Under the pieces are notes generated by a model, which was given only the letters and a program-made list of their open reading frames with translations, was not told where the DNA came from and did no database searches. Below are positions 1-30,743 of a stretch of 30,743 nt of DNA, piece by piece (positions within the stretch are counted from its first letter, which is position 1; every line of letters begins with the position of its first letter). Source of the DNA: a virus. The DNA is taken from positions 1 through 30,743 of IMG/VR virus record IMGVR_UViG_3300021976_000057. One strand, given 5' to 3'. A program made the position numbers and the translations under genes.

Positions 1-228
1 GGGGTAGGAAGGGGTCTAGGAGCGTGCAGGGGGCTGCCGATTTAGGAAGGGGGTATCGGAGGAGGGGTAGGGAAATGGCAGTGGGAGGGGTGGGATTAAT
101 TTTTGTACTCCGAAATAGCAGTACAGTGTAGAGGTCCGACCGGCATTTGCTGCGCGAAACTATGCCTTATCGGGGCAATTCGGGCCATTGCCAAATACGT
201 TCATCGATAGCATGGCCCGAACACAGAC
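1..228. other. Gene-free G-rich end region
   Basis: No credible reading frame lies here. The first 110 bases of the plus strand contain many runs of three to five G, and the unit TAGGAAGGGG occurs at about 5-14 and again at about 43-52. The cluster at about 65-102 has enough G-runs to form a G-quadruplex with one long loop. The segment lies beyond the stop of the last leftward gene, so it is 3' untranslated or spacer sequence. Whether it is near a genome end cannot be told from the window. Confidence 0.6.
179..221 (-). terminator. Hairpin after the last leftward gene
   Basis: TTCGGGCCAT (179-188) and ATGGCCCGAA (212-221) form a perfect 10-bp stem with a 23-nt loop, starting 8 nt past the stop of the last minus-strand gene. 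No U-tract follows on the leftward transcript, which is common for actinobacterial terminators. It is therefore a candidate terminator or mRNA 3'-end stabiliser for the leftward block. Confidence 0.5.
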
Positions 229-378
229 CTAAACGTAAAAGCAGCTGCTGCAGCACAGACAAATTAGGCCAAAAAGTGCGATGAGCCCCAGCAAAAACCA
301 CACGTGCCGGTGGCTTTTTACCTGCCGGTGGTCGGTCAGAGTGTAGCCGTTATGCTTGTAGCGCCGAGGCTTGCTCAC
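229..378 (-). CDS. Small single-pass membrane protein, 49 aa
   Basis: The GTG start at 378-376 overlaps the stop of the upstream gene as GTGA, the translational-coupling arrangement seen throughout this phage. The product has a basic N-terminal half rich in Lys, Arg and His (about residues 1-25). A hydrophobic helix follows at about residues 26-41 (VWFLLGLIALFGLICL), then a Cys/Ser-rich tail (CCSSC) ending in FYV. This is an N-in, single-pass membrane topology, with Cys residues near the membrane face that could be acylated. No family is recognised. It is the last gene of the leftward block and is followed at once by a hairpin. Confidence 0.72.
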   Translation of the reverse strand: MSKPRRYKHNGYTLTDHRQVKSHRHVWFLLGLIALFGLICLCCSSCFYV

Positions 379-575
379 TCGGGTAGCAGCTTCACTGAGA
401 CCAGGTAGTTCTTGCCATTGATCTCATTGCGGATACGGAAAAGTGCCTGGTCATCGACGGTATAGGCTCCGGTGATCGGGTGCATCGGGGCCAGAAGGCT
501 AGGCGCTACCTCGATGGCACTAGCGATTGTCTGTGCTGTCCGGAGGGTGTTCAGGTACTCGGGAACCTCAGGCAT
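375..575 (-). CDS. Hypothetical protein, 66 aa
   Basis: No family is recognised. The ATG at 575 is preceded by AAGGAGGTG, a near-perfect Shine-Dalgarno sequence and one of the strongest in the block. The product is soluble and of mixed alpha/beta character. The C-terminal half (ALFRIRNEINGKNYLVSVKL) looks like two beta strands. It overlaps the upstream gene by 8 nt and is coupled to the downstream membrane-protein gene by GTGA. Confidence 0.75.
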   Translation of the reverse strand: MPEVPEYLNTLRTAQTIASAIEVAPSLLAPMHPITGAYTVDDQALFRIRNEINGKNYLVSVKLLPE

Positions 576-795
576 CGGGCACCTCCTTCATCTCAAACCC
601 TGTGACCTTGGTGCCGCCCTCGCAGGAGGGGATGATCTCAACCTCGCAGTGCGCGATCAGATCACAGAGGTTGAGGAGTTCATCTGCGGGAACCCGCAGA
701 GCAGTTGATTGGTACTTGTTGTGGCTGTAGGCAACCTCCCACCCGTCGTCATTGGGCATCTTCTTGATGGTCCAGGGTCCAGAGGTAGTTGCCAT
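568..795 (-). CDS. Hypothetical protein, 75 aa
   Basis: A small acidic soluble protein with no recognised family. Its start shares one base with the stop of the preceding gene (TGATG), so reinitiation is likely; the only SD-like sequence, GGAAAGGAG, lies rather far upstream. An early segment (WTIKKMPNDDGWEVAYSHN) looks like a beta hairpin and is followed by an ADELLNLCDLI helix. Two Cys residues occur but form no zinc pattern. Confidence 0.72.
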   Translation of the reverse strand: MATTSGPWTIKKMPNDDGWEVAYSHNKYQSTALRVPADELLNLCDLIAHCEVEIIPSCEGGTKVTGFEMKEVPDA

Positions 796-968
796 CAGAC
801 GCCAAGGCTCCTTTCCCAGCCGCCCCGCATGTACTCGGAGTAAGTTTGCTCGCCGTAGTTCCTCAGCACCCAGACCTTGAATGCCTCGTAGTCTGCCTCG
901 GTGGGCTCTTGGTCCCAGTTGTCGGGGTCGCGCTGCTGGATGGCTTGGAACTGTACGATATTGGCCAT
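795..968 (-). CDS. Hypothetical protein, 57 aa
   Basis: A longer in-frame extension upstream reads into the neighbouring gene. The ATG at 968 is chosen because it overlaps the upstream stop as TAATG and has GGAAAGG about 10 nt before it. The product is acidic and probably helical (TEADYEAFKVWVLRNYGEQ), with aromatic residues throughout. No family is recognised. Confidence 0.68.
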   Translation of the reverse strand: MANIVQFQAIQQRDPDNWDQEPTEADYEAFKVWVLRNYGEQTYSEYMRGGWERSLGV

Positions 969-1456
969 TAGTAGAGCACCTTTCCGAAGAGTGCGATCTG
1001 CACGACGGTCATGGCGCAACCAAAGTCCAGGTATCCGGCATCGTTCCACAGGTCTCCCTGGGCGATCAGGTCCTTGGTCTCCTTCTCGATCCACAGATCC
1101 TGGTGGGTGCCGTACCGGATCATCGTGAGCCCGGACTCCAGGACCTTGTGCGTAAGCTGGTACTCGTCTTCATGCGAGTTGAACTTCACCGTTGCCTGGA
1201 TGGGGCTCTCCGCCGTGTGGTAGTGCAGCAGTCGCATCCAGGGAGCGGAGTCACCGGACTCGACCGCAGTGGTGATGATGTCATCCAGGAACTCGTTGCG
1301 AGGTGTCGAGCCCTCTGTGATCAGCGCCTCCTTGATGGACAGGTAGGTCTCCTGCCGGGTCCGGGAGACCAAGCCGAACAGGATGCGCTCGATATCCCGC
1401 ATCTGGGTCTCATCGGCATTGAGGTAGAGCCGTAGCTGGGTGATTGTCTTTTCCAT
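968..1456 (-). CDS. Hypothetical protein, 162 aa
   Basis: The start at 1456 is supported by GCAGGAGGC about 6 nt upstream. The product is predominantly helical, with an N-terminal segment (LNADETQMRDIERILFGLV) and a second helix around LDDIITTAVESGD. A mixed alpha/beta middle follows, then a C-terminus ending in a hydrophobic strand (MTVVQIALFGKVLY). It has no cysteine clusters and no enzymatic motif I can identify. It is the third largest protein in the leftward block. Confidence 0.75.
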   Translation of the reverse strand: MEKTITQLRLYLNADETQMRDIERILFGLVSRTRQETYLSIKEALITEGSTPRNEFLDDIITTAVESGDSAPWMRLLHYHTAESPIQATVKFNSHEDEYQLTHKVLESGLTMIRYGTHQDLWIEKETKDLIAQGDLWNDAGYLDFGCAMTVVQIALFGKVLY

Positions 1457-1468
1457 TGTTGCCTCCTG

Positions 1469-1639
1469 CTAGTAGTTCGGGTTCTTGCGGCCTACCCGTA
1501 GCCAATATGCTTCGTAGATGTGCTTGTACTCGGGGCGAACGATGCAGCCAAATGCTAGGCCGCCTCGCATGGAGGTCAGGTGCCGCTGGTAGCGGAGCCA
1601 CTGTAGGCGCCGCACATTGCGCGTTTTGTGTCGACTCAT
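1469..1639 (-). CDS. Small basic protein, 56 aa
   Basis: ATG at 1639, with AAGGAG 5 nt upstream overlapping the stop of the preceding gene (TAAGGAGACGCAATG); it ends with TAG at 1469-1471. The product is strongly basic, with an Arg/His/Lys-rich first half (MSRHKTRNVRRLQWLRYQRH) and a Tyr-rich second half. The composition fits a nucleic-acid-binding or ribosome-associated peptide, but that is only inference. It sits tightly between two leftward genes. Confidence 0.7.
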   Translation of the reverse strand: MSRHKTRNVRRLQWLRYQRHLTSMRGGLAFGCIVRPEYKHIYEAYWLRVGRKNPNY

Positions 1640-1648
1640 TGCGTCTCC

Positions 1649-1945
1649 TTACTTGTGGCTGGCGCGGTGCCGAGCGATGTGGCGCAGGGCACGCTCACGT
1701 GTTGTGTACCCTGAGCCTCGCGTCTCTTGGCGACCGGTGCCGGGGATAGGCGGGCAGTCGGCGCATAGGATGCGCCATTCCTCCGGTACGTCGGGGGTAG
1801 AGACTACCCACAGGGTCGCAACGGGCTTCTGTTCGGATGCAGGGACGTTGGGCAGGGGGTAGACAAGGTACGTCTTGAGATACTTAGTGCGGAGGGAGCG
1901 CTCCAGGAGGAACGCCCCCACCACCGCTGTCGGGTTCGCAGGCAC
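1649..1945 (-). CDS. Hypothetical protein, 98 aa
   Basis: GTG start at 1945 directly after the TAA of the upstream gene (TAAGTG). No other start codon is available and the SD is weak, so translation probably depends on coupling. The N-terminal half contains beta-strand-like segments (KYLKTYLVYPL, VATLWVVSTP). The C-terminal part has CADCPP, which could be half of a zinc site, and ends in an Arg/His-rich tail (ERALRHIARHRASHK). Family unknown. Confidence 0.65.
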   Translation of the reverse strand: MPANPTAVVGAFLLERSLRTKYLKTYLVYPLPNVPASEQKPVATLWVVSTPDVPEEWRILCADCPPIPGTGRQETRGSGYTTRERALRHIARHRASHK

Positions 1946-3055
1946 TTAGCCGACCGAGATCAGCTTGGCGAGCCGGATTGTCTTCGTGGTCTTGGTGCCT
2001 CGGAAGGTCAGCTGGCGCTCGCCCTTGACCACCTTCAGGACCGGGTTGGACTTCACCACATCGGCCTCCTCCTTGCCGCTGATTGTGTTCTCCCACTTGA
2101 CAGTCTTGCCCAGCACCGCCAGCAGGACCTCGGTGTCATCCGCCTTGGAGGGGTCGAACGGCAGCATCTCTCGCTTCTGCTCGACGGTCTTGATTGTGCG
2201 CGGCTTGGAGACTCGCGTGGCGACCTTGCCGAACTCGGCCTTGATCTGCTCCGGTGCGACCCGACCCCGCTGCTTGATAGCCGATGCGTTCCGCACTGCG
2301 ACGATCCGTCCCTTGTAGGCGTGAGTGATCTTGCCTTCGCCACCGAAGCAGGCACCGTTCCACCAGGAGATCGACATCACCTCCTGGTCGGCTCCCTTAC
2401 CTCGGGTGAGTAACAGCTCGACCTTGCCGGCCTCCACGTCCTGCTCGTAGGTCGCCTTCCAGGGGTGCTCGACGGCAGCCAGGTCCTTCGCCAGAGCCTT
2501 GGCCTTCAGCATCGACTTCTCGATGCCCGGTAGGGACTTGTAGATGGGGGTCTTGTTGGGCACCTTGTCCGGTGCCTTGGCCTTGATCTCCGGGATTGTC
2601 TTGACCTTGCGAGCCTCGGTCAGGGTCCGGTTCGATCCCGGGCAGCGAGTGTCGCTGTCCTTGAACTTGTGGAAGGACATCTTGCCTTCGCGCAGCGTCA
2701 CTGTGTGCTTGTAGCCGGGAACGTTGATCGGGCATCCCACGCTGGCATTCTCACGCTGCTCGCAGGCCAGTAGCGTCTCCGGGTTCATGTGCTTGGCGAC
2801 GCGGGTGCCGGACTTGAGCTTCGTGTGGATGAGGCCGCACTCGATGCAGTGCGCCTTCCCCTCCGGGGTGCCCTCTGGGGTCTGTGCGTGCTTGGGGGTT
2901 CCGCCGGTGCAACGCTCGGTGCTGTCGGCGAATACTGAGTGCCGCTTGAAGGTCTTGCCGGACGGCATCAGCTCCAGCGGAGCCGGCTTGTCGTCGGTTG
3001 TGCGGGCACAGCTGGTACACTGGTACGCGGTCGGTTCGGGCATGTCCGTTCTCAC
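1946..3055 (-). CDS. Zinc-finger-rich phage protein, 369 aa
   Basis: The largest leftward gene. The GTG at 3055 gives 369 aa; an in-frame ATG at 3043 gives 365 aa, and neither has a strong SD. Numbered from that ATG, the first 140 residues hold three repeats of one Cys/His module. These are C9-x2-C12, H35, C45; then C66-x2-C69, H85, C94; then a degenerate third with C104, H125 and C134 that lacks the second Cys of the pair. A Lys-rich helical linker follows (about 145-200). The C-terminal domain (about 205-365) is beta-rich, contains SWWNGACFGGEG, and ends in a basic tail. The modules look like tandem zinc-binding units, suggesting nucleic-acid or protein binding, but I recognise no characterised family. 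Confidence 0.8.
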   Translation of the reverse strand: MRTDMPEPTAYQCTSCARTTDDKPAPLELMPSGKTFKRHSVFADSTERCTGGTPKHAQTPEGTPEGKAHCIECGLIHTKLKSGTRVAKHMNPETLLACEQRENASVGCPINVPGYKHTVTLREGKMSFHKFKDSDTRCPGSNRTLTEARKVKTIPEIKAKAPDKVPNKTPIYKSLPGIEKSMLKAKALAKDLAAVEHPWKATYEQDVEAGKVELLLTRGKGADQEVMSISWWNGACFGGEGKITHAYKGRIVAVRNASAIKQRGRVAPEQIKAEFGKVATRVSKPRTIKTVEQKREMLPFDPSKADDTEVLLAVLGKTVKWENTISGKEEADVVKSNPVLKVVKGERQLTFRGTKTTKTIRLAKLISVG

Positions 3056-3112
3056 TTTCTGGTCGGTCGGTCGGTTAGGTCAAGTGTACTCTGTGGAGCA
3101 GCCGATGGCTAC

Positions 3113-3145
3113 AGTTGCCGGTCGATCGTACCCTACCTGGCAACT
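3113..3145 (-). terminator. Stem-loop at the end of the 59-aa gene
   Basis: AGTTGCC (3113-3119) pairs with GGCAACT (3139-3145), a 7-bp stem whose loop contains the stop codon of the 59-aa gene. No U-run follows. It may attenuate transcription or mark an mRNA end before the zinc-finger gene. Confidence 0.3.
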
Positions 3146-3312
3146 ACCCAGGTGGTCGTGGTGTCGATGAGGAAACCTCGCGGGTAGATGCGGTCTGTGA
3201 GGCTGGTGACCTTGAGGGTCACTCGGCGGGTATCGGCGCTGGAGCCGATCACCACGGCCTTGACCTTGCGGCCGTACAGGCCGGTGTAGGTTACTTTGGT
3301 CTTGAGTGGCAT
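3133..3312 (-). CDS. Small beta-rich basic protein, 59 aa
   Basis: ATG at 3312 with TAAGGAG 6 nt upstream; the stop is at 3133-3135. The sequence alternates basic and hydrophobic residues typical of a small beta barrel (MPLKTKVTYTGLYGRKVKAV, then RRVTLKVTSL and GFLIDTTTTWVVAR). The next gene upstream (3321-3701) encodes a similar all-beta protein, so the two may be a functional pair. Family unknown; an SH3-like or OB-like fold is a guess. Confidence 0.7.
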   Translation of the reverse strand: MPLKTKVTYTGLYGRKVKAVVIGSSADTRRVTLKVTSLTDRIYPRGFLIDTTTTWVVAR

Positions 3313-3320
3313 TGCTCTCC

Positions 3321-3701
3321 TTAGACGGTGAGGCGAGAGATGTTGGCGGGGTGGAACCGACGGACCTTCTTGCTGCGGTCCATCCGGACGTGGATGTACT
3401 TGGTGCCGACCTGGATGACGGTGCCGTACCTGTCACCGCTCATCCAGGCGTCGGTTGCGGGGTGTGCAACGACCCGGGTGCCCTTGAAGAGGTCGTGCGC
3501 GGGCCAAGCTATGACAGAGCCCTGGCTGTGCCGGACGGTGAAGATCTCGCCGGCCTTGCTGGTGCTCAGAGCCTTGACCCGGTAGACCCAGCCAAACGGA
3601 TCGTCCACCTTGGTGGTCAGGATCTCGCCCCTGAAGTCGAGCTGGCCATCCCAGGCCAGCACCGCGACGATTGCCGGGGGGTGCAGGATCTTGCGTCCCA
3701 T
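3321..3701 (-). CDS. Small beta-barrel-like protein, 126 aa
   Basis: The ATG at 3701 is chosen over a longer extension because it carries the exact repeated start element GAGAAGGGACCGCAATG. The product reads as successive beta strands: AIVAVLAWDGQLDFRGEILT, WVYRVKAL, EIFTVRH, TRVVAHPA, RYGTVIQVGTKYIHVRMD, KVRRFHPANISRL. The phrase GTVIQVGTKYIHVRMDRSKKVRRF resembles KOW/SH3-type barrels that handle nucleic acid. That is a fold impression only. No catalytic motif is seen. Confidence 0.75.
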   Translation of the reverse strand: MGRKILHPPAIVAVLAWDGQLDFRGEILTTKVDDPFGWVYRVKALSTSKAGEIFTVRHSQGSVIAWPAHDLFKGTRVVAHPATDAWMSGDRYGTVIQVGTKYIHVRMDRSKKVRRFHPANISRLTV

Positions 3702-3762
3702 TGCGGTCCCTTCTCGATTGAGGCCGGTCGCCTCTGCCGGGCGCCCGTGCTGGACGGGCACC
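3699..3762 (-). promoter_or_regulatory. Repeated leader: start element plus two hairpins
   Basis: In the leftward direction: a distal hairpin (arms 3740-3748 and 3754-3762, 5-nt loop), a proximal hairpin GAGGC/GCCTC (3720-3724 and 3730-3734), then GAGAAGGGACCGCAATG (3699-3715) ending in the start codon. The distal arms are identical to those of the leader at 4059-4088. The 17-nt start element recurs exactly at 5217-5233 and 5501-5517. Confidence 0.7.
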
Positions 3763-3772
3763 CTACAGATGC

Positions 3773-4015
3773 TCACCAGACGAAGGTGGCGTCCACCCGT
3801 ACCTCGGTGGGGATCTGTCCGGAGTGCCCCTCCACCGCCAGGTCCTCCTTGCGGAAGTACAGGGAGTGCCCGTCGCCATCCGCGTACCGGACGGCGCCCT
3901 TGGTGACCTTGTTCTGCTTCAGAACGTAGGTCTTGTCGGGCTGCGGGGTGGGCTCGGCGGCAGCGGTGTCGGTGGCGGGGGTCTTGCGCTGCGCAGGGGT
4001 GCGGTTCGTGGTCAT
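3773..4015 (-). CDS. Hypothetical protein, 80 aa
   Basis: ATG at 4015 with GGAGGACCG just upstream; the frame continues further upstream only through the hairpin region, so that extension is rejected. The first 30 residues are Thr/Pro/Ala-rich and probably disordered (TPAQRKTPATDTAAAEPTPQ). The rest (about 30-80) is a compact beta-rich domain with TYVLKQNKVTKGAVRYADG and a C-terminal VRVDATFVW strand. Small phage proteins of this shape are often DNA mimics or head/replication accessory factors, but no family is recognised here. Confidence 0.72.
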   Translation of the reverse strand: MTTNRTPAQRKTPATDTAAAEPTPQPDKTYVLKQNKVTKGAVRYADGDGHSLYFRKEDLAVEGHSGQIPTEVRVDATFVW

Positions 4016-4088
4016 GGTCGGTCCTCCATCGTTTTGGATTGGAGCAATCGCTCCGATTGGCGCCCGTACCCGGGGAGGGACGGGCACC
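4013..4088 (-). promoter_or_regulatory. Repeated leader, variant start element with two hairpins
   Basis: Distal hairpin with arms GGCGCCCGT (4059-4067) and ACGGGCACC (4080-4088): 9 bp including one wobble, with a 12-nt loop. The proximal hairpin is GGAGC/GCTCC (4041-4045 and 4050-4054). Then comes the variant start element GGAGGACCGACCATG (4013-4027). The architecture matches the leader at 3699-3762, but the start element is nearer to a canonical SD. Confidence 0.6.
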
Positions 4089-4102
4089 GCTCGCAGGGAT
4101 CC

Positions 4103-4303
4103 TCAGCGCACGCTGTCGAGCAGGTACTTGCGGAACTGCGGGTCGGACAGGCCGGGCACCGGGAGGTCAGCAAAGAATGAGTCGATCATCCTCAGCGCCT
4201 GTTCCGGTCCGGAGCCCATCGACACCAGCCCCTCGAACCAGACCCGGAGGACCAGCTCTACCTCCGAGAATTGTATCTCGTTGTCTGAAATGCGTTCCAT
4301 CAT
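4103..4303 (-). CDS. Hypothetical helical protein, 66 aa
   Basis: ATG at 4303 overlaps the stop of the upstream gene (ATGATGG), with GAGGAG 3-4 nt upstream; ATG at 4300 is an alternative start one codon later. The sequence is mainly helical and acidic (EIQFSEVELVLRVWFEGLVS, EQALRMIDSFFADL). Family unknown. Its C-terminus is followed by the hairpin leader of the next gene. Confidence 0.72.
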   Translation of the reverse strand: MMERISDNEIQFSEVELVLRVWFEGLVSMGSGPEQALRMIDSFFADLPVPGLSDPQFRKYLLDSVR

Positions 4304-4554
4304 TTCTCCTCTTCTTCTCGATTGACCCTTGCGGTCGGTGGGGTGGGCATCACTTGGTACGGCAGGATCTCCCAGGCGGTACCGTCGCTCAGGAGAATGC
4401 CTACGGTGTCTTCGCCATCGTCGTAGTCCACCTCGGTGATGAGCAGGTCGACATCACCGATTGGGATGCCCGCCCCTGACTCCTTGAAGCCTTCAAGGGC
4501 GACCATCATCTGCAGAGCGATGGCCTCTGCGATCTCGGCTGCCTCTTGTCTCAT
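4300..4554 (-). CDS. Hypothetical protein, 84 aa
   Basis: The ATG at 4554 is chosen because it overlaps the upstream stop as ATGA; a start ten codons earlier is possible but would lengthen the overlap. An N-terminal helix (RQEAAEIAEAIALQMMVALEGFK) is followed by beta strands (DVDLLITEVDYDDGEDTVGI, GTAWEILPYQV) and a charged tail of REEEEK. The tail codons GAGGAG also serve as the SD of the next gene. Family unknown. Confidence 0.72.
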   Translation of the reverse strand: MRQEAAEIAEAIALQMMVALEGFKESGAGIPIGDVDLLITEVDYDDGEDTVGILLSDGTAWEILPYQVMPTPPTARVNREEEEK

Positions 4555-4787
4555 GCCATCTCCAATCCGTGGTCGAGGCCGCACTGCCCGTGCGCAACTA
4601 CCGTGTGGAGCACTTTGCCGTGGACCTCGATGCTGTTGACGGGATGAGGAAGTGTGAATTCGCCCATCTCGTCATCGGCATCCTCGCCGCAGATCTGGCA
4701 GATTGCGATGCTGCCATCTGCATATTCCAGAAGGGCATAGATTGGGTTGGGCATCCGTGGCTGTGACTCATCGAACCGGCGGGTCAT
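4551..4787 (-). CDS. Putative zinc-binding small protein, 78 aa
   Basis: ATG at 4787 with GGAGGGGG about 4 nt upstream. Beta strands (PIYALLEYADGSIAICQICGED) carry a CQIC pair. A downstream HxH-type segment (LHTVVAHGQCGLDH) supplies further His and Cys, so a single zinc site is plausible. It is coupled by ATGA overlaps on both sides. Function unknown. Confidence 0.72.
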   Translation of the reverse strand: MTRRFDESQPRMPNPIYALLEYADGSIAICQICGEDADDEMGEFTLPHPVNSIEVHGKVLHTVVAHGQCGLDHGLEMA

Positions 4788-4969
4788 TGCCCCCTCCTGC
4801 TGAGCTGGTAGCTTGCGTACGTGCTGAACGGGTAGTCACAGAGGTCGTGGTCGTGCGTGACCTGATCGGAGATCAGCCCCTTGAAACGATCGTATGTATC
4901 CTCACGCAGATCGAAATCCGGGATGGCCTCGTGCACGCCGTCGTAGTCAAGGTCGTCGTCTGGCTCCAT
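4784..4969 (-). CDS. Hypothetical acidic protein, 61 aa
   Basis: The ATG at 4969 shares a base with the stop of the membrane-protein gene upstream (TGATG). A longer frame upstream is an antisense or alternate-frame extension and is not used. The first 25 residues are very acidic (EPDDDLDYDGVHEAIPDFDL). The C-terminal half is Tyr- and His-containing (YPFSTYASYQLSRRG). The ATGA overlap with the next gene supports co-translation. Family unknown. Confidence 0.68.
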   Translation of the reverse strand: MEPDDDLDYDGVHEAIPDFDLREDTYDRFKGLISDQVTHDHDLCDYPFSTYASYQLSRRGQ

Positions 4970-5106
4970 CAGACACACGTCACTTCCGGTCGGATGGCGA
5001 GCGAGAGCATGACGCTCAGGGTGATGGCGACTGCCATGAAGCCAATGACCAGCAGGCCGATCAGCGCCATGCGTCCGGGGGAGGTGCTGTGCTGCTGGTT
5101 GCTCAT
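4969..5106 (-). CDS. Small single-pass membrane protein, 45 aa
   Basis: ATG at 5106 overlaps the preceding stop as ATGA, with AGGGGGC upstream. Residues about 13-37 form one transmembrane helix (MALIGLLVIGFMAVAITLSV and onward) after a polar Ser/Gln/His-rich N-terminus. There is no signal-peptidase motif. It is one of three tiny membrane proteins in the leftward block (the others are at 229-378 and 6885-7013). Such proteins can act in superinfection exclusion or lysis timing, but nothing in the sequence decides this. Confidence 0.72.
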   Translation of the reverse strand: MSNQQHSTSPGRMALIGLLVIGFMAVAITLSVMLSLAIRPEVTCV

Positions 5107-5219
5107 TTGCTCTGCCCCCTGTCCTGCCGGTGCCGGCGGTTGATGCACCCGGCCTTGACCGTGGCCTTGCGGCGGGCATCCTTGCGGTCGTAGTACCGCG
5201 TGATGCGGTCCTCGTCCAT
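5103..5219 (-). CDS. Very small basic protein, 38 aa
   Basis: The ATG at 5219 carries an exact copy of the start element GAGAAGGGACCGCAATG, and the stop overlaps the next gene as ATGA. This is strong evidence that a 38-residue frame is really translated. About a third of the residues are Lys, Arg or His (DRITRYYDRKDARRKAT, INRRHRQDRG), with one Cys. Possibly a nucleic-acid-binding peptide; no family is recognised. Confidence 0.68.
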   Translation of the reverse strand: MDEDRITRYYDRKDARRKATVKAGCINRRHRQDRGQSK

Positions 5220-5278
5220 TGCGGTCCCTTCTCTTGGGAGGCCAATTCCTCCTGTGCCGCCCCACCGGAGTGGGACGG
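5217..5278 (-). promoter_or_regulatory. Repeated leader: start element plus two hairpins
   Basis: Distal hairpin with arms 5257-5265 and 5270-5278 (nine positions with one C/A mismatch, loop CGGA). Proximal hairpin GGAGG/CCTCC (5237-5241 and 5248-5252). Then GAGAAGGGACCGCAATG (5217-5233). Same order of parts as at 3699-3762, with unrelated stem sequences. Confidence 0.68.
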
Positions 5279-5299
5279 GTCAGCAGGCATCGGCTCCAG

Positions 5300-5503
5300 C
5301 TACTTGACCTTGACGACCTTGCCGTCCTTCATCGTCACCTGGGCGTACCAGGTGTGCGGTTCGGGGTAGTGCGGCCCTTCCAGGTACTCGATGCCGTCCG
5401 TTGCCGGGGTGCCGAGGGCCGGTGCGTAGATGGTGACCTCTTTGCCGGCGGCAACAGCTTCCCTGAGGGCCTTCTTGGTCCTGAAGTTCTCCCTAGCGTA
5501 CAT
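5300..5503 (-). CDS. Hypothetical protein, 67 aa
   Basis: The ATG at 5503 is selected because it ends an exact copy of GAGAAGGGACCGCAATG; the upstream extension runs through the leader. A basic N-terminal helix (MYARENFRTKKALREAVAAG) is followed by beta strands (EVTIYAPALGTP, TWYAQVTMKDGKVVKVK). This helix-plus-sheet layout with a Gly-rich turn is common in small phage regulators. No family is assigned. Confidence 0.73.
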   Translation of the reverse strand: MYARENFRTKKALREAVAAGKEVTIYAPALGTPATDGIEYLEGPHYPEPHTWYAQVTMKDGKVVKVK

Positions 5504-5585
5504 TGCGGTCCCTTCTCTAAGCCGAATGTTCCTCACCAACCCACACGCATACCTGAGAGGCTTGTGGGCCGGGACCATCATTCGG
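5501..5585 (-). promoter_or_regulatory. Repeated leader: start element with inverted repeats
   Basis: The exact start element GAGAAGGGACCGCAATG occupies 5501-5517. Upstream in the leftward direction, CCGAATG (5522-5528) pairs with CATTCGG (5579-5585), enclosing CCCACA/TGTGGG (5540-5545 and 5563-5568). The stems are weaker than in the other leaders. Confidence 0.55.
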
Positions 5586-5586
5586 A

Positions 5587-6099
5587 TCAGGCTTGCTTGC
5601 CAGGACTTGGGCAGTCATTGCCAGCGTAGTGCTCCTTCATGGCAGCGAAGGTCGGTAGGTGCTTGCCGCAGGTGCAGGCGCCGGGTCCTGCCCACTCGTC
5701 CTTGTGCGGGCACCATCCCATGTTCGGGGTGCTGACGTCCGGGATGATGTAGTGCTGCCAGAACAGCGCCTCTGTCGAGATGTCGGCGCCGCAGGTGTGG
5801 CACTCGGGATTGATGTGCCGCTTCAGGCCCTCGTAGTCTCGGCGGGTGCGCTCAGGGAGCATGTCCCAGTGCGTACGCTGGGGGTGCTCCCTGGCCCACT
5901 TCCTCATCCACTGTCTGGCGTCGTAGCTGACCATATGGGCCAGGTACTGTAGGCGCCGGGCATCGAGGTACCGCATCTCTGGTTCCATCTGGAAGACGCT
6001 GATGTGATTCAGCAGCTCCTCCAGAAACGGCAGTTCGGGTGGGTCTGGGCTCGGTACCTCGGACTCATGGGGTCCGGAGGTAGGCGTGACCTCGTGCAT
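5587..6099 (-). CDS. Putative zinc-finger protein, 170 aa
   Basis: ATG at 6099 follows the variant start element GAGAAAGGGACCGTTATG. The N-terminus (1-25) is Pro/Ser/Glu-rich and probably flexible. Residues about 25-98 are helical (DARRLQYLAHMVSYDARQWM and neighbours). Two Cys/His groups follow: C100-x2-C103 with C130 and H132, and then C142-x-C144, H157, C163, the latter resembling a C2HC finger. The arrangement suggests two zinc sites used for nucleic-acid or protein contact. No enzymatic signature is seen. Confidence 0.76.
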   Translation of the reverse strand: MHEVTPTSGPHESEVPSPDPPELPFLEELLNHISVFQMEPEMRYLDARRLQYLAHMVSYDARQWMRKWAREHPQRTHWDMLPERTRRDYEGLKRHINPECHTCGADISTEALFWQHYIIPDVSTPNMGWCPHKDEWAGPGACTCGKHLPTFAAMKEHYAGNDCPSPGKQA

Positions 6100-6163
6100 A
6101 ACGGTCCCTTTCTCGACGGAGCTGATTGCTCCCCTACCCGGGCGCCCCGTACGCCCGGAGTAG
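6097..6163 (-). promoter_or_regulatory. Repeated leader: start element plus two hairpins
   Basis: Distal hairpin CTACCCGGGCG / CGCCCGGAGTAG (6134-6144 and 6152-6163, one bulge). Proximal hairpin GGAGC/GCTCC (6118-6122 and 6128-6132), resembling the proximal hairpin at 4041-4054. Start element variant at 6097-6114. Confidence 0.65.
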
Positions 6164-6170
6164 GCAGCCT

Positions 6171-6488
6171 TCAGTCGGTCAGGAGGGGATCGCCCTGCTC
6201 TGAGATGATGACCCCGTCATTGGGGGTAGAGTCCTCGTATCGGGCGTTGATGGCCATCCATTCCTCTGCGGTCGCGGTCGCGGTGCCACCGCTGGACCAC
6301 TTGCTCCAGGCCCTTCTGCCATCGTCGGTCAAGACGTCGTCATAGAAACTCTGGAGCAGTTCGTCTTCAGGATCTTCTATCCCCATTGCCTTGCACATCT
6401 TCTGTACGATCCGCCAATTCTCCTCCAGGTTCAGGTAGAACTGGAAGTCGGCGAACAGAAGATCATCTTCAGCCGGTGTCAGCGGCAT
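6171..6488 (-). CDS. Hypothetical acidic protein, 105 aa
   Basis: ATG at 6488 preceded by GGAAGGGAACGC, a degenerate start element that overlaps the stop of the gene upstream. The product is acidic and largely helical (PAEDDLLFADFQFYLNLEEN, PEDELLQSFYDDVLTDDGRR). It has several Trp residues and a Ser/Gly/Thr linker near residue 66-72. Family unknown. Confidence 0.75.
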   Translation of the reverse strand: MPLTPAEDDLLFADFQFYLNLEENWRIVQKMCKAMGIEDPEDELLQSFYDDVLTDDGRRAWSKWSSGGTATATAEEWMAINARYEDSTPNDGVIISEQGDPLLTD

Positions 6489-6500
6489 TGCGTTCCCTTC

Positions 6501-6818
6501 CTAGCGTCGGGCGTACTCGACCTTGAGGCAGTTGAGCATCGTCTCCCCAGCCTGGATCAGGTCTTCCAGGGCATCCCTGGAGTGCTGGGCCGCGTGATCC
6601 GCGTACCAGTTCATCAGGTACGTCGCGTCCATGGGGCGCTGGGTCCGGATGATCTCCGGAAATTCTGGGTCGGCCATTGCGCTCGCCAGCTCGGTGGCTG
6701 ACTCTCGGACGGCTTCCAGTTCCTGCTCCAGGGAGGGGAGCCCGTGGGTCCGGACTCCCTCTGCATAGGCGTCCATCCGCTCAATCAGCTCGATGAACTC
6801 TCGGTCGATGCCGGCCAT
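6501..6818 (-). CDS. Hypothetical helical protein, 105 aa
   Basis: ATG at 6818, preceded by GAGAAAGGGATCTCC, a variant of the repeated start element. The protein is almost entirely helical and acidic, with heptad-like stretches (FIELIERMDAYAEGV, LEQELEAVRESATELASAM, ALEDLIQAGETMLNCL), and may form a small helical bundle. It has the same length as its downstream neighbour but no obvious sequence similarity to it. Family unknown. Confidence 0.75.
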   Translation of the reverse strand: MAGIDREFIELIERMDAYAEGVRTHGLPSLEQELEAVRESATELASAMADPEFPEIIRTQRPMDATYLMNWYADHAAQHSRDALEDLIQAGETMLNCLKVEYARR

Positions 6819-6864
6819 GGAGATCCCTTTCTCTATCGCAACCGAGGTACCGGTATCCGGTACC
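6816..6864 (-). promoter_or_regulatory. Repeated leader: variant start element plus hairpin
   Basis: GGTACCGG (6846-6853) and CCGGTACC (6857-6864) form an 8-bp stem with a 3-nt loop. The start element variant lies at 6816-6833. There is no separate proximal hairpin here. Confidence 0.55.
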
Positions 6865-6884
6865 CGGGTAGGCGCTAGAGCAGG

Positions 6885-7013
6885 TTACCAGGTCACAAGA
6901 TCGTCCATGACGTAGGCGCCAAGGATGATCCAGAGTAGGAATATCATCCCGTAGAGCTGGAGCAGTGCCGGGTAGCTAATGGACTTCAGGAACGACTTCT
7001 TGATCCGCTTCAT
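6885..7013 (-). CDS. Small single-pass membrane protein, 42 aa
   Basis: ATG at 7013 with GGAGGGG 4 nt upstream; stop TAA at 6885-6887. A basic N-terminus (MKRIKKSFLKS) precedes one hydrophobic helix at about residues 14-36 (YPALLQLYGMIFLLWIILGA, then YVM) and a short acidic tail (DDLVTW). The positive-inside rule puts the N-terminus in the cytoplasm. It follows a 600-nt gene-free stretch and a 14-bp hairpin. Role unknown. Confidence 0.7.
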   Translation of the reverse strand: MKRIKKSFLKSISYPALLQLYGMIFLLWIILGAYVMDDLVTW

Positions 7014-7045
7014 TTCCCCTCCGATTCTTTAACGATTGCGACCGT

Positions 7046-7085
7046 ACCGGGTCGCGCGTTACCCGAAGGCGACGCGCGACCCGGT
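7046..7085 (-). repeat. Perfect 14-bp inverted repeat
   Basis: ACCGGGTCGCGCGT (7046-7059) and its exact reverse complement (7072-7085) are separated by 12 nt. It is the strongest perfect hairpin in the leftward block and sits 33 nt upstream of the start codon of the 42-aa membrane protein. That is the position taken by the distal hairpin in the repeated leaders. Confidence 0.7.
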
Positions 7086-7546
7086 CAAGATCGTTTCGTT
7101 CAACGCGATTAGCGTAACGCGTGCTAAGCGTTATCGCGTATCGCGACGCAAAGCGCTTTCCTTTGGTCCCCTTGGGTAGGCTCGGGCAGGACTCACCTGC
7201 TGCTCCTCATCAGTACGGAGCTGGGCCGGATACCGGGTTCCATCGGGCTACTTCGCTAGGAGATAGCTGGGGATCTTGGGTTTCAGGGCGCGGGTGAGAG
7301 GGTGGTCCCTCCCGTGGGCACCGCGCTGGATCCGTTCACCTTTTGATGCCATGCTAAGCCATAGGGTGGTAGGCGCATCCTCGACCAGTGTCGGTCGTCC
7401 TTCCCTCCTGAGGGAGGTACCCCACCCTAGGGGTGGGTATCGGAGCGTTGCGCCCGCAATCGAGCCGAGCCTTGCCGGTCCTGACGGACCGTTCTGAGCA
7501 AAGTCCTTCCTTGTAGGGCAGAGGATCTTCTGATTCCTCCGAGGCA

Positions 7547-7610
7547 GGTACCCCTAGGGGTACCCACTTCGCAGGCTCCAGATCCCCGGGGTACCCCCGA
7601 GGGGTACCCC
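7547..7610. repeat. GGTACCCC palindrome cluster
   Basis: GGTACCCC-TA-GGGGTACC (7547-7564) is a perfect 18-nt palindrome. Two copies of GGGGTACCCC follow at 7588-7597 and 7601-7610. They lie just past the stop of the Cys-motif gene, so they may form terminator-like hairpins. Confidence 0.6.
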
Positions 7611-7620
7611 GTACGCCGTC

Positions 7621-8013
7621 CTAGTCGCAGTAGCAGCCTCCAACGATCCCTTTCTGCTTCCCGCAAAGCTTCCATTCGCAGATGACGATCTTTTCCGTCA
7701 TCGCCGCTACGAAGGTATCCGCGTTACGGTCGTCGGCGTAGCAAAAGCATCCTCCGACGAGCGACTTCATCGCGCCGCAATCCTCGCATTTCGGATTGCG
7801 CTTCTTCGAGTAGCCCCTAGTGAGGGACTCCTCCGCAATACGGTCTAGTACGTGGCTCGGCGGGGGCGGTACCCTCCCGAAGTCCTTACCGGGTAGGTCC
7901 AACGTACGCCGTAGCCGGGCGCCGGGGGTAGCTAGACTGCCCGCCGTAGGCGCCCCCTCCTTAAGGAAGGGCTTCCTAGCCGGAAGTCGATTACTCCCCT
8001 TAGGACGGAGCAT
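7621..8013 (-). CDS. Twin Cys-motif protein, 130 aa
   Basis: First gene of the leftward block. ATG at 8013 ends GGGGACCGCAATG, sharing 12 nt with the repeated start element. The N-terminal 70 residues are basic and Pro/Gly-rich, probably disordered. The C-terminal part holds two copies of one motif: CEDCGAMKSLVGGCFC and CEWKLCGKQKGIVGGCYC. Each is a Cys pair, a G-basic spacer, then GGCxC, giving four Cys per unit, enough for one metal each. The protein ends one residue after the last Cys. I recognise no named family. Zinc binding is likely, and a nucleic-acid or regulatory role would fit its promoter-proximal place. Confidence 0.72.
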   Translation of the reverse strand: MLRPKGSNRLPARKPFLKEGAPTAGSLATPGARLRRTLDLPGKDFGRVPPPPSHVLDRIAEESLTRGYSKKRNPKCEDCGAMKSLVGGCFCYADDRNADTFVAAMTEKIVICEWKLCGKQKGIVGGCYCD

Positions 8014-8240
8014 TGCGGTCCCCTAACTCTCAGCCTACCCGTACCTAGGCTAGGTACGGACTGGCCGAGCCCTAGGGCGCTGCCCGTCCTCAGAAGGGGT
8101 TCCCGGAAGCTAGCCCTTACGGGCGCGTTCCTCCAATGGAGGCTTTCGCCGTCCAGCTCTCGCGAGCCGTACCGCTTCCCCTTCTCGCGTCCCTCGCGCG
8201 TCCCGCTCGCGCGACCCCTCCGACCCCCTCCCTCGCCCTA
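8011..8240 (-). promoter_or_regulatory. Structured leader RNA of the leftward block
   Basis: About 230 nt lie between the predicted start of leftward transcription and the first ATG. In RNA sense it holds TCGCGCG/CGCGCGA (8194-8200, 8208-8214). A long-range stem AGAAGGGG with CCCCUUCU (8178-8185 with 8092-8099) comes next, extendable by GGAAGC/GCUUCC (8174-8179, 8105-8110). Inside it are GCUC-GCGA-GAGC (8156-8167), GGC-GAAA-GCC (8141-8150), CCUCC/GGAGG (8130-8142) and GCCC-GUAA-GGGC (8113-8124). It ends with a 9-bp hairpin (8039-8059) before the start element (8011-8023). Three of the loops are GNRA tetraloops. No riboswitch class is recognised. Confidence 0.5.
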
Positions 8241-8247
8241 CGTTCTT

Positions 8248-8276
8248 CTTATAAAGGGAACTCTACGCGGGTTCAA
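8248..8276 (-). promoter_or_regulatory. Leftward promoter of the early/accessory block
   Basis: On the minus strand, TTGAAC (8276-8271) is separated by exactly 17 nt from TATAAG (8253-8248), close to a housekeeping sigma consensus (TTGACA-17-TATAAT). Transcription would start near 8241. An imperfect inverted repeat, AAGGGAAC (8254-8261) with GTTCCCCTT (8286-8294), brackets the spacer and -35, a plausible operator. Confidence 0.65.
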
Positions 8277-8291
8277 GATCTTTAGGTTCCC

Positions 8292-8335
8292 CTTTTCGGG
8301 TAGGATCGCATCGGCTTTTCGGTTGGGATGGCATC
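8292..8335. repeat. 21-bp imperfect direct repeat, 23-bp period
   Basis: The 21-mers at 8292-8312 and 8315-8335 match at 18 of 21 positions; both begin CTTTTCGG and end GCATC. They lie upstream of the -35 of the leftward promoter. The 23-bp period equals that of the second repeat pair at 8377-8415, suggesting protein-binding sites about two helical turns apart. Confidence 0.6.
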
Positions 8336-8376
8336 ATACGAATGGCCCTCGTCCGTTTGGCCCCGGTGTGGCGGCT

Positions 8377-8415
8377 GAATGGCTGATGCCCCATCAACCG
8401 AATGGCTGATGCCCC
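8377..8415. repeat. 16-bp exact direct repeat, 23-bp period
   Basis: GAATGGCTGATGCCCC occurs at 8377-8392 and 8400-8415, offset by 23 bp, in the divergent intergenic region between the leftward promoter and the terminase gene. A candidate pair of regulator sites. Confidence 0.65.
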
Positions 8416-8513
8416 TTTCAAGATCGACTTCTGGTGCGGGACTGACCCCGCTCCGATCCCGCACATTTCCCCCCATTCACTCAATCGATGCCCCTCTATC
8501 TTTCCCTTGCCCC

Positions 8514-8519
8514 TATACT
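8514..8519 (+). promoter_or_regulatory. Probable -10 box of the rightward operon
   Basis: TATACT lies 5 nt before the terminase ATG at 8525, so transcription would begin at or within a base or two of the start codon, giving a leaderless mRNA. No Shine-Dalgarno precedes that ATG. No good -35 is visible at the usual distance, so an activator or alternative sigma factor may be needed. Confidence 0.45.
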
Positions 8520-8524
8520 TAAGC

Positions 8525-9199
8525 ATGGCCTATGACAAGAACAAAAACACCGCTGACATGTCAGAGCAAGAGCTGAATGAAATTGTCAACCCTCCCCTCT
8601 CAGACCGTCCCATCATCCCGCTCGACCTCACCACCACCACAGAGGGACTAGAACGAAAGATCGCCAGGACCCGCCAGAATGCTCGTATGTGGGAACTCCG
8701 CGTGGAGGGCTACTCCATCGAGCAGATTGCGGACATCTTCACCATGACCCCCAACCAGGTCAAAGCCCGCCTGCGAAAGGCCGCTGAAGCCTTCCAGGTC
8801 GAGGCCGCTGAAGACCTGATCAAGATGGAGCTGGATCGGCTGGACATGCTGCTAAGGGAAGCCATCAACATCCTGAACTCCACACACATTGCGCAGTCCC
8901 ACGGCCGGGTGCTCCTCGACCCAAGCACCAACCTCCCTATGACCGACCACGAGCCCGTCATGAAAGCAATGGACCGGGTTCTGAAGATCATGGATCGTAG
9001 AAGCAAATACCTCGGTCTGGACGCCCCCTCCAAGTCCGAGCAGAGCATCAACGTCTTCCAGACCACCCAGGCCGATCTGGAGCTGCAAGAAATGATCCGC
9101 GAGGCAAACGCACGGACCAACACAATCACTCCGCAAACCATCGACAATCTGTTCACTGCAAACGACAACGACAGCAAAGAAGGCACCCAACAACAATGA
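8525..9199 (+). CDS. Terminase small subunit, 224 aa
   Basis: It recognises packaging-site DNA and hands the genome to the large terminase for headful or cos-type packaging. Residues about 56-86 form a helix-turn-helix (WELRVEGYSIEQIADIFTMT, then PNQVKARLRKA). It is followed by a helical oligomerisation region (about 87-165, LIKMELDRLDMLLREAINIL) and a C-terminal segment that would contact the large subunit. The ATG at 8525 is favoured because TATACT sits just upstream and no SD is present at any candidate start. A frame beginning at 8402 would start inside the direct repeats and is rejected. The large subunit follows one tiny gene later. Confidence 0.82.
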   Translation: MAYDKNKNTADMSEQELNEIVNPPLSDRPIIPLDLTTTTEGLERKIARTRQNARMWELRVEGYSIEQIADIFTMTPNQVKARLRKAAEAFQVEAAEDLIKMELDRLDMLLREAINILNSTHIAQSHGRVLLDPSTNLPMTDHEPVMKAMDRVLKIMDRRSKYLGLDAPSKSEQSINVFQTTQADLELQEMIREANARTNTITPQTIDNLFTANDNDSKEGTQQQ

Positions 9200-9372
9200 A
9201 CCTCGAAACCGCTCACTCCACAGTGTCCTTCACCATTCAGCTGTCAATCAACCAGGAGGAGGCAGCGCAACTTCTGAGGGACATCGACAACATGGACGAC
9301 CCCTGCCTCGCAACAGACCAACTGCGGGGCATCCTCCAGAAGATCGAGGGAGCTAGTGTCTCGAAAATCTGA
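9196..9372 (+). CDS. Small protein between terminase genes, 58 aa
   Basis: ATG at 9196 overlaps the small-terminase stop as ATGA, and the gene ends 17 nt inside the large terminase. A beta-like N-terminus (TVSFTIQLSINQEE) is followed by a helix (EEAAQLLRDIDNM) and another (TDQLRGILQKI). The tight coupling argues it is made together with the terminase, perhaps as a packaging accessory. No family is recognised. Confidence 0.68.
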   Translation: MNLETAHSTVSFTIQLSINQEEAAQLLRDIDNMDDPCLATDQLRGILQKIEGASVSKI

Positions 9373-11425
9373 CAGCGGCAGCAACAGCAGCAATGACCCT
9401 CAGTCCATAGCAGATCAAGTTCGCCAAACCATCGCTGCTGCACTCGGTGCACTCTCCGGGCAACCCGCCCCCACAACACAACCCTCACAATCCTCACAAC
9501 CCTCACCTAAACCAGACCTCACCCCTTGCGACACATGCGGCATGGCAAGGGAGGGGGTCACTGAAGGCTGCGAGGAGTGTAAAGAACGAAACCCCACTCT
9601 ATACGCAACGATCCCCACCCCACCAACAGCCCCTTCTCCGCAAGACTACACAAACCTCCCCCTTTGGGCGGACCCCTTCATCAATTCTGCAACATTCAGT
9701 CTCAAAAGCTACCTCAGCTCAATCCCTAACATTGAGCGTCTGCTGAAAAGCCCACAGGGCCGGCGCGCACTCACCCGGGCCGACCCGCTGCTATTCGCTT
9801 TGACCTACCTTCCGCACCACCTGAAGGACGCCAACAACCCAACTGCCCCTCCTAGCTTCGCAGATTGCCACTTTGTCTGGTGCAGACTCGCCCTACGCTG
9901 GGCTGCAAACCGCAATCGCGCCCCCAACGACCCATTGCCCAAGCCTCAGGAGGACCGTATTGCTGAGGTAGCGCCCCGTATGTGCGGTAAGAGCACATGG
10001 TGGTTCCTGATTGTCCCCATGTGGGCCGCTGCGCACCAGCACAAGCGGTTCGTTGCTGCGTTTGCAAGCACTGCAACACAGGCCGAGAAGCATCTGCGGA
10101 CCTTCAAGAACGAGATCGACAACAACAAGTACCTTCGGGAGGATTACCCAGACCTCTGTTCCCCCAAGCGACGCCCCAGAGGCGCCGTGGTCTCCGACCG
10201 AGTGGATGAATACCAGGCTCAGGACGGCTTCGTGTTCAGTGCGAGAGGCGTAGACAGCTCGAACCTGGGGATGAAGGTTGAGCAGATGCGGCCTGACCTA
10301 CTCCTCATGGATGACGTCGAGCCCGACGAGACTTCCTATAGCCCTGACATGGCCAAGAAGCGCCTGCGCACCATTCAGGACGCCATCCTACCCCTCAACA
10401 TCTATGCATCAGTGGTCTTTGTCGGGACGGTCACGATGCCCAACAGCGTTATTCACCAGTTGGTCAAAAGCGCTCGTAAGCAGAAGACTGAAGACTGGAT
10501 CACGGACGAGGCAATCAAAGCACACTACTACCCGCCGATAGTACAAGAAAACAAAGGCAACAAAATCGAGCAACGATCCCTCTGGCCTGAGAAGTGGAGC
10601 CTTGAGTTCCTCCAAAGCATCAAGCACACCCGTGCCTACGCCAAAAACTACGCCAACGACCCGCGAGGCGTAGACGGGGACTACTGGAACGGCGAGGACT
10701 TCACAAACGCGCCATTCCCCAAGCTGACCGACAAAACCCAGTCGTTCACCCGTACCGCTGTCTTTGTGGACCCGCCCACTACTGCACAGAAAACCTCCGA
10801 CCCGGCCGGCATCGCGATCGTCACCTGGCTGCCACCCACCAAGCAAGACGCAGTCAACTACCTCCGAGACCAACTGCCCGCTGAGGCAGGCAGTTCGCTC
10901 ATAGCCGAACTTGACACCATGAGCAGGGACATGTCTGTCCCGCAGGGGTACAACAAGCACAATAAGCACGCCACTAACAAGACTGTGCAGCGGCACCCCG
11001 GGAACGTCTTCATTCGGCACGCCGAGCAGAAACGCGCCACTGGTAAGGCTCTGGCCAAGCACGTGTACGCACTGATCGCGAACAACCCACACCTGAACAT
11101 TCGCCGAATCGTGGTCGAGGCAACGCAGGGCGGCGACCTCTGGCTGGAGGTGTTCGATGGCTCTCCAGTTACCGTAGAGATCACAAACCCCCGGGAAGGC
11201 AAGGAGACACGTTTCGGGCGGGCTCTGGAATACTACCAGAAGCGTCCCACCCTAGTGACGCATGACAATGCAGCCAATCTTTCTGAGCTTGAGGAGCAGC
11301 AGCTGGGCTTCCCGCATATGGTGCACGACGATATTGCCGACGCGGCAGTCTCGGGTACCCTCTACTTCCTAGAACCCAAGCCTAAGAAGCGCAAGATCAA
11401 GACAAGGTCGTCTTCATATGTCTGA
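9356..11425 (+). CDS. Terminase large subunit, 689 aa
   Basis: ATP-driven packaging motor and nuclease at the portal. GTG at 9356 with GAGGGAG upstream. The N-terminal 100 residues are an unusual extension: a Ser/Gln/Pro-rich stretch, then a zinc-ribbon-like C58-x2-C61 ... C72-x2-C75. The ATPase follows, with Walker A APRMCGKST (206-214), Walker B LLLMDD (315-320) and coupling motif GTVTMPN (357-363). The nuclease domain shows the acidic triad pattern: VFVDPP (D472), IVVEATQGG, and HDDIADA near 657-663. The C-terminus is Lys/Arg-rich. The length is longer than the usual 450-600 residues, mainly because of the N-terminal extension. Confidence 0.92.
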   Translation: MSRKSDSGSNSSNDPQSIADQVRQTIAAALGALSGQPAPTTQPSQSSQPSPKPDLTPCDTCGMAREGVTEGCEECKERNPTLYATIPTPPTAPSPQDYTNLPLWADPFINSATFSLKSYLSSIPNIERLLKSPQGRRALTRADPLLFALTYLPHHLKDANNPTAPPSFADCHFVWCRLALRWAANRNRAPNDPLPKPQEDRIAEVAPRMCGKSTWWFLIVPMWAAAHQHKRFVAAFASTATQAEKHLRTFKNEIDNNKYLREDYPDLCSPKRRPRGAVVSDRVDEYQAQDGFVFSARGVDSSNLGMKVEQMRPDLLLMDDVEPDETSYSPDMAKKRLRTIQDAILPLNIYASVVFVGTVTMPNSVIHQLVKSARKQKTEDWITDEAIKAHYYPPIVQENKGNKIEQRSLWPEKWSLEFLQSIKHTRAYAKNYANDPRGVDGDYWNGEDFTNAPFPKLTDKTQSFTRTAVFVDPPTTAQKTSDPAGIAIVTWLPPTKQDAVNYLRDQLPAEAGSSLIAELDTMSRDMSVPQGYNKHNKHATNKTVQRHPGNVFIRHAEQKRATGKALAKHVYALIANNPHLNIRRIVVEATQGGDLWLEVFDGSPVTVEITNPREGKETRFGRALEYYQKRPTLVTHDNAANLSELEEQQLGFPHMVHDDIADAAVSGTLYFLEPKPKKRKIKTRSSSYV

Positions 11426-13193
11426 TACTGCAACGACATCGACAATATTGCCTGACACCCGCTACGCCACCTATGAGACTTCCCTCAGCCGGGCCATCGA
11501 GAACAAAGACACCTACGATACGGACCATCTGGCCCTGGGACTGACAGAGATGGCGCTCGCTGCCCCCAAATATGAAGAGGCCGAGCGTTACTATGATGGC
11601 AAGAAGGGAGAGCTGTTCTCGCACCCTCGGATTGCGCAGGCTTTGCGAAACACCAAGGACCGCTTCAAGGTGAACTTCGCCAAGACCCCGGTCAATGTGG
11701 TTGCGGACCGGCTGGCGATCAGCTCGGTGACGGTCAGCAGCAAGAAGACAGAAGATGCTGAAGATGATGACCCAATCGATAACGATCTGACAAAGACCTT
11801 CAACAAGGAGGTCTGGATAAAGGCGCACCTGCTCAAGAAGACCCGTCTGGTGCACCGCCGCGCTTCTGAGTACGGGGATGCCTATCTGTTTGTGTGGCCC
11901 CGCACAGATGAACAAGAGGACGGGACGCACGTAGCAACGAACGAACCACAAGTTTACTACAACAGCCCCAAGACAACCCGTGCAATCTATGATCCGGAGA
12001 ACCCGGATGAGATGCTGTTCGTCATCAAGCGCTGGCAGGGAACAGACAAGCGCCAGTACGCCCAGATGACCTACAAAGACAATGTGGTTAAGCTACGTCT
12101 GAGGAAGACGCCAAACGATCAGACTCCAACAGACGAACAGCTTCTGGATCCTAAGTGCTGGGAGGAGATTGACACCCAGCCGAACCCATACAACCGTATT
12201 CCGGTCTTTCACTTCCGGAACGATGAGCCGTACGGCAAGCCCGAGCACTATGATGGATATGGTCCGCAGGACGCGATCAACAAGATCAGCACCACGATGG
12301 TGCACACGACCGAGTTCATGGGCTTCCCGCAGCGGTTCGGACTGGCCGAACCCAATGAGACCCTAGGCGGCGCCAACCCCTCCCCTGACTGGGACGAGGA
12401 GACCGAAAGCACCGAGCCAGAAAACCCTAACCAAAGCGAGATGAGGACTGGCCCGGGCACAATGGCCATCTTTGAAGGGTTGAAGGAAGCAGGGACCTTT
12501 GCGCCGGCTGAGGCCAAGGCATTTCTGGAGCCGATGGAGTTCTACGTCCGGGCTCTTGCCCAGACAACGACTACCCCGCTGCGCTACTTCTACCCGCCGG
12601 GTGCGCACCCGCCGAGTGGCGAAAGCTACCGGGTAGAGGACACCCCGCTCAACAACAAGACCAAGGACCGTCAGGACTCCTATGAGGAACCGTACCAGGA
12701 CTGCTTCGCATTCTGCATGGAGATTGTGACGGACATCCCTGCTGAAGATCTGATTGTGGATGTGAAGTGGGCGCCGGCCGCAAGCATTGATGATGCTCTT
12801 GGATGGGAGACGGTGCAGAAGAAGATTGATGCTGGTGTCCCGCGACGCCAAGCTCTGATCGAGGCCGGCTACACTGCTGACCAGGTTGACTCCTGGCTCG
12901 TGCAGAACAATGACAAGGCCGAGTTCCTGCGCGACGTTGAGATGCTCTCCATCTTGGCGGCTGCAAGCAAGAACTACGCCGATGCTGCGATAGCTAGGGG
13001 TATGAACCCTGAAGCAGTCGGCATTCTGCTGACGCACTTTGCACAGAAGCTTCTCCCCCAGGACGTCAAGAAGCTTCCCCTGCCTGAGCCCACGCCCCCA
13101 GACAACCCAGACAGCCGCGAAGGCATCGAGCCCTCGCCACGCCTCGACACCCCGCCTGGTGGCCTACCGGAGCACGAAGGCGCTTCTCGATAG
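11418..13193 (+). CDS. Portal protein, 591 aa
   Basis: Forms the dodecameric DNA channel at one capsid vertex, to which the terminase and then the connectors dock. ATG at 11418 overlaps the terminase by 8 nt. Length and content fit the SPP1 gp6-like portal family. There is an N-terminal helical region, KTPVNVVADRLAISSVTV leading into the wing, and RVEDTPLNNKTKDRQD in the stem/crown region. The C-terminus is Pro-rich and flexible. No MuF-like head-morphogenesis gene follows, unlike in many relatives. Confidence 0.9.
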   Translation: MSDTATTSTILPDTRYATYETSLSRAIENKDTYDTDHLALGLTEMALAAPKYEEAERYYDGKKGELFSHPRIAQALRNTKDRFKVNFAKTPVNVVADRLAISSVTVSSKKTEDAEDDDPIDNDLTKTFNKEVWIKAHLLKKTRLVHRRASEYGDAYLFVWPRTDEQEDGTHVATNEPQVYYNSPKTTRAIYDPENPDEMLFVIKRWQGTDKRQYAQMTYKDNVVKLRLRKTPNDQTPTDEQLLDPKCWEEIDTQPNPYNRIPVFHFRNDEPYGKPEHYDGYGPQDAINKISTTMVHTTEFMGFPQRFGLAEPNETLGGANPSPDWDEETESTEPENPNQSEMRTGPGTMAIFEGLKEAGTFAPAEAKAFLEPMEFYVRALAQTTTTPLRYFYPPGAHPPSGESYRVEDTPLNNKTKDRQDSYEEPYQDCFAFCMEIVTDIPAEDLIVDVKWAPAASIDDALGWETVQKKIDAGVPRRQALIEAGYTADQVDSWLVQNNDKAEFLRDVEMLSILAAASKNYADAAIARGMNPEAVGILLTHFAQKLLPQDVKKLPLPEPTPPDNPDSREGIEPSPRLDTPPGGLPEHEGASR

Positions 13194-13232
13194 CAAGCGC
13201 AGCAAGCGCCCTGTCCTGCGATGCGCATACGC

Positions 13233-13238
13233 TATAGT
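13233..13238 (+). promoter_or_regulatory. Possible -10 box before the scaffold gene
   Basis: TATAGT in the 93-nt gap between portal and scaffold, 48 nt before the scaffold ATG. The same hexamer stands in the gap before the major capsid gene (16262-16267), followed in both cases within 15 nt by GCAAC. No matching -35 is seen, so this is tentative. Confidence 0.3.
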
Positions 13239-13286
13239 CATGGCAACGCGAAAAGCCCGACACCAAACATCTGCCCAAGGAGCGAG

Positions 13287-14027
13287 ATGACCTACAAAGA
13301 CGATCTGCCTCTGCCGTACTGGCTACTCTTCCCGGCTAGCCTATCTCCGATCTGTGGTGCGGACCCCGCAGACGAGAACCCCGATGAAGAAGAGGCTGAG
13401 GAGGAAGAAGAGGCTGAGGAGGAGGAAGGGACTGAGGAGGAGAAGGAAACTGCTCGCAGGCACCCTCCGTCGGCAAAGAAGACAGCCCCGGCAAAGAAGG
13501 CCACCCCGAGCAAGTACACCCCGCCGAGCGAGCGTGAGTGGTCCAATACCCGCGCGGCTCTGAAGAAGGCGAACGATCAGCAGCAGGCGGCTCGCAAGGC
13601 GGCACTGGAGAAGGCTCGTAAGGAGGGCATGGACGAGGCCGCCACTACGGCTCGTGAGAAAGCCCTGGAAGAGGCTGAGTCCCACTGGAAGCCGAGAGCT
13701 GTTCGGGCTGAAGCCCGTGCTCTGCTCTCCGAGGCGAGGTGCAAGAACCCGACCCGGCTGATCCAGCTGATCGACGCAAACTCCATCACGGTTGATGGGG
13801 ATAACCTCATCGGTCTTGAGGAGCAGGTCAACAAGCTGGTCGAAGAGTGGCCCGAGATGTTCCAGACCGATGAGCCCGAGACCAAGGCCAAGAAGACTGT
13901 GCCGCCGGCCAAGAAGGTAGGTGCTGCGGTTGGAAGCGGCAAGAAAGAGGAGCCAGGCAAGAAAGAGGCCAAGTCTGGTGCCGAGCGCATCGCTGCCCGG
14001 CTCGCCGGCAAGCGCGACGACGACTAA
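13287..14027 (+). CDS. Capsid scaffolding protein, 246 aa
   Basis: Scaffolds guide coat-protein assembly and are lost from the mature head. ATG at 13287 with AAGGAG 4-5 nt upstream; the 22-codon extension upstream is rejected. A Glu-run N-terminal region (DEEEAEEEEEAEEEE, about residues 30-52) is followed by a Lys/Ala/Pro linker. A long coiled-coil-like helix comes next (about 90-165, RAALKKANDQQQAARKAALE onward), then a short folded segment (TRLIQLIDANSITVDGDNLI), and a basic C-terminus that would bind the coat. The position after the portal fits. Confidence 0.85.
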   Translation: MTYKDDLPLPYWLLFPASLSPICGADPADENPDEEEAEEEEEAEEEEGTEEEKETARRHPPSAKKTAPAKKATPSKYTPPSEREWSNTRAALKKANDQQQAARKAALEKARKEGMDEAATTAREKALEEAESHWKPRAVRAEARALLSEARCKNPTRLIQLIDANSITVDGDNLIGLEEQVNKLVEEWPEMFQTDEPETKAKKTVPPAKKVGAAVGSGKKEEPGKKEAKSGAERIAARLAGKRDDD

Positions 14028-14033
14028 CACCAG

Positions 14034-14066
14034 CACACGGCAACCACACGGCAACCACACGGCAAT
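14034..14066 (+). repeat. Three tandem 11-bp repeats
   Basis: CACACGGCAAC at 14034-14044 and 14045-14055, with CACACGGCAAT at 14056-14066, directly after the scaffold stop. A second array, CACCCAG at 14097-14103 and 14104-14110 with CACCCAA at 14111-14117, lies 30 nt on. Together they flank a hairpin at the edge of the methyltransferase/glycosyltransferase cassette. Confidence 0.75.
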
Positions 14067-14097
14067 GGGCAGCTTCGGTAACCTACTGGGGCTGCCC
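14067..14097 (+). terminator. Hairpin between scaffold and cassette
   Basis: GGGCAGC (14067-14073) pairs with GCTGCCC (14091-14097), 7 bp with a 17-nt loop, in the gap after the scaffold gene. No T-tract follows, so full termination is doubtful; an attenuator or RNA-processing stem is possible. Confidence 0.35.
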
Positions 14098-14138
14098 ACC
14101 CAGCACCCAGCACCCAATACGAAGCAAAAGGAATGACA

Positions 14139-14768
14139 ATGGAGCGTATCGGTGAAGGAAACTTCAGGTGGCTTCCTGAATTCATGCGGGAGCACAATAT
14201 TCCTGCACACGGAGTCCTGCACATCGGCGGCCACAAGGGTGAGGAAGTACCGACCTACATCGAGTGCGGCTTCGCTCACATTGTGGTTGTCGAGCCCGAC
14301 CCCAAGCTTGCAGCGCATATTGTTCAAAAGTATGGGAACTCTCCGGGGTATTTTGTTGTTGACCAGTGCGCTGCTGTTTCTGCAGACAGCACCGCAAGCG
14401 CGCAGATTCCGTTCTATGTGGCGGATCGGTCATTCGGCAGCAGCACTGACAAGAACGTGATGCTGGACAACATCATCGCGGAGATCCTGGTCCCGGCTGC
14501 GCCGATTACCTACCTACAGATGAAGTACTTCCACAATGTCCTGGTGATCGATACCCAGGGCACCGAGGAGGAAATCCTGAAGAGCGCCTTCCTGAACAAC
14601 CTTGATCTGGTGATTGTTGAGACGGGGGATCCGGGTACTGGCGTCCCGGCCTGCGACTTCGACAGGGCAATTGAGATCATGGATGGCAACGGGTTCGAGC
14701 TTTCTGAGCGTTGGCGGCACGGCCACCACCCGTACTCAGACTCTCTGTTCACCCGGAGCAACCAGTGA
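14139..14768 (+). CDS. FkbM-family methyltransferase, 209 aa
   Basis: FkbM-type enzymes transfer a methyl group from S-adenosylmethionine, usually to a sugar hydroxyl. The SAM site is visible: GVLHIGGHKGEE (25-36, motif I) and VVVEPDPKL (49-57, with acidic E52 for the ribose). The FkbM hallmark region VIDTQGTEEEILKSA follows, then LDLVIVET and the C-terminal FDRAIEIMDGNGFEL. The ATG at 14139 is chosen because AAAGG lies 7 nt upstream; an in-frame ATG at 14133 is too close to that SD. Its stop overlaps the glycosyltransferase start, so the two are co-translated. It probably methylates a virion glycan (inference). Confidence 0.82.
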   Translation: MERIGEGNFRWLPEFMREHNIPAHGVLHIGGHKGEEVPTYIECGFAHIVVVEPDPKLAAHIVQKYGNSPGYFVVDQCAAVSADSTASAQIPFYVADRSFGSSTDKNVMLDNIIAEILVPAAPITYLQMKYFHNVLVIDTQGTEEEILKSAFLNNLDLVIVETGDPGTGVPACDFDRAIEIMDGNGFELSERWRHGHHPYSDSLFTRSNQ

Positions 14769-15487
14769 CAGACTTATCTGTCATCGTGCCAACTTACGAC
14801 CGCCCGCACTCTGCTCTCGTCCTGGCACAAAACTTCCGCGACACCTGCACCGGCGATACCCGACTGGTCTTCGTGACGCAGAGCGAAGACCCTGCGTGCG
14901 AGATATACAACCAATTGCTTTACCCGTACCGCAACACCGTAGTCCTTCGCGCTCCGCTGGGCTATGGCGGCACGGGCTTCGTAGCTCCGACCAACTGGGG
15001 TGCAGAGTTCCTGCTCAACGACAAAGACAACCCGCCATTTGCTCTGGGCTTCATGGGCGACGACCACGCGCCCCGGACGAAGGGCTGGGACACCGAATAT
15101 GTCAGAGCCCTGAGGAATCTGGGTTCGGGCTATGTATATGGCAATGACCTGATCCAGGGTGAGGCCGTCAGCACTCAGATTGCAATCACCTCAGACATCG
15201 TGCGGGGGTTTGGCTACTTCGCAAACCCGACCTTCAGGCACCTGTATGCTGACAATGTGTGGAGAGACCTCGGGCTGGCGGCCGAGTGCATCACGTACCT
15301 GCATCACGTGGTTGTGCAGCATATGCACTACAGCTATGGGAAGTCTCCAGATGACGCCACATATGCCATCGGTAACTCCAAGACGAACTGGACCGAAGAC
15401 CCAAAGCGCTACAAGGTCTGGCGCAGAGGCCCAGAGTTCAAAGCAGACCTGCAAACCCTCAAAGGCATTCTGGGGAAAGACAAATGA
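14765..15487 (+). CDS. GT2-like glycosyltransferase, 240 aa
   Basis: GTG at 14765 overlaps the preceding stop as GTGA. The N-terminus LSVIVPTYDRP (4-14) is the nucleotide-sugar-binding start of GT-A family 2 enzymes. A metal-binding DXD-type motif appears as MGDDHAP (D99, D100). A hydrophobic VAPTNWGAEFLL helix precedes it, as in GT2 enzymes. The product is short (240 aa) and has no membrane segment, consistent with a soluble enzyme acting on an intracellular protein or glycan. Its place between scaffold and capsid genes suggests virion protein glycosylation, as known for some mycobacteriophages. The sugar donor cannot be read from sequence. Confidence 0.78.
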   Translation: MTDLSVIVPTYDRPHSALVLAQNFRDTCTGDTRLVFVTQSEDPACEIYNQLLYPYRNTVVLRAPLGYGGTGFVAPTNWGAEFLLNDKDNPPFALGFMGDDHAPRTKGWDTEYVRALRNLGSGYVYGNDLIQGEAVSTQIAITSDIVRGFGYFANPTFRHLYADNVWRDLGLAAECITYLHHVVVQHMHYSYGKSPDDATYAIGNSKTNWTEDPKRYKVWRRGPEFKADLQTLKGILGKDK

Positions 15488-16008
15488 GGCTTAACGTTGG
15501 GTGCGGGGAGTTCTATGCCCCCGGCTGGATCAATGTAGATGTAGTTGATAGCGACAAGTACAACATCCACCCCGACCTAGTGGTGGATGTCATGGCGCTG
15601 CCGGATCACATTCGAGACCTCGATGCGGTCTACTGCGGTCACTTTCTGGAGCACATCACCGAGGACCAGGTTACTGAGTTCCTGATCCGGATCCAGCGCC
15701 GCATGAAGCCAGGCGCCCCCTTCGTTGCGGTTGGCCCGGACACGAAGCGCGCTACCCAGATGTATCAGCAAGGCAGGCTCGACAAGGAGACAATGCTTCG
15801 CTGCCACAAGAGCACCGAGCCAGCCGGCTGGGTTGGCGCAGGACACATGTGGGACTGCCACGAGTACGCCGTCGCAAAGCACATGATAACAGCCGGCCTC
15901 CAGGAGGTCGAGCCCATCCCCATCCGCTCCAAGCGCCTCAACCCCTACCCCGTTGTCGCACGCCAACTGTGGCAGTTCGCTGTCATAGCCAAATCACCTA
16001 AGGAGTAG
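15484..16008 (+). CDS. SAM-dependent methyltransferase, 174 aa
   Basis: Class I (type 11-like) methyltransferase. ATG at 15484 overlaps the glycosyltransferase stop as ATGA. Motif I is LNVGCG (3-8). The acidic ribose-binding residue is in INVDV (D19), followed by a VVDVMALPD motif II and HFLEHITEDQ, typical of this family. It is smaller than average but appears complete. With the FkbM enzyme it makes two methyltransferases flanking one glycosyltransferase. A DNA-methylase role is unlikely because no NPPY/DPPY or target-recognition domain is present. Confidence 0.82.
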   Translation: MRLNVGCGEFYAPGWINVDVVDSDKYNIHPDLVVDVMALPDHIRDLDAVYCGHFLEHITEDQVTEFLIRIQRRMKPGAPFVAVGPDTKRATQMYQQGRLDKETMLRCHKSTEPAGWVGAGHMWDCHEYAVAKHMITAGLQEVEPIPIRSKRLNPYPVVARQLWQFAVIAKSPKE

Positions 16009-16010
16009 TC

Positions 16011-16232
16011 ATGTATGTAAAGAATGATGGCGGGAACTATGTCGACCTGAACAAGGTTGAAAGCCTTCATGCAGAAGAAGTTCCTGCAAGCAGTGGCGAC
16101 TGGAAGATCAAAGTCTCTAACTGGAATGATGAGCGCTGGATCCTGAATGGCACCTGGGCTTCTGAAGCAGATGCGCAGGAAGCAATTCGACAGCTTGTTG
16201 ATGGAGTTGATCCTGCAACATATGGGGCTTAG
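16011..16232 (+). CDS. Small hypothetical protein upstream of capsid, 73 aa
   Basis: ATG at 16011 with AAGGAG 5 nt upstream. A beta-rich N-terminus (YVKNDGGNYVDLNKVESL) and a second strand pair (DWKIKVSNWNDERWILNGTW) are followed by one helix (SEADAQEAIRQLVDGV). This compact fold occurs in small phage and bacterial proteins of unknown role. Its place next to the capsid gene allows a capsid-decoration or cassette-related role, but nothing confirms it. Confidence 0.72.
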   Translation: MYVKNDGGNYVDLNKVESLHAEEVPASSGDWKIKVSNWNDERWILNGTWASEADAQEAIRQLVDGVDPATYGA

Positions 16233-16261
16233 CCTCATCCGTCGGCAAAACATGACTAGGT

Positions 16262-16267
16262 TATAGT
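16262..16267 (+). promoter_or_regulatory. Possible -10 box before the capsid gene
   Basis: TATAGT in the gap upstream of the major capsid gene, matching the box at 13233-13238 including a nearby GCAAC. A transcript starting near 16274 would begin just before the capsid leader hairpin. No clear -35 is present. Confidence 0.35.
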
Positions 16268-16286
16268 TGCCGCAACAAGGCGCCGT

Positions 16287-16366
16287 GATGGCCCTTCCTC
16301 GGCTCAGCCCGCGATGGGGACCGGGGTACAGATTCGTCTGTCAACTGAGCCCCAGGGAGGGCCATC
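16287..16366 (+). promoter_or_regulatory. Capsid mRNA leader hairpin burying the RBS
   Basis: The arm at 16287-16307 pairs with 16345-16366: 9 bp, one G-U wobble, 3 bp, a 1x2 internal loop, and 7 bp, 20 pairs in all. The Shine-Dalgarno AGGGAGGG (16354-16361) lies wholly within the 3' arm, 6 nt before the capsid ATG. The 37-nt apical loop contains ACAGA-TTCG-TCTGT (16328-16341), a UUCG-tetraloop hairpin. Such a stem should limit initiation until it is opened or processed. Confidence 0.7.
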
Positions 16367-16367
16367 A

Positions 16368-17384
16368 ATGGATCTACAGAATGTGTTCCCGGAGCCGCTT
16401 GGCTTCGTGAACGGGATTCCAGTCTACTCGATTTCGGGTGCGGACCCGAACGACGTGGACGACTGGATTCCCGAGGAGTGGGGCGGGTCCGTTATCCAAC
16501 GGATCCAGCGTACCTCGGCTGTCGAGTCTGTGGCCAGACACGAGATCATGGGTACCGACACCAAGCACGTCCCGCGTTCGGCCGGTGTCGACATTCACCA
16601 CATCGGCAAGGGCGGGGCGTATGGCGACGATGCCAACGTCAACGACACCGTTCTGCTCACGGCTCGGAAGCTTGGCCAGGGCATCGCTCTGACCGAGGAG
16701 GACATGGCCGATACTGCTCGGTTCGTCAACATCGTTGCGACCAAGCAGCTCGACTGGGCCACCTCCTATGCCAAGGCGTTCGACAACGCTACACTCGGCG
16801 TCACCGGTGCGGAGAGCAACACTGCCTCTGACGACCGGCCGTTCACCTCGCTGTACCGGGTTCTGAGCACCACGTACCAGACGGACCCGGACCTGAACTA
16901 CACGGCCAACGACAACCTCACCAAGTCCGGCTCGGGTGGCCCGACCTATGACATGCTGAACGATGTGTTCAGCCTGTACGAGGATGGCGACTACTTCGAC
17001 GAGGCCGAGACGATCGTCATTGCCTCGCCGTACTTCAAGAAGGTCCTGCGTGGTATCAAGGACGAGCAAGAGCGTCCGATCTTCGTTCGTGGACAGGGCG
17101 GCGACGCCGGCACTCCGGATCAGCTGTTCGGTGTAGAGATCCGGTGGTCGCAGGGCTGCCGTACTTCTGCCGCGATGACGCACGCTCCGACGGGTAACCC
17201 CCTGCTCTTCGTCGGCAACCGGCGGTTCCTGATCGTGGGCGATCGTTCGGGTCCTGAGAGCATCCCGATCCCGGCGAACATCTCCCGCGAGGATGAGGCG
17301 TTCCTCAAGATGCGGGCACGGCGTGGCTTCACGGTCGGTCACCCGAAGGCGTGGAGCTGCTTCGAGGACAACAGCGGCGCCTGA
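16368..17384 (+). CDS. Major capsid protein, 338 aa
   Basis: HK97-fold coat subunit by position (scaffold upstream, connectors downstream), size, and content. The sequence has an N-arm, SAGVDIHHIGKGGAYGDD, then LTEEDMADTARFVN and an A-domain with VIASPYFKKVLRGI. The C-terminal strand is FLKMRARRGFTVGHPKAW, typical of actinophage coat proteins. The ATG at 16368 follows AGGGAGGG; the 18-codon upstream extension runs through the leader hairpin and is rejected. No N-terminal delta-domain or protease gene is present, so the separate scaffold is likely used instead. Confidence 0.88.
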   Translation: MDLQNVFPEPLGFVNGIPVYSISGADPNDVDDWIPEEWGGSVIQRIQRTSAVESVARHEIMGTDTKHVPRSAGVDIHHIGKGGAYGDDANVNDTVLLTARKLGQGIALTEEDMADTARFVNIVATKQLDWATSYAKAFDNATLGVTGAESNTASDDRPFTSLYRVLSTTYQTDPDLNYTANDNLTKSGSGGPTYDMLNDVFSLYEDGDYFDEAETIVIASPYFKKVLRGIKDEQERPIFVRGQGGDAGTPDQLFGVEIRWSQGCRTSAAMTHAPTGNPLLFVGNRRFLIVGDRSGPESIPIPANISREDEAFLKMRARRGFTVGHPKAWSCFEDNSGA

Positions 17385-17391
17385 TAGGGCC

Positions 17392-17426
17392 GGTGGGGCG
17401 CTCTTCTGGGCAGGGGGCGCCCCACC
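17392..17426 (+). terminator. 10-bp stem-loop after the capsid gene
   Basis: GGTGGGGCGC (17392-17401) pairs perfectly with GCGCCCCACC (17417-17426), with a 15-nt loop, five bases past the capsid stop. No T-run follows, so it may be a partial terminator or an mRNA-stabilising 3' stem that lets the capsid message accumulate above the downstream genes. Confidence 0.55.
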
Positions 17427-17461
17427 CCTCGTCGCCTTGATAATGAAAGGGAGGGCTGGAG

Positions 17462-18235
17462 ATGACACTCGGACCATACTACACCGGGGACACACCCTCC
17501 CCTTTCGAGGTTCACATTGATCGCGACGGAGATGCCATTGGTCTTGATGGGTACTCGGCTGCCGAAGTACTGCTGTATGACCCGACGCAGAACCTGGCTG
17601 CCTGGACTTCCAGCAACACGATCGATGCCGAGGAAGATTTTGTCCTCGTGGGCAGCCCTGCTGCTACTCCGTTTGAGGCGCCCGGACGCTACCAGATGTA
17701 TCTGCGGATGACGCTGACGGCCGGTGGCGTCGAGACGTTCTACATCGATGACATCCTGGTGCGGGCAGTCGGCCAAGCTTCAGCCTGGGCAACTCGTGGC
17801 GAGACCTACTCAATCACCGGATCGCAGGTCACAGAGAACGACATTGACCTTGCTCAGTCGGTTATCGAGACAAACGCTGGTAGGACCTTCGCTGGTTCCT
17901 CGGTGAATGCGAGCATCCGAGCGAAGGATCTGGTCTGGCTGAAGAAGGCAGTGGCCTACCAGGCATCATGGATGCCTAACCAGCCTGGATACTTCAACCG
18001 GCACTCGGTCAAAGAGGTCAATCAGGACGGAGCGCAGATCATCTATGCTGGATCTAGCGAACCGAACAACACGGTCCTGATCACGCTGGCGCCTCTGGCG
18101 AACCGTGCGCTGAAGAACCTCTCGTGGATGGGCACCCGCTCGATCGCATTCCGTTCGCCAAGCTACGAAGGCGACCACCCGAGCTATGGCGACTACAGGA
18201 GGAATGACGAGCACGGGGGATGGGGCCCGATGTGA
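17462..18235 (+). CDS. Head-to-tail connector with Ig-like N-domain, 257 aa
   Basis: ATG at 17462 with AAGGGAGGG upstream. Residues about 8-105 look like an Ig/BppU-type beta sandwich (FEVHIDRDGDAIGLDGYSAA, GRYQMYLRMTLTAGGVETFYI). Residues about 113-235 are helical and match head-tail adaptor proteins that bind the portal (VTENDIDLAQSVIETNAGRT, LVWLKKAVAYQASWMPNQPG). Fusion of the two is the odd feature. The final codons overlap the next gene. Confidence 0.75.
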   Translation: MTLGPYYTGDTPSPFEVHIDRDGDAIGLDGYSAAEVLLYDPTQNLAAWTSSNTIDAEEDFVLVGSPAATPFEAPGRYQMYLRMTLTAGGVETFYIDDILVRAVGQASAWATRGETYSITGSQVTENDIDLAQSVIETNAGRTFAGSSVNASIRAKDLVWLKKAVAYQASWMPNQPGYFNRHSVKEVNQDGAQIIYAGSSEPNNTVLITLAPLANRALKNLSWMGTRSIAFRSPSYEGDHPSYGDYRRNDEHGGWGPM

Positions 18236-18567
18236 ATGCCATAGCAAACACGACGGTTTCTCTCTACCGTGGGGAAGAGACAGACGAGTACGCGGATGTG
18301 GTAGACACAGACGTTGCTCCGTACAAGACTGAAGAGCCCGCAAGCATCATCGAGATCCCGCAGCCGAATGTGCAGTCGACTACCACCCCCACGCCCCGAG
18401 TGATCCGCCGAGCCCGTATGCGAATCAAGTCCTCAATTGATATCCGTAAAGGTGACCGAGTCAAGGACGAGCGCAGCGGACAGTTCTATGCGATCGACGC
18501 CGTTACCCCGCCTCTGGGGAACCCGGCTATGGATAATGACAAGAGGGTAGACCTCCGCTGGCAGTAG
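18232..18567 (+). CDS. Head closure (stopper-like) protein, 111 aa
   Basis: The GTG at 18232 overlaps the connector stop as GTGA, the habit of this operon; an ATG at 18220 is an alternative. The sequence is beta-rich, with TVSLYRGEETDEYADVVD, then RVIRRARMRIKSS and GDRVKDERSGQFYAIDAVT. The last phrase is typical of SPP1 gp16-type head-closure proteins, which plug the connector after packaging. It lies between the connector and neck genes, as expected. Confidence 0.72.
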   Translation: MNAIANTTVSLYRGEETDEYADVVDTDVAPYKTEEPASIIEIPQPNVQSTTTPTPRVIRRARMRIKSSIDIRKGDRVKDERSGQFYAIDAVTPPLGNPAMDNDKRVDLRWQ

Positions 18568-18600
18568 CAAGAAATGTACGCCCCGTAAAGGAGCGCGACA

Positions 18601-18981
18601 ATGGCAAAGGTGATTATGTTCGAGCCCGGCATGCAGCGCGTGCAGAGGCTAGCTTCTGATGCAGCATTTGGCGCAGCCAAAGAGGTCGCTCAGGAGATCA
18701 AGGACACTGTTGGTGTCGATGAAGGCGACCTCAAGCGTTCTGTTCGCGCTCGGAAGCTCAAGCATGACTCTCGTGTGTATATCGGTACCGAACATTGGTA
18801 CTTCCACGAGTATGGCGTCGAGCCGCACCTCATCAGAGCGCGTGGCAAGAAGGTGCTTGTAACCAGAGAGCGAATTGTTCTGGGCAAGCAGGTAAACCAC
18901 CCCGGGCACCGCGCCTATATGCCTATCCGTCGCGCATTCTTCAAGAGGCGGAACATGGCCACCCTTCTGATTGCGGAATGA
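18601..18981 (+). CDS. HK97 gp10-like neck/tail protein, 126 aa
   Basis: ATG at 18601 with AAAGGAG 6 nt upstream. An N-terminal helix (RVQRLASDAAFGAAKEVAQE) is followed by VGVDEGDLKRSVRARKLKHD and the characteristic VYIGTEHWYFHEYGVEPH strand, then a basic C-terminus ending with RPMR-like RRAFFKRRN. This is the usual pattern of gp10-like proteins at the head-tail interface. Confidence 0.78.
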   Translation: MAKVIMFEPGMQRVQRLASDAAFGAAKEVAQEIKDTVGVDEGDLKRSVRARKLKHDSRVYIGTEHWYFHEYGVEPHLIRARGKKVLVTRERIVLGKQVNHPGHRAYMPIRRAFFKRRNMATLLIAE

Positions 18982-18987
18982 GGAGCT

Positions 18988-19452
18988 ATGCCTCATCTTC
19001 CTAACGCGGAACTCGTTGCCAAGGCGTGGTTCCTAGGGGTTACCGGTATACCCCCGAACGCGGTGGCAAGCACGTTACCCACCAGCCTGGAAGCCTGGCC
19101 TGACGGATTCCTCCAGGTGGCCGCGATCCCGGGTAGCTCGGCGGAAATGCACCTGTTGAAGCGCCGTTCGATGCTTGATGTCACTGCCTGGGCCCAGCCC
19201 AAGACCCCGGGCAGCGACAAGCCGCGCTGGAATCTGGCAGCAAGCATCGCCGAGATTGCTCACAAAGCTTGCTACAATGACATGGTGATTGGAGCGACCG
19301 GCATCCAGCGCCTGCTGACTCTGCCTGCTGCCTACTACCCAGCCCGGGTGACCGCTGTGATTCCTGAAGAAGTAGCCCGCCGGGGCGAGGACGAGAACAG
19401 CAATGCCGCTTTCGGCTTCGAGCTACAGATGCACTGGATTACGGTGGTGTGA
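18988..19452 (+). CDS. Tail terminator protein, 154 aa
   Basis: ATG at 18988 with GAGGAG just upstream. Alpha/beta organisation begins with an LVAKAWFLGVTGI helix. PDGFLQVAAIPGSSA and SMLDVTAWAQP strands follow, then an AASIAEIAHKACYND helix, and finally a beta strand ending HWITVV. This matches phage tail terminator/completion proteins in length and position (after the neck gene, shortly before the major tail protein). It probably forms the ring that stops tube growth and joins the head. Confidence 0.72.
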   Translation: MPHLPNAELVAKAWFLGVTGIPPNAVASTLPTSLEAWPDGFLQVAAIPGSSAEMHLLKRRSMLDVTAWAQPKTPGSDKPRWNLAASIAEIAHKACYNDMVIGATGIQRLLTLPAAYYPARVTAVIPEEVARRGEDENSNAAFGFELQMHWITVV

Positions 19453-19769
19453 CCATGAACAGATGGTTTGCGCTACAGGCCCCCACAAGCATCGAGCTGT
19501 ATAGCCTGAAGATGTGCGTGATCATTCATGACAACCCGTACGAGATGGGTTGGCTGATCACGAACGCAAGAGTCGTCCAGATGATTGGAGATAGTCCATA
19601 TGATGTAGCTAACTGGTTGGGGCGAAGCGTGATGCTGCTCAGGGATCACCCCGATCTTTCTCACGTGAGATGGCCGCTAGACAAGAATGACTTCTGGGAC
19701 CCGTACAACAGAGAAATGTCACTCCAAGAGATAAGGGGCTCGATGTGGCAGTCACAGTTGCGAACCTGA
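19449..19769 (+). CDS. Unknown protein between terminator and tail tube, 106 aa
   Basis: GTG at 19449 overlaps the tail-terminator stop as GTGA; it ends 25 nt inside the major tail gene. The protein is Trp/Met/Asp-rich (MTMNRWFALQAPTSIELYS, GWLITNARVVQMIGDSPYD, DKNDFWDPYNREMSLQEIRG). No zinc, enzyme or coiled-coil signature is evident. Most related phages have nothing between these two genes. It may be an accessory factor of the tail tube. Translational coupling on both sides supports that it is real. Confidence 0.68.
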   Translation: MTMNRWFALQAPTSIELYSLKMCVIIHDNPYEMGWLITNARVVQMIGDSPYDVANWLGRSVMLLRDHPDLSHVRWPLDKNDFWDPYNREMSLQEIRGSMWQSQLRT

Positions 19770-20311
19770 TCCAGGGGCCAGCCGATCTGTACCACGGTTG
19801 GTTCGATGATGCAGTGGAACCCGCCAGTGCCAGCGTCAACACGGCGCCCCCGGTTTCGGGCGGCTGGACCGACTGCGGCGGCACCCTAGATGGTGTCAGC
19901 CTGGAGATCGCGATCGACTGGTCTGAGCTTGCTGTCGACCAGATCGTGGATGTGCCCGGCCGGCGCATGACCAAACGCGACATGATGGTCAAGGCCAACA
20001 TGGCCGAGGGAACGATCGAGAACATTCTGCGTTCGCAGAACGGTGGAACCCCGGCCACCGGTACCGGCTGGAAGTCCTACGAACCGAACATGGATAACAG
20101 CGCGGTCAACCCAGAGTACAGCACGATCATTGTGGATGGAATCGCTGATAGCTCTCGGCGGCGCCGGATCCACGCACGCAAGACCCTCCAGACGGAGAAC
20201 ATGGAGGCAGCATACAAGAAGGATGAGCAGTGGGTCATCCCCGGCTCGTTCTCAACGCACTACGTCAGCTCCGGCACTCCTCCCTACAAGATCACGGATG
20301 CCTCTTCATGA
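19745..20311 (+). CDS. Major tail (tube) protein, 188 aa
   Basis: Builds the hexameric rings of the tail tube. GTG at 19745, with AAGGGG about 7 nt upstream. The order of features is typical: NLIQGPADLYHGWFDDAVEP, GWTDCGGTLDGVSLEIAID, SELAVDQIVDVPGRRMTKRD, then helical ANMAEGTIENILRSQNG, and C-terminal strands. It lies directly before the frameshifted chaperones and is coupled to them by ATGA. Confidence 0.85.
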   Translation: MAVTVANLIQGPADLYHGWFDDAVEPASASVNTAPPVSGGWTDCGGTLDGVSLEIAIDWSELAVDQIVDVPGRRMTKRDMMVKANMAEGTIENILRSQNGGTPATGTGWKSYEPNMDNSAVNPEYSTIIVDGIADSSRRRRIHARKTLQTENMEAAYKKDEQWVIPGSFSTHYVSSGTPPYKITDASS

Positions 20312-20763
20312 GCCTTCAGCTTCCGCCGGACCCGGCGCCCTCAGCGGCGCCGGGCTTCCCGGTATACACGCCCAATGCCCAAGACGGAACTGCAATGCGG
20401 TTCGCCCCAGACCCACCGCCCCAGCCCCAGCCCACCCAGCTTCAAGACCCGCTGGCCGAGGTCAACAAGGTTGCCGAGCAGAACCCTGACAAGGTTGAAC
20501 GCGAACTTCTGTTCACGATCGGTGGAACACCGTTCTACATTCCGAAGGAGATCGACCCGCAGCTGACCTTCAAGCTCATGCGTGACTTGAAGCGACTCGG
20601 ACCGGTGATGGCCTTCGCAACGATCATTGAGGAGCTGATGGGACCTGAGTGCCTCGATGCCCTCGCTGATGCTCCGGGCATGAGCAAGGATGACTGGGAT
20701 GTGATCTTTGGCATCCTGCAGAAGAAACTCTTCAGCTCAATGGAGACCGTGGGAAAACACTGA
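20308..20763 (+). CDS. Tail assembly chaperone, unshifted product, 151 aa
   Basis: Lambda gpG-like chaperone that helps polymerise the tube around the tape measure. The ATG at 20308 overlaps the tail-tube stop (ATGA); a longer upstream frame is an alternate-frame extension. The N-terminus is Pro-rich. Residues about 65-145 are helical (IGGTPFYIPKEIDPQLTFKL, MAFATIIEELMGPECLDALA). The gene ends two codons after a GGGAAAA slip site, where a fraction of ribosomes moves to the -1 frame. Confidence 0.85.
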   Translation: MSLQLPPDPAPSAAPGFPVYTPNAQDGTAMRFAPDPPPQPQPTQLQDPLAEVNKVAEQNPDKVERELLFTIGGTPFYIPKEIDPQLTFKLMRDLKRLGPVMAFATIIEELMGPECLDALADAPGMSKDDWDVIFGILQKKLFSSMETVGKH

Positions 20764-21098
20764 CGAAGCGAGCGGGGGAGGTACTGTGGGTTCTTGACTA
20801 CCTTGACGATCTCGATGTGGACTTTCGGGCATTCTACAACTTCCCTCCGGACCCAAGCGCACCGGGAATTGCTGATGGTTATTTCGGGAACTTCAGTTCC
20901 GAACGCTTCTTCAGATTGTGCGAGAGGACGTTTGCCTTCAGTGGCGTAATGGCCGCTCGCGCAATGGAAGAGAAGAAAGAACCTGCTCGCTCCAGGCCAG
21001 CCTCTGCCCCGACTCCCGGCAAGGACGGAAAGATCCATGTGCATCTGACTCAGTTGATGCTGATGGATCCGACGCTGATCGAGTATGAGAGGGTGTAG
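20308..21098 (+). CDS. Tail assembly chaperone, -1 frameshift product, 263 aa
   Basis: At GGGAAAA (20751-20757), read as g-gga-aaa, the two tRNAs can slip to ggg-aaa. Translation then continues from codon 20757 in the -1 frame to the stop ending at 21098, adding 113 residues (TLTKRAGEVLWVLDYLDDLD onward). This mirrors lambda gpGT. The added C-domain contains FRAFYNFPPDPSAPGIADGY, a Pro-rich linker and a final helix. The downstream frame has no independent SD-start near 20764 and directly abuts the tape-measure gene. Confidence 0.82.
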
Positions 21099-21100
21099 AG

Positions 21101-23104
21101 GTGGCCTTCAAGATCGCTGACGGTTATGTCGAGATTCACGCCGAGCCCGATCGGGCAAGTGCCCGGCGATCGGCGAAGACGGTTGCTGATGAGGCTGAGA
21201 GCATTGGGCGTTCAAACTCTGGCAACTTTTGGAGGTGGCTGTTCAAGGTAGACCCCGGGCTCATGCGCCTGATCGAGGCGCCTCTGGGGGCTATCTTTGG
21301 ATCCCCAGTCATGTTCGCAGGCGCTGCGGCGCTGGCAGGGATTCTGAGCGGAGTCCTGTCAGCAGCACTCTCTTCTGCCATCCTCCTTGGCGTTGGCGGC
21401 GGCTTAATTGCTGCCGGTGCCTTTGCCCTCAGAAAGAATGAGGAGCTGAAGAAGACCTGGAAAAGTGGACTTGAGGAGATAAACAAGTCAATGTCAAGAG
21501 CAGCACAGCCGCTGCTCAAACCATTGATGGATGGCATCAACTACTTTGTGTCACGGTTCAAGGGCCTGGAGCCGTCTTTCAAGCGCCTCTTCGGACTGAC
21601 TGGCGGACTCATCAAGCCATCGGTTGACATCCTCATGGGTCTGATCCAAGGGATGCTCCCCGGCCTTGAGCGGGCGATGCCGGGGATCCAAACCATTTTC
21701 GATACCCTGGCTAAACACATGCCCGGCCTTGGCACGGCGATCGGTGATTTCATTGCTACGATTGCATCGAATGGCCCGTTGATTGAGCGTGTGATGGGTC
21801 TGCTCATTACCTGGCTTGAGATCTTCTTCAAGGTTCTGGGGCCGGTCCTTCTGGAGGGCATGCGGTCGTTCGCGGTCGCAGCCGACATGTGGAATGCCTT
21901 CACTGACGCCGTGGTCAAGGGCGTCAACTGGATCGGAGATACGTGGGGAAAGATCCCTGGTTGGTGGGATGCCTCGTGGGGCGCGGTGTCCGGGTTCTTC
22001 AAGGACCTATGGAAAGACATTTCCGGGTTCTTCACGAATCTCGGCTCTGGGTCCTCTGATGCATGGAAGTCTACTACAGAGTCGATCAAGACAACTTGGC
22101 AGGGAGTCCTGGATTGGTTCGGGGCTCTCCCAGGGAAGATCCAGGGGTTTGTTGCGTCGATCCCGGGGCACATCGGCCAGGCGTTCATCACTGCCTTTGA
22201 CAACATCTTCTACATAATTGGTTTTGGCTTCGGCCTCATTGTGCAGGCATTCACAAACCTGCCCTCCACTATCTGGAATGTCACGCAGACGGGTCTGGCG
22301 CTCGTAATCGGGCTATTCACGGCAGCCGGCTCTGCCATGGTTGAGAATGTAAAGACTAGCTTCAACTGGATCAAGGAGACTGTTACCGGTGCATTCAACT
22401 GGATGACTAACTTTGTCCAGAGAGCCTGGGCGCAGACGATCTTGAACACCAGCAATGCAGTCAAGTCCGTTGTTACCTTCATTGCTCTGCTTCCGGCCAA
22501 CCTGTACAAGTTTGCCCGTGAAGCCTGGAGCAAGTTGATGACTGCCTTTGTTAACGGTGGAATCAATGCAGTCAACTTTGCAAAGGCTCTCCCTGGACGC
22601 ATCCTCAATGCGATCTCTTCTCTGAAGGGGAGCATGGGCAATGCCGGCAAGGATGCAATCCGAGGTCTGGTCAACGGCATTGAGTCCATGATGGGTTGGG
22701 CTGTTGACATTGCTCGTAGGGCGGCTGGACGGATCGCCGATGGTTTCAAGGATGCTCTTGGTATCGGCTCTCCCTCGAAGGTCTTTGCTGACGAGGTCGG
22801 TCGCTGGATCCCGGCAGGCATCATGATGGGCGTCGAGAAGAACATGGGGGCGTTCGACAAGTTCTCGGCCGGGCTGCCAGACCTTCTGACCGGCCAGCGA
22901 AGCCTCGCCCCGAATCCTGCTCCGGCACCCGCACCGGCCGGGAACACCTGGAATGTGAGTATGACAGTCGAAGTCAGTAGACTCCAGGAACTGGCTGATG
23001 TGCAGGCATTCCTTGACGGCAGACTTCGTGATACATCAAAGTCGAACACCTGGGCCGGGAACATCTACGAGGCGCAAGGCCAATATGAGCGGAGCTACCG
23101 ATGA
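21101..23104 (+). CDS. Tape measure protein, 667 aa
   Basis: Sets tail length and occupies the tube lumen. GTG at 21101, starting 2 nt after the chaperone stop. A helical N-terminus is followed by an Ala/Gly/Leu-rich hydrophobic stretch (about residues 63-110, GAAALAGILSGVLSAALSSA). Further hydrophobic segments follow, with Trp/Phe-rich repeats (GWWDASWGAVSGFFKDLW, TFIALLPANLYKFAREAW) and a GIGSPSKVFADEVGRWIP motif common in tape measures. At roughly 0.15 nm per residue this implies a tail near 100 nm. No muralytic domain is evident. Confidence 0.9.
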   Translation: MAFKIADGYVEIHAEPDRASARRSAKTVADEAESIGRSNSGNFWRWLFKVDPGLMRLIEAPLGAIFGSPVMFAGAAALAGILSGVLSAALSSAILLGVGGGLIAAGAFALRKNEELKKTWKSGLEEINKSMSRAAQPLLKPLMDGINYFVSRFKGLEPSFKRLFGLTGGLIKPSVDILMGLIQGMLPGLERAMPGIQTIFDTLAKHMPGLGTAIGDFIATIASNGPLIERVMGLLITWLEIFFKVLGPVLLEGMRSFAVAADMWNAFTDAVVKGVNWIGDTWGKIPGWWDASWGAVSGFFKDLWKDISGFFTNLGSGSSDAWKSTTESIKTTWQGVLDWFGALPGKIQGFVASIPGHIGQAFITAFDNIFYIIGFGFGLIVQAFTNLPSTIWNVTQTGLALVIGLFTAAGSAMVENVKTSFNWIKETVTGAFNWMTNFVQRAWAQTILNTSNAVKSVVTFIALLPANLYKFAREAWSKLMTAFVNGGINAVNFAKALPGRILNAISSLKGSMGNAGKDAIRGLVNGIESMMGWAVDIARRAAGRIADGFKDALGIGSPSKVFADEVGRWIPAGIMMGVEKNMGAFDKFSAGLPDLLTGQRSLAPNPAPAPAPAGNTWNVSMTVEVSRLQELADVQAFLDGRLRDTSKSNTWAGNIYEAQGQYERSYR

Positions 23105-24315
23105 GTGATACAGAATACGGCACAGTTCAGGTCGGTCGGCTTACCCTGCGTGAGACGTTTGAGGTAAAGGCAGATGTGCACGCTGGCACCGGTGTCCGAA
23201 CTGTCACGCTCACAGGGGAGGAAAGCTCACCGCCGCTGACCGAGACCCAGCTACGACAGCGCAACGAAGACATCATGACTATGCGTGACATGATTATGCC
23301 GATCAGCTGGACAAATAAGTCTGACAACGACGGATTCTATATCGTTGATGACGTCTCTGCAAGCACGATCGACTACATCCAGGACGTCATGAAGTTCACT
23401 TGGTCGATCCGTGCCAAGAGGTATGGGCCTGATAACTCTGCTGAGATTGAGAGCCGGCTGACCGGGATCACCAGGCAGAATGACTTCGGACAGAACGGGG
23501 AGCGCTGGCATGCTCCTGCTATCGAAGCCTATGCCTACTACACCGGCTCCACACGTCCGTCGCTTCAGGTCGATCGGGACAGCGAGGATGGTATTGTCAA
23601 GACTTATGTTGGCCTACCGGACGATGCCAACCCGCGCTGGTCGGTAGACGCCGACAAGTACTGGGAGGGTCGGGGCAGGGTCAAGGTAGACGGGATCGAG
23701 CGGACCGGAACGAACCTCAAGGACGGGGCCATCTGGGAGCTGAGCAATGGGATAATCCGGGCGACCCCCGGTGCATCCGGCGCTCTCGTCGTGGGGGTAT
23801 ATAACGGCGTTGATTATGACGAGAAGATCTGGAATGTCTCGGTGGGAGCTAGTGCTACTCCTGTTGGTGATTACCGTGCTATGTCTGTATTGCGTAACGA
23901 TTTTGAGATGGTTACCATCCGCCTCGTGAAGGACTTTGATCCTGGACGGGCAACTCTGGACCTCTCGGTCCGGAGGGGCGCTCGGTTTATCGAGGGGTAT
24001 CTGGAATCAGACATCAGCTCTACGCTTGCTGTAGGACTGAGCCCATTTGAGAATGGATCGGCTCCTGCGTCTGGCGGGTACGTTGTCGCAACTAGCAACG
24101 ATGCTGATGGGCATAAGGCTATCATCGGTACTGCCAGAACGTTTACGGCACAGACGGGACGTACCGGGATTCAGCGCAACTCGGCTGTCGCAATGGACTT
24201 CTACGTTGGTGTTGTCTATGACGGGACCGGTGCCGCTACAGGCGATGACGCAGAGGATCTACAAGACCAATACATCGGTTCGTTGGCGGAGATTGCGATG
24301 GCGGTGCTTCGATGA
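23101..24315 (+). CDS. Distal-tail-like minor tail protein, 404 aa
   Basis: ATG at 23101 overlaps the tape-measure stop (ATGA). The N-terminal ~110 residues (TVQVGRLTLRETFEVKADVH, DGFYIVDDVSASTIDYIQDV) resemble the Dit ring that caps the tube. The remainder (about 150-400) is beta-rich, with GIERTGTNLKDGAIWELSNG and a C-terminal MDFYVGVVYDGTGAATGDD. That part looks like a lectin-like sandwich fold that could contact the host surface. Domain assignments are impressions; the location right after the tape measure is solid. Confidence 0.7.
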   Translation: MSDTEYGTVQVGRLTLRETFEVKADVHAGTGVRTVTLTGEESSPPLTETQLRQRNEDIMTMRDMIMPISWTNKSDNDGFYIVDDVSASTIDYIQDVMKFTWSIRAKRYGPDNSAEIESRLTGITRQNDFGQNGERWHAPAIEAYAYYTGSTRPSLQVDRDSEDGIVKTYVGLPDDANPRWSVDADKYWEGRGRVKVDGIERTGTNLKDGAIWELSNGIIRATPGASGALVVGVYNGVDYDEKIWNVSVGASATPVGDYRAMSVLRNDFEMVTIRLVKDFDPGRATLDLSVRRGARFIEGYLESDISSTLAVGLSPFENGSAPASGGYVVATSNDADGHKAIIGTARTFTAQTGRTGIQRNSAVAMDFYVGVVYDGTGAATGDDAEDLQDQYIGSLAEIAMAVLR

Positions 24316-27300
24316 CGGTTAAGGAAGTTAGGCAGGCACTGGGGAACTGGGGTGTCGCGCTCCGTGCGGATACGCCTCGTGAACTGGTTCAAAAGATCGA
24401 GCGCAACAAGTTCGGACATATCGCAGTTGTCCCAGGGCGGATCAACCCGAAGCTGTATCGGGACGATCTGCTTTCAATGGCTCGGTTTGTTGGCGTGTAC
24501 CGATCGATCTTCAAGCAGTCTGATGACACTGTCGAGATCAAAGGTGCCGGGATGTCATTCTGGCTCGGGGATGAAGATGACAAAGGTGATGTATTTGAGA
24601 CTGCTGTTGTTCTGACAGCCCAGACATTTGCGGACTCTGTCCGGGCTCTCCTCCCTCCCGGCGGCGCGGTAGTCGAGGGAACGCTGTTCAGCATCCCTGG
24701 GGCAGGAACCTACACCAACAGACACCAGTGGGAGAGTTCGCGGAAGGCTCTCACCTACCTGACCGATACATTCAGCAGTGAGAGCAATATTGTTGAGTGG
24801 AGGGTCAACGGAAACGGCACCCTGGATGCCGGACCGATCTCTGATCTGTACAACGTATCTGTGCCGAAAACAATCCTCGTCAAGAAGGACACCGGGCGTG
24901 ATATGCGCCTGCTTGGTCTTGAGGCAGATATGTCTATGGACTATGATGTCGAGGATCTGACCACCCGAGTCGTTCTGCTTGCACAGGGCGAGGGCGACAC
25001 AATCACTACAGGATCTGCTGACGCTGGACCACTCCCATACCGTGATATTCATGGCAACGAGATCATTCAGACTCGTCTGGTTAGTGAGAGCGAGACCACG
25101 GCCGGAAACGCAGATGTCCGAGCCGCGCTTCAGTTGATCCGTTGGTCGCAGCCGCGACAGGCTATCCAGATCAGGACCGAAGAGTTTGACATCAAGGGCG
25201 ATGTCTCGGTCGGTGACTACATCTATGTGTTCGATCCAGAGGCGGGATTCTACGATCTCGAAAACGAGGTCTTCTGGCGAGGCCAGCCAATCAACCCCAT
25301 TGCTCTTCGTGTGGTTGAAATGGATTGGGGCATTCGTGCAGACTGGACTGTTGCCTTCCGATGCAATGATGGAGAGTGGTTAGACCTCAGCGAGTACTAC
25401 CGACCAGAAACAGGGGGATCCACTCTTGCGGTGGGAGATTACCGGCGGACGCTGGCGGGTAACAACTACGAACCGTTGGGGTTCCGGCCGAACCTCCCCA
25501 ACCCCGGCGCTGACACTACAATCCCTAGAGCGCCGGTATTTACGGGGTTCTCAGTGGGTTCCTACCAGTCTGAGACGAACAGCCACGATGTTAAGGCAGC
25601 GATACGGGCGCAGTGGGCCGAGCCGCTAAACACTGACGGCTCCACGGTCACCGATGGGGATCACTACGAACTGCGATACCGGGTCTCCCAGGTGATCGGA
25701 TATCAGATCGACTGGGACACCCTTGCTGGGTATGTGGCAAGCATTGTCGACACCTTCACGAGCCGCGAGGTAACCGGCGGCTGGGACGACCCAGAGACCG
25801 GGACTGACTGGATCAGACAATCCGGCAATGCTATCAACTTCTACACCGACAATGGCGTAGGCATCATCGAGATTGATGCTGTCAATACGATCCAGATGAT
25901 CACCTCCACCACAGAGGATGACAGCAAGGGTAAGTATCTGATCACAGTTCCATTCGTACCATCCGGGGCTAATGCCCACATCGCCTTTGTGGTTCGATAT
26001 GTGGATGCGAATAACTACATCATCGCGGGCTTCCATGTGGAGCCCGACAATGATATCACCCTCAGGCTTTACCAGCGTGCTGGTGGCGTTGCGACCGAGA
26101 TGGGTGGAGCAGTCGACAGCGGGTTCACGCATGTCGAGGATTCTTGCTATGACGATCAGGTAGTGGTCAAGGTCTGGCCTATTGCTGAATCTGACCCTGG
26201 CTGGCAGAAGACAGGAACCACCACAGTCCTGACCGGGGCGGGGGCTGGCCCATACCTGAAGCTGGATCCTGGCAACGACAATGCTCTTCCGCAGGCGCTG
26301 GTGTTTGACAACATTATTGTCTATGGACGAGACGCCTCTCAGGCTTACAGTTGGGATGATCTAGGTTCCTGGGACGGACTGGTGAGCGAGCCGGTTGAGG
26401 CCAATCCACAATGGCACTCAGTGTTCGCCGGCTGGGACCAAAACGTTCACACAATCATGGAGCTAACTCCTGGCATCACTTATGAGATCCAGATCCGAGC
26501 GGTGGATGCAGCCAGCCCGCCGAACCGGTCGGCGTGGTCGGGTAGCTCGTTCGTTACGACTACCGGAGACATCTTCCCTCCGTCGACTCCTGCACCCCCT
26601 ACGGTAGCTGCCAGCCTAATCGCGATCCAGGTTACCCACTTCCTCGGCAAATCGTCCGGAGGGACATTTAACCTCGAAGCAGACCTGGACCACCTTGAGG
26701 TGCACGTCGGTGGCTCGGACTCCTTTTTCACCGACAATAGCACGAAGGTTGGGGAGCTAATCGCCACGGGCGGCATGGCTATCTCAAGCATCCCTGCAAT
26801 CGGAACATTCCAGATTCCGCAGGTTGATGAGGTCCATGTCAAGGTTGTCGCGGTCGACCGGTCAGGCAACAGATCACCGGCCAGCGAGGCTGCCACGGCT
26901 ACTGCAGAGTTGATTGATGATGCTCACATCTCCAACCTGTCAGTATCCAAACTGACCGCCGGAACAATCACTGCGGCAATACTGCTAGCAGCTCAGATTG
27001 AGGTTGGCTCCGGAGGAAACATCAGCATCACTGATGGATCTCTTGATGTAACGGATAGCAACGGGCAGAAGCAGGTGGAGGCAGGCCTGTTGGATGACGG
27101 AACATATGGGCTTGCGGCGGTGAACCCTGAGGGCGACTTCGTTAAGTTGTCTGCACTGGCCTTCGGTCCCCGGGGGGTATTGGTCTCCACCAGCGGTTCA
27201 ACTACGAACCTTAACTACGTGGACATTGATGGGCTAGGCCCCTCAGTAGAAGTTGAAATTGGCCCTACTGGTCGAGTTATTGTTGCTGTGGGAGCCGAGA

Positions 27301-27596
27301 TCATATCTCGAACCGCTAATGGCTTCACCCTTAATACTGGGGGTGGCTACATGAGCTTTGCATATACAGGTCCTTCGTCGGGTTCTGCTATTGACGCTCG
27401 GGCCTACTCGAATGTACTTAGGTATGATCTGGTTTCAGGAACGTCGGATGTCTCCTATGACTCGGAGGTGGGAGGCACCCGAATGTCTATTCTGGACAAC
27501 CTAACGCCTGGAACTTACACCTTCACGGCCAAATACAAATCAGCGGGCGGAACCGCCGAATTTGATGAGCGCACCATTATTGTCTTTCCGTTCTAG
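24312..27596 (+). CDS. Tail hub/tip protein with Fn3 domains, 1094 aa
   Basis: ATG at 24312 overlaps the preceding stop (ATGA). Residues 1-370 resemble gp27/Tal-type hub proteins (RSIFKQSDDTVEIKGAGMSF; DISVGDYIYVFDP-like region near 295-309). A fibronectin type III domain seems to start at about 404 (PRAPVFTGFSVGSYQ) and end at about 752 (ELTPGITYEIQIRAVDAASP). It is interrupted by an inserted beta sandwich at about 461-690. A second Fn3-like domain covers 755-865. The segment about 866-900 is helical (AHISNLSVSKLTAGTITAAI), and the C-terminal ~190 residues are beta-rich. It likely forms the tail tip and carries host-contact domains. No peptidase motif is seen. Confidence 0.82.
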   Translation: MTVKEVRQALGNWGVALRADTPRELVQKIERNKFGHIAVVPGRINPKLYRDDLLSMARFVGVYRSIFKQSDDTVEIKGAGMSFWLGDEDDKGDVFETAVVLTAQTFADSVRALLPPGGAVVEGTLFSIPGAGTYTNRHQWESSRKALTYLTDTFSSESNIVEWRVNGNGTLDAGPISDLYNVSVPKTILVKKDTGRDMRLLGLEADMSMDYDVEDLTTRVVLLAQGEGDTITTGSADAGPLPYRDIHGNEIIQTRLVSESETTAGNADVRAALQLIRWSQPRQAIQIRTEEFDIKGDVSVGDYIYVFDPEAGFYDLENEVFWRGQPINPIALRVVEMDWGIRADWTVAFRCNDGEWLDLSEYYRPETGGSTLAVGDYRRTLAGNNYEPLGFRPNLPNPGADTTIPRAPVFTGFSVGSYQSETNSHDVKAAIRAQWAEPLNTDGSTVTDGDHYELRYRVSQVIGYQIDWDTLAGYVASIVDTFTSREVTGGWDDPETGTDWIRQSGNAINFYTDNGVGIIEIDAVNTIQMITSTTEDDSKGKYLITVPFVPSGANAHIAFVVRYVDANNYIIAGFHVEPDNDITLRLYQRAGGVATEMGGAVDSGFTHVEDSCYDDQVVVKVWPIAESDPGWQKTGTTTVLTGAGAGPYLKLDPGNDNALPQALVFDNIIVYGRDASQAYSWDDLGSWDGLVSEPVEANPQWHSVFAGWDQNVHTIMELTPGITYEIQIRAVDAASPPNRSAWSGSSFVTTTGDIFPPSTPAPPTVAASLIAIQVTHFLGKSSGGTFNLEADLDHLEVHVGGSDSFFTDNSTKVGELIATGGMAISSIPAIGTFQIPQVDEVHVKVVAVDRSGNRSPASEAATATAELIDDAHISNLSVSKLTAGTITAAILLAAQIEVGSGGNISITDGSLDVTDSNGQKQVEAGLLDDGTYGLAAVNPEGDFVKLSALAFGPRGVLVSTSGSTTNLNYVDIDGLGPSVEVEIGPTGRVIVAVGAEIISRTANGFTLNTGGGYMSFAYTGPSSGSAIDARAYSNVLRYDLVSGTSDVSYDSEVGGTRMSILDNLTPGTYTFTAKYKSAGGTAEFDERTIIVFPF

Positions 27597-27604
27597 GAGA
27601 TGTG

Positions 27605-28687
27605 ATGTCATCAACCTCGACCACAAGGCTCGGGCTGATCAAGCCGACTCCTGGCACAGGCGAGCCTGTGAATGTCCAGACCCAGATCAATGACTCTTGG
27701 GAAATGATCGACTATGCGATTGGCACGACACTGTGCACAACGGTTAGTCATCCGGCCTCTCCGTTTCACGGGCAGCTAATCCAGGAGACAGATACTGACA
27801 GCGTCTTCTATCACAATGGAGCCTCACCTGCTTCCGGTGGGTGGGTCCGCATTCTGACTGAAAATGATACAAGCGTTACGGTGTGTACCTCCAGCACCCG
27901 CCCAGGATCTCCTTCTGACGGAGATATGATTCTGGAGACGGATACCGAGCAGACACATATGTACAATGGCGGAAGTTGGCGCCAGATCTTCATGGACGGG
28001 GCTCGGGCTGAGATGATCCTTCCCGGGGGAGGATCCAATGCCGGGTTGCGCCTTTACACAAGCAGCACTTCCCAGTTCAATCGGGCGATCGGCACCAGGG
28101 GTAGCACTGACTCTGCGGATGAACGCTGGTGTCTGGATTACGACGGGGGCATGCAGTGGGGCCCAGGCACCGATGTCATGGACGTCAACCTCTATTGGGG
28201 CGGGCCGGGCTGGCTCCAGACTGACGGCCAGATAATCAATAGCGGTGTGTCATGGATCAACAGAACGACTGATGTAGCAGTAGCAACAACAACCGAGACA
28301 ATCGTGTTGACCTCGGCCTCGTACACATTCAAGGCAGGGCTGGCATATGAGGTTGAATTCTTCGCCCCCTGCTATGGAAGTGTTGCCGGACTTCTCGGAT
28401 TGTTCAGGCTGAGGAAGGGAACTACCACAGGTGGAGCGGACTGGGGCGAGTATGGGCGATGGAGGGTTGAGTCCGGTGCATCCAATGTCATTGCTGTACA
28501 GGCAAAGCGATACCTAGTCCGTACAGCTGGGACTGATCTGACTAGTGAAGTAACTGCTACAGTCACCGGGACCGTCGCTGGTACATACACGGTTCGCGGA
28601 ACCATTACTACCTCACGACCTCACCTGCTGATAAAGCCTGTTGGGCTAGCCTCTGAGTACAGCGGTCTCGGCGTAACGATTACCTGA
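27605..28687 (+). CDS. Tail fibre-like protein A, 360 aa
   Basis: The ATG at 27605 is favoured, with AGGAG upstream; a GTG one codon earlier is possible. Residues about 7-38 (TRLGLIKPTPGTGEPVN, then QTQINDSW) are nearly identical to the next gene product and probably anchor to the tip. Two ~36-residue modules follow (CTTVSHPASPFHGQLIQETD; CTSSTRPGSPSDGDMILETD), each ending in a YNG-W motif. The C-terminal ~150 residues form a beta-rich domain (FFAPCYGSVAGLLGLFRLRK) likely to bind receptor. Confidence 0.75.
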   Translation: MSSTSTTRLGLIKPTPGTGEPVNVQTQINDSWEMIDYAIGTTLCTTVSHPASPFHGQLIQETDTDSVFYHNGASPASGGWVRILTENDTSVTVCTSSTRPGSPSDGDMILETDTEQTHMYNGGSWRQIFMDGARAEMILPGGGSNAGLRLYTSSTSQFNRAIGTRGSTDSADERWCLDYDGGMQWGPGTDVMDVNLYWGGPGWLQTDGQIINSGVSWINRTTDVAVATTTETIVLTSASYTFKAGLAYEVEFFAPCYGSVAGLLGLFRLRKGTTTGGADWGEYGRWRVESGASNVIAVQAKRYLVRTAGTDLTSEVTATVTGTVAGTYTVRGTITTSRPHLLIKPVGLASEYSGLGVTIT

Positions 28688-28699
28688 CGGAGACATGAC

Positions 28700-29446
28700 A
28701 TGAGCGCAACCCTCACCACCCGTCTTGGCATCATCAAGCCCACGCCGGGGACCGGAGAGCCGGTCAATCTTCAAACACAGATCAATGACTCCTGGGACAA
28801 GATTGACTCCTCAATCGGTGCAACGATCTGCACCTCGGGCACTCGTCCTAGCGTTCCGTTCCACGGGCAATTGATCCGGGAGACCGATACCCGCCGAATG
28901 TACGTCTGGAATGCGACTCAATCGGCTTGGGATCAGATCATGTCTGCCGGCGGGTCATTCGCAAGCAACATGACAATGTCGGGCAACCTGACAATGACAG
29001 GGAACATCATTGATAACACGCTGCGGAAGTACAAGTCTGCAGCACAGACGGTCAACAACAGCACTGTTATGGTGAACTGTAACCACTTGTTTGTATCGGT
29101 GGTACCTGGGATCTACATTGTCGATGCATTTCTGCTGTACACATCATTGACTGCTGACATCAAGATTGGATTCTCTGGCCCTGCAGCAACAACCTTTGAC
29201 TGGTCCGCCTGGGGCCAGGGAACTGGGGCAACAACCTTTGAAGGCGTTATCAAGAATGAGCGAAGGACCGCTGCGCAGACTAGCGGCCATGGAGGGACTT
29301 CGAGCGACCTCTCCATCCGGCCGACAGGAACCCTTCAGATTACCAACTCGGGGACGTTCAGAGTTCAGTTTGCGCAAGAAGTGGCAGTTGCATCGGATAC
29401 TATCTTGCGGGTAGGATCATGGTTGCGCCTCGAAAGGTTGTCATAA
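28700..29446 (+). CDS. Tail fibre-like protein B, 248 aa
   Basis: ATG at 28700 after a short gap. The N-terminal ~35 residues match those of protein A (TTRLGIIKPTPGTGEPVN, then QTQINDSWDKID). One copy of the CTSGTRPSVPFHGQLIRETD module follows. A trimeric-fibre-like helical repeat (MTMSGNLTMTGNI) leads to a beta C-domain (NHLFVSVVPGIYIVDAFLLY) unlike that of A. Same anchor but different head suggests two receptor-binding proteins or a fibre and its accessory. Confidence 0.75.
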   Translation: MSATLTTRLGIIKPTPGTGEPVNLQTQINDSWDKIDSSIGATICTSGTRPSVPFHGQLIRETDTRRMYVWNATQSAWDQIMSAGGSFASNMTMSGNLTMTGNIIDNTLRKYKSAAQTVNNSTVMVNCNHLFVSVVPGIYIVDAFLLYTSLTADIKIGFSGPAATTFDWSAWGQGTGATTFEGVIKNERRTAAQTSGHGGTSSDLSIRPTGTLQITNSGTFRVQFAQEVAVASDTILRVGSWLRLERLS

Positions 29447-29463
29447 GAACAGAAAGAAGTGAC

Positions 29464-30426
29464 ATGAGAATCCCCGGAGTCCCCTATGTGCAGGGGAGGA
29501 ACAGCTACTCTGATGCTGATGGCACGCATTATGGCATCGCAATCCACAACACAAGCAACGATGCTTCGGATGAAGATGAAGCGAGCTACGCGAAGCGCCG
29601 GACCGATGGCGTCTCCTCGCATCTCTACACCGACAAGGATTCGGTGACGCAGTCGCTCTCGCTGACTGCCAGGGCGGGACACGCGGGCTCGTCCACAGGG
29701 AACAATAACTCCCTGGCAGTTGAGATCACCGGTGGGAATGGAAAGACCCGCGCCTGGTGGCTGGCGAACGTGGCCTGGGACAAGCTGGGCAAGGCACTCG
29801 CTTGGGTGATCGACAACGACCCGGACTACAGAGGATTCCAGGTCCGTCGGGCTTCGGTCTCGGAGATGAAGAGCAACCCCAGGGTGAAGGCGTTCTATGG
29901 CCACGACGACATGCGCCGGGCGTGGGGCGGAACTACGCACACTGACCCGGGCGGCAACTTCCCCTGGGACAAGCTGTTCAGTTCAGTCAATAAGTACCGC
30001 AGTGGAGGCACTGGCGGTGGAGGAGGTTGGGACGAGATGGCAACCAAGGCAGAGGTTCAAGCGGCTGTTGTTGCAGCCATTGAGCAGACTCGTGAGTTCC
30101 AGCACAGTGGTCCTCGTAGTCGTCTGAAGGACACGAAGGTCTGGCCGCCGAATGGTTGGGGTGATTTGTCGACCCGTGAGATGCTTGAGTATGTCTTCGA
30201 GTTCAGCCAGAGCAAGGAGCTCAAGGCTGCCTGGCTGGAGACTGCGGCCAATGTCAAGGTTCTGTCAGGCAAGGACTTTGTCAACGAGGGCGAGATCATC
30301 GAGGGTGTTCTTGGCGGTCTCGGCCGGGGAGACCTGAGTGATGCCGAGATCGCTGACATCCTCCGTCGAGGGCTCGGCGACCGGACTGCGGCAGTAGCCG
30401 CGATCCTGTCTCAGCCCGCCGGATAG
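29464..30426 (+). CDS. Endolysin, N-acetylmuramoyl-L-alanine amidase, 320 aa
   Basis: Amidase_2/PGRP-type lysin that cuts the bond between muramic acid and L-alanine in peptidoglycan. The zinc-site pattern is visible: GIAIHNT (H28) and THTDPGG (H159, D161), with E87 in AVEITGG as the probable catalytic acid. A Gly-rich linker (GGTGGGGG, about 178-186) leads to a helical C-terminal region (190-320) that may bind the wall or dimerise. It is not a recognised LysM or PG-binding repeat. The ATG at 29464 is chosen over a longer frame from 29419. No signal peptide, so a holin is needed; a membrane-protein gene follows. Confidence 0.86.
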   Translation: MRIPGVPYVQGRNSYSDADGTHYGIAIHNTSNDASDEDEASYAKRRTDGVSSHLYTDKDSVTQSLSLTARAGHAGSSTGNNNSLAVEITGGNGKTRAWWLANVAWDKLGKALAWVIDNDPDYRGFQVRRASVSEMKSNPRVKAFYGHDDMRRAWGGTTHTDPGGNFPWDKLFSSVNKYRSGGTGGGGGWDEMATKAEVQAAVVAAIEQTREFQHSGPRSRLKDTKVWPPNGWGDLSTREMLEYVFEFSQSKELKAAWLETAANVKVLSGKDFVNEGEIIEGVLGGLGRGDLSDAEIADILRRGLGDRTAAVAAILSQPAG

Positions 30427-30446
30427 GCCGGGCGTAGGGGGCTCCG

Positions 30447-30743
30447 GTGTTTCTGTGGATAGCTAGTACGGTGCCTCCCGAGATAGCGGGGCTGCCGACC
30501 TGGGTCCTCAATGGGCTCTCGATCGGCAGCCTCGTTATGTTACTGGTTGTTGGTCTGGCGACCAGCCGATTGTGGACTAAGAGTCAGGTTGACAAGCTTG
30601 AAGCACGGTATGAACTTCACCTCACAAGAACTGTCGAACTCTGGCAAGGGCGGGTTGAGGATGCCGTTAGAAGAGAAGAGGAATGGCGGACAGTTGCTGA
30701 GAAATGGCAGACAGCCGCTACGACCCTCAGTGACTCGGTGGGC
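30447..30743 (+). CDS. Holin-like membrane protein, cut by window edge
   Basis: GTG at 30447 with AGGGGG 5 nt upstream; the frame stays open for 99 codons to the window end. Residues about 18-43 form a transmembrane helix (VLNGLSIGSLVMLLVVGLAT). A charged coiled-coil-like helix follows (QVDKLEARYELHLTRTVELW, EDAVRREEEWRTVAEKWQ). One helix plus a cytoplasmic coil, directly after the endolysin, fits a holin or a holin-associated protein. The C-terminus is not in the window. Confidence 0.62.
   Translation, partial: MFLWIASTVPPEIAGLPTWVLNGLSIGSLVMLLVVGLATSRLWTKSQVDKLEARYELHLTRTVELWQGRVEDAVRREEEWRTVAEKWQTAATTLSDSVG

Follow-up and report, generated by a model that had tools for sequence, protein, structure and literature searches.

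A start-associated sequence joined to an RNA leader with two competing folds in the leftward early genes of an uncultured phage

Start-associated sequences (SAS), whose function has been unsettled since 2011, are known from Microbacterium phages of Cluster EF, such as AnnaSerena (PMC7302621), and from Cluster K mycobacteriophages. The Cluster K SAS (consensus GGGATAGGAGCCC) is short and asymmetric, lies at the ribosome-binding site and is conserved beyond its pairing with 16S rRNA; the genes that it precedes are non-structural, unrelated to one another and set apart by long intergenic gaps. Half of the copies have an upstream inverted-repeat part, the ESAS. This 17-bp repeat is conserved in sequence and includes a SigA-like promoter, and the authors who described it found little support for RNA hairpins. 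Intergenic structure of another kind is found in the early mRNA of phage T7, which has RNase III processing sites within the operon. Similarly, the hairpin between rpsO and pnp in S. coelicolor has a symmetric 4/4 internal loop, at which RNase III cleaves it (PMC10126417).

The window analyzed here, a whole stretch of 30,743 nucleotides, comes from an uncultured phage that probably infects actinobacteria. Many early genes of this phage share one ribosome-landing sequence at their starts, and about half of these shared-sequence starts are preceded by a repeated RNA structure with two competing folds (Table 1). The start-associated sequence is a short asymmetric repeat, within a few nucleotides of the start codons, that overlaps the Shine-Dalgarno sequence; it is confined to the non-structural arm, in one orientation, and the genes behind it are unrelated. 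The three exact copies of the 17-mer GAGAAGGGACCGCAATG reported in an earlier note were confirmed, all on the minus strand. Allowing up to three mismatches yields 6 matches against 0.10 expected; of the three that are inexact, two belong to the starts at 6488, where the sequence overlaps the stop codon of the upstream gene, and 8013. All six occurrences of GAGAA[AG]?GGGA lie on the minus strand within 1-8300; the other strand and 8300-30743 have none. The variants that had been proposed at 6099, 6488, 6818 and 8013 are real, whereas 4015 is a weak match; the ortholog of its gene (3773-4015) in the related phage contig L004 reads GAGGAGGGACCTGTAATG.

Within the start sequence (consensus GAGAAGGGACC), an 8-nt Shine-Dalgarno, AGAAGGGA, pairs fully with the 16S rRNA 3' end UCUUUCCU, the extended pairing amounting to -9.8 kcal/mol, and is followed by CC and a short spacer. 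This full pairing, together with the presence of GCAATG at leaderless starts as well (for example 4787, 3311 and 1639), is consistent with the notion that the start sequence is nothing but a strong Shine-Dalgarno in a habitual CGCAATG start context and that the hairpins are unrelated intergenic stems. We regard this as highly improbable: the ACC behind the Shine-Dalgarno has no pairing to 16S rRNA, yet all three close copies in L004 keep it, and the rod statistics given below (scans against shuffles, covariance model, compensatory changes) argue against unrelated stems.

The earlier note placed a proximal 5-bp hairpin and a distal GC-rich hairpin before most copies. The distal hairpin is indeed present at every start except 6488, and the proximal one at 3701, 4015, 5219 and 6099, but not at 5503, 6488, 6818 and 8013. 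The idea of two independent hairpins per leader was abandoned, as folding revealed a common arm: the proximal hairpin's 5' arm doubles as the 3' basal part of a longer stem enclosing the distal hairpin. This longer stem is a rod with the distal hairpin as its top, found in five leaders of the window (3701, 4015, 5219, 6099 and ~7508), and its 5' end lies at the upstream stop codon or shortly past it. The rod is ordered as an outer stem, a small internal loop, CCU/AGG, a GxG mismatch, 3 bp, a second small and symmetric internal loop, and a GC apical stem of 7-10 bp. Two rods are exceptions at GxG, with C-G at 3701 and G-U at L004 6066. A GGAG[GC] segment pairs either up, as the rod base, or down with [CG]CTCC, as the proximal hairpin, and because both folds use this segment, they are mutually exclusive. 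In predictions for 37 C, the rod prevails in most leaders and the proximal hairpin in one, while the two are about equal in two others.

Table 1. Features on the leftward strand of the window.
Feature	Position	Strand	Remarks
Start-associated sequence, exact 17-mer	3699..3715	-	Start codon of gene 3321-3701
Proximal hairpin GAGGC/GCCTC	3720..3734	-	Competes with 3701 rod
RNA rod before 3701	3725..3778	-	Same leader as L004 4629-4670, which stands before an extra gene in L004
Weak start-associated variant GGAGGACCGACCATG	4013..4027	-	Gene 3773-4015
Proximal hairpin GGAGC/GCTCC	4041..4054	-	Competes with 4015 rod
RNA rod before 4015	4046..4101	-	Ortholog of L004 4947-4985
Start-associated sequence, exact 17-mer	5217..5233	-	Starts 38-aa ORF at 5219
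Proximal hairpin GGAGG/CCTCC	5237..5252	-	Competes with 5219 rod
RNA rod before 5219	5242..5293	-	CCGA-TG-CCT-G-CTG-AC-apical 9 bp-CA-CAG-G-AGG-AA-TTGG
Start-associated sequence, exact 17-mer	5501..5517	-	Gene 5300-5503
Long imperfect stem before 5503	5522..5585	-	Large symmetric internal loop; non-rod type
Start-associated variant GAGAAAGGGACCGTTATG	6097..6114	-	Gene 5587-6099
Proximal hairpin GGAGC/GCTCC	6118..6132	-	Competes with 6099 rod
RNA rod before 6099	6122..6174	-	Outer stem holds upstream stop codon; model match E=1.4e-9
Start-associated variant AGGAAGGGAACGCAATG	6486..6502	-	Gene 6171-6488; without leader
Start-associated variant GAGAAAGGGATCTCCATG	6816..6833	-	Gene 6501-6818
Long imperfect stem before 6818	6826..6884	-	Its pairing takes in part of the 6818 start-associated sequence
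Long imperfect stem before 7013	7031..7100	-	
Proximal hairpin GAGG/CCTC	7521..7540	-	Competes with 7530-7581 rod
RNA rod, then AAGGAAGGACTTTG	7530..7581	-	Model match E=2.3e-8; homologue of L004 7025-7072 leader; additional copy, overlooked in the earlier note
Start-associated variant GTTAGGGGACCGCAATG	8011..8027	-	Gene 7621-8013
Long imperfect stem before 8013	8021..8077	-	Weak model match 8023-8075, E=0.7

The hairpins had been described as unrelated in sequence, but one rod architecture with conserved residues is common to ten leaders in two phages. The second phage, L004, has a terminase 61% identical to that of the window phage and five leaders of the equivalent kind, some of which precede non-orthologous genes, in line with the earlier suggestion that the element is conserved independently of the genes. 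The hairpins differ among copies with the exact 17-mer, and recent gene duplication is thus no explanation for the element. A strict rod scan of the leftward strand found 3 rods against 0.35 expected from shuffles in the window region, and 5 against 0.08 in the L004 region; 3/3 and 4/5 of these, respectively, are leaders with GxG. A covariance model built from three rods finds further leaders at E=1.4e-9, 2.3e-8, 0.0067 and 0.018. Basal pairing is lost when the sequence on either side of the apical hairpin is shuffled (combined p ~1e-8, from copies that are not fully independent). With arms partly hand-picked from predicted folds, a leader's own arms pair at 97-100%, compared with 51-58% when arms are swapped among leaders (p=0.0002 for the outer, 3-bp and apical helices); for the proximal hairpin the values are 97% and 84% (p=0.006).

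Both alternative pairings co-vary. Across four window/L004 leader pairs, 63 of 93 base pairs are unchanged, 7 have one-sided and 17 two-sided changes, and 6 gain or lose pairing, so that the compensatory changes expected of a conserved RNA fold are present. The shared segment moreover changes jointly with both of its partners (CCT/GGAGG/CCTCC, GCT/GGAGC/GCTCC and GCCT/GAGGC/GCCTC). In 15/15 leaders the fold of the sense strand is more stable than that of the antisense strand (p=6.5e-4), a comparison preferred to the G-U versus A-C count of 15:0, which is biased through the choice of arms. The rods lie ahead of a start-associated sequence, like the upstream elements of Clusters K and EF, and this location would suit a DNA-level operator or promoter resembling the Cluster K ESAS. 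Such a role is extremely improbable, given that the arms differ in sequence among copies while pairing is preserved, that the sense strand is consistently the stabler one, and that no sigma-70-type promoter is predicted in window 1-8800.

The leaders of 5503, 6818, 7013 and 8013 have long stems of designs other than the rod, and 6488 has no stem. The stems between a stop codon and the following start comprise ~18-29 bp, mismatches included. GC-rich stems right behind stop codons, which are frequent in actinophage intergenic regions, could act between gene blocks as attenuators or leaky transcription terminators, the proximal hairpin being the alternative fold. We consider this very unlikely, as the stems have no following T run and the competing pairing opens the base alone, leaving the strong apical stem intact.

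We infer that the leader-bearing genes are co-transcribed as a polycistronic leftward operon. The reading that we tentatively prefer, at somewhat less than even probability, is that of a modular intergenic RNA leader of this early non-structural operon that undergoes RNase III-like processing and has a refolding arm. The rod would be cut by RNase III of the host or by a similar nuclease specific for double strands; the upstream mRNA would then have its 3' end capped by the apical stem, and the freed GGAG[GC] arm would refold as the proximal hairpin, which may shield the newly made 5' end next to a strong ribosome-binding site of standard type. Cutting and refolding would therefore split the operon into separately stable, uniformly translated units.

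The covariation of both pairings could also reflect a translation-coupled switch. A terminating ribosome would cover the 5' base of the rod, GGAG[GC] would pair with [CG]CTCC, and the downstream start would be freed; with the upstream gene untranslated, the rod would leave CUC free to mask the GAG of the start sequence. The upstream stop codon is in the 5' arm of the rod, or at most 5 nt from it, in about half of the ten leaders, and the proximal state raises predicted mean Shine-Dalgarno accessibility from 0.49 to 0.61. This gain is, however, small and clear in just ~six leaders, CUC:GAG amounts to 3 bp only, and the remaining leaders have the stop at least 13 nt upstream of the arm, making the switch a rather unlikely alternative to processing. 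A related idea, that rods hold the Shine-Dalgarno open, gained no support from a comparison with shuffled leaders.

The conserved residues around the GxG mismatch would likewise be consistent with an operator for an RNA-binding protein, which would recognize the proximal hairpin or the base of the GxG rod and co-regulate the genes; a host factor could serve, or the small protein encoded within the operon by gene 3321-3701, for which KOW domains of Spt5/DSIF are the best structural matches. Relatives of this KOW-like protein are found in Cluster K phages, which bear SAS, and one relative carries the annotation 'RNA binding protein'. The structural matches are nevertheless weak (best E 2.6e-3, TM ~0.37), and Patience and DalanDe have the protein but no repeated start sequence in the sampled leaders, by eye. 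A protein operator is thus quite unlikely, and the KOW-like protein is only a candidate for the co-regulating factor.

The rod is known from two related genomes only, those of the window phage and L004. In IMG/VR, the exact 17-mer has no match, GAGAAGGGACCNNNATG has 47 single-copy matches, mostly chance-like, with L004 as the sole relative, and the rod pattern gives L004 alone, its remaining matches being chance. DNA similarity of window 1-24000 to phage records gave no match, and the hairpin-plus-start pattern in GTDB genomes gave chance matches and no relative. The portal protein and a 365-aa protein, used as search hooks, revealed no additional relative, and model R1, run on 43 other loci, returned nothing except loci already picked by pattern. 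A further candidate relative, L010, turned out to be unrelated. No Rfam covariance model matched the window above its gathering threshold; three sub-threshold matches were at chance level.

The preferred reading, a processed leader, finds its closest parallels in the RNase III sites of S. coelicolor rpsO-pnp and phage T7. These too are long, irregular, sequence-variable intergenic stems with internal loops, directly upstream of the ribosome-binding site of the following gene; the leaders share the irregular intergenic stem of about two helical turns, and cleavage itself is our proposal. To our knowledge, a GxG rod with a competing proximal hairpin is absent from descriptions of RNase III sites. 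At the start site, the nearest described sequence is that of Cluster EF (GGGAAAGGACCCC; PMC7302621), alike at 10/13 positions by eye, where membership allows at most one mismatch, and sharing the Shine-Dalgarno register and the ACC that follows it. The ESAS of these phages has GTAGAG at its centre, and their leaders include promoter-like sequence and no rod. By eye, GAGAAGGGACCGC agrees with the Cluster K SAS at 8/13 positions, where at most two deviations are allowed. In contrast to the Cluster K ESAS, there is no conserved 17-bp inverted repeat, arm sequences vary among copies while pairing is maintained, and no SigA-like promoter was found inside the element (window 1-8800). The leader thus resembles SAS/ESAS of Clusters K and EF functionally, as the earlier note had proposed for Cluster K, and belongs to neither family, having another sequence, no promoter found, and an RNA structure as its upstream part. 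This phage pair joins the same start-site design to an RNA switch-like leader rather than to a promoter repeat. With a strongly covarying RNA leader in place of that repeat, the start part and the upstream part become separately testable, and the rod, refolding hairpin and strong ribosome-binding site form a compact natural module that can be assayed with reporters. It is somewhat less likely than not that these leaders represent a class of phage cis-acting RNA that has not been described before. Such a leader would be modular, present in multiple copies and able to adopt two states, the GxG rod and the proximal hairpin; it would move from gene to gene together with an unvarying start-associated sequence and serve each gene block as a switch or processing gate, SAS-type systems having then arisen repeatedly with different upstream control layers.

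In ten leaders, the intergenic RNAs upstream of leftward starts in the window and in the related contig L004 (terminase identity 61%), folding places the distal hairpin at the top of a longer, imperfect stem, the rod. At its base, 3-5 bp (9 bp in one leader) form an outer stem below a small internal loop; above come CCU/AGG or GCU/AGC, a GxG mismatch and 3 bp, and then a 1x1 or 2x2 internal loop that carries the apical stem, in most cases 7-10 bp long. An independent scan of the leftward strand, using a structure pattern without sequence, selects seven leaders, all seven with the GxG mismatch, where chance expectation is 0.35 (shuffled window region) and 0.08 (shuffled L004 region). A covariance model with three rods as its training set recovers four others (E 1.4e-9 to 0.018). 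The earlier note described two separate hairpins; the proximal one exists, but it is not independent, as its 5' arm is the 3' base of the folded rod. The two structures are therefore mutually exclusive, and energy calculations predict mainly the rod in 7/10 leaders, the proximal hairpin in 1/10 and an intermediate state in 2/10.

Several comparisons provide evidence that both rod and proximal hairpin are under selection. In covariation statistics with arms picked with the aid of predicted folds, from leaders partly kin by descent and rods of two genomes only, own partners pair at 97-100% in the outer, 3-bp and apical helices versus 51-58% after partner exchange between leaders (p=0.0002), and at 97% versus 84% in the proximal helix (p=0.006). 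The shared segment takes three forms in which both partners co-vary (CCT/GGAGG/CCTCC, GCT/GGAGC/GCTCC and GCCT/GAGGC/GCCTC), with an upstream mismatch at 4015 and 3701. Of 93 base pairs compared in four leader pairs of the window and L004, 17 differ on both sides, 7 differ on one side and 6 differ in their ability to pair; nine two-sided changes are left when 6099/L6704, the least certain alignment, is omitted. The leftward RNA is predicted to fold more stably than its complement in 15/15 leaders, which argues for leaders acting as RNA rather than DNA.

The three exact copies of the 17-mer start element reported in the earlier note are present. The left arm has six copies of GAGAA[AG]?GGGA, all on its leftward strand and 5/6 at starts, and no further copy exists in the window. 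Some starts of this phage without a leader also have the CGCAATG half, so what is specific is GAGAAGGGACC, which recurs at L004 starts 6704, 6066 and 3938; start 4895 carries GAGGAGGGACC. The computed pairing of AGAAGGGA with the 3'-terminal bases of an actinobacterial 16S rRNA spans 8 nt including one G-U (-9.8 kcal/mol). Upstream of a 365-aa gene, L004 has a promoter-like TACAAT site and the window a similar stretch; the start context is GAGAAGGGACC-ATG in L004 versus GAGAACGGAC-ATG in the window.

That element and leader are conserved independently of the genes, as had been proposed, is borne out by two cases. The window 5219 and L004 6704 leaders have GCCTGCTGACC...GCACAGGAGGAAT in common before non-orthologous genes, and the 3701 leader stands in L004 before an extra gene, so that leaders are modules of intergenic position and not of protein. 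Rods sit between a stop codon and the next start, within a run of leftward genes in which no promoter was predicted. Most junctions at which genes overlap or lie very close together have no leader, and the leaders thus split the leftward operon into blocks.

One intergenic hairpin of Streptomyces is an RNase III substrate, cleaved where it has a symmetric internal loop (PMC10126417), and mRNA stabilisation by 5' stem-loops is known from works cited in PMC3997798. If the rod were cut, the upstream mRNA would retain the apical stem, and at the new 5' end, next to the strong ribosome-binding site, GGAG[GC] would be free to pair anew with [CG]CTCC. We infer that such cleavage and refolding probably explain both conserved pairings; the main rival is a translation-coupled switch.

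A candidate factor for the leaders, as a lead only, is the product of a gene itself preceded by a rod: a small, predicted mostly beta protein (phrog_5546) whose structure weakly matches KOW domains. It has relatives in many phages of Cluster K and also in Patience and DalanDe, and its HPATDAWMxGDRYG motif is nearly invariant over 14 phage sequences. The leftward transcript starts with a long, strongly structured untranslated region, of which little sequence is conserved between window and L004; the window region has no Rfam match.

Positions of leaders and other features
Feature	Genome	Position	Strand	Remark
Rod leaders	window	3701, 4015, 5219, 6099, 7508	-	folding
Rod leaders	L004	4592, 4895, 6066, 6704, 6994	leftward	folding
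KOW-like protein gene	window	3321-3701	-	
Untranslated region	window	8028-8262	-	z -2.5
Untranslated region	L004	7430-8040	-	z -4.9
TACAAT region	L004	3938-4010	-	
Similar stretch	window	3043-3110	-	
49-nt block	window	8379-8427		CGATCTTGAAAGGGGCATCAGCC..TTCGGTTGAT
49-nt block	L004	8144-8192		
'RNase E' (phrog_645)	window	8402-9199	+	PHROG label
Tandem repeat CACACGGCAAC	window	14034-14065		perfect 11-bp, 2.9 copies
Repeated start sequences GAAAGGCAATCCCGAC, GGAAGGCAAA, ACAGAGAGGA	L071; L069; L063	6906, 7609, 9334; 5278, 6226, 6809; 7946, 9061, 9561		

The 30,743 bases of this IMG/VR virus record comprise a left arm of leftward small genes, most of them without an assigned function (1-8300), and, from about 8402, a rightward structural arm (terminase, portal, capsid, tape measure, tail), with a tandem repeat in the gap after the scaffold gene. 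No similar DNA was found among phage records; an actinobacterial host is likely, given that the portal protein shares 23-34% identity with portals of Streptomyces and Microbacterium phages. Despite its 'RNase E' label, the product of 8402-9199 is suggested to be the small terminase subunit, because it weakly matches a sigma-region-4-like helix-turn-helix and its gene lies immediately 5' of that for the large terminase. The divergent intergenic region holds a 49-nt block, 88% identical between window and L004, in which CATCAGCC/GGTTGATG form inverted repeats; it may be an operator or a site of origin type.

No Rfam family matches the leaders, and exact-pattern and BLAST searches of IMG/VR, GTDB genomes and phage records found no rod outside the window and L004. 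In its start-codon function the element is like the start-associated sequences (SAS) of phages in Clusters K and EF (the latter in PMC7302621). It falls outside that group, because its consensus differs, the promoter and conserved repeat of the extended upstream part (ESAS) are both missing, and the evidence for RNA hairpins is strong here, whereas the authors of the Cluster K work saw little to support such hairpins there. When 10-mers that recur ahead of start codons are sought in a simple way, the present sequence turns up in window and L004 alike, and the same search also retrieves the SAS published for AnnaSerena, TM4 and Pixie. Three metagenomic phages have repeated start sequences of their own, several with strong hairpins directly upstream, and designs of the SAS type seem to occur more widely than has been reported.
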